Below, in pieces: positions 1 to 64,000 of a stretch of DNA of 64,000 nucleotides. The notes under the pieces are model-generated. The model was given only the letters and a program-made list of their open reading frames with translations. It did no database searches and had not been told where the DNA came from. This DNA comes from Mesorhizobium sp. (GTDB lineage: Bacteria > Pseudomonadota > Alphaproteobacteria > Rhizobiales > Rhizobiaceae). The stretch covers positions 1 through 64,000 of the forward strand of contig SAQG01000037.1 of the NCBI GenBank assembly GCA_004020315.1, read 5' to 3'. How positions within the stretch are numbered: the first letter of the stretch is position 1; every line of letters begins with the position of its first letter. A program made the translations under genes and the position numbers.

Positions 1-1088
1 ATAGCTCACAGAGGTCCACACCCTGTCTTGACCTTGGCCAGAGGCCTCGACCACCGTGTCGCCGGCATTGTCGACATAGTATTCGTCGTTGCCGCGATAG
101 CCGATCATGGTGTCGGCACCGCTGCCGCTTAGAGTGTTGGCACCGGCATCTCCCTCGATGGTCTGGGCAGGGTCGTCGGATGGGGGCGTGCCAGGATCGC
201 TAGCTGGAGGCGTGGCAGGATCGCTAACTGGAGGCGTGCCAGTGGTTGGGGGAGTGACGTTCGCGCCCGTGACAGTGTCGCCGCTGCCTGCCTTTTGATA
301 GAGCTGCACCTCGTCGATCTGCATCTGCATCGACGAAGGGGTCGAGCTATCGAGAGCCGTGTGCCATCCGGCCGCGTTCGAATTCGCGACCTGATTGCTC
401 ATGATCAATTCCATTGGCTGATCCGGGATCGAGGCCTGTGCGCTGGTCACTTGCGCCATCTGTTTCCCGTCGAAATACCAGGTGATCGATTGACCGGGCA
501 CCCAGTTGATGCCGTATGTGTGGAAGCCGGCCGTGAGGTCGACGCCGCTGTCGACGACGCCACCGGTTACCCCTGACGGCCCGTGGAGGTGGTAGGAGAA
601 CGCCTGGTTTGCCGGTCCCGAACCGGTAAATCCACCCTCCTGTATATCGATCTCGAAATTGTCGCCGCTGTTGCCTGCGCCTTCGCCGGGCATCAGCCAG
701 AGGGCTGGCCATGCGCCGTCGCCGCTCGGCGCCTTCATGCTGATCTGAAGATAGCCGCCATTGAATTCGAAGTTGCCATAGCTGCTGACGGCGCCGGACG
801 TGACAGGGAATGTCTGTGCCGATCCCTGAGCCACGCCGTTGACGGGCTGTTTGATTGCCGTGAGATTCAACAGCCCATTGCTCACCGTATCTTGGCTCGG
901 CATATCGTATTCGGCATTAAACTGGTTGCCCATCCCACTTCCGCCCGATCCATTGCTGTTCCATGGCCAGCCGTTGGCGGCATTGCTGGTGAGGTAGGTA
1001 TTCCAGTCGCTGTCGAGCGCCGTACCGGAGAAGTTTTCCTCGAATACGAGATCGCTAGAGGCAAAGCCTGCGGGTGCGGAAAGAGTCA
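1..1088 (-). CDS. Glycoside hydrolase family 16 beta-glucanase-like with RTX-type Ca-binding repeat C-terminus (3' end outside window)
   Basis: Own minus-strand translation from CAT at 1086-1088: MTLSAPAGFASSDLVFEENFSGTALDSDWNTYL...GDNFEIDIQEGG (GH16 ExDxxE catalytic motif), then Pro/Thr linker and GDAGANTLSGSGADTMIGYRGNDEYYVDNAGDTVVE. Absent from ORF track because it runs off the edge. Confidence 0.9.
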
Positions 1089-1354
1089 TTCAGTGTTCCT
1101 CTTTGGCGTTGAAAACAGGGAATTCCACTGCCGCGCATCGCCAAGGCGCGCGACATATCGCATGCTCGCAGTTGGGCACCGCGAGCGGATTTCAAAGTAG
1201 CGGAGATTTGGAAGTCCTCGCCCAGACATTTATTGTCGAGCAAGCTTAACGTTGAACTCGCCATCGAAGGCGAGTTTTGTCGACGGGAATGCTCATCAGG
1301 CTCTCCCTTGAAAGGGGGGCGCTGCCGCGCACGCAAGGTGCTCAGCGGTTCCAG

Positions 1355-1390
1355 CTGCAGCCAAATTTAAGTCTGCAGCCAAATTTAAGT
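1355..1390. repeat. Perfect tandem duplication of 18 bp (ctgcagccaaatttaagt x2)
   Basis: Read directly; intergenic upstream of the GH16 gene. Confidence 0.9.
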
Positions 1391-1726
1391 CGAGCGCAGC
1401 TCTTCCGGCGGACGCGCCGCCAAGCTTGCCATTTAGTAAAAGCACAATAGACCCTTAGTTAATTGCGTTTTTTTGTTCTAATTCCACCCGCGCCCTAAGT
1501 AAAACGCAGGCATTTCCGCTTGCTGACTTATCAGCACACCACCTTGTACTATCGCGCATTGATCACTCAAGGACGATGTACCTAACCCAATCGACCCTAC
1601 TGCCATTTGCGGCGAGAATGAGGCTAGGCGAGAACTTATTAACACCTTCTAATGTAGGGGTGTGTCGAACGGCCGCACCGAAACAGCCTTCCGGACATCC
1701 TACGAAAACCGTGTCCGTCGGCTGAA

Positions 1727-1978
1727 ATGTTGCGCTGGTTTGGGCGCCCGTGGTTCGCATATGAGGTCGTCGAGAAGGACGGCCGGGATGTCTTCCGATG
1801 CTGCGTGGCGGACGAGCCGTCGAGCCTATGGCCGGAGCTGCCGGCCCGGATGTTCGACCGTGCCGTTTGCGCTCCGATGCGCTTGGCCGAGGTCCGCCGT
1901 TGCGGCGTTGGCTACACGCCAGTCTCTACACGTGTTGCTGAGCGACCACGGTGGCGATGTCCGCACCGCTTTCAATGA
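1727..1978 (+). other. Possible remnant of a small transposon-associated ORF
   Basis: 83-aa ORF (LRWFGRPWFAYEVVEKDGRDVFRCCVADEPSSLWPELPARMFDRAVCAPMRLAEVRR) resembles small ORFs found next to IS transposases; from memory only. Confidence 0.25.
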
Positions 1979-2104
1979 TCGAAGGTGGAAGGCTGGGCAC
2001 CGTTATGCAGCGTAGCCCTACAGCATCGAACAGGCCGTTCAATCGCAACGCCAACGCACAGTTCAAACGGGTTCAGCGGTTCAAAACTTAATTCTCCGTG
2101 CTCA

Positions 2105-3172
2105 CTAGCGGTGCGAGCGGTTATCCTGCTGGGAGAAATCGCCAGCCATGGAATGGAACCGTTGTTTCCGCTCTTCGAAAGCGATCAGCTGTGGCTCCTC
2201 CTGCGACCGCGATCGGCGTTCCTGGTCGCGGCGAAAAAATGCAACGGTCGGCTTCAGCCCGTCTTTCAGTCCTATGGTCGGTTTCCAGCCCAATTCGGCT
2301 TTGGCGAGGGAAACATCGGGTCGACGTTGTCTTGGATCGTCGCGGGGTAGCGGCAAATTGACGAGTTTTGACGACGAGCCGGTTTCAGCGAGCACCAGTT
2401 CCGCAAGCTCTCGAATGGTGAATTCTCCACCATTTCCCAAATTGACTGGTCCGGTAAAGGAAGCTCGACTGTCCATGAGGCGTACAAGACCATCTATCAA
2501 GTCATCAACGTAGCAGAATGAACGAGTCTGGGTGCCGTCACCGTAAAGCGTAATCGGCTCGCCGCTGAGTGCTTGAATAATGAAATTGGAAACAACTCGA
2601 CCGTCGGCCCGATGCATCCGCGGGCCGTATGTGTTGAAGATGCGCGCAACCTTGATTTCAAGGCCGCACTGTCGGTGATAATCGAAGAATAACGTTTCGG
2701 CGCAACGCTTTCCCTCATCATAGCAGGACCGAGGACCAATGGGGTTGACATTGCCCCAATAATCCTCGGTTTGAGGATGAACCGCGGGGTCGCCATAGAC
2801 CTCACTTGTCGAAGCCTGCAGAATTCGACATTTGAGCCGCTTGGCGAGGCCCAACGTATTGATCGCGCCTTGCACCGAGGTTTTTGTGGTCTGCACCGGA
2901 TCGTGCTGGTATTGGATGGGCGATGCGGGGCAGGCCAGGTTGTAAATTTCATCGACTTCGACGTATAAGGAAAACGTGATATCGTGGCGCAAAAATTCAA
3001 AGCGCGGGTTTGCGTGCAGATGTTCAATGTTGTGCTTGGTTCCTGTGAAGAGATTGTCCACGCAGAGCACCTCATGACCGTCGGAGAGCAGTCGATCTAT
3101 TAGGTGGGAGCCCAGAAAGCCGGCTCCCCCAGTGACCAAAACGCGTTTGCGACTTTCATAAATCCGCGGCAT
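2105..3172 (-). CDS. NAD-dependent epimerase/dehydratase, UDP-glucuronate decarboxylase (UDP-xylose synthase)-like
   Basis: [19 protein letters not shown] (GxxGxxG), [18 protein letters not shown] (YxxxK), [10 protein letters not shown]...[31 protein letters not shown]. Confidence 0.9.
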
Positions 3173-3230
3173 GTGAATCTCCTTGCGAAACGAATAGGTT
3201 GACGCTGCATTGTGCCAGTAGCGGCGCCAG

Positions 3231-4190
3231 TCACGTCCTGGACGTAACGCCCTTCTGTTCCGAGGCTATCTTTGGACCCTGCGAGATGGCGGCCCGTGCT
3301 CGCGCCTGCGTGTAAGCAATTGAAGTGGTCGCCAATCCGACAAGGATGGCGAGCGCCTGGCCGATCCTGCCGGTCGCTGCGTATTCGAGTACCGAGCGCC
3401 CCAGAGTAAGAACGTAAAGCCGCTCGGAATCCAGCCCGTCCTTAGTCCCCGCTAAGCCTACGAGTACCGCTTTGGAGGTCCCCTCCATGCGGCACCGATG
3501 GAGGAAATACTTCCAGGTCGTGCGTTCCGCTGTAACCACATGGCGAACGCTGGCCTCGGGTTTGTATATCCATACGCCTCCAATTTTTTTTGTGGCGCGG
3601 ATACAAAACTCGGTGTCGTCGCATGTATTGGCTGAGCCCCTACCGCCGCCGATGCGTCCCATTTGACCGGCAAACCCGCCGCAGCCATGCAGCACTTCGG
3701 CGCGCACTGACATGTTCGCGCCTATCACATTACGCACTTCGCCACCATTTCGTACCCGCATTCCGCGATAGGTGCAGCCGATGATCCAGTTGAATTCAGG
3801 CGGGAACCACCAGGGCCGAGGTTTGCGCCATAGAGGCTCAATGCGTCCGCCGACGCCAAGCACGCGCGGATCGGCGTAGGGCACCAGCAACTCTTCTAGC
3901 CAGCGCTCATCGGCAATCGCATCGTCGTCGAGAAATGCCACAACCGGTGCGGTTGCCAATCCGGCACCCGTGACGCGACCGCCGCACAGTCCACGCACGT
4001 TATTGTTAGGTGTGACGACGATACCCTCGATCTCGCGCCGGGCTCGCTTTAAGAGAGCCTTATTGTTGTCGACGACGAGAATGATCTCGCGGGCGGGGCT
4101 GGTCTGGTTGCGCACCGACGCGATAGCCGCGTTCAAATCGTCCCAGCGATCGAGTGTGTAGGCGCAGATGACAACCGACGCATCGATCAT
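3231..4190 (-). CDS. GT2 family glycosyltransferase
   Basis: [26 protein letters not shown]...[17 protein letters not shown] (GT-A DxD-like). Start chosen at 4190 inside the longer 3231-4544 ORF. Confidence 0.85.
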
Positions 4191-4345
4191 GGCTGCCGGT
4201 TCCTTTCGCGGGCCTGTTGAATTGCGGCTATTACGACGATATCGCGCGGGGCGCGCATTTGGGTGCTGACGGACCCGACCGCACGCTTCAACTCGTCCCA
4301 GCGGTCGAGCGTGCGCGCGCAGATCACGACGGAGACTTCGGTCAT
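4187..4345 (-). pseudogene. Truncated 52-aa N-terminal paralogue of the adjacent GT2
   Basis: MTEVSVVICARTLDRWDELKRAVGSVSTQMRAPRDIVVI matches [39 protein letters not shown], then diverges to a stop; ATGA overlaps with both neighbours. Confidence 0.75.
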
Positions 4346-5589
4346 GGGACTTCCCGGATGGTTTCTGAGGCCCGGCGGGTCTCGCGGGGCTGCGCCGCCC
4401 GGGCCGTCGCGGCTTTGAGGATATTCCAAATCGCGCTTCCGTCGTTGCGGATATCGAACTGGTCGTATTCGTCGACGGGATAACGTCCGCTGTCCTGCCG
4501 GGATACCAGCCGCCACACCATCCAGCCGGCGCAGTTGCGATCACGCGTCAGCGTGTCGAGCCACATGGCGTAAGCTGCAGCCACGTTCTGATTGGAGCGG
4601 GCATGGCCGAACTCTTCCAGAAGCACCGGCTTCTTGGCGCGGGCCGCCAGCTGGCAGAACTCGGGGATCATATCGTTGAATTGCTGGACCGTCAGCTTGT
4701 TATAGAGCGGGTAGCCGTGCCAGGTCCCGAAATCGAGAGTCGGGATCGTCAAATCGGCTAGCTTCGGGTCGAGAATGTTAGCATGCCCTGAGCTGACAAG
4801 GTGATTGGAATCGAGGGACTTGACGTAAGCCGACATTTCGCCAGTCCAGGCCAACCGCAAAGCCTCTGGCTGCGCATTGCCTTCGTTCATCAGCTCCCAG
4901 GCCATGATGGTCGGGTCGTCCCGGTAGGCGAGCCCGGTGAGCGGGTTGACGCGTTGCACGAGGTGGCGGACCCAGGCCCTGTAGTCCCGCTTCGTGCGTG
5001 GGTCATCAAAGAAAAACGTGGATTCGTCTTGGCTCCCATACCAGGCCCGCATCTGCTGGGCGCCACCCGTGTAGGCCCAGAAATCCAGGACGGCGATGAT
5101 GAGCCTGAGGCGTCGCTTGCCGGCCTCGGCGATGAGGAAATCAACCTTCTGCATGCCGTTGGCGCCGTCATTGATCGCCATCCTGTTTTGACTCGGATCC
5201 CAGTGGAGCAGGTATGTGCCCTTGACCGCGAGATTGCTGGCTTCGCCTTCAAGCCGCCAATCCCAGATCGTGGGCTTGCTTCCGTCGAGCGACCCGATCA
5301 CCGGCTGGAGGAAGGTGCGGACCACATTGGCGCCCATCGCCACCGCGTCGTCGAGAACGCGGGTGACCTCATCCTGCGACCCGTAGGTCAGATAGTGGTT
5401 GTTCACGCCGGTCACGAAGAACGGCCTGCCGTCCAACGTAAAGTGCGTTCCGGAAGTCTTGATGAAGGACGTTGCAGACGGATCATCCGCGGCGCTCACG
5501 ACTGCCGGAACGGACAGCAACGCGAACACGAGCGCACACAACCACGCCCTGCGCAGCCCGTATTTCGCCCGTCGCCACTCGATCATCAT
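4342..5589 (-). CDS. Secreted glycoside hydrolase family 5 (mannanase-like)
   Basis: Signal peptide (LCALVFALLSVPAVVSA), FVTGVNNHYLTYG, MAWELMNEGNAQ (acid/base NE), PVLLEEFGHA (nucleophile E). Confidence 0.85.
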   Translation of the reverse strand: MMIEWRRAKYGLRRAWLCALVFALLSVPAVVSAADDPSATSFIKTSGTHFTLDGRPFFVTGVNNHYLTYGSQDEVTRVLDDAVAMGANVVRTFLQPVIGSLDGSKPTIWDWRLEGEASNLAVKGTYLLHWDPSQNRMAINDGANGMQKVDFLIAEAGKRRLRLIIAVLDFWAYTGGAQQMRAWYGSQDESTFFFDDPRTKRDYRAWVRHLVQRVNPLTGLAYRDDPTIMAWELMNEGNAQPEALRLAWTGEMSAYVKSLDSNHLVSSGHANILDPKLADLTIPTLDFGTWHGYPLYNKLTVQQFNDMIPEFCQLAARAKKPVLLEEFGHARSNQNVAAAYAMWLDTLTRDRNCAGWMVWRLVSRQDSGRYPVDEYDQFDIRNDGSAIWNILKAATARAAQPRETRRASETIREVP

Positions 5590-5932
5590 CCCTCCACATG
5601 ACCCTTGCCGAAGCCACAGGGCAAGAACCCCGAAGGATTACCTCCTCTGACCTCGCACAGCCCGGCATCGTTCGGGCATAGTGGTGCTTGGCCGATTCCG
5701 GTCGCTCGAGTATGGACCCGTGCTGTCAGGCATCTCCCAATCAAGTGTTCGGCTCCCCACATGGCGAGTCCCCGCAACCGCAGCAGGTGGAAACCATCCT
5801 CCCGCTGCGGCTTTCCATCTGCCGCCTTTGGTTCGCCGCCCGCGGCGGAGTCCAGTATAGGCGGATCGCCTGAGGTGGTTCTCGTCGAAGCTGTGAGCTG
5901 GCGTCCTTTTGAAATCCGCCGTGAGAACAACA

Positions 5933-7588
5933 ATGCGCATTTGCCTGAGTCTCGATCCGTCCCGGCTACTGCGGTGGCACCTCTGGCTGGCAGAAGCGCT
6001 CGCTGAAGTGCCCGGCAACGAAGTCTTCTGCGCTTTGGCGGCCGGCCGCCGCCCGCTGCCGTTAATCTGCCGTCTGCTGCTCGAACTCGAACGACTGGTC
6101 TATGGCTTTCGCGGGAACGGCGCCATCGACCCAGTCGAGGCGGCGCTGCGGTGCCTGCCGCCGCCTCCGGCCGACCAAGTGGATGTGGTGATCGATTTGA
6201 GCGGGGCAGATTCGCTCCCGGCGGGGCGGCGCGTGCTCACCCCGGTCTTCAACGGCGCACCCGGCGAGATCGGAGTCGTGGCGGCCTGGATGAATCATCA
6301 GGATCTTCTCGTCGACCTGCATGACACGGCGCGCCCGTTGCGGCCGTGGACGGCGCGTCCGGCCAGTAGAGACCGTGAAGTGTTGGCAGCGAGGCTCGAC
6401 AGCGCCCTTTCCTGCGCTGTGCCGCTGATCCTCAAAGCCCTGTGCGAGGAAACTGGTTCAGCTGCGTCCGGTATCCCCGGTCCACGGACGGCAGTGCCTT
6501 CGTTTGGCGCGCTTTCGGCGCTTGCAAGGGCGACCGGCACGGTTGCATCGAAGGCGATCGGGCTTTTGGATGTCCTGGCGAGGGGCGGCAGGATGTGGGG
6601 GATTGGCTGGCGCTTCGATGAATCGGCGAGCCTGCTCGACAAAGGCGAAGCAGCCTTCCGGGTGCTCACCGGAAATGCCGACAGCTATCTTGCCGACCCG
6701 TTCCCGTTCCGGCACCAGGGGCAGGATTTCATCTTTGTCGAACAGTACCTCTACTCGAAGAACCGGGGGTGCATCGCGGTCGTGACAGTGAACCGGGACG
6801 GGACAGCCGGCGCATCCCGGATCGTCGTAGAAGAACCGCATCACCTCTCGTACCCGTTCGTGTTCGAGCAGGATGGGCAGATCTGGATGATCCCCGAATC
6901 GGGGGCGGCCAAGAATGTCAGCCTCTACAGGGCAGTGGAATTCCCTTACCGGTGGAGGCGGGAGGCCTGCCTCATGGAAGGCATCGAGGGCTACGATACC
7001 ACGCCGCTCTGCCATGAGGGCGGCTTTTGGTTTTTCGTCAGCCCAAGACTTTGGAGGTCCACCTCCTGGGATGTCCTCAGCCTCTACCGTGCCGAGAGCC
7101 TGACCGGGTCTTGGACGCCCCATGCCGCCAATCCCGTCCTGCTCGATGCAAGGATCAGCCGCCCCGCAGGCGCCGTCATCCGACACGGCGGACGCACGCT
7201 GCGCCCGGTCCAAGACTGCGCGCGCGGTTATGGCGGCGCGGTGACGTTCTGCCAGATCGATGCGCTCGGCGCGTCGGAGTTTGCCCAGACCCCGGTCGGT
7301 CGTATTTGGTCCGGAGCGTTGGGGTGTCACACCTACAACCGCCGGTCTGGCTTGGAGGTGATCGACCTGTTCGGGCATATCCGGGGTTTGCGAGAGGTCA
7401 CGACCTCGTATCGTTTGCTGGTACCCGACGCGCCAGTCTCGGGACCGCGTGGGGTCTCGGGACCGCATGGGCAGTCCCTCTCTTGGCCTGTCTCGTCCGG
7501 GTTAGCTACCCGTAGCCAGGCGGTCGAGCGCAAGGTACCCCGCCTGCGAAGGGTCGGGCGCGCTCGACCCTTCTCGGGCACAGAATAA
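5933..7588 (+). CDS. Glucosamine inositolphosphorylceramide transferase (GINT1) N-domain-like / formyltransferase-like protein
   Basis: LADPFPFRHQGQDFIFVEQYLYSKNRGCIAVVTVNRDG...PHHLSYPFVFEQDGQIWMIPESGAAKNVSLYRAVEFPYRW is the typical repeated beta-propeller signature. Start could be 5909 or 5933. Confidence 0.65.
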   Translation: MRICLSLDPSRLLRWHLWLAEALAEVPGNEVFCALAAGRRPLPLICRLLLELERLVYGFRGNGAIDPVEAALRCLPPPPADQVDVVIDLSGADSLPAGRRVLTPVFNGAPGEIGVVAAWMNHQDLLVDLHDTARPLRPWTARPASRDREVLAARLDSALSCAVPLILKALCEETGSAASGIPGPRTAVPSFGALSALARATGTVASKAIGLLDVLARGGRMWGIGWRFDESASLLDKGEAAFRVLTGNADSYLADPFPFRHQGQDFIFVEQYLYSKNRGCIAVVTVNRDGTAGASRIVVEEPHHLSYPFVFEQDGQIWMIPESGAAKNVSLYRAVEFPYRWRREACLMEGIEGYDTTPLCHEGGFWFFVSPRLWRSTSWDVLSLYRAESLTGSWTPHAANPVLLDARISRPAGAVIRHGGRTLRPVQDCARGYGGAVTFCQIDALGASEFAQTPVGRIWSGALGCHTYNRRSGLEVIDLFGHIRGLREVTTSYRLLVPDAPVSGPRGVSGPHGQSLSWPVSSGLATRSQAVERKVPRLRRVGRARPFSGTE

Positions 7589-8000
7589 GCTCGGAAATCA
7601 CGGCCGAGTGAAGGAGCGAGCCCACCTGCACTTCGCAGCTTCTGGCTCGCTCAGTAGAAATTGTCGCTTGTGAGCTAGTGCCGGCCGCGGGTCGATGGAT
7701 GTCCTCGCTGGCGTTGAAGGTGGCCCCAGAGGTCTAAACGGGTTTGGCAACGCTGCCAACACAGCTGCTGAAGATGATCGGTGCCGCTGCCGTACTATCC
7801 GCGCTGGTGGTATGGGCTGGAAATAACCTGAAGGGATACCCCAAAAGAGCTAATCATCTATTGTCTTTTCCTAATCATCCATCGTCCTTCCATTTCAGAT
7901 CTGCATAAGTAATGCTCGCATAACAAACTAAGATTAGGGGGCTGCACGCGTACCGATCTTCTTTCATCTCATCTTCATTTCATTAGGCCGGAGCCCGCAT

Positions 8001-8207
8001 ATGGTTGGATCAAGCACATCCGTGGCTGTGGCGGTCATTGGAGCTGGCCCCCACGGCTTGTCGCTAGCCGCGCATTTGCGTGCGCGCGATGTCGAGCACC
8101 GGACGTATCACCCGGCCCATCATCTCGCCCGATACCTATCGGCAGTCCTGGCGCGCTTTCAGCCCGCCCTCTGGGTTTCATCGTACGACCTCAAAGCGCT
8201 GCCATGA
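8001..8207 (+). pseudogene. N-terminal fragment of an FAD-dependent oxidoreductase
   Basis: VAVAVIGAGPHGLSLAAHLRARDVEHRTY (Rossmann GxGxxG), then unrelated tail and stop; no downstream continuation. Confidence 0.55.
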
Positions 8208-9022
8208 ACGCCCGTCTTTCCAGCATTGTCGCCCCCATCGGTGCCGCATCGCCGCCTGACCCGATCAATTTCGCGCTGCGGCGATCGTTGACTCTGCCCC
8301 GAGTCAGCTTCGTCGTCCCGACGCTCAATGAAGCCGAGAACCTCCCTTGGCTTCTGCCGCGCATCCCCAAATGGGCGCATGAGATCATTATCGTGGATGG
8401 TCGTTCGACCGACGACACGGTCGCGGTCGCGCGCCGCCTGCGCGAGGACGTGAAGGTTGTCATGGAACCCCGGCGGGGCAAGGGCGCTGCACTGCAAGCG
8501 GGATTCCTGGCCGCCACCGGCGACATCATCGTCATGCTGGACGCCGACGGCTCCATGGTCCCGGAGGAGGCGATCGTGTTTGTCAGTGCGCTGATGGCCG
8601 GCGCGGATCTCGTCAAGGGTTCACGCTTTATCCAGGGCGCCGGCACCGGTGACATGTCGCTGTTCCGGATGTTCGGCAACACGGGGCTGACCCTGTTCGT
8701 GCGGCTGCTCTATGGCGGTTGGTTCTCCGATCTATGCTACGGATACATAGCCTTCTGGACCAAGCACGTCGCCACGCTGAACTGCGATTGCGACGGGTTC
8801 GAGATCGAGACCCTCATCAACGTGCGAGCCTTGAAGAACCACCTCAATATCGTCGAGGTGGCGAGTTTCGAGGCTCCCCGCATCAGCGGTGTGAGCCATC
8901 TGCGCGCCATCCCGGACGGCTGGCGCGTCCTGAAAACCATCCTGCGCGAGAGGGTGCACTCACAGCACAGGGGGAGCGCGACTGCCTGTGATGCCGGTGG
9001 ACAAACCCGATGCGAATCCTGA
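8204..9022 (+). CDS. GT2 glycosyltransferase, polyprenyl-phosphate (DPM1/DPG-like) subgroup
   Basis: VSFVVPTLNEAENLPWLLPRIP...IIVDGRSTDDTVAVARRL...GKGAALQAGFLAATGDIIVMLDADGSM. Confidence 0.9.
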   Translation: MNARLSSIVAPIGAASPPDPINFALRRSLTLPRVSFVVPTLNEAENLPWLLPRIPKWAHEIIIVDGRSTDDTVAVARRLREDVKVVMEPRRGKGAALQAGFLAATGDIIVMLDADGSMVPEEAIVFVSALMAGADLVKGSRFIQGAGTGDMSLFRMFGNTGLTLFVRLLYGGWFSDLCYGYIAFWTKHVATLNCDCDGFEIETLINVRALKNHLNIVEVASFEAPRISGVSHLRAIPDGWRVLKTILRERVHSQHRGSATACDAGGQTRCES

Positions 9023-10155
9023 TGGTTGCCGCTCGCTGCTACCCCTTCACGGGCGGCATCGAAACTCACATCCAGGAAGTCGGTCCCCGCTTGGTGGCGC
9101 GTAGCCACGCGGTCGACGTGCTCACCACCGATACCTCGGGGGAGTTGCCCGTTGAGGAGGAGGTGCGCGGCATGCGCGTGCAGCGCGTGCCGGCCTGGCC
9201 GAGGGAGCTGGACCTCTATGTTGCGCCCGGCATTTATACCGCGATCCGGCGCGGGGCTTGGGATCTGATCCATTTCCAAGGTTACAACACCTTCGTGGCG
9301 CCGATCGGGCTGCTCGCGGCCGTCCGCGGGGACCTGCCGTTCATCCTGACCTTCCACAGCGGCGGGCATTCCTCCCGGCTGCGCAATGCCGTGCGCGGCA
9401 CACAGCACGCGCTGCTCCGGCCGCTGGTGGCCCGGGCCGCGCGGCTGATCGGCGTCTCCGAATTCGAAGCCAGCTTCTTCAGCGGGAGGATGGGCGTGCC
9501 GCGGGAACGGTTTGTCGTCATCCCGAACGGCGCCGCGATGCCGGCTGCGAGCCCCGGCATCAAGGTCGATCCGCACCTGATCGTCTCGGGCGGCAGGCTG
9601 GAGCGCTACAAGGGCCATCACCGGGTGATTGCGGCCTTGCCCGAACTGATCCGCAGGGTGCCGGACGCGCGACTGCACGTCGTCGGTACGGGCCCGTATG
9701 AGAGAGAGTTGCGGCGCCTCGTCGCGACGCTCGGCCTCGAGAAGCGGGTCACTATCGCAGCCATCCCCGGATACGAGCGGCAGAAAATGGCAGACCTCCT
9801 GGCAAGCGGCGCGCTGTTCGTGCTGTTCAGCGACTACGAAGCCCATCCGGTCGCCGTAATGGAAGCCCTGTCACTGCGCCGTCCGGTCCTTGTCAGCGAC
9901 ACGTCCGGGCTGCGGGAGCTGGCCGCCAATGGCCTGTGCAGGGCGATTCCGCGCAACGCTGGTCCGAAAGAGCTGGCGGCAGCCATGGCCGAGGAGCTGG
10001 AGGCCCATCGGGAGGTCCCGGATTTGGCGCTACCCGACTGGGATGCCTGCGCTCAAGCGCTGAGCGACGTTTATTGTGATGTCCTGGGCCGCCGATCCAC
10101 GGTCCGCTTGCCCCCCAGCGGCGTGATGTCGTGGCCTCCTGTGACGAGGGCATGA
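9010..10155 (+). CDS. GT4 family glycosyltransferase
   Basis: MRILMVAARCYPFTGGIETHIQEVGPRL...IVSGGRLERYKGHHRVIAALPEL...FSDYEAHPVAVMEALSLRRPVLVSDTSGLREL. Confidence 0.9.
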   Translation: MRILMVAARCYPFTGGIETHIQEVGPRLVARSHAVDVLTTDTSGELPVEEEVRGMRVQRVPAWPRELDLYVAPGIYTAIRRGAWDLIHFQGYNTFVAPIGLLAAVRGDLPFILTFHSGGHSSRLRNAVRGTQHALLRPLVARAARLIGVSEFEASFFSGRMGVPRERFVVIPNGAAMPAASPGIKVDPHLIVSGGRLERYKGHHRVIAALPELIRRVPDARLHVVGTGPYERELRRLVATLGLEKRVTIAAIPGYERQKMADLLASGALFVLFSDYEAHPVAVMEALSLRRPVLVSDTSGLRELAANGLCRAIPRNAGPKELAAAMAEELEAHREVPDLALPDWDACAQALSDVYCDVLGRRSTVRLPPSGVMSWPPVTRA

Positions 10156-12128
10156 CGCTGATGATGCGGGCTCATTTCACCGCGGGAACCAGGATCAACC
10201 CACTCCAGGGCGGGATACAATTCGTTTCGGCCGTTATCGGTCCCGACCTTCGCGGCGGCAGCGCCGATGCCCCGCCGCAACGGTTCAACTCCGGATGGAT
10301 CGCGGTTCTGTGCCTGACGGTCGCCACGGCTCTGCTCCTGGTCGTGGCCGGGCACGCGGCCGGGCGCCGGGGCTATGACGTGGCGCCGCTGCTCTTCTGG
10401 TCCGGTGTCGTCCTCCTGGTCGTTCCGACCAGCCTTCGCATCACCTGGCCGATGGTAGCCCGGGGTGAGCGCTTGTTCCTCCTGTTTCTGCTTGCCGAAG
10501 CCCTGTTCTACTACAAGGCGGTCTACTCCCCGACGAGCTTCATCAATCACGACGAGTTCTTGCACTGGATCGCAGCCGACGATCTTATGACGGCCCGCCG
10601 GCTATTTCTGTCCAACCCGCTTTTCCCAATCGGGCCAACGTATCCCGCCCTGGAAATCCTGACGACGGCGATCGTCAATCTGACGGGCTTGCCATTGTTT
10701 GTGGCGGGGACTCTATTGTTGGCCGTCCTCAAGGGCACGTTCATCGGTGCCCTGTTTCTGTTCTTCGAAAGCATCACCGGATCGCCGCGCATCTCGGCCA
10801 TCGCCTGCCTGGCCTATATGGGCTGCTCAACCTTCGCCCTGTTCGAGTCGATGTTCTCCTACGAGAGCCTCGGCATCGTGCTGTGCGTGCTGGCCTTCGC
10901 GGTCGAAGCAGGGTCCAAGGATCTCGTCGGGCGACCGAGACTGAAGGCGCTCGGGCTGATTGCCTTGCTGTTGGCGAGCCTCGCGGTCACGCACCACCTC
11001 TCGGCCACTTTCACCGCCACCTACTTCGGAGCGCTGGCGGCCCTGGAGGCTTTGCGCCGGCAGGGGCCCTTGCGGATTGAGGCCAGGACCGCCGCGGGCT
11101 TCACGGCGCTTCTGGCTATAGCCCTGCCGTCCCTTTGGGTGCAGGCCCGTGGCATCTCTCTCACAGGCTATCTCGGCCCGATGGTCGAATCCGGCTTCGA
11201 CACATTGCTCGGGAAGATCCTGGGCGCGCCCACTCAACGGTCGGAGCACCCCGGAGCGCCGACCCAGCCCCTAGGCATGCGGCTGACCACCTTGCTCGCG
11301 ATCCTGCTGTTGGCACTCGCGCTGGCGACGGGGTTCTTTCGGTCGCTAGCCATGGCAGCGCCGAGTGATGCGCGGGCAGGTTGGCGTTCGATCCACGACA
11401 TTCTCAAGCGCCGCTGGCGCGACAGCCGCCTCGTGCTCCTCACCTTGCTGGCCTTCGGGTTCCCGCTTTCGGTGGCCTTCCGGCTGACCATCGCCGGCTG
11501 GGAAATCGGCAACCGCATGGGAACGTTCGTGTTCATCGCCGTCGGGCTGGTCGTCGCGGTGAGCGTCGTCCACTTCTGGGAGGCCCGCAGCCCACGCCGG
11601 TGGCGCCGCATCGCACCGGCCGTTGCTCTGTCGGTCATCGTCCTGGGCGGCGTCACGAGCGCTACGATTAATCCGATCCATGGGCGCTACAGGGTGGCGG
11701 CAGATCAGGCATCAATCGAGCCGATGGGGATCGAAACGGCACGCTGGGCCAAGGAATGGCTCGGTGCCGGCAACCGCTTCACCTCCGACCGCATCAACCG
11801 CCTTCTGCTTGCGAGCTACGGCCGGCAGGACGTGAGGGTCAGGATCATCGAAGGCGTCTATTCCGCGCGCATATTCGAGGCCGAGACATTGGGGCCCGAC
11901 GAGTTTTGGGCCTTGGCGCGAAGCGACATCGATTTCCTGCTGATTGACCTACGCCTGACGACGGCTCCCCCGGTGCTCGGCTTCTACTTCGAGCCGTGGC
12001 AAAGGCAGGGAACGCGGCTCTCGGGCGCAGAGCTGCTCAAGTTCAATGACATCAAGGGCGTCACCCGCATCTACGACAACGGCTGGATCGTCATCTATGA
12101 CGTGAGAGGATTGCATGAGAATTTGTAG
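10152..12128 (+). CDS. Polytopic membrane protein, putative GT-C-type glycosyltransferase
   Basis: Many hydrophobic segments and a C-terminal periplasmic-like domain; ATGA overlap with the upstream GT4. Confidence 0.6.
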   Translation: MTLMMRAHFTAGTRINPLQGGIQFVSAVIGPDLRGGSADAPPQRFNSGWIAVLCLTVATALLLVVAGHAAGRRGYDVAPLLFWSGVVLLVVPTSLRITWPMVARGERLFLLFLLAEALFYYKAVYSPTSFINHDEFLHWIAADDLMTARRLFLSNPLFPIGPTYPALEILTTAIVNLTGLPLFVAGTLLLAVLKGTFIGALFLFFESITGSPRISAIACLAYMGCSTFALFESMFSYESLGIVLCVLAFAVEAGSKDLVGRPRLKALGLIALLLASLAVTHHLSATFTATYFGALAALEALRRQGPLRIEARTAAGFTALLAIALPSLWVQARGISLTGYLGPMVESGFDTLLGKILGAPTQRSEHPGAPTQPLGMRLTTLLAILLLALALATGFFRSLAMAAPSDARAGWRSIHDILKRRWRDSRLVLLTLLAFGFPLSVAFRLTIAGWEIGNRMGTFVFIAVGLVVAVSVVHFWEARSPRRWRRIAPAVALSVIVLGGVTSATINPIHGRYRVAADQASIEPMGIETARWAKEWLGAGNRFTSDRINRLLLASYGRQDVRVRIIEGVYSARIFEAETLGPDEFWALARSDIDFLLIDLRLTTAPPVLGFYFEPWQRQGTRLSGAELLKFNDIKGVTRIYDNGWIVIYDVRGLHENL

Positions 12129-12873
12129 CAAGCTGGACCTTCTGGCCGCGTGCCTGTGGGCGGGGGCCGCGGTGGCGGCTGTTGCGGTCAGCGACAGCTT
12201 GCTCATCCGTACTGCCGTGGGCGCGCCCATGGTGTTCCTCGTCTCGGGCCACGCGGTGCTGCGGGCCATTGGCGTGAGGACTGGCTCCGCGTTGCAACAC
12301 TTCGTCTACGCGGTCGGAGCAAGCCTCGCCGCCGGCATCGCCGGGGGATTTGCCCTGAACGCCGCGGGCTCCCTTACGCCGCTCGGCTGGGCGCTGTGGT
12401 TCTGGGCCGTGACGGCCGCCGCGGCACTGGTGGCCGCCGGCCGCCGCGACACTCCCGATCTGCCAGCCTGGCCGGCTCCGGCGCGGGTCCGGCTCTGGCA
12501 GGGGGCCGCGTTCATGCTAGCGCTGCTTGTGGCGACCGGGGCCTATGCGCTGGCCGTCCGGGACGAAGCGGCCTACCGGGAATTCAAATACACCGCGTTC
12601 TGGTTGTTGCCGTCGGCCAGTGGCGAGTCCGGCCGGATCACCGTCGGCATCAGGAGCGCCGAGACTCAACCTCAGCTGTTGGACCTGGAAATCACCCTCG
12701 ACGGGCAACCGTTCGCCATCTTCCGATCGCTCACCATCGCGCCGGGCGAGACCTGGGCGCGGGAGATCCCGGTGCCCGTTTTGGCCACCCCGCAGAAGGC
12801 GGATGCCCGGCTCTATCGGCCGGAAGACAACCGACTCTACCGCAGCGTTTCGACGCTGGTGCCGCACATCTGA
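12115..12873 (+). CDS. DUF1616-like membrane protein
   Basis: TM segments then FKYTAFWLLPSASGESGRITVGIRSAETQPQLLDLEITLDGQ...GETWAREIPV; overlaps upstream gene end. Confidence 0.55.
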   Translation: MRICSKLDLLAACLWAGAAVAAVAVSDSLLIRTAVGAPMVFLVSGHAVLRAIGVRTGSALQHFVYAVGASLAAGIAGGFALNAAGSLTPLGWALWFWAVTAAAALVAAGRRDTPDLPAWPAPARVRLWQGAAFMLALLVATGAYALAVRDEAAYREFKYTAFWLLPSASGESGRITVGIRSAETQPQLLDLEITLDGQPFAIFRSLTIAPGETWAREIPVPVLATPQKADARLYRPEDNRLYRSVSTLVPHI

Positions 12874-12888
12874 AACGGGGGCCCGATC

Positions 12889-14166
12889 ATGCGCATCCTG
12901 CTACTGTCGCAGTTCTATCCTCCGGTGATCGGGGGAGAGGAGCGGCACGTCCGCAACCTCGGCGCGGCGTTGGCGCAGCGGGGCCATCACGTGAGCGTCG
13001 GCACCTTTATGCATCCCGGATCGCCCGAAACCGAGCTGGACGGCGCGGTCCGCGTGCACCGCCTGCGCGGCACGCTCCAGCGCCTGTCAGACCTCCACAG
13101 CGATCCCGAGCGCCGCCACGCACCACCCTTCCCGGATCCCGAACTGGTGCTAGGCCTGAAGCGGCTGGTTGCCCAGGAGAGGCCGGACGTCGTCCACGCC
13201 CATAATTGGATTTACGCGTCCTTCCTGCCGCTCAAAGTTCTGAGTGGGGCACGCCTCGTGGTTACGCTCCACGATTACAGCCTTGTCTGCGCCAAGAAGA
13301 ACTTCATGCACTTGGGCACCCGTCTCTGCAGTGGCCCAGCACTGGCGAAGTGCCTGCCTTGCGCCGCCGGGCATTACGGGGCCGTGAAGGCAGCCGTGAC
13401 CACGTTTGGCAATTGGGGGTCGAGCTTCGCCGCCCGGCGTGTGGTGGACCGTTTCATCGCGGTGAGCCACGCGGTGGCGCGTCACAACGGCCTGACCCAA
13501 GGCCGCGCCCCCTACGAGGTCATCACCAATTTCGTGCCCGACGATGTCGAGGTGCTTGGCCCGGAAGATCCCTGCCTGCGGGAGCTACCCGGGGATGGAT
13601 TCATCCTGTTCGTCGGCGATATGATGCGCCTCAAGGGCATTGACGCTCTCCTGCAAGCCTATGCCGACCTCGAGCGCGCGCCTCCGCTGGTCCTGATCGG
13701 GCGCCCGCTCGCCGATACACCGACTGAGTTTCCGCCGAACGTCCATGTGTTCACCATGTGGCCTCATTCCGCCGTCATGCACGCATGGCGGCGCTCACTG
13801 TTCGGCGTGGCGCCATCGGTCGGGCTGGAACCCTGTGCGACCGTCATCATGGAAGCGATGGCGTCCGGCAAGGCCGTCGTCGCAACCGACGTCGGAGGCA
13901 TGCCCGATATGATCGATCACGGCGAAACGGGGCTTCTCGTGCCGCCCGGTGATGCGTCAGCCTTGGCCCACGCGATGCAGACACTTCTGGACGACCGCGC
14001 CTTGCTTGCCCGCTTGGAGGCGACAAGCCTCGCCAGGGTTGGGCGCCTCCAGGCCGGAGCGGTCGTGACCCGGATCGAGCAGGTCTACCGGGACGTCCTG
14101 CGCCCAACCGCCAGCACGTCCGCGGTGCCGGCGCACCAAGGTTCGGGAGAGTCATCATGCCGGTAG
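12889..14166 (+). CDS. GT4 family glycosyltransferase
   Basis: MRILLLSQFYPPVIGGEERHVRNLGAALAQRGH...GLEPCATVIMEAMASGKAVVATDVGGMPDMIDHGETGLLVPPGD. Confidence 0.92.
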   Translation: MRILLLSQFYPPVIGGEERHVRNLGAALAQRGHHVSVGTFMHPGSPETELDGAVRVHRLRGTLQRLSDLHSDPERRHAPPFPDPELVLGLKRLVAQERPDVVHAHNWIYASFLPLKVLSGARLVVTLHDYSLVCAKKNFMHLGTRLCSGPALAKCLPCAAGHYGAVKAAVTTFGNWGSSFAARRVVDRFIAVSHAVARHNGLTQGRAPYEVITNFVPDDVEVLGPEDPCLRELPGDGFILFVGDMMRLKGIDALLQAYADLERAPPLVLIGRPLADTPTEFPPNVHVFTMWPHSAVMHAWRRSLFGVAPSVGLEPCATVIMEAMASGKAVVATDVGGMPDMIDHGETGLLVPPGDASALAHAMQTLLDDRALLARLEATSLARVGRLQAGAVVTRIEQVYRDVLRPTASTSAVPAHQGSGESSCR

Positions 14167-15491
14167 GCCTCGTCGGGACGGCCACTATTCGCGCCCGACG
14201 AGAGCTTCGAAAGAGCGCCACGCTCGTCATGAATTCCGGCGCTCTGGCGATCGGAACGGTGGCAACGGCCGGTCTTGGGTTTGTCTATTGGTGGCTCGCC
14301 GCCCGGCTGTTTCCGCCGGAGGTGATCGGCAAGGCCTCCGCCCTCCTGTCCGTGATGGGCCTCGTCGGTCTGCTGGGGGAGGCCGGGCTCGGGACCCTGC
14401 TGATGGGCGAGATCGTCCGGCATCCCGGCAAGGAGCGCGGCCTCGTGGCCGCAGCAGCGTCCGTCGGGGTGGCGCTGACGGTCGGCCTGGCCTTGTTGTT
14501 TGTCTTCGAGGAGGCGCACCTCAATAGCTCGACCGGGCTGATCGGCGGCTGGTTCGTGGGCGCTGCGTTCGTCCTCGGCTGCGGCCTGACTGGTCTCAGC
14601 ATGGTGGGCGACCAGGCGCTCGTCGGCCACTTGCGGAGCAGCGGCAAGATGATGCGGCAGGTGCTGTTCTCCGTGGTCAAGCTGATGCTGATCGCCGCCC
14701 TCGCGGCTGCCGGCTACGCCTCCAATTCCGCGATTCTTCTGTCGTGGGTGGCCGCGCTGCCGGCGTCCTGGATCGGCTTTGATCTCCTGACCCGGGGCGG
14801 TGCGCGTCGCCTCGTTGGGCGCCCCGATTTCCGGCTGCTGCATACGCTTCGGCGCAAGGTATTCGGTCACTACGCGCTCGATGTGGCCGCACAGGCCCCG
14901 GGCGTCATCATGCCCTACCTTGTGCTGGTTCTCCTGTCGCCGACCACCAATGCCGCCTTCGTGCCGTTGTGGATGCTGGTCTCCATGGCCTCATTGATTC
15001 CCGCAGCCATGGCCACGGTGCTGTTCCCCGTGGTCAGAGCAAGCCCGAAACAATCCAGGCACGATATCCTTTTGTCGTTGACGGCGTCATTGCTCTTCTC
15101 ACTGGTCTGCGCCGCCTTCATCTTCACCTATTCGCAGGAGATCCTTGCGGTCTTCAATCCCGTCTATCCTGAGATCGCCGGTTCGAGCCTGCGCTTCCTC
15201 GGCTTCAGCCTGTTGGGATCAACGCTCAAATTTCATGCCTGTACGCTGGCGCGGTTGCGCGACAGGATGCGCAAGGCATCTCGCTGGTTCGCGCTTGGCG
15301 GATTGCTGGAGCTGTGCTTCGTGGTCGCGGGGGCGAAGATTGATGGACTTCAAGGCCTGGTCCTAGGCTGGACGCTTGCCGTCAGCATCGAGGGTGCATG
15401 TGCCGCCCTGAATTTGGCCTTCGCGATGAAACTGGATTCTGCCGCCGGCCCCGCGCACGAACGACCGACCGCGTCGCCGCTCCAGACTTGA
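14157..15491 (+). CDS. Oligosaccharide flippase family protein (Wzx-like)
   Basis: LGFVYWWLAARLFPPEVIGKASALLSVMGLVGLLGEAGLGTLLMGEI; about 12 hydrophobic segments. Confidence 0.85.
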   Translation: MPVGLVGTATIRARRELRKSATLVMNSGALAIGTVATAGLGFVYWWLAARLFPPEVIGKASALLSVMGLVGLLGEAGLGTLLMGEIVRHPGKERGLVAAAASVGVALTVGLALLFVFEEAHLNSSTGLIGGWFVGAAFVLGCGLTGLSMVGDQALVGHLRSSGKMMRQVLFSVVKLMLIAALAAAGYASNSAILLSWVAALPASWIGFDLLTRGGARRLVGRPDFRLLHTLRRKVFGHYALDVAAQAPGVIMPYLVLVLLSPTTNAAFVPLWMLVSMASLIPAAMATVLFPVVRASPKQSRHDILLSLTASLLFSLVCAAFIFTYSQEILAVFNPVYPEIAGSSLRFLGFSLLGSTLKFHACTLARLRDRMRKASRWFALGGLLELCFVVAGAKIDGLQGLVLGWTLAVSIEGACAALNLAFAMKLDSAAGPAHERPTASPLQT

Positions 15492-15504
15492 GGAGACACC
15501 GATC

Positions 15505-15822
15505 ATGGCGCTGGGTTATCGATCGCAATTGGATGGCCTGCGGGCCGTCCCGATCGGACTCGTCGGCGTCGAGCTCTTCGGCTGGCCGTGGGTCAGAACG
15601 CACTTCCCCATCGGGGCGGGAGCGCTGCGGGTCCAACTGTTCTTCGTTTTGAGTGGCTTCCTGATCACGCGCAACTTGCTGTTCAGACTGGAGCAAGCCC
15701 CTGCGGGCGAAGTCATCCGCAGGTTCTTCCCTATAACTCGATCGGAGACCCGGACAAGGCACGCTGGATTTCAACCAGTACATTCCCTAGCAGCAGGACT
15801 GGTTAAAACCTTTGTTACATAG
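15505..15822 (+). pseudogene. Truncated acyltransferase-3 family gene
   Basis: YRSQLDGLRAVPIGLVGVELFG...LRVQLFFVLSGFLITRNLLFRLEQAPAGEVIRRFF is the family N-terminus; reading then diverges and stops at ~105 aa (full-length is ~350 aa). Confidence 0.75.
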
Positions 15823-15831
15823 GCACACCCA

Positions 15832-17013
15832 ATGACGACGGCGAATATTGCTCTGCAAATTTTCACCGATATGGATGCGGTGGAAGCTCAGTGGAGAACA
15901 TTAGAGCAGCATGCGGATTGTACCGTATTCCAATTGTTTGATTGGCAGATGGAATGGTATCGCCACATCGGCTCCAAAGAGAAACTGATTCCGGTGATCG
16001 TGCTGGGTCTCGACGATACCGGCGTCGCGGTTTTTATTCTACCATTGGCGATCGAACGCCATGGTCTGATCCGCCGGCTGGTCTGGTTTGGATCGGAATT
16101 GTGCGATTATAATTCGTCCATACTGGCGAAAAATTTTAGCGATCACGTGAAACCCGGGCAATTCGGCCGCCTGTGGAAAGACATAATTCGGGCGATTCAA
16201 AACTATCCTCAACTTCGTTTCGACGCTGTTGAACTTTACAATATGCCTAGTGTTGTCGGCTCCCAACCTAATCCCTTTCTCGACTTGCCAGTCTTGCTGG
16301 CTAATTGCGCCGGACATGTCGCAACCCTCCCGGAAGCGAACTGGGATCGGTTTTATGCGTCAAAGTTTTCGAATTCGACGCTGCATACCCACCGGCGCAA
16401 GGCCAAAAACCTCGCCAAGCAAGGTGGCGGGGCGATTCGCTTTGTAGACGTGCAAGATCAGGCCGAGATTGAGTGCACCATTGCAAAGCTGATCGAACAA
16501 AAACGGAGCAGCTATGCCCGAATGGGTGTTCATGATATGTTCGTACGTCCGGGTTTTCGCGAATTTTATTTGGCGATTGTCGCCAATCCTCGGTTGCGCG
16601 AGGTCATCCATGTCACGCGGCTGGATGTGGACGGGATTCCGGTGGCGACGGGTCTGGGTCTCCAGTTCAATTCCAGTTATTCACTGGTGATGTCGAGTTA
16701 TCAGGAGGAGTTCGCCAAATACAGTCCAGGTCGGCAGCATATTCAGGAAATGATGCAATATGCCATTGGCCAGAAGATGCAGAAATTCGATTTTACGATC
16801 GGCGACGAGCCTTATAAGCTTTCATGGTCAGATATAAATTTGCCTTTGTTTTTCCATTTTGATAGCAGAACTTTGCGCGGTCGTATTGTCATCGCGATGA
16901 AAATGGCGATCCGTTATATAGGTAGATGGTATAATCAAACGCCGTTATTAAAGCCACCGCTGCGACAGGTTCTTCGTAAGACAAGACGATCCTTGCATCG
17001 CATGTTTCTCTGA
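15832..17013 (+). CDS. GNAT/FemAB-type acetyltransferase, CelD/BcsL-like
   Basis: QWRTLEQHADCTVFQLFDWQMEWYRHIG...FYASKFSNSTLHTHRRKAKNLAKQGGGAIRF...KMQKFDFTIGDEPYKLSWSD. Confidence 0.8.
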   Translation: MTTANIALQIFTDMDAVEAQWRTLEQHADCTVFQLFDWQMEWYRHIGSKEKLIPVIVLGLDDTGVAVFILPLAIERHGLIRRLVWFGSELCDYNSSILAKNFSDHVKPGQFGRLWKDIIRAIQNYPQLRFDAVELYNMPSVVGSQPNPFLDLPVLLANCAGHVATLPEANWDRFYASKFSNSTLHTHRRKAKNLAKQGGGAIRFVDVQDQAEIECTIAKLIEQKRSSYARMGVHDMFVRPGFREFYLAIVANPRLREVIHVTRLDVDGIPVATGLGLQFNSSYSLVMSSYQEEFAKYSPGRQHIQEMMQYAIGQKMQKFDFTIGDEPYKLSWSDINLPLFFHFDSRTLRGRIVIAMKMAIRYIGRWYNQTPLLKPPLRQVLRKTRRSLHRMFL

Positions 17014-17104
17014 CCGGACGATCACGAGTTTGATCTCGGTGTGGGATACAATCATGGAGATTCGCGAAAGAGTATAGTATAATGCGATTTATTTACGGGA
17101 GACG

Positions 17105-17435
17105 ATGATGTATAGTGCAGATATTGGGATTGTCGGCGGCGATCTGGGGCGGCACCATCGCCGCCGCGACGCTCGGGCGAGCCGGATTTCGGTCGTCCTG
17201 ATCGACGTGCATCAGCCCTATCCGGAGGATTTTCGCTGCGAGAAAATTGAGGAGAAGCACTTCAACTTGCTTCGCGAGACTGGCGGGTTGATGGAGGGGA
17301 TTGTTGGCGCGTCAACCCTGTTCACCGAACTGTGGATTGCGCGGTCTGGTCGCGTGATAAACAAGCGCCCCCGGTTTGGTTTTGCAGCAAAAGACGGAGT
17401 CTTGAATTTTCTTCGACACCGTTTGGTTCGCCGTC
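17105..17435 (+). pseudogene. Frameshifted partial copy of the adjacent FAD-dependent oxidoreductase
   Basis: IVGG + (alternate frame) GGTIAAATLGRAGF + (original frame) SVVLIDVHQPYPEDFRCEKIEEKHFNLLRETG; parallels IDVAVLGGGTAGSLAAAMLGRMEISTLLVDIHQVYPVEFRCEKLDDDQVDLLKKTG at 17.5 kb. Confidence 0.8.
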
Positions 17436-18635
17436 ATGATCGTGTTGTCAATGAAGTGGTGGGCGAAGGAGCGGGAATTGAATAATATTGATGTAGCGGT
17501 CCTCGGGGGTGGTACCGCCGGCTCGTTAGCCGCTGCGATGCTTGGCCGGATGGAGATTTCGACCCTCCTTGTTGATATCCATCAAGTCTATCCGGTGGAG
17601 TTTCGCTGCGAAAAACTCGATGACGATCAAGTCGACTTGCTCAAAAAAACCGGGCTGGCGGATGCCGTATTGGCGGCTGCGACACCGATGACTGAGATAT
17701 GGGTGGCCCGTCACGGTTATGTCATTGGTAAAAAGCGTGGGAAACACGGCGAGCCCTGCGAATATGGGGTGGCTTATGAGGATTTGGTAAATGTTATTCG
17801 CCGCCAGATTCCAGATAGTGTCCAATTCATCTGCGCGAAAGTGACCAAAATAACGACGAGTTCCGACCGGCAGAAAATTACCCTGTCAAATGGTGACACA
17901 TGGTCGACCCGATTGATTGTGGTGGCGACCGGCTTAAACAATGTCGTCCGGGGTGCGATCACGCGATCCGAGATCAGCAAATGCCACTCGATCAGTGTTG
18001 GTTTTGATCTCACCTCTAAAGCTGGTTTCAAATTTCAAGCTTTAACGTATTTTGCGGAAAAGCCAGGGCCTATGGGTTATGTGAGCATGTTTCCGATTGG
18101 TTCAAGAATGCGCGCCAATGTGTTCGTCTACCATGGTGATATACGTCATCCGTGGTGTCAGGAAGTGCGCACATCGCCGTTATCTGCATTGTATGCGGTA
18201 ATGCCCCGATTGAAGCGTCTCCTTGGTGATGCTGTCGTGTCAAGCGATATTCAGATTCGACCCGTTGATCTTTACGCCGCGCAGAATCACGAACAGCAAC
18301 CCGGTCTGGTATTGGCTGGTGACAGTTTTGCTACCAGCGATCCGGCGGCGGGTACCGGTCTCAATAAAGTGCTAACCGATGTTGATCGGTTACGCCATCA
18401 TATTCCGACATGGCTAGCCACGCCCGGAATGGGGGTCGAGAAAATTCAGACATACTACAGTGATCCCGTCAAAGTTGCCTGTGATGAATGGTCGCTTGGT
18501 GAAGCATTTTACAACCGATCACTGGCGTCCGATACAACGCTTTTATGGCGTATTCGTCGGATGGGCCGGATTGGTCTCGATATGATGGGAATCTCGATCC
18601 CACAACTTCGCTTGGCGGCAAGCGCAGTTCGTTGA
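17436..18635 (+). CDS. FAD-dependent oxidoreductase; C-terminus formed by IS remnant sequence
   Basis: VAVLGGGTAGSLAAAMLG (FAD-binding), LVLAGDSFATSDPAAGTGLNKVLTDV (second FAD motif). True start uncertain. Confidence 0.85.
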   Translation: MIVLSMKWWAKERELNNIDVAVLGGGTAGSLAAAMLGRMEISTLLVDIHQVYPVEFRCEKLDDDQVDLLKKTGLADAVLAAATPMTEIWVARHGYVIGKKRGKHGEPCEYGVAYEDLVNVIRRQIPDSVQFICAKVTKITTSSDRQKITLSNGDTWSTRLIVVATGLNNVVRGAITRSEISKCHSISVGFDLTSKAGFKFQALTYFAEKPGPMGYVSMFPIGSRMRANVFVYHGDIRHPWCQEVRTSPLSALYAVMPRLKRLLGDAVVSSDIQIRPVDLYAAQNHEQQPGLVLAGDSFATSDPAAGTGLNKVLTDVDRLRHHIPTWLATPGMGVEKIQTYYSDPVKVACDEWSLGEAFYNRSLASDTTLLWRIRRMGRIGLDMMGISIPQLRLAASAVR

Positions 18636-18681
18636 GGAGCAGGCTGAGCTTGGCGGTATCGACAGCGTTGTTGGTCTTCAT
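18613..18681 (-). mobile_element. 5' remnant of an IS21-family istB-like ATPase gene
   Basis: MKTNNAVDTAKLSLLLNELRLP matches the N-terminus of one istB subtype; homology stops abruptly at the oxidoreductase junction. Confidence 0.65.
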
Positions 18682-19090
18682 GCCGCGTCTCCCGCCTGCC
18701 CGAGCAGGTGTCGCCGAGGCCCCGCGATTGTGATGCTCTGGTCCATCCGCTACTTCGTCGGCTCTCTTTTAAGATCGGCACCTGGCGGTCACGGGGCCTG
18801 TTCTGGGTTCGTCATTTCGCGCGAGGGCAGTCTATTTGGCAGCCGCGTTCGGAGCGTGCAATGAAACCGAAGGACATCATTGGCGCGCAGCGATACGAGG
18901 GCATCGAGTGCCGCTGACGACAGCTGTCTTACGCACGAATCCTAATCCAAGTGCCACGCCGTCGATTGGCTTGACGCACTGAGAGAGCGTAAGCTGCCAG
19001 ATTTTCTCGTAAGATAGCAGCGCGGCTACCATGCAGCCTAGAAAGTAGTGACCGCAGCACCTGGCAGGAGCCAGCAGACGAGCAGCCACA

Positions 19091-21028
19091 TCAATTCGGA
19101 CCGATCCTCTCCTCCCTCACCACGCGGGCAGGGTCGACATCGCTTGGGTTGCACGCGGCCGGCAAGCCCTCGCAGGTCGGCGACAAGATCGGGACCGACG
19201 AATCGGCCGGCTCTCTTGGCTCGCTTTCGCCCACAATGATGTTGACGAGGTCGCCTGGCTGCAACAGGGTCATCCCAACGGTCTCGATGCTGACCGGCCC
19301 GGCTGCCGATTGCCGCACGATTTGATAGGTTGCGCTGTTTGCGTCCTTCGCAAACTGGGTGCGGGTCACCGGCAACGTGTACAGGACGCCTTCGCTGACG
19401 TTCAACTCGCGCGCATTGGCCGCGATCTGGCTCTCCGTGGCCTCGATCTCGACCTCCAGATCGTTTCTGAGGTCGGCCCGGGTCCGCAACACCTCAAACT
19501 CCGCCGACGCGAGGCGCTGCTTGGCGCTCGCGTATTGGTTGAGGGCGTCCTGCCGACGCTGTTCCGCGTCGGACAACTCACTCTGGATCTGATCCATCAC
19601 CGTCATGCTGAGAATTTTGCGGTCCACGAGCGTGCGCATGCTGTTGACGCGCTCCTGGCGCAGCTTGACGAGTTCGTCGAGCGACTCCATGCGCCCATAA
19701 GCGACAACATCCTGCCTGGCCGCCTCCAGCGCACGCATCGTCGCGCGCTCGCGATCCTTGCGGGCCGTGGCGACGGCCTTGCGCCGGTCGCTCTGCTCGT
19801 TGACGAGGTTGGCAGCTTCGGTCGCGCCGGCCAGCTCCAGCAACTGGCGCGGGGTAGTGGGTGCCGTGCCGTCGCGCTCGGCCTTCAGCACCGCCGCGCG
19901 CGCGAGCAACTTGAACATGACATCGATCGCCCCGCTCCGCTTCTGGGTCTCACGCACGGCTTCGATCTTCTGCCACGGCTCGCTCTCGGCCCGATCGAGT
20001 CCGCCGGCCAGCGCGATCGCGTGCAGGATCGTCATGCCGGACGCGTACTTGAACGAGCCAGGATTCTTGACCGGCCCCAGCACGTAAATGGGCGGGCGCT
20101 CCAGCGCCAGGATGTTGACCAGTCCCTCGCGGCCCAGCAGTTGATTGAAGGTTTCCACCAGGTCGGCCTGTACCTGTTGCGTCGACCGGTTGGCGACCGG
20201 AATGGAGCCAAGCAATGGCACGGAAATCGTGCCGTCCTCTTGGATCACATATTCGCCGCTCAATTCCGGACGCTGCAGGATGCCGTGCAAGGCCGAGGAC
20301 GCGCGCCCCCACTTGTCTTCCTCGACTTCGACGCGCTCGTAGAACACGATCTTGAGGCGGTCGCCGACGCCAAACAGGGCTCCGGTCGGCACGCCTGGCG
20401 CCTTGCTGAGGGTTCTGGGGCGCTCGGCACTCGTGGGGAGGGCAGGGACGATGCTCCGCTCGACCAACGCCGCGGCCGATGCATCCCGCCCCGTGCTGAG
20501 GGTTTTGGGGGGCTCGGCACTGGTGGGGATTCCAGGGGCGGCGCTCTGTTCGGCCAACGCCACGGCGGACGCGTCCGAAACGATCGCGCGGGAGGGTTCG
20601 GCCGTGGCTTGAACCGGTTGCTCTAGCCAGCTATCGATAGCAGCAGACACCTTCTGCACTACAGCTCCGGAGACATCCGCAGCCTTGTGCACCACGGCGC
20701 CGGAGACGTCCGCGGCCTTGTGCACCACGGCGCCGGAGACATCCACGGCCTTCTGCATCACGGCGCCGGAGACGTCCTCGGCCTTCTGCATCACGGCTCC
20801 GGAGACATCCTCGACCTTGTGCATCACGGCTCCGGAGATATCCTCGACCTTCTGCATCACGGGTCCGGAAACAACCTCCATGGCCCCGCCGTTTCTGATC
20901 GCGACCCCTCCCAGGGCGGCGGCCCCGCAGAGCCCAAAGGCAAGCAGGACAGCCTTCATTCCCCTGCGGCGAGCCGCTCGTGACGAAGGAGCGACGGGAT
21001 CGGAATTGTATTTTGTATCCATGGCCAT
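19091..21028 (-). CDS. Polysaccharide biosynthesis/export family protein (Wza/ExoF-like)
   Basis: TM helix, FGVGDRLKIVFYERVEVEE...LSGEYVIQEDGTISVPLLGSIPVANRSTQQVQADLVETFNQLL...PPIYVLGPVKNPGSFKYASGMTILHAIALAGGLDRAE, coiled-coil, C-terminal LLQPGDLVNIIV. Confidence 0.88.
   Translation of the reverse strand: MAMDTKYNSDPVAPSSRAARRRGMKAVLLAFGLCGAAALGGVAIRNGGAMEVVSGPVMQKVEDISGAVMHKVEDVSGAVMQKAEDVSGAVMQKAVDVSGAVVHKAADVSGAVVHKAADVSGAVVQKVSAAIDSWLEQPVQATAEPSRAIVSDASAVALAEQSAAPGIPTSAEPPKTLSTGRDASAAALVERSIVPALPTSAERPRTLSKAPGVPTGALFGVGDRLKIVFYERVEVEEDKWGRASSALHGILQRPELSGEYVIQEDGTISVPLLGSIPVANRSTQQVQADLVETFNQLLGREGLVNILALERPPIYVLGPVKNPGSFKYASGMTILHAIALAGGLDRAESEPWQKIEAVRETQKRSGAIDVMFKLLARAAVLKAERDGTAPTTPRQLLELAGATEAANLVNEQSDRRKAVATARKDRERATMRALEAARQDVVAYGRMESLDELVKLRQERVNSMRTLVDRKILSMTVMDQIQSELSDAEQRRQDALNQYASAKQRLASAEFEVLRTRADLRNDLEVEIEATESQIAANARELNVSEGVLYTLPVTRTQFAKDANSATYQIVRQSAAGPVSIETVGMTLLQPGDLVNIIVGESEPREPADSSVPILSPTCEGLPAACNPSDVDPARVVREERIGPN
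20639..20869 (-). repeat. Seven tandem 33-bp units encoding an 11-aa repeat (SGAVMxKxEDV) in the export protein
   Basis: SGPVMQKVEDI/SGAVMHKVEDV/SGAVMQKAEDV/SGAVMQKAVDV/SGAVVHKAADV/SGAVVHKAADV/SGAVVQKVSAA. Confidence 0.95.
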
Positions 21029-21311
21029 GGCGCGTGGCTTTCAATGGTGGCCATCCCGTCCCGAACTGGTCGAGCACGGGTCGACGGGCAAGGCTCTGCC
21101 TATCGTGAGCCTTCCCCGCCAGCGGCACAACTATCCCTTTGTGGGCACTCCTTCCGGATAAAGCGCGGCCTTGGGAGAACTCGTCCAATGGCCAGATTGC
21201 TGCGCTGCTGGAGAACTTCTTTGATGGCAAACCGGGACAAAGCGATCGAACGCAACGAAGAGGCGGAAATCTTGGTTTACCGACGCAGCGCCTCGAACGG
21301 TCTGCGGCTCC

Positions 21312-21515
21312 GGCATGCATTCGCAGGATAGCTGGGCTGTTTCCAACTTCATCTCCAGGCCCTGGAGAACGAGCCGATCACCATCTACGGCTCCTAGTTG
21401 CAAACACGATCGTTCTGCTACGTGGATGACCTGATGCATGGCTTGACGCGCCAGATGAATTAAGACGCGAACATCGACGAAGCCGTCAATCTTGGCAATC
21501 ATATCGAGGTAACCT
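21312..21515 (+). pseudogene. Decayed fragment of an NAD-dependent epimerase/UDP-glucuronate decarboxylase gene
   Basis: MHSQDSWAVSNFI-(frameshift)[51 protein letters not shown]; parallels [51 protein letters not shown] of the 2105-3172 gene. Confidence 0.85.
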
Positions 21516-21817
21516 GGCCGCCTCATGGTTTTCTTTCATCGGCCCGCGGGAAACCAAGCCCCGGTAATCCTGACGGCCGCGCATCGGCGCCACGATGGCC
21601 GCCGCCCGGAGCGGCTGAAAACCAGGGCTCGTGCCCTTCCCCAAGGTCTCAGGTTTGAGAATCCGGATAGGCCCCGACGATGCTGCCCTACGCCTAATGA
21701 GGGTGTTTTGGTGTAGGGTTTTCCTAGCGTAAGGTAAAAAAAAGAAACTATGCGGTTGGCGCGTGGAGGGCCCTACTCGACGCGTGTACCTCAATCGCGC
21801 TGGAGCGAGAGGCAATC

Positions 21818-22636
21818 ATGACAAGACAATCTTTTATAACAGTACTTGTCGGGCCGAGCGAGTTACTCCGAGAAGGCCTTAGTCGAATCCTGGATGCGGC
21901 AAAGTTTCGTGTTCTTTTCTCTGCGGCTTGTGTTCACGATCTTCTGCAGAAGCCGCTGGCCCAGCACCGGTCCATCTTGCTCATCATAGATGTCGGCGGT
22001 GCTGATGCGGATGCTGAATTCGCACAAATTGCAGAATTTAAAGCGATCTATCCGACCAGCCATGTCGTTGCACTAGCCGATCACTGTCGATCGACCGATA
22101 TAGTTTCAGCTTTTCGTGCGGGGGCTGACGGGTATTTGACCAAAGTCGCTGCTTACGACACCTTCATCAAAGCTCTCGAATTGGTTATGCTAGGTCAGAC
22201 GGTGTTACCTGCCGAAACTTCGACGTTTATTCAAGATATAAGACATGGTCTGAAACATGACGCGGTAGTTGATGAGTTAACAAAGGTGGTTCTAAAAGTG
22301 GAGAATGAGGATCAAGAACTATCAATCTTGTCAAATCGGGAAAACTGTATTCTACGTCGCTTAATCGAAGGGGAGTCTAACAAGGCCATCGCGCGCGAGA
22401 TTAACATTGCCGAAGCTACGGTGAAGGTACACGTCAAGGCCATCCTTCGAAAGATTCGGGTCCGCAACCGTACACAGGCTGCAGTTTGGGCGATGAACCA
22501 TGGCATGCTTGCTCCCGCGTCTGGCAATGCGCCGTCGGGGAACGAAAAGATGGCAACTCAGCCGTCCCACCGTCCGCACGATCTACTTGAAGCACAAAAG
22601 GGGTACCTCTTTCTCGACAATCATCATCCGAACTGA
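21818..22636 (+). CDS. LuxR-family response regulator
   Basis: N-terminal receiver-like domain; LSNRENCILRRLIEGESNKAIAREINIAEATVKVHVKAILRKIRVRNRTQAAVWAM (LuxR HTH). Confidence 0.85.
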   Translation: MTRQSFITVLVGPSELLREGLSRILDAAKFRVLFSAACVHDLLQKPLAQHRSILLIIDVGGADADAEFAQIAEFKAIYPTSHVVALADHCRSTDIVSAFRAGADGYLTKVAAYDTFIKALELVMLGQTVLPAETSTFIQDIRHGLKHDAVVDELTKVVLKVENEDQELSILSNRENCILRRLIEGESNKAIAREINIAEATVKVHVKAILRKIRVRNRTQAAVWAMNHGMLAPASGNAPSGNEKMATQPSHRPHDLLEAQKGYLFLDNHHPN

Positions 22637-22902
22637 CCTGCTAGCTCGTCCTGGTATATCGTCATTCCGGCTGGTGCATTCTTTTGCATTTTCGTTCAGC
22701 GAAGTCCGGATCGGAACGGTCGAGGGCGGAGAATCGGGGTTCTGGTGTGGAAATGCGACCAACTGGTGGCGGTCCTCACCCAGATCGACGAGACAAAAAA
22801 CAAATGGTTTCTCGAGACGAGCTTCGGGCTGCTGAGCGGGCAGCACAAGTCGAACACGGCCCACCGGGATTCACCCAAGGCGGGCCGCGTTATTGCTTGG
22901 GC

Positions 22903-23661
22903 TCACTCTTCAGCCAGAGTTCCTTCCGCGAGAAGATCGTTGACCATGTAGGCGACCTCCGTGCGGTTGGTCGCCTTCAGCTTCTTCATGATATTTCGGA
23001 TGTGGACCTTCACGGTGCTTTCGCGCAGGTTCAGTTCGTAGGCGATGATCTTATTCGCCTTGCCGCGCCGGAGCGCTTGCGCAACCTCGGCCTGCCTGAG
23101 CGTGAATATGCCTGTCAAAGGCTGCGTGTCGCGGCTGCTCGAATCTATCAGGTGCCGCATGGAAAGGACACTGCTCGCCGGCACGAAGATGCCTCCCGCT
23201 GCCGCAAGGTTGATCGCCTCGACACAGACATCGATGCCGACCGAGGTCGGAATGTAGCCGCGTGCACCGCATTCGAGAGCGGTCAGTATCTGCGCAAGGT
23301 CTTCGGTGTCGGCCAGGATGACCACAGGGACTGATTGGAACTCGGACGAAATATGACTGATCTCGTCCGCGATGCCATGATCGGTGACCTTCCGGCTGCC
23401 AAGGTTGAAGAGTATGGCTGCAAGGGGAGGGGCCGAACCCTTCTTCACGCGCCATTCATCGATTGAACCCATGGCGGCGACCTCCATGCCGAGTTCGTGA
23501 TCCGCGAGAGCCGCGGCGAGACACTCGCGGTCTAGGGCCCTTCCGTCAAGGATGAGGAGGCATTCCCTACCTGGTTGTTCGCGGACGCTTTCCGTTCCGC
23601 TGGACGGAACCCCTGACCGATTGGCCGAAGTGAAATTATGCAGTCGTGCTGTGGAATCCAT
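22903..23661 (-). CDS. LuxR-family regulator with degenerate receiver domain
   Basis: FTLRQAEVAQALRRGKANKIIAYELNLRESTVKVHIRNIMKKLKATNRTEVAYMVNDLL. Start assigned to MDSTARL inside longer ORF 22903-23814. Confidence 0.85.
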   Translation of the reverse strand: MDSTARLHNFTSANRSGVPSSGTESVREQPGRECLLILDGRALDRECLAAALADHELGMEVAAMGSIDEWRVKKGSAPPLAAILFNLGSRKVTDHGIADEISHISSEFQSVPVVILADTEDLAQILTALECGARGYIPTSVGIDVCVEAINLAAAGGIFVPASSVLSMRHLIDSSSRDTQPLTGIFTLRQAEVAQALRRGKANKIIAYELNLRESTVKVHIRNIMKKLKATNRTEVAYMVNDLLAEGTLAEE

Positions 23662-24421
23662 ATCAATACCCGCTCTTTCCCCACACAAGCCGCCTCGCGG
23701 CGGCCGATATATCTCCTCGTTTCCAGCATTTGAAAGTTTGATACCCAGCCATTGCGAAGGCTTAAGGCTCGATGCCCCCCGCTTTGAGTCTACAGCAGTT
23801 CCTCGCTCCCCCATCAGCGAGAACAGCTTGGGCAGTGTAAGGTCTATTTATAAGCAGTCTCTAACATAGGTTGCTTTTTCGGTAAATTTCGCCGCAAACG
23901 GACGCCAAGTTAGAATCCGAGGGCGCGGCAATCTGCCTGAAGACGCAGGGATGGGACGGCTTAGCCATCTCAAGCCGCTGGCAGTCGAACGACGATCGGG
24001 ATCGTGCCTGCGGCGATGGCAGCGATAGGCGAGGATCCCTGAAGGTGGAGTAGGCATGGTCAGGTCGCAGCGCTTCGATATCGGTTGCCCAACGCTTTAG
24101 TTGCTAGAACATCCGGTGGGTCTGCCGCAGTGTGTGAGACACCTGCACTTATTCGGCAGCACGCTCTCGTCGTGTCCCCGTCGGTCATGACGATCAGGCC
24201 TTTTTGCATATTGCTCAACACGAACGACGTTGAGTTCCGCTCGGTCCGTCCTTCACCGCAAGCCGGATGCGAATACCATGTGGTCGAGATAGACCACGGC
24301 CGCGCCGGGCCGCGCACGACCAGTCGTCTTGAAACATTGGTTGGAACTGTTGCAGCGACGGCGGAGAGTCCAGCGGAAAATTTGCTGATGGCTCATGCGC
24401 TGCCGCTCCAGGAGATAGCCG

Positions 24422-25126
24422 CTACCTGAGATACTCGTTGTCGAATCCGGCTATTTCAACCAGTTTCTTGCGGTTGATCACCTGTACATGGCCTGCCTTG
24501 AAAGAGACGAGATCGGCCTTGCGGAGTTCCCTCAACGTTCGGTTGACGTGAACGGTGGTCATTCCGAGGATGTCAGCCAGTTCATGTTGCGTAAGAGGAC
24601 ACTCATATCTTCCATGGGCCGACAAGCGAACCATGGAGAGCCTCTCCTCCAACTCGAGCAGGAAATGGGCGGTGCGGCTCATCGCGTTTCGCCGCCCAGT
24701 ATTCATGAGATGTTCGGCAAGGATGGCGTTCAGGCGGGCCAGGGAGCAGGCGATCTTCTTCCCGAGACGGCCTTCCGACAAGATGGCCTCGACAAGTTCC
24801 TTACTGGAAATTTCATAAACAGTTAGTTCGGTTATGGACGCCAGCGATGCTAAACGTGGTCCGTCCACAGAACGGAAACCGACAATGTCCCCCGTGAGGG
24901 GAGTGTCGATGATCTGCCGTTCTCCGTCCAGTAGCCCGTGGTAAAGGATGGCCCAACCCGATTTTACGATGAATATCTCACTGTTGTCGTCATCCTGGCG
25001 GCCAATCACCGAATGTGGTTTGTAGATTTTTGCGGTAACACTTAGAAAATCATTGTTCTCCCAATCGTTCTTCGACAATGTCCCCCCTATGGGGTGCGAG
25101 CGCATGAACTGCCATAGTGTCTGCAT
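24422..25126 (-). CDS. Crp/Fnr family transcriptional regulator
   Basis: cNMP-binding-like domain (EIFIVKSGWAILYHGLLDGERQIIDTPLTGDIVGFRS) and CPLTQHELADILGMTTVHVNRTLRELRKADLVSFKAGHVQVINRKKLVEIAGF. Confidence 0.9.
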   Translation of the reverse strand: MQTLWQFMRSHPIGGTLSKNDWENNDFLSVTAKIYKPHSVIGRQDDDNSEIFIVKSGWAILYHGLLDGERQIIDTPLTGDIVGFRSVDGPRLASLASITELTVYEISSKELVEAILSEGRLGKKIACSLARLNAILAEHLMNTGRRNAMSRTAHFLLELEERLSMVRLSAHGRYECPLTQHELADILGMTTVHVNRTLRELRKADLVSFKAGHVQVINRKKLVEIAGFDNEYLR

Positions 25127-25575
25127 GAAGAATCGCGAGTTTGCTTCTATTTCCGCACAATAATTGCCCCCCCGGACGAGTTCGACAGAACGACGTCCTA
25201 CCGTAGGGGCAGGCTGGCCTACTGTCCTCGTCTGTTTGAATGAGGCAAATTGCGCCGCGCCTTCGATCTTGACCCTTGATGAGGAATGGCAAGAGTTAGC
25301 GCGTTCACTTTTGGGGCAAAGCTGACGCCTGCCGCACGCCAAGTCTGGTTCTGGGCGCGATCTCGTCGTCGTATGCACGTTTCCTCGATGCTACCGCCTG
25401 TCTACGATCAGGGCTTGCAGGCCTAGGCGAGGGGCAGGGGCTACGCGAGCTTACCCCTGACTTTGATCGGGTTCCCTGCCGTTTGGTGGCCGACCATCGG
25501 GAGTGAAGCAGATCGTAGCGTAGTGGAAATTGGCACGCCGGCGCACAGCATCGCGCCCTGGCGTAGAAAAGGCGG

Positions 25576-25623
25576 TGGCTCCCCGGGCCGGATTCGAACC
25601 AGCGACCAACCGGTTAACAGCCG
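25576..25623 (-). repeat. Distal att copy (3' 48 bp of tRNA-Asn)
   Basis: tggctccccgggccggattcgaaccagcgaccaaccggttaacagccg, identical to 38135-38182; not a complete tRNA. Confidence 0.95.
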
Positions 25624-25726
25624 CTCTTATGAGAGCCAACCAGCGCACACTACCGGTTGTTCCTTGATCGCTAAAACCCTTGTGATGCATGGCTTTCGCT
25701 TTTGCGCTTGCGCATTAGCGCACACT

Positions 25727-25773
25727 AGGGCTACATAGGCAGGACAGACAAGTTGTAGCCCTGATGTAGCCCA
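25727..25773. promoter_or_regulatory. Candidate integrase arm-type sites, left end (AGGGCTACA; TGTAGCCCT; TGTAGCCCA)
   Basis: AGGGCTACA at 25727-25735, TGTAGCCCT at 25754-25762, TGTAGCCCA at 25765-25773, immediately upstream of the integrase gene. Confidence 0.55.
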
Positions 25774-25784
25774 AGGAGGCGTGT

Positions 25785-27101
25785 ATGCCCAAGGTTCTGC
25801 TTTCGGATTTCAAGATGAAGAGCCTCAAGGCGGCCGACAAGGGCAAGCGCTATGACGTAATGGACTCCGACGTCCGAGGCTTCGGCGTCCGCGTGAATGA
25901 CAAATGCGAGCGGGTGTTTATCTTCTACAGCCGCTTTCCCGGCAGCCCAGCGCCGCAGCGCAGAAGCATCGGCGAATACCCAGCAATGACGCTGGAGCAA
26001 GCGCGGAAGAAGGCGTCCGCCTGGCGCGACCTGATCAAGAACGGGATAGATCCCAAGGAACAGGAAGAGGAGGCCCGCCAGAAGGCGGAAGCCGACAAAC
26101 GCGAGAAGGACAAGGGAGCGGCCGAGCGGCGCGCCAGACAATTCGAGCGCGTCTTGGTGCGTTTCATCCGGGCTCGTAAGCGGGATGGCATTCGAAAGTG
26201 GAGGGAAGACCGCAACGACTTCAAGCGCGAATGTCTGCCGGTCTGGCGGGGGAAGGACGTCGGGGCGATCCGCAATCCCGACATCATGGCCGTCCTCGAA
26301 AAGATCAACGACCGCGGCGCCACCCGGCAGGCGCTGAATATGGCGCAAAAGATCGGCACATTCTTCAACTGGTGCGTGGATGACGAACTGATAGACGCCT
26401 CACCCTTCCGCGCCAAAAAAGTCAGAACGGCGATCGGCGAGAAGTCGTCACGAAAACGCGTCCTGACCGACACCGAGATCCGAACGCTGTGGAAGGTGAC
26501 AGACGGCACGGCCAAAGGCGTGGGCGCTGTTGAGGCGGCGGTCTATCGGCTGCTGCTTCTGACCGGGCAACGCCTCAATGACATCGCTCGGGCCTCATGG
26601 TCGGAAATCGATCTCGAAAAGAAGGTTCTGACTATCCCAGCGGCGCGGTTTAAGTCAGACCGCGACCACGCTGTTCCTCTTACCGATGACGCGGTGGAAA
26701 TCATCAAAGGTCTGCCGCGTTTTGGCAAAAAGAACGACAGTTGGCTTTGTTCGCTCGACGGCGAGAAGCCGGTGACCATCGGCCACAAGGTTAAGCTGCG
26801 GGTTGTTGCCGCCATGCTCGCGGCGATGCGGGAAGGAGACCCCGAGGCGCAGTTGCCGGCATGGGTCAACCACGACATCCGCCGAACGGTTCGCACCCGG
26901 TTGTCCGAGCTCGATGTAATGGACGAGGTAGCCGAGGCCGTCATCGGGCATGTGCCTACAGCGCTGGTCAGAACCTACAACCAGTCGGAACGGCTCAAGG
27001 TCAAGCGGGACGCCCTGGCACGCTGGGAGGGCGCGCTGAATGCCATCGTTGGGCGTAAGCAGGCTGATAACGTGATCTCGCTGACGGGGAGGGCATCGTG
27101 A
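25785..27101 (+). CDS. int: Tyrosine-type site-specific integrase (DUF4102 + phage integrase)
   Basis: N-terminal MKSLKAADKGKRYDVMDSDVRGFGVRV...RRSIGEYPAMTLEQARKKA; catalytic LLLLTGQRLNDIARASWSEID, VNHDIRRTVRTRL, AVIGHVPTALVRTYNQ. Confidence 0.95.
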   Translation: MPKVLLSDFKMKSLKAADKGKRYDVMDSDVRGFGVRVNDKCERVFIFYSRFPGSPAPQRRSIGEYPAMTLEQARKKASAWRDLIKNGIDPKEQEEEARQKAEADKREKDKGAAERRARQFERVLVRFIRARKRDGIRKWREDRNDFKRECLPVWRGKDVGAIRNPDIMAVLEKINDRGATRQALNMAQKIGTFFNWCVDDELIDASPFRAKKVRTAIGEKSSRKRVLTDTEIRTLWKVTDGTAKGVGAVEAAVYRLLLLTGQRLNDIARASWSEIDLEKKVLTIPAARFKSDRDHAVPLTDDAVEIIKGLPRFGKKNDSWLCSLDGEKPVTIGHKVKLRVVAAMLAAMREGDPEAQLPAWVNHDIRRTVRTRLSELDVMDEVAEAVIGHVPTALVRTYNQSERLKVKRDALARWEGALNAIVGRKQADNVISLTGRAS

Positions 27102-27619
27102 GCTTTATCACCTTCAACGAGGCTGTGACGCGCGTTCGGGCTCGCCTGAATGTGCCTAATCCCGATGACGTACTGTGGGAGGCCGTCCGCGACCGGCGCA
27201 TCAAAGCAGGCTTTCCGGGTGATCGCGACGACGAAGATTCGGCAGCCGACGCATGGACGGATCATCACCTCAACACGCGCGCGGCCCACATGACGAAGGC
27301 TGACCGCAATGCCCACACCAAGGTCGATCTCGATAGCCTGATGGCCTGGCTCGATTCATTCTTTGCGCCGGCAAAAGCCGCCCCTCAAACATTCACCACG
27401 GGGCTACCAGGGTCGCCCGAGAAAGGCCGCGCCGAGATACTGCGGGAGTTCGAGCGTCGGAAGGTGTCTGGCGAGACACTGCCGGTGCTGGCCGCCGAGG
27501 TGAGGGCGATCTTGAATTGGTACGGGCAGCGCTATCCAGACAGGTCGTGTCCTAAGCCGGCATCGACAGAGAACCTGCTCCGGAGCCTGCATCGAGAGGC
27601 CACAAAACGGGGCATATAA
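27098..27619 (+). CDS. Hypothetical MGE protein
   Basis: 173-aa ORF overlapping integrase stop (gtgA-type junction); no family recognised. Confidence 0.6.
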   Translation: MSFITFNEAVTRVRARLNVPNPDDVLWEAVRDRRIKAGFPGDRDDEDSAADAWTDHHLNTRAAHMTKADRNAHTKVDLDSLMAWLDSFFAPAKAAPQTFTTGLPGSPEKGRAEILREFERRKVSGETLPVLAAEVRAILNWYGQRYPDRSCPKPASTENLLRSLHREATKRGI

Positions 27620-27700
27620 TTATCGTTTTGTGCCGAGTTTTTGTGGCTCGGCGGATTGGCGACTTTGGAGTGGTCTACACACCACACAAGGGCCAACACC

Positions 27701-27895
27701 ATGCCTCTTATCCCCCTCAATGACCTGCCCACCAAAGGCATCACGTACAGCCGCAACTACATCGATCGGCTGATCAAGGAAGATCGCTTTCCGAAGCCGG
27801 TCTTTCTCTCGCCCCGCCGGCGCGCCTTCCTCGAATCTGAAATTGACGCCTGGATCAAGGCCCGCGTCGACCAGCGGGACGAGGTGGCTGCATGA
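27701..27895 (+). CDS. AlpA-like HTH regulator / excisionase
   Basis: MPLIPLNDLPTKGITYSRNYIDRLIKEDRFPKPVFLSPRRRAFLESEIDAWIKARVDQRD, classic AlpA layout. Confidence 0.85.
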   Translation: MPLIPLNDLPTKGITYSRNYIDRLIKEDRFPKPVFLSPRRRAFLESEIDAWIKARVDQRDEVAA

Positions 27896-28074
27896 GCTTT
27901 GCCCCGTCTCCGGAAATGATCGACGCGGTTGTTGAGTGGCGCCAGCGTCGCCCCGACGAGCGGGTAAGGCGCGCGCTTGTGCCGCTGTTGCGCGACCGAT
28001 TCGGAATCGGCCCGGCTGAAGCAGTCGAGGTCATCCGCCAGTGCCACGCTGGAGGCGCCGATGCGACTCTCTGA
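27892..28074 (+). CDS. Small hypothetical MGE protein (60 aa)
   Basis: ATGA overlap with AlpA-like gene: MSFAPSPEMIDAVVEWRQRRPDERVRRALVPLLRDRFGIGPAEAVEVIRQCHAGGADATL. Confidence 0.55.
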   Translation: MSFAPSPEMIDAVVEWRQRRPDERVRRALVPLLRDRFGIGPAEAVEVIRQCHAGGADATL

Positions 28075-28267
28075 AAGACGAAAGCCGGCCGCGTATCTGG
28101 CGCGAACCGGCCTTCAGGAAATGTCACGCTTGGCGGCTGATGACGTTTTGGAAATTAACTGTAATCCGGTTTATTTTCAAGCAAAACGATTGCAGTCCCG
28201 GTTTGACATGTCGTGGCCGCTGGCCCGTGTGGTGGCCGATCTTGCCTACGGGCGGGCGCCCGCATGA
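28061..28267 (+). CDS. Small hypothetical MGE protein (68 aa)
   Basis: MRLSERRKPAAYLARTGLQEMSRLAADDVLEINCNPVYFQAKRLQSRFDMSWPLARVVADLAYGRAPA; overlaps neighbours. Confidence 0.5.
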   Translation: MRLSERRKPAAYLARTGLQEMSRLAADDVLEINCNPVYFQAKRLQSRFDMSWPLARVVADLAYGRAPA

Positions 28268-28512
28268 ATGAACCGGTTCCTGGCCCTGTTATCGCCGCTG
28301 TCCGCGTTGCTCGCACCTGCCTGCTCGACGCGCAATTCCGTCTGGATGACCACGGCTACCATTGTCGGCTGCTCGACGGGCTTCAAGACGGCGCCGCAGC
28401 CCTCCTGGCTGAATGGGCGGGCAGGGATAGGCCGAACGTTGCGCCTGCCGTGCCCCTCTACTTCACCGAGGCCGCGCAACAGTATCGCCGGGCGGCAAGG
28501 AGAAGCTACTGA
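28264..28512 (+). CDS. Small hypothetical MGE protein (82 aa)
   Basis: MNEPVPGPVIAAVRVARTCLLDAQFRLDDHGYHCRLLDGLQDGAAALLAEWAG...; ATGA overlap upstream. Confidence 0.5.
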   Translation: MNEPVPGPVIAAVRVARTCLLDAQFRLDDHGYHCRLLDGLQDGAAALLAEWAGRDRPNVAPAVPLYFTEAAQQYRRAARRSY

Positions 28513-29573
28513 TGGATCATCCTTACCGCCGCGTAGACTATGACGGCAGATCGGCGAGCCGGCCCGTGCTGCACCTACTCAGCTATGCCGAGATGGAAGC
28601 AATGCCGGAACCGGAATGGCTGGTTGAGGGGTTAATCCAGAAGCGCAGCACAGCGTTGATGTTCGGCAAGTCGAACTCGTTTAAGTCGTTCTTGGCGATC
28701 GACATCGGCCTTTCCATCGATACCGGCATAGATTGGCACGGCAACGCAGTGAGCCCTGGTGGCGTCCTCTTTGTCGCAACCGAAGGCGCCAACGGTGTCG
28801 GCAGGCTTCGCATCCCGGCTTGGTATCAGCACCACAACGTTTCTGAGGAAGACCGCCGGGCATTTCTCTATCCGCAGGAAATCTGCCTGGACGCAGCCGA
28901 CGACGTGACGGCCTTGATTGCGGCCATGAGCATCCGGGGAAACTTCGCTCTCGTTGTCATCGACATCTTCGGCGGCTCAATGAAAGGATCTGAGATCGAA
29001 GACAAGACAGCGCGGGCATGGGTGCACGGCATCCAGCGCATTCTCCGCGAAACCGGGGCATCCGTCCTCGTGGTCGCTCATACCGGCTGGCAAGACGACA
29101 GCAGGGCAAGAATGCACACGCATTTCTGGGGCAGCTTCGACAGCCGCGTACGCATGGAGGGCGACAAGGACGCGCTGACGGGCACGCTGACCGTCGAACG
29201 CCACAAGGATGCCGACAGCAACGGCTCATGGGGCTTCAGGATGACACAGGCCGGCGGCAGCCTCGTTCCCGAGTTGGACGAGAACGTGAAGGCTTCGAAG
29301 GTCCGCAAGTTGTCACCGCAGCAGCGCACCGGCCTGGATGCCCTGGACGATGCCATCGTTGCCAATGGTGTTCGGAAGTTCGGGCAGGAATGGCCACCCT
29401 GCAACGTCGTGCAAATCGATCACTGGCGAACCCACTGCGACAAACACGGAGTGTCAGAAAGCAGCAAGGCGGATTCACAGAAGAAAGCTTTCCAGCGGGT
29501 GCGAGCTTCATTGCAGGAGCGCGGTCTCATTCGCTTCTACGATGGCTTCGTCTGGCGGTGCTTCGATGATTAG
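28512..29573 (+). CDS. AAA_25/RepA-like ATPase (MGE replication helicase-like)
   Basis: ALMFGKSNSFKSFLAIDIGLSIDTG (atypical Walker A GKSNSFKS), GGVLFVATEGANGVGRLRIPAW, ALVVIDIFGGSMKGSEIEDKTARAWVHGIQRILRETGASVLVVAHTG. Confidence 0.85.
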   Translation: MDHPYRRVDYDGRSASRPVLHLLSYAEMEAMPEPEWLVEGLIQKRSTALMFGKSNSFKSFLAIDIGLSIDTGIDWHGNAVSPGGVLFVATEGANGVGRLRIPAWYQHHNVSEEDRRAFLYPQEICLDAADDVTALIAAMSIRGNFALVVIDIFGGSMKGSEIEDKTARAWVHGIQRILRETGASVLVVAHTGWQDDSRARMHTHFWGSFDSRVRMEGDKDALTGTLTVERHKDADSNGSWGFRMTQAGGSLVPELDENVKASKVRKLSPQQRTGLDALDDAIVANGVRKFGQEWPPCNVVQIDHWRTHCDKHGVSESSKADSQKKAFQRVRASLQERGLIRFYDGFVWRCFDD

Positions 29574-29582
29574 GAGATCGGC

Positions 29583-29694
29583 TGTCCGGGACGGGACACG
29601 GGACACCCTTATAGGGGTGTGTCCCTGTCTGTCCCGCCTGTCCGTACACGGGACCACCAGGGGACATGTCCCGTTTTGTCCCGTCTGTCCCGGC
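29583..29694. repeat. Cluster of ten GGGAC/GTCCC motifs incl. perfect palindrome GGGACATGTCCC (29661-29672)
   Basis: Five GGGAC and five GTCCC cores in ~112 bp directly after the RepA-like gene. Confidence 0.9.
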
Positions 29695-29787
29695 AAAATG
29701 GGTGATCATTCAAGGGCTGAAAATGGCCCCTGATATGCCTGCGAGGCCATTCGTTTTTTCTCCGAAGCGGCAGGTCACAGAAATCAG

Positions 29788-29908
29788 CGCACTCTAGCGC
29801 AAACCGGGTAACAACCGGTTGATCTTTGAGCCTGAAAGCCTTGTAAATCAACGGTTTTGGCCGGATACTAGTTGCGAGTGATTTGCGCAGGGCTACATCA
29901 GGGCTACA
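29788..29908. repeat. Internal att-like segment, paralogous to the left-end segment 25650-25735
   Basis: gcgcactcta...accggttgatctttgagcctgaaagccttgtaaatcaacgg vs gcgcacacta.ccggttgttccttgatcgctaaaacccttgtgatgcatgg; anticodon-arm-like core (29800-29818) and two AGGGCTACA motifs (29889-29897, 29900-29908). Confidence 0.55.
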
Positions 29909-29914
29909 GAAAGC

Positions 29915-30550
29915 ATGGATATGCATATCGAAAGCAGGCCGAAAGCCACCAAGAAGGCTCCAGCTAGAAGCCGCGTCACGAACGGTTCAAAGCTTGGCAC
30001 TGACATGGACGGCAGGACGATCTGGGCGCGCCGTCTCAGCGACTTGATTGACCTTTACAGCAGCGACGTTGGCCCGGCCGAAACCATCAGTCAGATGAAG
30101 CGTTCGCTCATCCGCCGCGCTGCCACGCTGACGGTTGAACTTGAGCGAGCAGAGGCCGGCTTTGCCAGGCTAGGGCAGGCCGATGCTGATGCCCTCAACG
30201 CTTACCAGACCACGGCCAACAGCCTTCGGCGCCTCATTGAGAGCCTGAGCCTCAAAGCCTCTGTGAAGGACGCGGCAGAGGTGCAGCGCACCATCGAAGG
30301 CACTCGCATATGCGAAGCCGTGGTGGATGGCTTTGACCTCAGCATGCACGCCGTTGGCGTCGGTCGCGACAGGGCAATGCTTGAAGTGGCCCGTCGCATC
30401 GCCTTCGCAGTTGCACGAGCCAAGGAGACCGGCGAGCCGATACCGGAGAGCATCGCCAATCTAGCGGTTGAACTGAGGATGGCCGACTTCGCTGGCGAGG
30501 GTCCGCCCGTCGAGCAGGACAACGTCGTGCAGGATAAGGATCTCCTCTGA
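29915..30550 (+). CDS. Hypothetical MGE protein (211 aa)
   Basis: First gene of a tightly packed + strand operon. Confidence 0.65.
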   Translation: MDMHIESRPKATKKAPARSRVTNGSKLGTDMDGRTIWARRLSDLIDLYSSDVGPAETISQMKRSLIRRAATLTVELERAEAGFARLGQADADALNAYQTTANSLRRLIESLSLKASVKDAAEVQRTIEGTRICEAVVDGFDLSMHAVGVGRDRAMLEVARRIAFAVARAKETGEPIPESIANLAVELRMADFAGEGPPVEQDNVVQDKDLL

Positions 30551-31122
30551 TGGACTTCATGGAACGACGCGCGACGGTCGAGGGCCGGCTGACCACACTG
30601 CGGCAGGCCAGAGGCGTTGCGATGCTCGACGGCGCCCGGTTCGATGCAAGGGAACTGACCGCACTGGAGAGTGAGCTTGACGCCCTCAATGAGGCCGAAG
30701 GTGAGAACACGCGCCGACAGCGCCAGGAAGCCGCGCGCGCCGAACAGGAACGTCTCGCAAATCTGCGCAAGACCCTGACCGTTGTGGAGGAAAACCGCCT
30801 TGAGGCCGTCGACCGTGCCGAGAAGGCAGCCCGCGACCTCTGCGACGCCTTGAACGAGGTTCGCGCCCGCAGCGCCGATGGAACGCGGCTCTTACGCGCC
30901 CTTGGTGTGCGACCGGCTGTGCTGCTCGATGTCTTCGAAACTGAATTCCGCATGAGCTTGCGTTTGGCCGCGGCAATCAAGCCCCTGGTCGGTCTCGGCC
31001 GGCGCTTCGGGCAGATCACCTTCCCTGAAGGCCGCAGCCCCTACGACAAGCCCTGGCGGGCTGAAGAACAGGCACTCGCAAACCCCGACATTTCCCGCGC
31101 TTTGAAAGGGCCAGCTGCGTGA
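30550..31122 (+). CDS. Hypothetical coiled-coil protein (190 aa)
   Basis: Overlaps preceding stop by 1 nt; Glu/Arg/Ala-rich helical sequence. Confidence 0.6.
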   Translation: MDFMERRATVEGRLTTLRQARGVAMLDGARFDARELTALESELDALNEAEGENTRRQRQEAARAEQERLANLRKTLTVVEENRLEAVDRAEKAARDLCDALNEVRARSADGTRLLRALGVRPAVLLDVFETEFRMSLRLAAAIKPLVGLGRRFGQITFPEGRSPYDKPWRAEEQALANPDISRALKGPAA

Positions 31123-31493
31123 CGACAGTTCCATGCAATGGCTGCACCGCCTGCTGCAGAGATGGCTTCATCCGACTGCGGCCAGAGCTAGGAGATGACC
31201 CCGCCCGCTACCTCACGCGTGAAGCTACCTATGGAGGTGAGCGGGTTCATGTTCTTCAGCGCAATGACGATGGCTCATGCATCTATCTCAACAGCAAGGG
31301 ATGCCAGATCCACGGCAATGCGCCCTCGGTCTGTCGATCTTTCGATTGCCGGGATCTCTTTTCCAAATCCAACCGCGACGAACGACGACAGCAAATCAAG
31401 CAGCGTGGCGCCAGTGTCCGAGCGATTTTCAACGCAGGCAGAGTCCGCGTGTCGCCATCCGCAAATCCAATCCCGAAAGGAACATCGAAATGA
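31119..31493 (+). CDS. YkgJ-like cysteine cluster (Fe-S/zinc) protein
   Basis: CNGCTACCRDGFIRL...GSCIYLNSKGCQIHGNAPSVCRSFDC. Confidence 0.8.
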   Translation: MTTVPCNGCTACCRDGFIRLRPELGDDPARYLTREATYGGERVHVLQRNDDGSCIYLNSKGCQIHGNAPSVCRSFDCRDLFSKSNRDERRQQIKQRGASVRAIFNAGRVRVSPSANPIPKGTSK

Positions 31494-31978
31494 CCAAGGC
31501 AATTGACCCAGCTTCCTTGAAATCTGCCGATCGGCAAACGCCGGAGGTCGACCCCGCCCGCGTGACGCTGCAGCACGGTGGGCAGTTGTGGCGCGAATAC
31601 ATGGTGCGCGTTCCGGCTGATTTCGTGGCGGATGACCTCAAGACCCCTTCGGTTTGGCGCAAGGTGCAGGCGGGCAGCCGGAACGCTCTCCGAAAGTTCG
31701 ACCGTGTTTTCGTGGTCAGCTACGACGAATCCTGGGTTGCAGAGGCGATCGTCGCCAGCGCTGATTCCAAGGGGGTGGTGCTGGCAAAGCCGCGCGTGAC
31801 GACCATGCCGGCGCGCTATGACGCCTTGTTCCAGGACGAGCTCTATCGAGTGGCATGGAACGGCTTCGGCTACGTGGTGGAGCGCAAGGCAGATGGCCAT
31901 GCGATGACCCAGGCCACAGCGAATCCCGAACTTGCGACGCGGCTGCTGGTCCAGCTTTACCCGGCGAGGGCAAGCTGA
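31490..31978 (+). CDS. Hypothetical phage/MGE protein (162 aa)
   Basis: ATGA overlap with upstream gene; MTKAIDPASLKSADRQTPEVDPARVTLQHGGQLWREYMVRVPADFVADDL... Confidence 0.65.
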   Translation: MTKAIDPASLKSADRQTPEVDPARVTLQHGGQLWREYMVRVPADFVADDLKTPSVWRKVQAGSRNALRKFDRVFVVSYDESWVAEAIVASADSKGVVLAKPRVTTMPARYDALFQDELYRVAWNGFGYVVERKADGHAMTQATANPELATRLLVQLYPARAS

Positions 31979-32718
31979 TGAGCAATGAACTTACGGTTTC
32001 AGAGAATTCTGGCGCGGCCGCTGCGACTGGCCCTGCGACAGATGGCCTTGCGGGTGACGGTGGGCGGGCGGGTTTTGCCTCCTTGTCCGTCAACCCCACC
32101 CGCAAGGCAGAAATTGAGCGGATCATGAATGAGGATTTCGACCTCTACGAGCGATCCGGCCTGAACAAGGAATACCTCGCCCTGCTCGAAGCAGAGCAGT
32201 TCGAACTGGATCCTGATTCGATGCCGGCGACACGTCCGCTGCCGGCCGATGTGTCGCGCTCCGAGATGTGCAGTTCCGAAGCCGGCCGACGCCTCGTCAA
32301 GGATTGGGAGCAGTCTGGCGGCTTCAAGGTGCACCTGGCCCATGTGCAGAACGATGTCGGCGAAATCGTCCGATCGCTCGGCAGCGTGCGCGAACAGCGC
32401 GTGTTCATGGCGAAATTCGACAGGGATATACCTGAGCCGGCGCGTTATGCCGTCTATGACGAGATCGCGGCAGGCAGGGGGCTCTATGTGGCCCCGGCGA
32501 GTTCGGCAGAGGTCAAACTGTTCGCATCGACGCCGGCCGGTCGCACACTGATGGAGGAATGGGGAAGCGTCGCGGCCGAACGTGTTGCGATGCTTCGCAG
32601 CCGTGCGGCACGCATGACAGCCAACATGAGCGAGGACGAAGCGGACGATTTCTGGACATGGTTCGACAACCTCGAACCCGGTCCCGTCGCAGCCATTTTC
32701 CGAAAACTGGCGGGGTAA
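31978..32718 (+). CDS. Hypothetical phage/MGE protein (246 aa)
   Basis: TGATG overlap; MSNELTVSENSGAAAATG...NPTRKAEIERIMNEDFDLYERSGLNKEYLALLEAE. Confidence 0.65.
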   Translation: MSNELTVSENSGAAAATGPATDGLAGDGGRAGFASLSVNPTRKAEIERIMNEDFDLYERSGLNKEYLALLEAEQFELDPDSMPATRPLPADVSRSEMCSSEAGRRLVKDWEQSGGFKVHLAHVQNDVGEIVRSLGSVREQRVFMAKFDRDIPEPARYAVYDEIAAGRGLYVAPASSAEVKLFASTPAGRTLMEEWGSVAAERVAMLRSRAARMTANMSEDEADDFWTWFDNLEPGPVAAIFRKLAG

Positions 32719-32720
32719 GG

Positions 32721-33218
32721 ATGACCTACACGTTTTTCACAGAGGGTCACTGCATGGGCGGCTTCGTCCCGACCGGCGCCCAGTTGGAAGCGGACCCGAC
32801 GCCGGAGATTGAGCCGGGCCAGTTGGTTGCTGTGGTCCTGAAAGAAACAGGGCCGATGCGAGGCCTGGCCCAATCTCTGCACGGAAATAGCTGGCTGGGG
32901 GTCGTGAAGATGTTCCTCGGTACGACCACAACCCGAGCCGGTCGCAAAGCCTACATGCTGGGACAACTTGAACCACCGATCGTGCTTGCCGTGGAAGAAG
33001 CCCACATGGCTGCGATGCACCTGATCGTCGGCGCTAAAGAAACCCCTTGGACGCTTGAAAACACCGACGAGCAGGACGCCAACCTGGAGGCCGCGCTCGA
33101 CCTGATGTCGCCTTGGATGTGTGGAGGCGCAACCCAGCCGATCGGCCCAAATTGGCGGCCTGTGGACGTTGAAGCGGTCGTGGAAGCGGCAAAGCTATTG
33201 GAGAATATCGATGCATAA
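32721..33218 (+). CDS. Hypothetical protein (165 aa)
   Basis: MTYTFFTEGHCMGGFVPTGAQLEADPTPEIEPGQLVAVVLKETGPMRG... Confidence 0.6.
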   Translation: MTYTFFTEGHCMGGFVPTGAQLEADPTPEIEPGQLVAVVLKETGPMRGLAQSLHGNSWLGVVKMFLGTTTTRAGRKAYMLGQLEPPIVLAVEEAHMAAMHLIVGAKETPWTLENTDEQDANLEAALDLMSPWMCGGATQPIGPNWRPVDVEAVVEAAKLLENIDA

Positions 33219-33540
33219 ATTCCACTGCGGACTTATCGAAACCGCCGCCGGCCCGGCCCTCGGGGCAATCGCTGACCTTGGCGAGCTTGCGCTGAAGGCG
33301 CGCGATGCTGGCCTGAGCGATGAAGAGCAGGTGAAGTTTTCCGATCTGTTCAACTTTGTGACGCAGAACCTCCCGTACGCCAATCTCTACTATGTCCGCC
33401 CGACCTTGGATTTTCTGTTCCTGAACTCAATGCGGGAAGTCGCTTCACCGGGTGCTTACCGGCGGCAAGAGAGCCGCCGCCGCAAGCAATACGGTCAACA
33501 AAGCGTCGTGAAGCCTCTCGACCCATTCGGGGCCTTCTGA
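33211..33540 (+). CDS. Small phage-like protein (109 aa)
   Basis: YYVRPTLDFLFLNSMREVASPGAYRRQESRRRKQYGQ, a tail motif I associate with podovirus-like prophage proteins. Confidence 0.55.
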   Translation: MHKFHCGLIETAAGPALGAIADLGELALKARDAGLSDEEQVKFSDLFNFVTQNLPYANLYYVRPTLDFLFLNSMREVASPGAYRRQESRRRKQYGQQSVVKPLDPFGAF

Positions 33541-34706
33541 TGGCCTCAATTCAAGTTGAAATCAATGATGGCCTGTCATCCTCAACGGCCATCAAAGGGC
33601 CGTGCAGCGTCGCCACAACGGCAAACATCACGCTTTCCGGTGAGCAGACCGTTGATGGCGTTGCTGTGGCCACCAGTGATCGCGTGCTGGTCAAGAATCA
33701 GACTTCGGCGTCAGAAAACGGAATCTATGTCGCCGATACCGGCACCTGGCGCAGGTCGAAGGATTTCAACAAGACGCGGGATGTTCGCAAGGGAACGATG
33801 GTCGTTGTCGCCGGCGGTACGCTTGGTTCCGGATTGTGGCAGATCACAACGGCTGACCCGATCTCTGTCGGGACGACGAATATTGCCTTCCAGCTGGTAA
33901 ACCCGGATTCTTCGACCTTCGTTACCCTGGCCGGCACGCAGACGCTTGAAAACAAGACGTTGACCAGCCCGACGATCAATACCCCGGCGCTCAACAATCC
34001 GACTCTGATACTCAAGCAGAGCGCCACGCCGACGCCGACCGCGGAAGGCGACTTGCAGTGGGACACTGACGACAACGTCCTGGTCGCTGGCGATGGCGCC
34101 GCCACAAAGCTTTTCGTTCCAATCCCGGCCAGCACTGCGGCCGGCGATATCGAGTATTTCACCGGAGCCAAAGTCAAGGCTAGGCTTGCCAAAGGCACCG
34201 CGGGCCAAACACTGCGCATGAATTCCGGCGCCACAGCACCTGAATGGGTCAGTATCACCGGTGCGCCAGATGCTGTCCTCGAAGATCAGAAGGCGTCCGC
34301 CACAGAAGGCGGCACTTTTACCTCCGGGGCTTGGCGCACGCGTGATCTGAATACAGAAGTGCGAGACCCTTCGTCGCTCGTCTCGATCGCCGCGAACGAG
34401 TTCACCCCGACAGTGGCGGGATGGGTGGAATGGACGGCGCCTGCAAGCAACGTCGGGCAGCACAAAACCAGGCTATTCAACGTTACCGATGCCACAGTGG
34501 CAGGGGTTGGCTCGTCGGAGCAGAGCGCCGGGAGTGCCGGTACGGCAACGAGGTCAGTCGGCGGCGCCCCTGTCGTTGCCGGGAAAGCCTACCGCATCGA
34601 ACACCAATGCAGCAGCACGGCAGCCACGCTTGGCTTGGGTCGGGCGGCAGGCTTCGCCAGCACGGTTGAAGTCTATACCCGCGTCCAGTTCTGGAGGACG
34701 GCATGA
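33540..34706 (+). CDS. Phage tail fibre/adhesin-like protein
   Basis: VATTANITLSGEQTVDGVAVATSDRVLVKNQTSASENGIYVADTGTWRRSKDF, repetitive beta-rich sequence and C-terminal jelly-roll-like domain. Confidence 0.75.
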   Translation: MASIQVEINDGLSSSTAIKGPCSVATTANITLSGEQTVDGVAVATSDRVLVKNQTSASENGIYVADTGTWRRSKDFNKTRDVRKGTMVVVAGGTLGSGLWQITTADPISVGTTNIAFQLVNPDSSTFVTLAGTQTLENKTLTSPTINTPALNNPTLILKQSATPTPTAEGDLQWDTDDNVLVAGDGAATKLFVPIPASTAAGDIEYFTGAKVKARLAKGTAGQTLRMNSGATAPEWVSITGAPDAVLEDQKASATEGGTFTSGAWRTRDLNTEVRDPSSLVSIAANEFTPTVAGWVEWTAPASNVGQHKTRLFNVTDATVAGVGSSEQSAGSAGTATRSVGGAPVVAGKAYRIEHQCSSTAATLGLGRAAGFASTVEVYTRVQFWRTA

Positions 34707-34734
34707 AATACGCCCGCATATGTTGGTTTAGGGC

Positions 34735-35088
34735 TTATACCCCGCCAGAAGCACGGCGATTCACAATTCGAGTGATCGCGGCTTCCTCCACTCGCTTGTC
34801 TACGATGCGGTTGATGTCTTGCCACGTGGCGGGCCGGTAAACCCTTGAAATAACGTCTGCGACCTCAGATCGCTGACGGGCACAGGAAGCCTTGGCTGCG
34901 AGGGCTAAGTAGTAAGGATCTTCAGGCTGCCGCGCGAGCTCATCCGCTCTGGCAACAACACATTTGGCATACGGGCCGGCCGCCTCCCATAACTTGTCAG
35001 CTTTGGCATCTGCCTCTTGAGTGGGTGTTTGGCATCCCGCCAGGGCAAAGCACATGGCGATGGTTGCGGCAAACTTCTGCATAAACAA
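34735..35088 (-). CDS. Small putative lipoprotein
   Basis: MFMQKFAATIAMCFALAGCQTPT (lipobox LAGC). Confidence 0.65.
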   Translation of the reverse strand: MFMQKFAATIAMCFALAGCQTPTQEADAKADKLWEAAGPYAKCVVARADELARQPEDPYYLALAAKASCARQRSEVADVISRVYRPATWQDINRIVDKRVEEAAITRIVNRRASGGV

Positions 35089-35118
35089 TTCCCCCCCATT
35101 CGGGGGATCATGCCTTGC

Positions 35119-35427
35119 TTAGTCCACCATGTCACGCAGCGGCTTCCTGCGCTTAGGCGGCCGGTACTTCTCGACCAGCCTAACCTTGTCGGTGTCGACC
35201 GTCACAAGCGGTCCCATGGCGATTGTGACCCTGCCGCTTTCCTCGTCTATGCGCGTAACCTCGCCTAGCAGCTCGATCTGCTGGCCCTTCTTCACCTTCG
35301 TATGGTCGATGATCGAATGCGGGAAGTTGTAGCTCGGGATAGAAACGCTGACGAGATCCTCAGTGACCCGCCTCCGGACGGTGGCCGTGATCGCCACCAG
35401 ATCTCCAATCCCAATTCCCCGCGCCAT
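35119..35427 (-). CDS. Hypothetical protein (102 aa)
   Basis: MARGIGIGDLVAITATVRRRVTEDLVSVSIPSYNFPHSIIDHTKVKKGQQIELLGEVTRIDEESGRVTIAMGPLVTVDTDKVRLVE. Confidence 0.6.
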   Translation of the reverse strand: MARGIGIGDLVAITATVRRRVTEDLVSVSIPSYNFPHSIIDHTKVKKGQQIELLGEVTRIDEESGRVTIAMGPLVTVDTDKVRLVEKYRPPKRRKPLRDMVD

Positions 35428-35498
35428 TCCATGAGTCTGGGGCGGGCGGCATTTTAATCAAGATGTCGCTAATATGCAGGCGCGGTCACGGTTGTCGG

Positions 35499-35732
35499 TC
35501 ATTTCCTCAATCTGACGCCTGGGCCTCCGTCGACCAACTCGCCGTCCGCCAAGAAGACGACGCCCGCGGCCTCAAGGGCGAGACAGAGCACCTGCAGCGT
35601 TGCGCTTCGCGGTTCCGATCCCCCGCCTTCAAACACCCGGATAGTAGCGACACCGATCGCCGCCGCGTCGGCTAGCTGCTGCTGCGACCAGCCAATTAGC
35701 GCTCGGGCGGCACGGCACTGTTCACGCGTCAT
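35499..35732 (-). CDS. XRE-family HTH regulator
   Basis: MTREQCRAARALIGWSQQQLADAAAIGVATIRVFEGGGSEPRSATLQVLCLALEAAGVVF. Confidence 0.88.
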   Translation of the reverse strand: MTREQCRAARALIGWSQQQLADAAAIGVATIRVFEGGGSEPRSATLQVLCLALEAAGVVFLADGELVDGGPGVRLRK

Positions 35733-35852
35733 TAATCATCCCCATTATTTTCAGTAGAACTATATGAAATATATTGACACAAAGTGAATGACGCAGCAAC
35801 TTCGCTAGCGCCGCCAACAATCTCGTTGTCGATCCCAAAGGGGGAAATATCA

Positions 35853-36590
35853 ATGCCGAACACACATGTTCGGGCTGCCGCCGAAGGCATGCCCGATGTC
35901 AACCGCCGCCGCCTTCTCAACCTGACCGGGGCGGGGCTCGCTCTCGCCGCCACCGCTGCCACCGTGCGCAATGTCTCGGCCGCGCCGATCGACGCCCCTG
36001 CCGAGCATCCCGACGCCGCGCTGTTCCAGCTCGAACAAGAAATGGAGGAAGCCCACGCTCGGATGGAAAGGGCGTCAAAGGCCAACACCAGAGTCAGCAG
36101 AAAAATTGAAGCCCTGCTGCCACCAAGGCCGATTCATCCACGCGACTGGGAAAAACAAAAGTCGAAAATGCCGGCTCATCTGAAGCAACAATGGGATGAT
36201 GGGCTTAAAAACGTGCTCTTCGCTGATATAGCCAAGAGGGACTGGCAGTCGGAACCGGTACGCGCATGGTTCGAGGCGATCGATAGAGAAAAAGCGCAGG
36301 TCCAAGCCTCGTGGGACGAATGGAAAGCCCTGAAAGACGAGCGGTACCGTGAGCGCAACTATGACGCCCTGGAAGAGGCATTCAACACATGCGTCAGCGA
36401 GGTTGACGAGTTCACCAAGCGTATCTGCTCAATCCCGGCCCACACCTTCGAGGGCATGGCGGTGAAGCTGCGCGCCCATGTCAGGTCTGGGGGCGAGATC
36501 GAGAAAGAGGAAATGTATCTGGACGATTACGCCCTGGCCTCGATCGCCGCCGATATCAGGCGCCTTGCAACCGCCGGCGGTGCCGCATGA
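35853..36590 (+). CDS. Twin-arginine-signal-like protein of unknown function
   Basis: VNRRRLLNLTGAGLALAATAATVRNVSAAP then long Glu/Lys/Trp-rich helical region. Confidence 0.65.
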   Translation: MPNTHVRAAAEGMPDVNRRRLLNLTGAGLALAATAATVRNVSAAPIDAPAEHPDAALFQLEQEMEEAHARMERASKANTRVSRKIEALLPPRPIHPRDWEKQKSKMPAHLKQQWDDGLKNVLFADIAKRDWQSEPVRAWFEAIDREKAQVQASWDEWKALKDERYRERNYDALEEAFNTCVSEVDEFTKRICSIPAHTFEGMAVKLRAHVRSGGEIEKEEMYLDDYALASIAADIRRLATAGGAA

Positions 36591-36889
36591 ACGCGCTTAC
36601 TTCCGCCCCGACCGTTGAACCGTTCTGCGTCTCTGACACGTTCATCACCGGCGCTGGCCCGCTCCAGTTCATGGGCGACAATCTCAGGCTGACGCTGCAT
36701 GTTTTGCAACGCTCGACCTATGACGGCGGCACGGAAAACGCCGTGGTTTCAAAGATCGTTGGAAGTCGCGCCGACATGCTGAGAATCGCGGCCGCGATTC
36801 TCAGTGCTTGCAACTCCCGATCAACACCAGCGGATAAAGTGGTGGAAAACTTCATGGAGTTTCTTGAGGGGCCTACGGGACGGCACTGA
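36587..36889 (+). CDS. Hypothetical protein (100 aa)
   Basis: ATGA overlap with preceding CDS. Confidence 0.5.
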   Translation: MNALTSAPTVEPFCVSDTFITGAGPLQFMGDNLRLTLHVLQRSTYDGGTENAVVSKIVGSRADMLRIAAAILSACNSRSTPADKVVENFMEFLEGPTGRH

Positions 36890-36916
36890 AACCGACCCTG
36901 GACGGGGGGAACTGCT

Positions 36917-36945
36917 AAGCCCGCTGCCTAACGGTGGCGGGCTTT
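36917..36945 (+). terminator. Putative intrinsic terminator
   Basis: AAGCCCGCtgcctaacggtgGCGGGCTTtc. Confidence 0.6.
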
Positions 36946-37117
36946 CGCCTACCTGTCCCAGCACGCGTTCTTTAATAGGTGGCTCTCCGAGCGCCTTTCC
37001 TCCTTGTCCGGGAATGGCGACTGAAATTCGCGGATGACGCGCTGCTCCGTCTCTTTTGACATCTGGAGACGAGAGTCCTGGGGCTGCCCTGCAGTTTCCT
37101 TTTCCGGACGTAGCTGG

Positions 37118-37969
37118 TCAGACATGGTCGACCTCTCTGTTCAGGTGTTCAGGATAGTAGTGCTTCCGCTTTATCCAGCGAAAATTCTCGAATGGCGTAA
37201 TGGTTGCAACATCAATGTCGCCGGACACGTACTCCGGCACGGCGCGAAAGCGAAAGACCTTTTTCGTCAGATCTGCAAGAAATTCGGTCAAGTCGATTGC
37301 GTCCTGTATTGGCATCACAGGTGACAACAGTGGGAGATACAACTCGGGCGCGACGCTCTTGTATAGGTCTGGGTGGCTGTCGGGTGTCACTCCGTTGTCC
37401 ATCAGTATTTTCTCAAGCTTCCATCCAAATCCGTTAATAAGCCGTTGGATCGGATCGGGTTGACCGCCGTAGTAGATGCCGACCTGGCCGGTACCAGCTC
37501 GTAGCTCAGGCTCCTCGATCTTGCCCTGAAACACCCGCAGACGCCATAACTCTGGAAACATTTCGCCAGCTGAGTAGCCACCGATCCAGAGCTCGAAACC
37601 GCCATCAAAGCCTTCGATCTTCCCAAACGCCTCCGAGTACTTCTCCTCGAGAAAGAATTTGTGCGCAGCGGCGACAACCTCTTTCATGGTGTACTTTCCA
37701 GGCAAAGCTAGGTCACCACCTTCCGCGATCATCCTTCGGAACTGCTTCGCTAGCATAGCGATCGAAGCTTGCCCGAAATTGCCTAGGCCGCTGGTCATGG
37801 CCATGATCGGAAATTCACGATGCAACTGGAACAGTTTATTCCCATGCCGATAGACTTGTTGGATCGGAACGCCGTCGCCGTCTTTCTCGCCCAGCCCGTC
37901 AAACGACGTCGCGCTGTCCGCTGCAAAAACCATGCATTCGTTTACTTTGACGCAAACGCAAACCGTCAT
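37118..37969 (-). CDS. Proteasome beta-subunit-like (T1-type) Ntn-hydrolase
   Basis: M|TVCVCVKVNECMVFAADSATS: Thr directly after Met, Asp17 in AADS; NKLFQL...IMAMTSGLGNFGQASIAMLAKQF like the KI...MAISG..AD region; ELWIGGYSAGEMFPELWRL and GTGQVGIYYGGQPDPIQRLI like later proteasome strands. Strong RBS AAAGGAGGGGG upstream. Confidence 0.65.
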   Translation of the reverse strand: MTVCVCVKVNECMVFAADSATSFDGLGEKDGDGVPIQQVYRHGNKLFQLHREFPIMAMTSGLGNFGQASIAMLAKQFRRMIAEGGDLALPGKYTMKEVVAAAHKFFLEEKYSEAFGKIEGFDGGFELWIGGYSAGEMFPELWRLRVFQGKIEEPELRAGTGQVGIYYGGQPDPIQRLINGFGWKLEKILMDNGVTPDSHPDLYKSVAPELYLPLLSPVMPIQDAIDLTEFLADLTKKVFRFRAVPEYVSGDIDVATITPFENFRWIKRKHYYPEHLNREVDHV

Positions 37970-38055
37970 GATCGATCCCCCTCCTTTCAGAAAGGCTCCG
38001 ATTCCGTCGATGTGTCAACTTTGCGGCTACAACAGTGCAGGGGGAGAATCGCATC

Positions 38056-38076
38056 TGTAGCCCCCTATGTAGCCCT
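38056..38076. promoter_or_regulatory. Candidate integrase arm-type sites, right end (TGTAGCCCC; TGTAGCCCT)
   Basis: ctgtagccccctatgtagccctga, same motif as left end and internal site. Confidence 0.5.
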
Positions 38077-38134
38077 GAAGCTAGTTCGCCAGATTGGCGA
38101 AGGCACCGAATGTCAGCTAAGTCTTTGAAATTGT

Positions 38135-38209
38135 TGGCTCCCCGGGCCGGATTCGAACCAGCGACCAACCGGTTAACAGCCGGTTGCTCTACCACTGAGC
38201 TACCGGGGA
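38135..38209 (-). tRNA. tRNA-Asn(GTT), intact, CCA encoded
   Basis: Reverse complement TCCCCGGTAGCTCAGTGGTAGAGCAACCGGCTGTTAACCGGTTGGTCGCTGGTTCGAATCCGGCCCGGGGAGCCA folds as a cloverleaf. Confidence 0.97.
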
Positions 38210-38430
38210 ACAGAGGCTCTCATGTGAGTGGCGCAGCCTATAGCAAACCCGTTTCGGCTTTGCAAAGAAGCATTTCGTATTTTTCGGCGCTTTTTCGCGC
38301 CACGATTTCTCGCAATCATGTGCCCGCGTCCTCATATGAGCCGTCTGACGGGGTGCGCGGAACCGAAAACGCGGTTGCGGCTTTCGTCAGCTGATGCTTT
38401 TACTTTGCCCGAACGGACCACTAACCCGAC

Positions 38431-38691
38431 ATGAGCGCAGCAAGCCACAACCATCCACCAGCACGGAAAATATCGGTCTTCGGCCGTCAGTTCACCATGC
38501 CGCGCTCGCGCGGCCTCAGGATTGCGATCGGCGTTGTGCTGATCTTCGGCGGCATTCTCGGCTTCCTGCCGATCCTGGGCTTCTGGATGATTCCGATCGG
38601 ATTGCTGGTGCTCTCCTACGAGTTTGCCTTGGTGCGCCGCCACCGGCGCCGGCTCGTCGTGTGGTGGGAGCGGCGGCGGCGGCCGAACTGA
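38431..38691 (+). CDS. Small membrane protein
   Basis: 86 aa: LRIAIGVVLIFGGILGFLPILGFWMIPIGLLVLSYEFALVRRHRRRLVVWWERRRR. Confidence 0.7.
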   Translation: MSAASHNHPPARKISVFGRQFTMPRSRGLRIAIGVVLIFGGILGFLPILGFWMIPIGLLVLSYEFALVRRHRRRLVVWWERRRRPN

Positions 38692-39016
38692 CGGGCTTGC
38701 ACCGCGTGGCAAGCCTCTGTGAAGGGGCGTCTTCCGTTTCGGCTCAACTGGCTAATGTCTGGAGCGCTTTTCCCGGCCCTCGCAATTCTCCTTCAGAAAG
38801 GCGGACTTGCTGCTTACCTGACGTAAGGTCCAGGCCCGGCTTTCTTTGCCATATTCCGTACTTAACAGTTAACTAATATCTTAATTGCAGCATGCGTATC
38901 GACGATTCGATGCGTGGCCATCATGGCGAGGGGAAACCGTCCGGAATGCACCATGGCCGCTTGACGGCATTTTCGCCGCAACCTATTGGAACCGGGTGGA
39001 ACGCCGGGAGCAATGA

Positions 39017-39090
39017 GGCCTCGTGGCGGAGTGGTTACGCAGAGGACTGCAAATCCTTGCACCCCGGTTCGATTCCGGGCGAGGCCTCCA
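39017..39090 (+). tRNA. tRNA-Cys(GCA), CCA encoded
   Basis: GGCCTCGTGGCGGAGTGGTTACGCAGAGGACTGCAAATCCTTGCACCCCGGTTCGATTCCGGGCGAGGCCTCCA. Confidence 0.96.
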
Positions 39091-39197
39091 AATGCCCAAG
39101 CTCCCGCGCACCAGCGCCAGAGGGCTTGAGTTCCGGTCGAAATAAGCCGCGGTTTTGGCGCGGCAAGCAGATTGGTTTTGAGCGGATTGGTTGGAAC

Positions 39198-39866
39198 ATG
39201 AGCGCTGATTTTGCCGAACGTCGGGTGAAAATGGTCGATGGCCAGATTCGCACCACCGACGTTACCAGCGCGCCGCTGCTCGAGGCGATGCTTGTCGTGC
39301 CGCGCGAGGCCTTTGTCGCTCCCGGCCAGCGCGATCTAGCCTATATCGACGAGGACATCCGCATCGCCAGTGGAGCGGATGGTCCACGCTATCTCATGGA
39401 GCCTTCGCCGCTGGCCAAGCTGATGCAGCTGGCCGAGATCGGCCCTGGCGATTCGGCGCTCGATGTCGGCTGCGGCACCGGCTATGCGGCGGCGATCCTG
39501 TCGCGGCTGACAAAGTCGGTCGTTGCGCTGGAAAGCGATCCGGCATTGGCCGAGACCGCCATGTCAACGCTTTCGGCGCTGGGCTGCGACAATGTCAGCG
39601 TGGTCAAGGGACCGCTGCCGGAAGGCCATGCCGCGGGAGCACCCTACGATGTCATTTTCATCGGCGGCAGCGTGGAGAAGGTGCCGGAGTCGCTGCTCGA
39701 TCAGCTTGCGGAAGGCGGTCGGCTCGTCGCCGTCGAAGGGCAGGGGAATTCGGGTGTGGCCCGATTGTTTCTGAAAACAGGGGGGGTTGTAACCGGAAGA
39801 GGCGCATTTAATGCGGCAATTAAGCCACTACCGGGATTCGAACGTATTCGTGCGTTTGAGTTCTGA
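39198..39866 (+). CDS. Protein-L-isoaspartate O-methyltransferase family protein
   Basis: MVDGQIRTTDVTSAPLLEAMLVVPREAFV...ALDVGCGTGYAAAILSRL. Confidence 0.88.
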   Translation: MSADFAERRVKMVDGQIRTTDVTSAPLLEAMLVVPREAFVAPGQRDLAYIDEDIRIASGADGPRYLMEPSPLAKLMQLAEIGPGDSALDVGCGTGYAAAILSRLTKSVVALESDPALAETAMSTLSALGCDNVSVVKGPLPEGHAAGAPYDVIFIGGSVEKVPESLLDQLAEGGRLVAVEGQGNSGVARLFLKTGGVVTGRGAFNAAIKPLPGFERIRAFEF

Positions 39867-39980
39867 GTGATTTTGGCTTGCAGCAAACGCGTTGTCATGT
39901 TCGCTTGCGCTTGAACAATCGTTGCTGATCCGCACAACCGGGGTGTTCTTTTTGGGGGCTGACAGCAGGGAACCTGAAAC

Positions 39981-40024
39981 ACACCGCGCCGGCTGCTCGA
40001 ATGAGAGAAGCCGGCGCGGTGTGG
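39981..40024. terminator. Strong hairpin (15-bp perfect arms) between pcm-like and tolC
   Basis: CACACCGCGCCGGCT-(14 nt)-AGCCGGCGCGGTGTG. Confidence 0.6.
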
Positions 40025-40053
40025 TTCCCATGCAAAACGAATGAGGGAATAAC

Positions 40054-41460
40054 GTGCCGTCTTTACGCAAGAGTCTTTTTGCCGCCGTCCTCTTTTCCGC
40101 GACCGCGCTTTCTCCGCTGGCCGCCTCGGCGGAAACCATTCTTGGTGCACTTTCAAAAGCCTACCAGAACAATTCCCAGCTCAATTCGGCCCGCGCCGGC
40201 GTCCGCGTCACCGACGAGGGCGTCGCCATCGCCAAGTCCGGCTGGCGCCCGACCATCACCGGTTCTGCGGACATCGACTTCTCCAGAAGCCATTTCGATG
40301 CCCGTACCAATCTCGGCTCAAACCGAGGCCTGACGTTAACCACCGGCAACTTCGGCGTCCAGATCGACCAGACCCTGTTCGACGGCTTTCAGACCAGGAA
40401 CAACGTTGCCGCTGCCGAATCGCGGGTCCGCGCCTCGGTCGAGAGCCTGCGCAACACCGAAGAGAACATTCTGTTCAACGCGGCGAGCGCTTATATGGAC
40501 GTGATTCGCGACCGCCAAGTGGCGGTGCTGACGGAGCAGAACCTGCAGTTCCTGACCGAACAGGCGCGTGCGGCGCGCTCGCGATTCGAAGTCGGCGAAG
40601 GCACCCGCACCGACGTGGCACAGGCCGATGCCGAACGCTCCTCCGCTGTGGCGGAACTGGCCGCCGCCCGCGCGCAGGCGCTGGCAAGCGCTGCTACCTA
40701 TCGCCAGATCGTAGGCGACGAGCCGGGCAGGCTCAGGCCCGCATCGCCGCTGTCGAAGCTGTTGCCGTCGAACCTCGATGCGGCGATCGCGATTGCATCC
40801 AGCGAGCACCCGGCCATCCTCGCCACCCAGCATCTGGTCGACGCGGCGGCGTTTACGGTGAAATCGGCCGAAGGCGCGCTGCTGCCGCAGCTTTCGGCTT
40901 CCGCCGGCGTTTCCAGCGCCTATCGCAGGACGAGTCCGGGCTCTGCCGATACGGGGCAGGACGGCAAGACCAATTCGGCCAGCATCGGTGCCACGTTGAC
41001 TATACCGATCTATTCGGGCGGGCGGACGTCGGCGATAGTGCGTCAGAATAAGGAATCGCTTAGCCAGGCCCGGATCGAGGTCGATGTCAGCCGCGACACC
41101 GTGCGGCAGGCCGTGACCTCGGCGTGGACGCAATATATCGCCGCCCGGCAAACCGTTGTGGCCAACAGGCAGGTGATCGCCGCCGCGCAGCTTGCCTTGA
41201 GCGGCGTCATCGAGGAGCGCAATGTCGGCCAGCGCACCACGCTCGACGTTCTCAACGCCCAAGCCACACTCATCACCGCCAAGATCAACCAGGCCAGTTC
41301 CGAACGCGATTTGGTGGTGGCGAGCTATGCCATCCTCTCGGCGATCGGTCGTCTTTCGGTCGAGCGTCTCGCCCTTCAGGTGACGAAATACAGACCCGAA
41401 GAGCATTACAATGCGGTCAAGGACAAGTGGTTCGGCCTGCGCACGCCGGACGGCCGCTGA
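40054..41460 (+). CDS. tolC: TolC family outer membrane protein
   Basis: Signal peptide, ETILGALSKAYQNNSQLNSARAGVRVTDEGVAIAKSGWRPTITGSAD...VRQAVTSAWTQYIAARQTVVANRQVI...GQRTTLDVLNAQATL. Confidence 0.93.
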   Translation: MPSLRKSLFAAVLFSATALSPLAASAETILGALSKAYQNNSQLNSARAGVRVTDEGVAIAKSGWRPTITGSADIDFSRSHFDARTNLGSNRGLTLTTGNFGVQIDQTLFDGFQTRNNVAAAESRVRASVESLRNTEENILFNAASAYMDVIRDRQVAVLTEQNLQFLTEQARAARSRFEVGEGTRTDVAQADAERSSAVAELAAARAQALASAATYRQIVGDEPGRLRPASPLSKLLPSNLDAAIAIASSEHPAILATQHLVDAAAFTVKSAEGALLPQLSASAGVSSAYRRTSPGSADTGQDGKTNSASIGATLTIPIYSGGRTSAIVRQNKESLSQARIEVDVSRDTVRQAVTSAWTQYIAARQTVVANRQVIAAAQLALSGVIEERNVGQRTTLDVLNAQATLITAKINQASSERDLVVASYAILSAIGRLSVERLALQVTKYRPEEHYNAVKDKWFGLRTPDGR

Positions 41461-41487
41461 TCTCTACCCGTATCAAATTCCGTCGAG

Positions 41488-41545
41488 TTTCAACAGATTA
41501 GGGCCCGCGCGTTCAAAGGAACGCGCGGGCCCTAATCTGTTGAAA
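41488..41545. terminator. Perfect 27-bp-arm hairpin downstream of tolC
   Basis: TTTCAACAGATTAGGGCCCGCGCGTTC-AAAG-GAACGCGCGGGCCCTAATCTGTTGAAA. Confidence 0.7.
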
Positions 41546-41663
41546 TCCAACACGCCCTCAGATTGGGGATTCTCGTAAGGCGATCCGTCGGTTACGCTGT
41601 CGCCATGATTCGAATCCGGTTTGGCCGGACGGAAATCTGCAACGAGTCACAAGGGCGGCGGAT

Positions 41664-42560
41664 GTGACGATGGCGACGGCAAGCAGCGTACAGCGCGAAC
41701 CTTCCATGGAGGAGATACTGGCTTCCATCAGGAGGATCATCGAGGACAACGATACCGGCCGCAAGCAGCCGGACGAAGCGGATGACCTGCCGCAGGATTT
41801 GACGTCGGTCGCGGCACCGGCGGCAGGCGGGGCGCCGCCGGCGGCAGGCGGGGCGCCGCCGGAGGCAGGCGGGGCGCCGCCGGGGGTGAGCCCGTTTCTC
41901 GCCGAATTGCGTCCGGGATTCGACGCCAGGAGGCCGGCCACGCTGACCGAGGTGCAGGCGCAACCGTCGACCGCCGAGCCTGTCGTCGCACGCGTGGAGC
42001 CGCCGGTGCGTTCCGACCCGACTCCGGTCAATGCGCCGGCGACGCTTGCTGAAGTAAGTGCCAAGGTCGCAGCCGAACCTGCCCCGGCCGCCAAGCCGGA
42101 GGCGCCTGCGACGGCAGGGATTGCGGAGACGCCCGACAGCATCGTTGCCGATTGGCGGCGTGAGATCGCCGCAGTCGGCGAGGCGATGACCGCGGCCAAG
42201 CCGGACAGGGCCGAGGTGCGACGGACGCCCGACGCCGACCACAAGGCCGAGGTTTTCGAGAATGCGGCCGAACCTGCTTTCGAGCCGGCCCCGCCACGAA
42301 GCGGGTTGGCGCGCCCGGCGACAAGCGAGGCACCGTCCACTCGTCCGGCGATCCTTTCCGAACACACGGGCCGGCAGGTGGCCGCTGCCTTCGGCGAGCT
42401 TTCGGATGCGTTCGCCAGCCGCAGCAAGAAAACTTTCGACGAGATGGCCGAGGAGATGCTGAGGCCCATGCTGCAGGACTGGCTGGACAATAATCTGCCG
42501 ACGCTGGTCGAGCGGCTGGTGCGCGAGGAAATCGAACGCGTGGCGCGCGGCGCGCAGTAA
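41664..42560 (+). CDS. popZ: PopZ family (DUF2497) polar organizing protein
   Basis: REPSMEEILASIRRIIEDND N-terminus and LRPMLQDWLDNNLPTLVERLVREEIERVARG C-terminus. Confidence 0.88.
   Translation: MTMATASSVQREPSMEEILASIRRIIEDNDTGRKQPDEADDLPQDLTSVAAPAAGGAPPAAGGAPPEAGGAPPGVSPFLAELRPGFDARRPATLTEVQAQPSTAEPVVARVEPPVRSDPTPVNAPATLAEVSAKVAAEPAPAAKPEAPATAGIAETPDSIVADWRREIAAVGEAMTAAKPDRAEVRRTPDADHKAEVFENAAEPAFEPAPPRSGLARPATSEAPSTRPAILSEHTGRQVAAAFGELSDAFASRSKKTFDEMAEEMLRPMLQDWLDNNLPTLVERLVREEIERVARGAQ
41819..41882 (+). repeat. 21-bp tandem repeat (3 copies) encoding AAGGAPP in PopZ linker
   Basis: gcggcaggcggggcgccgccg repeated; protein AAGGAPPAAGGAPPEAGGAPP. Confidence 0.9.
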
Positions 42561-42580
42561 TTTCAGGGGACCTGTCGAGA

Positions 42581-42610
42581 ACAAAACGCCGCCTCAGGGC
42601 GGCGTTTTGT
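42581..42610 (+). terminator. Intrinsic terminator after popZ
   Basis: acaaaacgccgcc-tca-gggcggcgttttgt. Confidence 0.85.
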
Positions 42611-42784
42611 TGAATTTGGACTCAGCCCCTTCCGGCCAATGATTGCGTCGACGATCACCAAAGCAAATTGCGTCAGACAAAGGCAAGCACTCGACCGGCC
42701 AATTGTCGAAATCGGCGCCGCCCCTCAGTCACGATCCTCGGCGCTTTTCTGCAGCGTTCGCGATTGGCGAAAGCCCAGTGCAGG

Positions 42785-42850
42785 CTTCTTTTCCCCGTCA
42801 CTATACGGGGAGAAATGCCCGGCAGCGCAATGAGGGGCAGCGCCAACCTG
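42785..42850. repeat. Putative rhizobial dispersed intergenic repeat
   Basis: ttttccccgtcactatacggggagaaatgcccggcagcgcaatgaggggcagcgccaacctg resembles repeats common between Mesorhizobium genes (from memory). Confidence 0.45.
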
Positions 42851-43010
42851 GAAGCGATTGCCCTGCGACGCTCATTTCCGTGAGTTGCCCAAAGCCGCCC
42901 CGGCGCTATCTATTGGCACGGCCGTCCGCCGCTCGCTTGCGGTTGACTTGCCAACTGCCTTCCGATTTACACCGAACCCAACACATCCCGAAAGCTCGGA
43001 ACCTCTTTCC

Positions 43011-45794
43011 ATGCTCGAAAAAACCTACGACGCCAAAATCGTCGAGCCGAAGATCGCCAAAATCTGGGAGGAGGCCGACGCGTTTCGTGCCGGCGCAGGC
43101 GCCGAAGAGGGCGCGGAAGCCTTCACGATCGTCATCCCGCCGCCGAACGTCACCGGCTCGCTGCATATGGGTCATGCGCTCAACAACACGCTGCAGGACA
43201 TTCTGGTGCGCTTCGAGCGCATGCGCGGCAAGAACGTGCTGTGGCAGCCCGGCATGGACCATGCCGGTATCGCCACGCAGATGGTGGTCGAGCGCCAGCT
43301 CATGGAGAAGCAGATCCATCGCCGCGACCTGACGCGCGATGAGTTCATCGACAAAGTCTGGGAGTGGAAGGCTGAATCCGGCGGCGCGATTCTTAACCAG
43401 CTGAAGCGGCTCGGCGCCTCCGCCGATTGGAGCAGAGAGCGCTTCACCATGGACGAGGGCCTATCCAAGGCGGTGCTCGAAGTGTTCGTCACGCTCTACA
43501 AGGAAGGCCTGATCTACAAGGACAAGCGCCTTGTCAACTGGGATCCGAAGCTCTTGACTGCGATTTCCGACCTCGAAGTCGAACAGCAGGAGGTCAACGG
43601 CAATCTCTGGCATTTCCGCTATCCCGTCGAGGGCGAGGTCTTCGATCCGGAAAATCCAAAAACCTTCATCACCGTGGCGACGACGCGGCCCGAGACGATG
43701 CTGGGCGATACGGCGGTGGCGGTGCATCCCGACGACGAGCGTTTTCGGCATCTGGTCGGCAAGAACCTCGTCCTACCGATCGTCGGCCGCGAGATCCCGG
43801 TGGTGGCGGACCAATATTCCGATCCGGAAAAGGGCAGCGGCGCGGTCAAGATCACGCCAGCGCACGACTTCAACGACTTCGAGGTCGGCAGGCGCCACAA
43901 GTTGCCGGCGATCAATATCCTCACCGTCGAGGCGGCGGTGACCCTCACGGACAATGAGGATTTTCTCGCCGGGCTGGAGGTGACGCCCGAGCGCCAGGCC
44001 GTCTGGGATGAACTCGACGGCCTCGATCGTTTCTTCGCGCGTAAAAAGATCGTCGAGCTGATGGAGGCAGGCGGTTTCCTCGAAAAGGTCGAGCCGCATC
44101 GCCATACCGTGCCGCATGGCGATCGCGGCGGCGTGCCGATCGAACCGTTCCTGACCGAACAATGGTACGCGAACGCGGCGGAGCTCGCCAAGCCGGCGAT
44201 CGCATCTGTGCGCGAGGGCCGCACCAAGTTCGTGCCGAAAAACTGGGAAAAGACCTATTTTGACTGGATGGAGAACATCCAGCCCTGGTGCATTTCGCGC
44301 CAGCTCTGGTGGGGTCACCAGATCCCGGCCTGGTACGGGCCGGACGGACGCATCTTCGTCGAGAAGACCGAGGAGGAGGCTCTCGCAGCCGCCATCGAAT
44401 ATTATCTAGCGCTGGAAGGGCCGTGGAAGGCCTGGGTCGAGGACAAGCTCGAAAACTTCAAGCCGGGCGAGATACTGACCCGCGACGAGGATGTGCTCGA
44501 CACATGGTTTTCGTCGGCGCTGTGGCCGTTCTCGACGCTCGGCTGGCCGGACCAGACGCCGGAGCTGAAAACCTATTACCAGACCGACGTGCTGGTGACC
44601 GGCTTCGACATCATCTTCTTTTGGGTCGCTCGCATGATGATGATGGGCCTCCATTTCATGGACGAGGAGCCGTTCCACACCGTCTATGTCCATGCGCTGG
44701 TGCGCGACAAGAACGGGCAGAAGATGTCGAAGTCGAAAGGCAACGTCATCGACCCGCTCGATCTCATCGACGAATACGGCGCCGACGCGCTGCGCTTCAC
44801 GCTGACGGTGATGGCGGCGCAAGGGCGCGACGTGAAGCTCGATCCGGCTCGCATCGCCGGCTACCGCAACTTCGGCACCAAGCTGTGGAACGCGACCCGT
44901 TTTGCCGAGATGAACGACGTCGCGAGAAACGATGAGTTCTGGCTGAACGACGCCAAGCTGGCGGTTAACCGCTGGATCCTGACCGAATTGACACGCGCCG
45001 CGCGCGAAATCACCGATGGCATCACCTCATACCGGTTCAACGAGGCTGCGGGCGCGGCCTACCGCTTCGTCTGGAACCTGTTCTGCGACTGGTACCTGGA
45101 ACTGCTGAAGCCGGTGTTCATGGGAACGGACGAGGCTGCAAAGGCCGAAAGCCGGGCTTGCGTCGCCTTCGTGCTCGACGAAATCTATAAGCTGTTGCAT
45201 CCGATGATGCCGTTCATGACCGAAGAGCTGTGGGCTGAAACGGCCGGCGAGGGCAAGGAACGGCCGTCGCTGCTCTGCCATGCCGCTTGGCCGTCGCCCG
45301 ACTTCGAGGATGAGGCAGCGGCCGCGGACATCAACTGGCTGGTCGATCTCGTCTCGGGCATCCGCTCCGTGCGCTCGGAAATGAACGTGCCACCGGCGGC
45401 GATCGCGCCGCTGATGGTGATCGGCGCTAACACCGCGACCCACGAAAGGCTTGAGCGCCAGGCATCGGCCATCAAGCGACTGGCGCGGGTCGGCGACATC
45501 TCGCTGGTCGATACGGCGCCCAAGGGCTCCGCCCAGATCGTGCTCAACGAGGCGACCATCTGCCTGCCGCTCGGCAGCCTGATCGACCTTACCGCCGAGG
45601 CGGCGCGGCTGCAGAAGGAGCTGGTTAAGGTTACCGAAGAGATCGCCCGCCTGCACAAGAAGCTGTCCAACGAGAAATTCGTCGCCAACGCGCCGGAAGA
45701 TGTCGTGGAAGCCGAGCGCGAAAAACTCGCCGAATATCGCGAGGCGCAAGAAAAACTTTCGGTGGCGCTGACACGAGTGCGCGAAGCCGGTTGA
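43011..45794 (+). CDS. valS: Valine--tRNA ligase
   Basis: FTIVIPPPNVTGSLHMGHALNNTLQDILVRFERMRG; KMSKSKGNVIDPLDLIDEYGADALRFTL; C-terminal coiled coil. Confidence 0.98.
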   Translation: MLEKTYDAKIVEPKIAKIWEEADAFRAGAGAEEGAEAFTIVIPPPNVTGSLHMGHALNNTLQDILVRFERMRGKNVLWQPGMDHAGIATQMVVERQLMEKQIHRRDLTRDEFIDKVWEWKAESGGAILNQLKRLGASADWSRERFTMDEGLSKAVLEVFVTLYKEGLIYKDKRLVNWDPKLLTAISDLEVEQQEVNGNLWHFRYPVEGEVFDPENPKTFITVATTRPETMLGDTAVAVHPDDERFRHLVGKNLVLPIVGREIPVVADQYSDPEKGSGAVKITPAHDFNDFEVGRRHKLPAINILTVEAAVTLTDNEDFLAGLEVTPERQAVWDELDGLDRFFARKKIVELMEAGGFLEKVEPHRHTVPHGDRGGVPIEPFLTEQWYANAAELAKPAIASVREGRTKFVPKNWEKTYFDWMENIQPWCISRQLWWGHQIPAWYGPDGRIFVEKTEEEALAAAIEYYLALEGPWKAWVEDKLENFKPGEILTRDEDVLDTWFSSALWPFSTLGWPDQTPELKTYYQTDVLVTGFDIIFFWVARMMMMGLHFMDEEPFHTVYVHALVRDKNGQKMSKSKGNVIDPLDLIDEYGADALRFTLTVMAAQGRDVKLDPARIAGYRNFGTKLWNATRFAEMNDVARNDEFWLNDAKLAVNRWILTELTRAAREITDGITSYRFNEAAGAAYRFVWNLFCDWYLELLKPVFMGTDEAAKAESRACVAFVLDEIYKLLHPMMPFMTEELWAETAGEGKERPSLLCHAAWPSPDFEDEAAAADINWLVDLVSGIRSVRSEMNVPPAAIAPLMVIGANTATHERLERQASAIKRLARVGDISLVDTAPKGSAQIVLNEATICLPLGSLIDLTAEAARLQKELVKVTEEIARLHKKLSNEKFVANAPEDVVEAEREKLAEYREAQEKLSVALTRVREAG

Positions 45795-45825
45795 CCTCGC
45801 TGGTGTTTGAGAATCGGACTGTCTG

Positions 45826-45875
45826 AGCATCGAATCGTCCCAAAATCGGCTTCCGCTTTTGGGTCTGATGCTTGG
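45826..45875. repeat. Intergenic palindrome, same family as 60401-60464
   Basis: AGCATCgaatcgtcccAAAATCGGCTTCCGCTTTTgggtctGATGCT. Confidence 0.55.
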
Positions 45876-46225
45876 GATTCGCAAGCCTCCGAACTTGCTT
45901 TTCGGACGGAATTTCTGCCACGAAAATAGGCATTCCGCAGCGTAAATCTTGACGTAAACGGAATGTTTTGGCCCTATTGTTGCCATAATGTAACAACCGG
46001 CTTGATTTTCGCCAAAACGACCGTTTTTGCGCCGTTCCATGAGTTTTTCCGGCTTTTTTTCTCGATTTTCAGCCAGGTGAGCCCGTTTTCCGGCTCTGCG
46101 ATGAAGCAGTCACTTTGTCTAAAATGCGGTCGGCGAAGGCGTACGTGTACGCATCGAGAATTCGTTGTTGCGCCGTTAACCTGAATTGGTTCTAGCTTAG
46201 TCCATTCGTATCGGGGAGGAGATTC

Positions 46226-47434
46226 ATGAACAATTTGCGTCTGAAAGCGCTGCTGGGGGCGGGGTGCTTTTCGCTATCGGTTTTGGGCGTTGCAAACGCC
46301 GGCGGCTTCGACCGGGGCGGTGTCAACATTGACCAGTTGTTTGATGCTGCGCCATATTCGTTCGATGCTGGCGTCACCTATGTTTCGCCACAGCGCACAC
46401 TGAAGAATGTGCAGCGCCTGGATGGCTCGGGATTGTCGACGTCGGAAATAGACGTTGATGGCGACTACGTGGTGCCGCGCATCGGTTTCAAGGCCAACAT
46501 CTTTGAACCAGTGGATTGCCTTGCGACCTATACGAAACCGTATGGTGCGGAGGCAGACTTCGGAATGAACAACGCCTATTCGCCAACGGCGGTCAAATAC
46601 TACGTCAAAACAAATGATTTCGGCCTTACCTGCTCCTACAAGATAAACGTCGGCAAGGGCTCCCTGCGATTCATCGGCGGCGTCTCCTACCAGGAGGTCG
46701 ATGCGTTTCTGTCGCGCCAGACCTTGCTGGCCTTCGGCAATACCGGCCTCGGAAAATTCAAGCTTTCCGACGAGGCATGGGGTTGGCGCGTGGGCGCCGC
46801 TTATGAAATTCCCGAAATCGCCTTGCGCGCAAGCTTGATGTACTCTTCGAGCTACAAATATGACGGACTGTCGGGAACCGTCGACACGACCGGATTTGCA
46901 GGTGGGCCGCTAGGAAATGTTACCGGAGTGTTCCCTGTCTCCGCCTCGGCCGAGATACCCCAGGCCGTGGAATTCAAGCTGCAGAGCGGTATAGCGCCTG
47001 GCTGGTTGGCCTTTGGCTCGGTTCGCTGGCAGGAGTGGAGCAAGCTTGGCATTATTCCAATTAACGGCGTGATTCACCCGGTTTTCGGTACACCCTCGCC
47101 CGTTTCTTTCGACCTGCTTTATCGCGATGGCTGGACGGTTTCGGGCGGCATAGCTCACAAGTTCACCGACCAATTGTCTGGTGCGGTTTCGCTGACCTGG
47201 GACCGTGGAACCTCGACGACCTCCGGCTATCAGTCGGATACATGGTCCGTGGCCAGCGGCATCTCCTATTCGCCGAACGACAAGATCGAGGTCAGGCTTG
47301 GTGGCTCGATCGGTGTTCTGACCGGCGGGTCGTCGACCTTTACCGGTGTTGGCGACACCGCAAATGCCATCACCTACACATACGACGACGATCTGCTCCT
47401 TGCCGGTTCAGCTTCGGTTAAGGTCAAGTTCTAA
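46226..47434 (+). CDS. OmpP1/FadL/TodX family outer membrane transporter
   Basis: Signal peptide, ANAGGFDRGGVNIDQLFDAAPYSFDAGVTYVSPQR, beta-barrel pattern ending in aromatic-type strand ASVKVKF. Confidence 0.88.
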   Translation: MNNLRLKALLGAGCFSLSVLGVANAGGFDRGGVNIDQLFDAAPYSFDAGVTYVSPQRTLKNVQRLDGSGLSTSEIDVDGDYVVPRIGFKANIFEPVDCLATYTKPYGAEADFGMNNAYSPTAVKYYVKTNDFGLTCSYKINVGKGSLRFIGGVSYQEVDAFLSRQTLLAFGNTGLGKFKLSDEAWGWRVGAAYEIPEIALRASLMYSSSYKYDGLSGTVDTTGFAGGPLGNVTGVFPVSASAEIPQAVEFKLQSGIAPGWLAFGSVRWQEWSKLGIIPINGVIHPVFGTPSPVSFDLLYRDGWTVSGGIAHKFTDQLSGAVSLTWDRGTSTTSGYQSDTWSVASGISYSPNDKIEVRLGGSIGVLTGGSSTFTGVGDTANAITYTYDDDLLLAGSASVKVKF

Positions 47435-47452
47435 GTATAAGTTTTCAATAGC

Positions 47453-47483
47453 GAAAAAACCGGGCAATGCCCGGCTTTTTTTG
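47453..47483 (+). terminator. Intrinsic terminator
   Basis: gaaaaaaccgggcaatgcccggctttttttg. Confidence 0.9.
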
Positions 47484-47712
47484 TTTGGAGTGGCTCTCCC
47501 GGCACCCAAGCAGCTTTGCAAACACGGCTTTCCCCTGCCTCCTGCGACTGTGACGTTTTGGCAACAGTTTCCGAGCAACCCTCGCGCCACAAGGGCGCCC
47601 GGGGACATTGCCTATTTCCCGCCATAAACCCGGCGCACCTCGGATTTGTCCCAGGGCACTGCCAAAAGGCTCGGCAATGGGGCAGGTCGCACCGCCCGCG
47701 GCAAGGAAGAGT

Positions 47713-49437
47713 ATGAACGCCAGAGTCATCTCCAAGGCCAAGCTGCCCAGCCGCCATGTGACCGTCGGTCCCGCGCGCGCGCCGCACCGCTCCTATCTCT
47801 ATGCGATGGGATTGTCGGCGGCCGAGATCGCGCAGCCGCTGGTCGGCGTCGCGAGTTGCTGGAACGAGGCGGCTCCCTGCAACATCTCGCTGATGCGCCA
47901 GGCGCAGGTGGTCAAGAAGGGCGTCGCAGCGGCTAACGGCACGCCGCGCGAATTCTGCACCATCACCGTCACGGACGGCATCGCCATGGGTCACCAGGGC
48001 ATGAAATCGTCGCTGGTGTCGCGCGAGGTCATCGCCGATTCAGTCGAACTCACCATGCGCGGCCATTGCTACGATGCGCTGGTCGGCCTTGCCGGTTGCG
48101 ACAAGTCGCTGCCCGGCATGATGATGGCCATGGTGCGGCTCAACGTGCCGTCGATCTTCATCTATGGCGGCTCGATCCTGCCCGGTTCCTATAAGGGCCG
48201 CCAGATCACCGTGCAGGATGTGTTCGAGGCCGTCGGCCAGCACTCGGTCGGCACGATCGGCGACGCCGAACTCCTCGAAATCGAACAATCCGCTTGTCCG
48301 TCGGCCGGCTCTTGCGGCGCCCAGTTCACCGCCAACACCATGGCCACCGTCGCCGAGGCCATCGGTCTGGCGCTGCCTTATTCCTGCGGGGCGCCGGCGC
48401 CCTACGAGATGCGCGACCGCTTCAATTTCGCCTCCGGCGAAAAGATCATGGAGCTGATCGCAAACAATATCCGTCCGCGCGACATTGTCACGCTGAAGGC
48501 ACTGGAGAATGCGGCGACCGTGGTTTCGGCCACCGGCGGCTCGACCAACGCAGCGCTGCATTTGCCCGCGATCGCTCATGAGGCCGGGATAAAGTTCGAC
48601 CTGTTCGACGTCGCCAGGATCTTCGAGAAGACGCCCTACATTGCCGACCTGAAGCCGGGCGGCAAATATGTCGCCAAGGACATGTTCGAGGCCGGCGGCA
48701 TTCCGCTCTTGATGAAGACGTTGCTCGACCACGGCTATCTGCATGGCGATTGCCTGACGGTGACCGGCCGCACTTTAGCCGAAAATATGGAGCATGTTGC
48801 CTGGAATGATAGCCAGGATGTGGTCCGTCCCGCCAACCGACCAATTACCCAAACGGGTGGCGTCGTGGGCTTGAAGGGAAACCTTGCCCCCGAAGGCGCG
48901 ATCGTGAAGGTCGCGGGCATGTCGGAGCTGAAATTCTCTGGCCCGGCGCGCTGCTTCGATTCGGAAGAGGAATGTTTCCAGGCGGTTACGGATCGCAGCT
49001 ACAGCGAAGGCGAGGTCCTCGTCATCCGCTACGAGGGTCCGCGCGGCGGTCCGGGCATGCGCGAAATGCTATCGACGACGGCGGCTCTCTATGGCCAGGG
49101 CATGGGCGGCAAGGTTGCTCTCATCACCGATGGGCGTTTTTCGGGCGCGACACGAGGTTTCTGCATCGGCCATGTCGGGCCGGAAGCCGCCGTGGGTGGC
49201 CCGATCGGACTGCTCAGGGATGGCGATTTGATCTCGATCGACGCGGTGAACGGTACGATCGAGGTGGCGCTGTCCGACACCGAACTGGCAACCAGGGCAA
49301 AGGCATGGAAGGCGCGCGCGACCGACTATCAGTCGGGCGCGATCTGGAAATATGCACAAACGGTAGGGCCTGCCCGCGACGGCGCAGTCACCCATCCCGG
49401 TGGTGCGAAAGAAACACATTGTTATGCGGATATCTGA
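47713..49437 (+). CDS. ilvD: IlvD/Edd family dehydratase, dihydroxy-acid dehydratase-like
   Basis: [97 protein letters not shown]. Confidence 0.93.
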
Positions 49438-50260
49438 GTTGCTGAGGTTGTCTGTCTTTTCGGCACTGGTCGCGATCGCCACTTTTGGCGCGACCTTGGG
49501 CGCCGCGGGCCAGGCCATGGCCTTCGACGACAAGGTGTTCGACGACAAGACCGGCGTGAAGCCGCAGTCGAGCCCGTGGGCGGTGTTCCAGTTCGGCTTC
49601 TCCGCCTACAAGAACGGCCGCAAGGAGCAGGCTGCGGAGGCTTATAAATACGCAGCCGAAAACGGCCAGATCGGCGCCACCTGGAAGCTTGCGCGTATGT
49701 ATGCCGAGGGCGACGGCGTGGAGCGCGACGACTATGCGGCATTCAAGTTCTTCAGCGAGATCGTCGACCAGGACGTCGAGCCCGGTTCGCCGGAAGAGAG
49801 CTATGTGTCGGACGCGCTCGTGGCGCTCGGCGATTATCTGAGGAAGGGCATCCCCGGCAGCCCTATCACAGAGAACGAGGTGGCGGCCCAGGAATATTAT
49901 ATGCGCGCCGCTGCCAACTACCGCAACCCGAATGCCCAGTTCGAGATGGGCCAGATCTTTCTGAACGGCAAGGGCGGCGTCAAGGCCAGCATCAAGCAGG
50001 CCGGACGCTGGTTCCAGCTCGCTGCGGAAAAGGGCCATGCCGGCGCGCAGGCAACGCTCGGCCATCTGCTTTTCCAGAGCGGCAAGATCGTTCGGGGGCT
50101 GGCGATGATGACCGCGGCGCTTGAAAGGGCCTCACCTTCCGACCGGCCATGGATACGCGGCATGCAGGAAGAGGCGTTTGCCGCCGCTGGCGAGGCCGAC
50201 CGCCGTACCGCGATTTCGCTGGCCGACGACATCCTCACCAAGGGTGGCGGCGACCAGTAG
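49424..50260 (+). CDS. exoR: ExoR-like Sel1/TPR-repeat exopolysaccharide regulator
   Basis: Signal peptide; [63 protein letters not shown]...[16 protein letters not shown]. Confidence 0.9.
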
Positions 50261-50305
50261 TCACGGAGCCAATAGTCCTCGAAAAATCAAGTCGAACAGC
50301 CGAGA

Positions 50306-50596
50306 TCAGTTCTCGGTGGGTTCCGCCGGAACGAGGCCGGACTCCGGCGTTGAAATCGGCGTGGCAGACGGCGCCAGCGTGGTTCGCGGGCATTCGTCCC
50401 GAATCTTTGTCCATGACGTGTTGTTGAGCACCATGTCGCAGCGGGCGAGGTGGCTCCGGCCGGAAAGCGTCAGGCAGGCGACTTGGCCAATCTGGAAAGC
50501 TTTTCCGTTGGCCAGGCATTCAGGATCGGCAAAAGCCGGCGTCGCCGCGAGGGCGAGCGCGGCGGCACATGGGCAAAGCGCAAATCTGATCGTCAT
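50306..50596 (-). CDS. Small secreted hypothetical protein
   Basis: MTIRFALCPCAAALALAATPAFADPECLANGKAFQIGQVACLTLSGRSHLARCDMVLNNTSW. Confidence 0.7.
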   Translation of the reverse strand: MTIRFALCPCAAALALAATPAFADPECLANGKAFQIGQVACLTLSGRSHLARCDMVLNNTSWTKIRDECPRTTLAPSATPISTPESGLVPAEPTEN

Positions 50597-50694
50597 CCTG
50601 AACCCCGGCCGAACCCGGATTGCAGCGGAAACCCCGATTGTGGCGATATGACGGTCCGTCAACCGGGAATCCGGCAGTCCGGGCCTCAAAATGA

Positions 50695-51489
50695 TCAGAT
50701 TGGCGCGAAAGCCAGTTGGACGGCCACCGGCACATGGTCGGAGGGTTTTTCCCAGGCGCGCACATGCTTTTCGATCGAGGCCGAGGAAAAGCGGTTGGCG
50801 GCTTCAGGCGAGAGCAGCAAGTGATCGATGCGAATGCCGTTGTTCTTCTGCCAGGCGCCGGCCTGATAATCCCAGAAAGTAAAAATATCCGGCGCGTCGG
50901 TGACCGCGCGCACGGCTTCGGTGAAGCCGAGATTCTTCAGCCGACGGAACGCCTGCCTCGTCTGCGGCTGGAACAGCGCATCGCTCAGCCAGTTCTCCGG
51001 GAATTTCGCGTCAATCGGTTCGGGGATGACATTGTAGTCGCCGGCCAGCACCAGCGCCTCTTCTAGCATGAGCCTTTCCTCGGCCCAGCGCTCCAGCCGC
51101 GCCATCCAGGAAAGCTTGTAGGAAAACTTCTTCTCGTCATCGATCGGGTTGCCATTCGGCAAATAGAGCGAGGCGACGCGCAACGCGCCCTTGTCGGTGG
51201 AGAACACGCCCTCGATGAAACGCGCCTGCTCGTCCGTGTCGTCTCCCGGCAAGCCCCTGATAACCTCGTCGAAGCGCAGCTTCGACAGGATGGCGACGCC
51301 ATTGAAACCCTTTTGGCCATAGGTTTCGACGTTGTAGCCGAGCGCTTCGATCTCGGCGCGCGGAAACTGCTCGTCGACCGTCTTGATCTCCTGCAGGCAG
51401 GCGATATCGGGTGCGCTTTCCGTCAGCCAATGGGTCAAATTGCCGATGCGGGCCCGAACGCCGTTGATGTTCCAGGTGACGATTTTCAT
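50695..51489 (-). CDS. xthA: Exodeoxyribonuclease III
   Basis: MKIVTWNINGVRARIGNLTHWLTESAPDIACLQEIKTVDEQFP...GDYNVIPEPIDA...RIDHLLLSPEA..SDHVPV. Confidence 0.96.
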   Translation of the reverse strand: MKIVTWNINGVRARIGNLTHWLTESAPDIACLQEIKTVDEQFPRAEIEALGYNVETYGQKGFNGVAILSKLRFDEVIRGLPGDDTDEQARFIEGVFSTDKGALRVASLYLPNGNPIDDEKKFSYKLSWMARLERWAEERLMLEEALVLAGDYNVIPEPIDAKFPENWLSDALFQPQTRQAFRRLKNLGFTEAVRAVTDAPDIFTFWDYQAGAWQKNNGIRIDHLLLSPEAANRFSSASIEKHVRAWEKPSDHVPVAVQLAFAPI

Positions 51490-51496
51490 GACGGCC

Positions 51497-51889
51497 TCAT
51501 TGCTGTTCCGGCGGATGACGTTCGACGAGGCCGATCGTATTGCCTGCCGGATCCTTTAGGAAGGCCATCCATTCGCTTTCCCCGGCCGGCCCGAACAGGC
51601 CCTCGGTATCGCGATGGACGAGCATCGGGGGCGCGGTGAAGGGGACACCGGCGGCTTTTGCCAAGGCATGGAAATCGCCGAGGCCCGATATGTCGAGATA
51701 GACGGTGCCGGCCGGCAGGCCGTCGGTGAACAGCAGCCGCACGTCGCCGGCCATGATGAAGGCGATGCCTGGCGGATCGAAGCGCACGTGCACTGTCATG
51801 CCAAGCACGTCGTGCCAGAACGCCAGCGTTGCATCGAGATCGCGCCCGGCTGAAAGCGCGACCTGACGGACCGCGCCGATGGCAGGCAT
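51497..51889 (-). CDS. VOC family (glyoxalase-like) protein
   Basis: RQVALSAGRDLDATLAFWHDVLGMTVHVRFDPPGIAFIMAGDVRLLF...MAFLKDPAGNTIGLVE. Confidence 0.88.
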   Translation of the reverse strand: MPAIGAVRQVALSAGRDLDATLAFWHDVLGMTVHVRFDPPGIAFIMAGDVRLLFTDGLPAGTVYLDISGLGDFHALAKAAGVPFTAPPMLVHRDTEGLFGPAGESEWMAFLKDPAGNTIGLVERHPPEQQ

Positions 51890-51890
51890 T

Positions 51891-52214
51891 CTATATACTG
51901 AAGCTGGTGCCGCAGCCGCACGACGCGACCGCATTCGGGTTCCTGATCTGGAACGACTGGCCCATCAGATCGTCGACGAAATCGATCACCGAGCCGCCCA
52001 TATAGACCAGCGAGAGGTCGTCGATCAGCACGGTGGCGCCGTCCTTCTCGATGGCCACGTCGTCTTCGTTGCGTGTGTCGACCAGGTCGAACTTGTAGGA
52101 GAAGCCGGAACAGCCACCGCCTTCGACCGAAACACGCAGCGCCGTCTTGCCGGCTTCGCCAGATACAATCTTCGCGATCCGCCTGGCGGCGGCGTCGGTC
52201 ATCTCGACTTTCAT
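51891..52214 (-). CDS. erpA: Iron-sulfur cluster insertion protein ErpA / HesB-like
   Basis: [38 protein letters not shown]...[16 protein letters not shown] pattern (three conserved Cys). Confidence 0.92.
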
Positions 52215-52311
52215 GGCAGTCTTGGCATCAGCGCCCATGGGCGTCACCTTGCTTTCGGTTTCACATGATAGGTATGAAGCGCGAGTGGGCAAGTCAACTG
52301 CGGCAGCGGCG

Positions 52312-53526
52312 ATGACAAATGAGTTGGGCGACATCGGATTTGGCTATCGGCCGCGCGCGGCCTATGCCTGCGATCCGGCAAAGTCGCGCGGGCGGCTGTT
52401 CGACGAGGTGGAGAGCCCGACACGCACGCCGTTCCAGCGCGACCGCGACCGCATCATCCATTCGACGGCATTCCGCCGGCTGAAGCACAAGACGCAGGTG
52501 TTCGTCGCGCATGAGGGCGACCATTACCGCACCCGGTTGACGCATTCGATCGAGGTGGCGCAGATAGCGCGCGCCCTGGCGCGGGCACTGCGCGGCGACG
52601 AGGACCTGGCCGAGGCGGTGGCTCTGGTGCACGATTTCGGTCACACGCCCTTCGGCCATACCGGCGAGGACGCGCTGAACGAGAAGATGGCGGCCTGGGG
52701 CGGCTTTGATCACAATGCACAATCGCTGCGCGTGGTGACGCGGTTGGAGAGCCGCTATGCCGAATTCGACGGGCTGAACCTCACTTGGGAGACGCTGGAG
52801 GGGCTGGTCAAGCACAACGGACCGCTGACCGACGCCAGCGGAAAGGGGCTGAGGGGGCCAGTGCCGCAAGCGATCCGCGACTATTCGGAGCTGCACGACC
52901 TCGAACTCGACCGCTTCGCCGGTATCGAGGCGCAGTGCGCGGCGATCGCCGACGATATCGCTTACAACACCCATGACATCGACGACGGCCTGAGGTCAGG
53001 CCTCCTGACGCTGGGAATGCTGGAAAAGGTCTCGCTGCCTGGCTCGATCCTCGAAGGCGTGCGTCAGCGCTATCCGGCGCTGGACGATGTAAGGACAGGG
53101 CACGAGCTGATGCGACGGCAGATCACGATGATGGTCGAGGATGTCATCGTTTCCACCACCGCCAATCTGGCCCGCATCCAGCCGGACAGCGCGGACGCGG
53201 TGCGGGCGGCAGGCGAGACGATGGTGACCTTTTCAGCCGAAATGGCCGCGTTCGAAAAGGAATTGAAGGCCTTTCTCTACAAGCATCTCTACCGGCACAG
53301 CGAGGTCATGCGCGTGCGCAACGAGGCCGAGCAGATCGTCAACGACCTGTTCGAGGTCTATTTCGCCGATCCGCGCGCCATGCCCGATGGCTGGCGCGAA
53401 GGGCTCGACCGGGCCGACGATCGCGTCAAGGCGCGCAGCGTCGCCGATTTCCTGGCCGGGATGACGGATACCTACGCTTTGAAAGAACACCGCCGTTTGT
53501 TTGACCGTACGCCTGAATTAAGCTAG
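52312..53526 (+). CDS. dgt: Deoxyguanosinetriphosphate triphosphohydrolase-like protein (HD domain)
   Basis: [53 protein letters not shown]...[19 protein letters not shown]. Confidence 0.95.
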
Positions 53527-53598
53527 GCCGAGCTCGATTTTGCCGGCCAATAAGCCGGATCCCTGCAAAGCCGCCAGAGCACACCCAGAGCCAGCCCA

Positions 53599-55356
53599 AT
53601 GAACATCTTCGCCGATTTCAACGCGCGAATCACAAAAGCCGTCGAAGCGCTTGATTTGAAAGACAAAGACGGCGGTTCGCTGGACCTGTCGCGCATCGCC
53701 GTCGAGCCGCCGCGCGACGCCAGCCATGGCGACCTGGCGACCAATGCGGCAATGGTGCTGGCCAAGCCGACCGGCCAGAATCCACGCGCACTGGCTGAAA
53801 GGCTGGCGCAAGCGCTGCGCGCCGACCCCGACATCGCCGCTGCAGACGTTGCCGGTCCGGGCTTCGTCAATCTCAGGCTCAAAGACGCCTTCTGGCAGGT
53901 GCACCTGACTGCGCTGCTCGGCGAAGGCCGCAATTACGGCCGTTCAACCGTCGGCGGCGGCAAGAAGGCCAATGTCGAATATGTCTCGGCCAACCCCACC
54001 GGACCGATGCATGTCGGCCATTGCCGTGGCGCCGTGGTGGGTGATGCGCTCGCCAATCTGATGGCCTTCGCCGGTTATGACGTGACCAAGGAATATGTCA
54101 TTAACGACGCTGGTTCGCAGATCGACGTGCTCGGCCGCTCTGCCATGCTGCGTTACCGCGAGGCGCTCGGCGACGACATCGGCGAGATTCCTGCCGGGCT
54201 TTATCCGGGCGATTATCTCGTGCCGGTTGGCCAGGCGTTGGCCAGCGAATTCGGCCGCTCTTTGCTGCAGATGGCCGACGAGGAGGCGCTTGCCATCGTC
54301 AAGGATAGGACGATCGATGCGATGATGGCGATGATCCGTGAGGATCTGGCGCTGCTCAATGTGCATCACGACGTCTTTTTCTCGGAGCGCACTCTGCACG
54401 CCGACAACGCCCGGAAAATCCGCTCGGCGATCAACGACCTGACGCTCAAGGGCCATATCTACAAGGGCAAGCTGCCGCCGCCCAAGGGCGAGAAGCCGGA
54501 CGACTGGGAGGATCGCGAGCAGACGCTGTTTCGCTCGACAGCGGTCGGCGACGACATGGACCGGGCGCTGGTCAAGTCGGACGGCACTTTCACCTATTTC
54601 GCCGCGGACGTCGCCTATTTGAAGGACAAGGTCGATCGCGGTTTCGTCGAGCTGATCTATGTGCTTGGCGCCGATCATGGCGGCTATGTGAAGCGCCTGG
54701 AAGCGCTCGCCCGGGCGATTTCCGGCGACGAGGTGAAGCTTACCGTGCTGCTTTGCCAGCTGGTGAGGCTTTTTCGCGAGGGCGAACCGGTGCGCATGTC
54801 GAAGCGGTCGGGCGATTTCGTGACGCTGCGCGAAGTGGTGGAGGAGGTCGGCCGCGATCCGATCCGCTTCATGATGCTCTACCGCAAGAACGATGCGCCG
54901 CTCGATTTCGACTTCGCCAAGGTGACCGAGCAGTCGAAGGACAATCCGGTGTTCTACGTACAGTACGCCTCGGCGCGCTGCCATTCGGTGTTCCGGCAAG
55001 CAAGCGAACAGTTGGGCGAAGCCAATTTCGACCGCAACCGGCTGGCCGCCGCCACCGCTTCGCTGACCGACGAAGGCGAGATCGGCCTGATCAGGAAGCT
55101 TGCGGAATATCCGCGGCTGATTGAATCCGCGGCACTTGCGCTCGAGCCGCACCGGCTGGCATTCTACCTCTACGATCTCGCCTCCAGCTTCCACGGACAT
55201 TGGAACCGCGGCACCGAGAATCCCGACTTACGTTTTGTTAAGGTTAACGACCGACAATTGACGCATGCCAGACTAGGGCTGGTGCAGGCTGTTTCGGACG
55301 TTTTGACGTCCGGCCTGACGCTGATCGGAGCCGATGCGCCCACCGAAATGCGTTAG
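53599..55356 (+). CDS. argS: Arginine--tRNA ligase
   Basis: [79 protein letters not shown]. Confidence 0.97.
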
Positions 55357-55459
55357 GTTTGACTAAAAAACCTGTCACCTTTTGCCCACATTGCGCTGGT
55401 AAGGGCCAACCCTACGCGACGTCCATGGCGTCCGAATGAGTGCGAGTTCGGGAACAATA

Positions 55460-58400
55460 ATGGCAGACAGAACCCAGCTGAGAGCAGCCGATATCGCTGA
55501 CGATGATCCGTTCGCGGAACTGACCAGGATCATGGGGTTCGACCCGCGTCAGCCGGTCAAGCCGCAGGGCCAGCCGAAGGCGGCTCCCGCCAGCCAGCAG
55601 GCGGACGAGGGCGATTTCGACATCGACCTCGAGAAGGAGTTGATGGGCGAATTCGGCGCCGACGACAATGACCGCGCAACCGAGGTTCGCGAGCCGGCTT
55701 TCGAAGCGGCTGCCACTGACGCGGTGGACGACGAGCTTGCCGCCTCGCTCGAACAGGATCTCCTGCTGGACGACGATGCGGCGGACGATACCGCCCATGC
55801 CGTTGCTGCCGACAATGTGCGCTCTGGCATTGCCGAAGCATCCACGCCGGCTGTTGAAGCGGCTTTCGATGACGATTTCGAGGATGCGCTCGCCAGTTCG
55901 CTCGAAGACGTGTCGCCATTCGAAGACGATTTGCCGGTGAACGACAGGCTTGGGAACGACGAGCTTGCCGCGTCGCTCGAACAGGATTTCCGGCTGGACG
56001 ACGATACGGCGGACGAAACTGCCTATGCCGTTGCCGCCGACGAGGCGCGTTCTGGTGTTGCCGAAGGATCCGCGCCGGCTGTTGAAGCGGCGTTCGATGA
56101 CGATTTCGACGATGCGCTCGCCAGTTCGCTCGAAGACGTGTCGCCGTTCGAAGACGATTTATCGGTGAACGGCGAGCTTGGGGACGACGGGCTCGCCGCG
56201 TCGCTCGAACAGGATTTCCGGCTGGACGACGATGCGACGGACGAGGCCGAACAGATTACCGCCGCCGACATATCCGCGCCGGCCGCCGAACCCGCGTTCG
56301 ACGATGAATTCGACAACGCAGTCGCAAGCTCGCTCGAAGACGAGCTGATGCTCGACGAGCACGTGCCGGTGGAGCAGGCTGCCGAAGCCGAAGCCGCCGA
56401 CATCTCCGCGCCGGCCGCCGGACCCGCCTTCGACGATGAGTTCGACAACGCCGTCGCAAGCTCGCTCGAAGACGAGCTGATGCTCGACGAGCATGAGCCG
56501 ATGGAGCAGGCCGCTGCTGAAGCTCCTGCTGCGCCTGTTCGGGCCGTTTCGGATGAGTCCAATGAGGACTTTGCCGGCCACGACACCATGGCCGATGTCG
56601 ACATGGATTTCGATGTTCGCACGGCTGAACCGGTCGAAATCGACGAGCCAGAAATTGACGAACCGGAGGCTGTCGCCGCCAAGCACGAGCCTTCCGCCGC
56701 GACCCCGGAAGATGCGTTCGACGACGATTTCGATCTGAGCTTCGACGACGCGCTTGCCGAGGCAGCCGAGGAGCCGGTTATGCAGGCCTCCGGCGTTGCA
56801 GCCCAACCGACGGTGCCCGCCGCCGTGGCCCAGCCGACAGCGCCAACCCCTGTCGCTGAGGAGCGGAGCCTCGAAGACGAACTGAATGCGCTGTTGGGCA
56901 CCATGAGCACACGGGCTGCCCCCGTGGCGGCGTCCGCGGCCAACGAACCCGCCATGGTTCAGCAGCCTGTAGCCGCGGCTGGAAAAGCTGTCGACAAGCC
57001 AGTGGATCCCATCGACGAACTGGACTGGAGCCTTGACGAGCAAGACCTTTCGGAGTCGCCGAATGATGACGCGGTTCAGGCCGCCGACGCCGATCTCGAC
57101 ACGGTTCTCCTCGATGGGCTCGAGGGCCAGGACTTCGGCGCTGAAGATGCCGCCGGGCCGGCCGATGTCGATTTCGACGATGATGCATTGCACACCGCCT
57201 TTGCCAAGGACATCGGTCTGGATCATGGCGACGGCGATGACGTTGCGGCCGCCGCTCCCCAGCAGGATCCGGATGATTCGCTCAGCTGGATGGCGGCAAG
57301 CTCCGCCGCGCCGGCGCCGGCCCGCTCGTGGAGCCGCGTAACGCCGGTCGCACAGTCGCAGCCTGCCTTTGCGGCCCAGCCGACGGCTTCGGCGAGGACC
57401 ACGGAAGTGGCCTCGGTGAAGACCACGGAAGCGACACCGCCAATGGCTGCGGCACCGTCCTATCAGGATGAGCCGGCCGAAGACGATGCCACCAATGCGG
57501 CATCTGCGCCGGCGCAAAGCGACCAGCCCTCTGCATATGACGAGATGCCCGATGTCGAGACGGTCGATGTGCCCGAGCGCGTCGTGGCGCTGGCGGACGA
57601 CCTCGATATTCCGGAACTCGACTTCCATGAAGACGAACCGGCGGCGCCTGCCTATGACGATCTCGACGCCGAGTTCGCCAGCCTTCTCACGGAAATGAAT
57701 GCCGTTGACGTCGCTGCCGCCCCGGCGCGCAGCGCGGCGTATGACGACGAATCCTACAATTCCGGATTCCAGCCAGGGGCCGGATTCCAGCCAGGCTATG
57801 AGCCCGACCGCGTTGAAACGCGGACTTATGCGGCGAGACCAGCAGAAACGCCCGTCGGTGCGTCTTATGCCGATGCCGCCAGCGGCTTCGATCTGGGCGA
57901 CTTGCCCAGCGGCCGGCCGGTTTCGCAGCCCGACGACTTTGGCTTGGACGAACTCGACTACGACCCCGAGCTGGATGAGGCCATGTCGGTTCCAGGCCTG
58001 GCCGAGCAGGAGCCCGCGAGGCCCCGGAGCCGCGGCCTGCTGGTCGCCGCAGTCGTCGGCGCCGTGGCGCTCGCCGGCGGTCTCGGCGCCTTCGCGCTGT
58101 CTTTCGGCGGCAACGGCGGCATCGATGCGCCGGTCATCGTCAAAGCGGACAACGCGCCGATCAAGGTCAGGCCGGAAAATCCGGGCGGCACCGTCGTGCC
58201 GAACCAGGACAACAAGGTCTACGACGCCGTGGCCAAGGGCGGCGCGAGGCCTGCCGAACCGGTCCAGGAAAAACTGGTCACCAACAACGAAGAGCCGGTG
58301 GACGTGGCGGCCAAGGAGCCGCCGCAGAACCGTGTGGTCGATCTTTCGCCCGACGACATCGACACGGCTGAAGCCGCCGATGCGGCCGGCGACACGCAAG

Positions 58401-59227
58401 CGGCCGGCGGCACGCAAGTGGCGGCCGGAAATGCCGACATCGCCGCCGCGCCGACGCCCAAGTCCGAGGATCGTATCGCCCAGGTTCTGCAAGAGGCGGA
58501 CCAGGGCATCGACCCCGATGTCGTCGCCGTTGCGCCGCGCAAGGTGAGAACCATGGTGGTCAAGCCGGATGGTTCACTGGTTGCGCGTGAGGATCCGACG
58601 CCTGCGGCATCGCAGGTGGCTGCCGTTGAGCCTGTCGATCCGGCGCCGCAGCATGTGGCCCCGGCGGGCCAGGCCGACGTCGCGGCGCAGACCGGTACGG
58701 TACCGCCTGTTGCCGATCAGGCAAGTGGCGACCTGTTAGGCGGCGACCCGGTGGGCGGCGACCAGGCCGAAACCGCCAAGCTGGAAGCAGCCAAGCCGGA
58801 TTTAGTCAATCCGGCAGCCGCGCCCGAGGTTGAGGCTGAGGCCCAAACCACACAGCCTGCCAATACGCCGGCCACGGTCCCGGTGGCGCCGCAGCGTCCG
58901 TCCGACCAGCCGGTCGACGTCGTCGGCGAGGTCAAGCCCGACCAGGTGGCGTCCATCAGTCCGGCGGCGGCCTCGACCGGCGGTGGCTCGTGGTCGATGC
59001 AGATCGCCTCGCAGCCGACTGTCGAAAGCGCCCAATCGACTTATCAGGATCTGCAGCGCCGCTACGGCAGCGTGCTATCCGGCCACACCGCCAACATCGT
59101 CAAGGCCGAGATCGCCGGCAAGGGAACGTTCTATCGTGTCCGCGTCCCGGCGAAGTCGCGCAACGACGCGATCAACCTGTGCACCAATTATAAGGCTGCC
59201 GGCGGCAACTGTTTCGTGTCGCGGTAA
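55460..59227 (+). CDS. SPOR domain protein with long acidic repetitive N-region
   Basis: Acidic repeats, single TM (GLLVAAVVGAVALAGGLGAFALSFGG), C-terminal SPOR domain GGSWSMQIASQPTVESAQSTYQDLQRRYGSVLSGH...GTFYRVRVPAKSRNDAINLCTNYKAAGGNCFV. Confidence 0.92.
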   Translation: MADRTQLRAADIADDDPFAELTRIMGFDPRQPVKPQGQPKAAPASQQADEGDFDIDLEKELMGEFGADDNDRATEVREPAFEAAATDAVDDELAASLEQDLLLDDDAADDTAHAVAADNVRSGIAEASTPAVEAAFDDDFEDALASSLEDVSPFEDDLPVNDRLGNDELAASLEQDFRLDDDTADETAYAVAADEARSGVAEGSAPAVEAAFDDDFDDALASSLEDVSPFEDDLSVNGELGDDGLAASLEQDFRLDDDATDEAEQITAADISAPAAEPAFDDEFDNAVASSLEDELMLDEHVPVEQAAEAEAADISAPAAGPAFDDEFDNAVASSLEDELMLDEHEPMEQAAAEAPAAPVRAVSDESNEDFAGHDTMADVDMDFDVRTAEPVEIDEPEIDEPEAVAAKHEPSAATPEDAFDDDFDLSFDDALAEAAEEPVMQASGVAAQPTVPAAVAQPTAPTPVAEERSLEDELNALLGTMSTRAAPVAASAANEPAMVQQPVAAAGKAVDKPVDPIDELDWSLDEQDLSESPNDDAVQAADADLDTVLLDGLEGQDFGAEDAAGPADVDFDDDALHTAFAKDIGLDHGDGDDVAAAAPQQDPDDSLSWMAASSAAPAPARSWSRVTPVAQSQPAFAAQPTASARTTEVASVKTTEATPPMAAAPSYQDEPAEDDATNAASAPAQSDQPSAYDEMPDVETVDVPERVVALADDLDIPELDFHEDEPAAPAYDDLDAEFASLLTEMNAVDVAAAPARSAAYDDESYNSGFQPGAGFQPGYEPDRVETRTYAARPAETPVGASYADAASGFDLGDLPSGRPVSQPDDFGLDELDYDPELDEAMSVPGLAEQEPARPRSRGLLVAAVVGAVALAGGLGAFALSFGGNGGIDAPVIVKADNAPIKVRPENPGGTVVPNQDNKVYDAVAKGGARPAEPVQEKLVTNNEEPVDVAAKEPPQNRVVDLSPDDIDTAEAADAAGDTQAAGGTQVAAGNADIAAAPTPKSEDRIAQVLQEADQGIDPDVVAVAPRKVRTMVVKPDGSLVAREDPTPAASQVAAVEPVDPAPQHVAPAGQADVAAQTGTVPPVADQASGDLLGGDPVGGDQAETAKLEAAKPDLVNPAAAPEVEAEAQTTQPANTPATVPVAPQRPSDQPVDVVGEVKPDQVASISPAAASTGGGSWSMQIASQPTVESAQSTYQDLQRRYGSVLSGHTANIVKAEIAGKGTFYRVRVPAKSRNDAINLCTNYKAAGGNCFVSR

Positions 59228-59250
59228 CCGTTTCGCCCTTGGGCGGAAAG

Positions 59251-59282
59251 AACCGGCGCGGTCACCAGACCGCGCCGGTTTT
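59251..59282 (+). terminator. Intrinsic terminator
   Basis: aaccggcgcggtcaccagaccgcgccggtttt. Confidence 0.85.
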
Positions 59283-59381
59283 CTATGTGGAAGGGAGTTC
59301 TTTGTGTGGAAGGGATTCTGACTCGACCGCATGTCGTTGACGCGATTCCCTTTGTCCGCGTGAAGCTCTAAACTCCTGCCC

Positions 59382-60401
59382 ATGACCGAATCAAAATCCA
59401 TGATCCTTGGCTGCGCCGGGAAATCGCTCACACGCGACGAAATCAATTTTTATCGCAACGAACGCCCGTGGGGTTTCATCCTGTTTGCGCGCAACATCAG
59501 CGAGACCGAGCAGATCCGCGATCTGGTCGCTGCGATGCGCGACTGTGTCGAGCGCCCGGACGCCCCGGTGTTCATCGACCAGGAAGGCGGCCGGGTGCAG
59601 CGCCTGCGGCCGCCGTTGGCGCCGAATTATCCGGCCGGTGGCGCGCTCGGCGCCTTGTGGCGCAACGACCACGATGCCGGCACCCGCGCCGCCTGGCTGA
59701 TGGCTCGGCTGCATGCGTTCGACCTGCTGCGCTACGGAATCACGGCTGATTGCCTGCCGGTGCTCGATGTGCCGATCGAGGGCGCCAGCGATGTAATCGG
59801 CGCGCGCGCCTATGGCAAGGAGCCTCGTGCCGTCATCGAACTCGGCCGCGCCGCGGCGGAGGGCCTGATGTCGGGAGGCGTGCTGCCGGTGATGAAGCAT
59901 ATTCCCGGGCATGGACGGGCCTTTGCCGACACGCATTTCGAACTGCCGACCGTCGATGCCTCGATAAGCGACTTGCAGCGGCATGATTTCGCTCCGTTCA
60001 GAGAGCTAAATCATTTGCCAATGGCGATGACGGCGCATGTCGTCTACAGCGCGATCGACCCGAAGAACCCGGCCACGACGTCCGGCAAGGTCATCGACGA
60101 GATCATCCGCGGCGAAATCGGCTTCGACGGGCTGCTGATGAGCGACGACACCTCGATGAAGGCACTTTCTGGGGATTTCCCGACAAAGGCGGCCGCGATC
60201 CTTGCGGCGGGCTGCGATCTGGTCCTTCACTGCAACGGCGTTTTCGAGGAGATGGCCGGCATTGCGTCGCGCACAACGGGGCTTGAAGGCACGTCGCTGC
60301 AACGCGCGCAACGGGCACTGACCTATATCAAGAACCGCGATCGGGCTGATGAAGCCGAGATACGCGCCGAATTCGCCACCTATTTCGATGCGGTGGCCTA
60401 G
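59382..60401 (+). CDS. nagZ: Beta-N-acetylhexosaminidase (GH3)
   Basis: VFIDQEGGRVQRLRPP, VMKHIPGHGRAFADTHFELPTVD, GFDGLLMSDDTSMKAL. Confidence 0.95.
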   Translation: MTESKSMILGCAGKSLTRDEINFYRNERPWGFILFARNISETEQIRDLVAAMRDCVERPDAPVFIDQEGGRVQRLRPPLAPNYPAGGALGALWRNDHDAGTRAAWLMARLHAFDLLRYGITADCLPVLDVPIEGASDVIGARAYGKEPRAVIELGRAAAEGLMSGGVLPVMKHIPGHGRAFADTHFELPTVDASISDLQRHDFAPFRELNHLPMAMTAHVVYSAIDPKNPATTSGKVIDEIIRGEIGFDGLLMSDDTSMKALSGDFPTKAAAILAAGCDLVLHCNGVFEEMAGIASRTTGLEGTSLQRAQRALTYIKNRDRADEAEIRAEFATYFDAVA

Positions 60402-60464
60402 ACCATGAACCGAAGGTCACCGTAGCAAAAAGCGGGAGCCGATTTTTCGGAACAGATCATGGTC
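60401..60464. repeat. Intergenic palindromic element with GACCATGA...TCATGGTC ends
   Basis: Shares AAAATCGGCTYCCGCTTTT core with 45826-45875; overlaps last base of nagZ stop. Confidence 0.6.
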
Positions 60465-60495
60465 AAACAAGAAGATAGAAGGAAAGCGACAGGAA

Positions 60496-61338
60496 GTGGC
60501 GGAAACATTGGACAGTAAGGCCGGCAAGGCCGCACCGATGGACCGTCTGTGGGCCGAGAACGACGATTCGCGGCTGACCGGCGATCCCGCGCTGGTCGTC
60601 GATGTCGACGGTTTCGAGGGCCCGCTCGATCTCCTGCTGCATCTTGCCCGCAACCAGAAGGTCGATCTGTCGCGCATCTCGATCCTGGCGCTGGCTGAGC
60701 AATATCTGGCCTTCGTCGAGAAGGTGAGGGCGCTCAGGCTGGAGCTTGCCGCCGACTATCTGGTGATGGCGGCGTGGCTGGCGTTTCTCAAGTCGAAGCT
60801 TTTGATCCCCAAGCAACCCGGCGACGACGGCGAAAGCGGCGAGGAACTGGCGGCGGTGCTGCAATTCCGGTTGAAGCGGCTGGAAGCCATGCGCGACGCA
60901 GCGGCACGCCTGGTCAACCGCAACCGGCTCGGACGCGACGTGTTCGCCCGCGGCATGCCGGAAATGGTCATCGTCGAGAAACGCAACGCCTATTCGGCCT
61001 CGCTCTACGATCTGCTGACCGCCTATGCGGCGCAACGCCAGAAGCAGGCGATCACCAATGTGACGATCGCCAGGCGCGGTGTGTGGTCGCTCAAGGATGC
61101 GCGCGACATCCTGAACAGACTGATCGGCTCGTTTCGCGACTGGACGGCGCTGGACAGTTTCCTGGTCGAATATCTGACCGGCCCGGACGAGCGGCGTACC
61201 GCGATTGCCAGTTCGTTTGCGGCCACGCTGGAACTGGTGCGCGAAGGCAAAATGGAAATGCGGCAGGACGAGGTGTTCGCGCCGCTCTATCTGCGCGGCC
61301 GTGCGCAAGGCATCAGGGCAGTCGAGGTGGCATCATGA
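60496..61338 (+). CDS. scpA: Segregation and condensation protein A
   Basis: VDVDGFEGPLDLLLHLARNQKVDLSRISILALAEQYLAFVE..LAADYLVMAAWLAFLKSKLL. Confidence 0.95.
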   Translation: MAETLDSKAGKAAPMDRLWAENDDSRLTGDPALVVDVDGFEGPLDLLLHLARNQKVDLSRISILALAEQYLAFVEKVRALRLELAADYLVMAAWLAFLKSKLLIPKQPGDDGESGEELAAVLQFRLKRLEAMRDAAARLVNRNRLGRDVFARGMPEMVIVEKRNAYSASLYDLLTAYAAQRQKQAITNVTIARRGVWSLKDARDILNRLIGSFRDWTALDSFLVEYLTGPDERRTAIASSFAATLELVREGKMEMRQDEVFAPLYLRGRAQGIRAVEVAS

Positions 61339-62114
61339 GTGAGCGCGCCAACGCTTCGGTCATTCCGTTCAAGGTCGATGACGAGACCGAAGAGGGCGTG
61401 CTCGCCGGGCTACCGGCAGAAGATCAAGCCCAGAACTTGTCCCAGAATCCTGGCGAGCGACTGCACATGGCGGAAGCCGTGCGCATGGCCGAGGCGATCG
61501 TTTTCGCCAGCGCCGAGCCGGTCAGTGAAAAGCAGCTTACCGCGCGCCTGCCCGACGGCATCAACATTGCCGCGGCGATGGCCGAACTGCAGCAGATTTA
61601 TGCGCGGCGCGGCGTCAATCTGGTGCGCGTTGGCGATGCCTGGGCGTTCCGCACCGCCGGCGATCTCGCTTTCCTGATGAGCCGCGACACGGTGCAGCAG
61701 AAGAAGCTTTCCCGTGCGGCGCTCGAAGTGCTGGCGATCATCGCCTATCACCAGCCGGTGACGCGCGCCGAGATCGAGGATATCAGAGGTGTCGAGACCT
61801 CGAAGGGCACGCTGGACACGCTGATGGAGACCGAATGGGTGAAGATGCGCGGCCGGCGCCGCACGCCCGGCCGTCCGGTCACCTACGGCACTACCGACAT
61901 CTTCCTCGACCATTTCGCGTTGGAGGAGATCCGCGATCTCCCCGGCATGGAGGAATTGAAGGGTGCCGGGCTGCTTTCGGGCCGCATGCCGTCGAATTTT
62001 TCCATTCCGCTGCCGCCTGCCGACCCGGATGCGCTAACCGACGACGAGGATCCGCTGACCGACATCGACCTCGAGGAACTCGGCCTGTTGACGCCGCGCG
62101 TCGAGGAAGATTGA
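61335..62114 (+). CDS. scpB: Segregation and condensation protein B
   Basis: MAEAIVFASAEPVSEKQL...LSRAALEVLAIIAYHQPVTRAEIEDIRGVETSKGTLDTLMETEWVKMRGRRRTPGRPVTYGTTDIFLDHF. Confidence 0.95.
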   Translation: MSERANASVIPFKVDDETEEGVLAGLPAEDQAQNLSQNPGERLHMAEAVRMAEAIVFASAEPVSEKQLTARLPDGINIAAAMAELQQIYARRGVNLVRVGDAWAFRTAGDLAFLMSRDTVQQKKLSRAALEVLAIIAYHQPVTRAEIEDIRGVETSKGTLDTLMETEWVKMRGRRRTPGRPVTYGTTDIFLDHFALEEIRDLPGMEELKGAGLLSGRMPSNFSIPLPPADPDALTDDEDPLTDIDLEELGLLTPRVEED

Positions 62115-62291
62115 CCGCAAACGACGTGCCGAAGCCGTTGTTTTTTGCGGCTGCGCCGATTGGTAGCGGGCTATGGCGCCGAAAGTGCGTGACTTCGGCC
62201 ACTCATTTATAAACTCTGTCGCGGTTGTGTTTGAATCCCGACGCGAAAGCGCATAGATCATCGTCAGAGAAAACTTTCGAGAGAGATTGTT

Positions 62292-62513
62292 ATGGGTTCA
62301 TTTTCGATTTGGCACTGGCTGATCGTGCTGGTGATCGTGTTGCTGGTGTTCGGCCGCGGCAAGATTCCCGAGCTGATGGGTGACATGGCCAAGGGTATCA
62401 AGAGCTTCAAGAAGGGCATGGCCGACGACGAGGTTGCCGAGGACAAGCGCACCGTCGAACACCGTGCCGACGAAACCGTTTCGGCAGTGAAGGAAAAGGC
62501 CAGCAAGAGCTGA
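62292..62513 (+). CDS. tatA: Sec-independent translocase TatA
   Basis: [43 protein letters not shown]. Confidence 0.97.
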
Positions 62514-62542
62514 GCCCAAAACTTTAGTCGGAACGCATCGCC

Positions 62543-63229
62543 ATGTTCGACATCGGCTGGACCGAGATGCTGGTGATCGCGATCGTCATGATCGTGGTCG
62601 TCGGGCCTAAGGATTTGCCCAAGATGCTGCGCACCTTCGGCCGCACGACGGCGAAGATGCGCGGCATGGCGGCCGACTTCCAGAAACAGTTCAACGATGC
62701 GCTGAAGGAGGCCGAGCTTGACGACGTCAAGAAGTCGGTCGATTCACTCAGAAGCCTCAACCCGGCCGCCGAGATCAGGAAACAGCTCAACCCGTTCGAG
62801 CAGGCGGCAGCCGATGTCCGTTCAGGCGTCGACGCGGTGATGAAGCCGAAGCCGGCCGCAGACCCGGTCGCGCCGGCGACGCCGCAGGATCCCGAGCTGA
62901 AGAATGGCGCGACGGTGCTGCCGGGCGTCAAAGCTCCTGAAGCGGCACCGGCGGCGCCGACCTTTCCGGCGATGACCGATGAGTCGGTGGTGACACCGCC
63001 GGCCGCGACGGCGACGCCGGCTGCACCGCAAAGGGCCGAGGCAGCGAAGAAGAAGGCTGCGCCAGCGAAAGCGATGCCGGCGCCTAAGGCCGCAGCCAAG
63101 CCAGCGGCAGCAGCGGCAAAACCTGCCGCGACAAAGACCGCAGCTAAAAAAGCCGAGCCGAAGCCTGCACCGGCAGCGGTGAAGAAGCCGGCTGCAGCCG
63201 CCAAAAAGACGGCGGGAGCCGCCAAGTGA
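62543..63229 (+). CDS. tatB: Sec-independent translocase TatB
   Basis: MFDIGWTEMLVIAIVMIVVVGPKDLPKMLRTFGRTTAKMRGMAADFQKQF; Ala/Lys/Pro-rich C-terminal tail. Confidence 0.95.
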   Translation: MFDIGWTEMLVIAIVMIVVVGPKDLPKMLRTFGRTTAKMRGMAADFQKQFNDALKEAELDDVKKSVDSLRSLNPAAEIRKQLNPFEQAAADVRSGVDAVMKPKPAADPVAPATPQDPELKNGATVLPGVKAPEAAPAAPTFPAMTDESVVTPPAATATPAAPQRAEAAKKKAAPAKAMPAPKAAAKPAAAAAKPAATKTAAKKAEPKPAPAAVKKPAAAAKKTAGAAK

Positions 63230-64000
63230 GCATTTCGGAAAAGGACGAGATCGATAAATCGGCGGCTCCGCTGATGGAGCATCTGATCGAGTTGCGCCGG
63301 CGGCTGATGTGGTCAATCGGCGGGTTCTTCGTCGCCTTCCTGTTCTGCTTCTTCTTCGCCAAGCAACTGTTCAACCTGTTGGTGATCCCGTTCAAATGGG
63401 CGACCCAATGGGCAGGGCTCGACCCGCACAAGGTCGAGCTGATTTACACGGCGCCGCAGGAATTTTTCTTCACCCAGGTCAAGCTGGCGATGTTCGGTGG
63501 CATGGTTATCGCCTTTCCGCTGATCGCCACGCAGATCTACAAATTCATCGCGCCCGGCCTCTACAAGAACGAACGCAACGCTTTCCTGCCGTTCCTGATC
63601 GCTTCGCCGATCCTGTTCCTGATGGGCGCGTCGCTGGTCTATTTCTTCTTCACGCCGATGGTGATGTGGTTCTTCCTCGCCATGCAGCAGGCCGGCACCG
63701 ACGACCAGGTGCAGATTTCGCTGCTGCCGAAAGTGTCGGAATATCTCAGCTTGATCATGACGCTGATCTTCTCCTTCGGCCTGGTGTTCCAGTTGCCGGT
63801 GGTGACCAGCCTGATGACGCGGGTGGGCATGCTGTCGTCCGAGGCGCTGGTTGAAAAGCGCAAATGGGCGATCGTCATCGCCTTCGTTGTGGCGGCTGTG
63901 CTGACACCGCCCGATCCGATAAGCCAGATCGGCCTGGCCGTTCCGACGATCCTTCTCTACGAGGTCTCGATCTGGTCGGCCCGGCTGATCGAGCGCAGCA
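63226..64000 (+). CDS. tatC: Sec-independent translocase TatC (3' end outside window)
   Basis: GTG start overlapping tatB stop: (V/M)SISEKDEIDKSAAPLMEHLIELRRRLMWSIGGFFVAFLFCFFFAKQLF...; missing from ORF track because of start codon/window edge. Confidence 0.95.
   Translation, partial: MSISEKDEIDKSAAPLMEHLIELRRRLMWSIGGFFVAFLFCFFFAKQLFNLLVIPFKWATQWAGLDPHKVELIYTAPQEFFFTQVKLAMFGGMVIAFPLIATQIYKFIAPGLYKNERNAFLPFLIASPILFLMGASLVYFFFTPMVMWFFLAMQQAGTDDQVQISLLPKVSEYLSLIMTLIFSFGLVFQLPVVTSLMTRVGMLSSEALVEKRKWAIVIAFVVAAVLTPPDPISQIGLAVPTILLYEVSIWSARLIERS

What the first reader, a model, noticed from the sequence alone, without database searches (positions are those of the whole stretch)
37118..37969. Stand-alone proteasome-type Ntn-hydrolase encoded on a mobile element
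After Met removal the protein starts Thr1-Val-Cys-Val-Cys-Val-Lys with Asp17 in AADS, closely matching 20S beta (TT..V..K..GVV.AADS.AT). The Lys region (NKLFQL) is offset by a small insertion, followed by a SGL..F motif and later strands (IGGYSAGE.FPELWRL, GTGQVGIYYGGQPDPIQRLI). At 283 aa it is longer than HslV, and no HslU, AAA unfoldase or alpha subunit lies nearby. Possible roles: self-compartmentalised protease like Anbu, host-protein degrader, anti-defence or exclusion factor.
Basis: partly seen in the sequence, partly recalled or inferred. Interest (0 to 1): 0.75.

Follow-up and report, generated by a model that had tools for sequence, protein, structure and literature searches.

The report
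Proteasome-like enzyme with small partner
A mobile DNA element carries a gene for an enzyme built like one proteasome subunit, coupled to a tiny partner gene; in distant relatives the same pair is followed by known toxin genes, which suggests that this uncharacterised enzyme family helps control toxin-antitoxin-like modules.

Summary
It encodes a proteasome-type Ntn hydrolase. In 86 non-redundant relatives Thr/Ser1, Asp17, the catalytic Lys and the oxyanion Gly are invariant, and 14 have exactly Thr1-Asp17-Lys33. The AlphaFold2 model (pLDDT 93) matches 20S beta subunits and Anbu. The gene is cargo next to attR of a 12.6-kb integrative element in tRNA-Asn (perfect 48-nt att repeats), absent from 60 relatives. 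The family is not new: it fits the PMI proteasome homologues of Fuchs, Alva and Lupas (2021), by anatomy PMI-2. Those authors found no informative gene context. I did. Outside one solo clade, 53 of 71 relatives have a coupled small ORF right downstream (0/14 in the solo clade, 5.6% of control genes). In the window this is a 58-aa ORF at 36949-37125(-), under purifying selection. In 24 of 86 relatives the next gene is a PIN, RelE/ParE or MazF toxin; Fic/Doc follows two more divergent members. Best reading, inferred: the Ntn enzyme acts on the small partner, which serves as antitoxin where a toxin follows. The window has enzyme and partner but no toxin. Function is untested.

The parts
37118..37969 (-). 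Proteasome-type Ntn hydrolase (P0001, 283 aa); Met1 then catalytic Thr, Asp18, Lys45, Gly61 (Thr1/Asp17/Lys44/Gly60 after Met removal)
36949..37125 (-). 58-aa partner ORF S (MSDQLRPEKE...NACWDR), start codon overlaps the stop of the Ntn gene (ATGTCTGA)
   Evidence: same overlap in L004, L007, L083, L084; dN/dS 0.05 against L007
37977..37987 (-). Shine-Dalgarno AAAGGAGGGGG in front of the Ntn gene
36917..36944 (.). GC-rich inverted repeat AAGCCCGC...GCGGGCTT between S and the convergent ORF 36587-36889; terminator-like by eye, not reported by the tool's consensus scan
   Evidence: sequence; scan negative
38135..38182 (.). attR, 48 nt, identical to attL; 3' half of tRNA-Asn (38135-38209, minus)
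25576..25623 (.). attL, 48 nt
25785..27101 (+). tyrosine integrase of the element
25576..38182 (.). 12.6-kb integrative element with phage-like genes (AAA_25 primase-like 28512-29573, tail-fibre-like 33540-34706, weak spanin-like 34735-35088); no capsid or terminase found among the ORFs scanned
   Evidence: absent from 60 relatives

Best explanation
The gene encodes a proteasome-type N-terminal-threonine hydrolase of the PMI group (anatomy of PMI-2). It forms a two-gene unit with a small downstream protein, S, carried as att-proximal cargo of a tRNA-Asn integrative element. Met aminopeptidase exposes Thr1 (inferred). The enzyme then acts on S, by limited proteolysis or turnover (inferred). In many relatives S carries an antitoxin-like C-terminal tail and is followed by a PIN, RelE/ParE, MazF or Fic/Doc toxin, so there the enzyme would set the antitoxin level and release the toxin on a cue. 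In the window only enzyme and S are present, so S itself, or what it binds, would be the output. Shown: fold, catalytic residues, coupling to S, toxin neighbours in relatives. Inferred: that S is the substrate, and the control logic.
For: Catalytic residues invariant in 86/86. Confident Ntn model and PDB match. Coupled S with SD: 53/71 outside the solo clade against 30/536 control ORFs. S in the window's clade under purifying selection, dN/dS 0.05. Pfam-confirmed toxins as third gene: PIN, ParE, ParE_like, PemK, Fic. Of 18 toxin homologues among 1288 ORFs in 89 loci, 16 lie 199-448 nt after the Ntn stop and 2 elsewhere. Toxin type changes repeatedly on the tree. S looks two-part: L008 (with PIN) and L184 (without) share 20/40 of the N-terminal residues but 5/24 of the tail. 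Distant 400-aa homologues in phages and plasmids also carry a 55-58 aa ORF directly downstream.
Against: All toxin-linked loci lie in one half of the tree; the window is in the toxin-free half. A clade of 14 (Roseomonas, Noviherbaspirillum and kin) has no S at all. S has no significant shared motif across clades. AF2 of a read-through Ntn-S chain gave no confident docking of S (pLDDT 34-63; uninformative). No activity data exist.
Confidence: 0.45

Rival explanations
1. The Ntn protease is itself the toxic or defence effector and S is its inhibitor (immunity protein); the additional toxin in some loci is a second line that punishes loss of S.
For: Enzyme first and small protein second, tightly coupled; many loci, including the window, have no other toxin; att-proximal cargo position.
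Against: Toxin-linked S proteins have antitoxin-like tails and the toxins need a cognate antitoxin, which S best supplies by position; the solo clade keeps the enzyme without S, so the enzyme alone is tolerated there.
Confidence: 0.2
2. The enzyme is a connectase-like transpeptidase that joins S to another protein rather than degrading it.
For: Connectase is a proteasome homologue that works as a specific ligase (PMC8665760); a dedicated small partner fits a specific acceptor or donor.
Against: The two-helix S3/S4 insertion of connectase is absent in the model, and helices H1/H2, which connectase lacks, are present; S has no shared recognition motif.
Confidence: 0.1
3. The Ntn protein is a chaperone-like stabiliser of the antitoxin, as SecB-like chaperones are in toxin-antitoxin-chaperone modules, with proteolysis secondary.
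For: Three-gene logic and two-part antitoxin resemble TAC modules (PMC5105189, PMC6377645; abstracts only); S looks two-part.
Against: The complete catalytic set is invariant in 86/86, not expected of a pure chaperone.
Confidence: 0.1
4. A stand-alone housekeeping or anti-host protease with no functional tie to its neighbours.
For: Solo clade without S; Fuchs et al. reported no informative context (PMC8665760).
Against: S coupling about 13 times above control, and toxins almost only at the third-gene position.
Confidence: 0.1

Closest known systems
PMI proteasome homologues (PMI-2; Fuchs, Alva, Lupas 2021, PMC8665760)
   Same: Thr1/Asp17/Lys33 active site, beta fold, insertion between helices H3 and H4, broad bacterial plus euryarchaeal distribution
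   Different: Their accessions were not available here, so membership rests on anatomy. The small partner and toxin-antitoxin context are not reported in that paper; phage occurrence is listed for PMI-4, not PMI-2
PHROG 5990-type phage proteins of 400-430 aa (anatomy of PMI-3/PMI-4)
   Same: Homologous over the whole length (hhalign probability 99.5%); also followed by a 55-58 aa ORF
   Different: About 110 extra residues after helix H2 that the window protein lacks
Anbu
   Same: Starts Met-Thr, stand-alone beta-type subunit, fold match TM 0.53
   Different: Separate gene in the same genome (L002); Anbu's C-terminal helix H5 is not evident in the model
HslV and 20S proteasome beta subunit
   Same: Fold and catalytic residues
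   Different: No HslU or alpha partner in the element; longer; H3/H4 insertion at the ring-stacking face; separate hslV elsewhere in the genome (L001)
Toxin-antitoxin-chaperone modules (SecB-like, PMC5105189)
   Same: Third gene added to a toxin-antitoxin pair, antitoxin with an extra segment
   Different: Third protein is a proteasome-type hydrolase, comes first in the operon, and occurs with several toxin folds

Membership tests
Proteasome-like Ntn hydrolases | Nucleophile Thr/Ser at position 1, Asp17, Lys33, oxyanion Gly47 | tested here: met
   86/86 relatives have Thr/Ser1, Asp17, Lys and Gly; Lys is at 33 in 14 members, shifted by a longer S3/S4 hairpin in others (44 in the window)
Proteasome-like Ntn hydrolases | Alpha-beta-beta-alpha sandwich, strands S1-S11, helices H1-H4 | tested here: met
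   AF2 pLDDT 93.2; Foldseek top hits are 20S beta subunits
Proteasome-like Ntn hydrolases | Peptidase activity with exposed Thr1 | not testable with these tools
   needs protein
PMI-2 (Fuchs 2021) | Insertion between H3 and H4 | tested here: met
   residues 180-220 with two helices between H3 172-179 and H4 221-241
PMI-2 (Fuchs 2021) | No long insertion after H1/H2 (that marks PMI-3/-4) and none of the PMI-6 kind between S3 and S4 | tested here: met
   only residues 116-124 after H2; S3/S4 is an extended hairpin
PMI-2 (Fuchs 2021) | Clusters with the published PMI-2 sequences | not testable with these tools
HslV | HslU partner | tested here: not met
   no HslU among the ORFs of the element; rest of the window not scanned by profile
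Connectase | Lacks H1/H2, two-helix insertion at S3/S4 | tested here: not met
   H1 70-81 and H2 95-115 present, S3/S4 is a hairpin
Type II toxin-antitoxin module | Toxin gene adjacent to a small antitoxin gene | tested here: not met
   window has S but no toxin ORF behind it; met in 24 of 86 relatives

The most novel reading that the evidence does not exclude
PMI proteasome homologues are the control enzymes of a new three-part toxin-antitoxin-protease module: a Thr1 hydrolase, a two-part antitoxin whose N-terminal half answers to it, and interchangeable toxins. Mobile elements also carry the enzyme-partner pair alone, as here.
Probability: 0.35. Interest if true: 0.82.

Novelty: new variant of a known kind. 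Interest (0 to 1): 0.62.

Why it matters
The PMI families have had no known function or context since their description in 2021 (PMC8665760). A coupled partner gene and recurrent toxins give a testable functional lead: a proteasome-type enzyme dedicated to one small protein, possibly an antitoxin. It would add a proteasome-fold enzyme to the known controllers of toxin-antitoxin systems (Lon, Clp, SecB-like chaperones).

Tried and rejected
Single-sequence Pfam, NCBIfam and PDB searches: nothing; only relatives and structure resolved it. PADLOC: no defence family. Shared motif in S by EM against shuffles: not convincing. Docking of S by a read-through AF2 chain (L042, in-frame stop then ATG): S low confidence, uninformative. 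Toxin remnants in toxin-less sister loci L067 and L184: none found. General att/tRNA adjacency of the gene in relatives: only the window shows it clearly. S homologues in viral contigs away from the Ntn gene: none found (few patterns). Kept apart: the Methanobacteriota clade at 103-124 bits, which sits beside a DNA glycosylase and has no S.

Full report
What is there. The ORF lies on the minus strand at 37118-37969 and has a strong Shine-Dalgarno in front of its ATG. Its stop overlaps the start of a second ORF of 58 codons at 36949-37125. Both lie inside an integrative element bounded by perfect 48-nt repeats at 25576-25623 and 38135-38182, the 3' half of tRNA-Asn. A tyrosine integrase sits just inside attL. 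The Ntn gene is the last gene before attR. The element carries tail-fibre-like and primase-like genes; no capsid or terminase gene was recognised among the ORFs scanned. Among 61 related genomes only this one has the gene. None of the other 60 carries a full match to the element's integrase end; most show the 48-nt tRNA sequence, usually as a single copy.

What it is. The protein alone matches no Pfam, NCBIfam or PDB family; PHROG 5990, of unknown function, matches its C-terminal part. Searches gave 78 loci in genomes and 10, then 23, in viral contigs, from Proteobacteria, Actinobacteria, Acidobacteria, Gemmatimonadetes, Chloroflexi, Firmicutes, methanogens and an Asgard archaeon. Six of 49 aligned relatives match the Pfam proteasome family and the profile finds 20S beta chains. 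AlphaFold2 on the alignment gives pLDDT 93.2 and pTM 0.89 with the Ntn strand and helix order. Foldseek puts 20S beta subunits first and Anbu among the hits. In 86 non-redundant relatives Thr/Ser1 (77 Thr, 9 Ser), Asp17, Lys and Gly are invariant, and 14 members have exactly Thr1-Asp17-Lys33.

Known family. Fuchs, Alva and Lupas (PMC8665760) described 22 new proteasome homologues. Their PMI group, from PMI-2 to PMI-6, carries an insertion between helices 3 and 4, which the window protein has (residues 180-220). PMI-3 and PMI-4 also have a long insertion after helix 2, which it lacks. By anatomy it is PMI-2. The 400-aa phage relatives have the helix-2 insertion (hhalign) and resemble PMI-3/-4. 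Sequence-level membership could not be tested. The host genome also encodes HslV (L001) and Anbu (L002).

New context. Fuchs et al. reported no informative gene neighbourhood. Here, outside a clade of 14 Roseomonas and Noviherbaspirillum-type loci, 53 of 71 non-redundant loci have an SD-led ORF of 40-140 codons starting within 30 nt of the Ntn stop. The figure is 0 of 14 in that clade and 30 of 536 among other long ORFs of the same loci. In the window's clade this small gene is conserved with dN/dS 0.05 between the window and L007. In 24 of 86 loci the next gene is a toxin: 11 PIN, 10 RelE/ParE and 3 MazF. More divergent members add RelE (L174), MazF (L186) and Fic/Doc (L065, L185). In the first 89 loci, homologues of these toxins occur 16 times at 199-448 nt after the Ntn stop and twice elsewhere. 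Toxin labels need at least 10 changes on the tree, so toxins were gained, lost or swapped repeatedly, all within one half of the tree. The small protein looks two-part: where a toxin is missing in a close sister (L184 against L008), the N-terminal half is kept and the tail is not. This rests on one clear pair, with a second (L066/L067) less clear. The distant phage and plasmid forms also carry a 55-58 aa ORF directly behind the enzyme gene.

Mechanism. The simplest reading is an enzyme dedicated to its partner. With a toxin present, S would be the antitoxin and the enzyme would decide its level. Without a toxin, as in the window, the output is unknown. Rivals are an effector protease with S as inhibitor, a connectase-like ligase, and a chaperone-like role. 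The solo clade and the lack of a common S motif are the main weaknesses, and the read-through AF2 test did not help. A literature search found no report linking proteasome homologues with toxin-antitoxin genes; the library holds only open papers.

Limits. Gene calls are mechanical, and S starts were chosen by ATG, SD and distance. Toxins are named by Pfam only, and the weakest (two RelE-like calls near E 0.002) lie below the curated cut-off. Several relatives come from metagenome-assembled genomes. The extension from toxin-linked relatives to the window is an inference across the deepest, weakly supported split of the midpoint-rooted tree.

Noticed in passing
L154-L170 (Methanobacteriota genomes): A divergent PMI-like gene (about 310-330 aa open frame) in about 17 genomes; in nearly all the next gene is an 8-oxoguanine/AlkA-type DNA glycosylase homologue (one tested: OGG_N plus HhH-GPD). 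A stable synteny different from the mobile family.
   Followed up: partly
L002 (own genome, contig C48): The host also encodes Anbu (MTYCVGLKIDRGLVF), and HslV at L001: three proteasome-type enzymes in one genome.
   Followed up: partly
G1811 C42, G1808 C63, G1802 C1: Relatives with a second copy of the 48-nt tRNA-Asn att sequence (about 15-74 kb away), probably other elements in the same site.
   Followed up: no
L115 (Streptococcus satellite phage Javan103, 9274-10653): A satellite phage carries the 401-aa PMI form plus a 55-aa ORF as its last genes at the end of the record opposite the integrase, an att-proximal cargo position like the window's.
   Followed up: partly
L015 2946 (Helarchaeota): The Asgard relative lacks ATG/GTG/TTG at the expected start (ATC before ACT); true start or sequence error unclear.
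   Followed up: no
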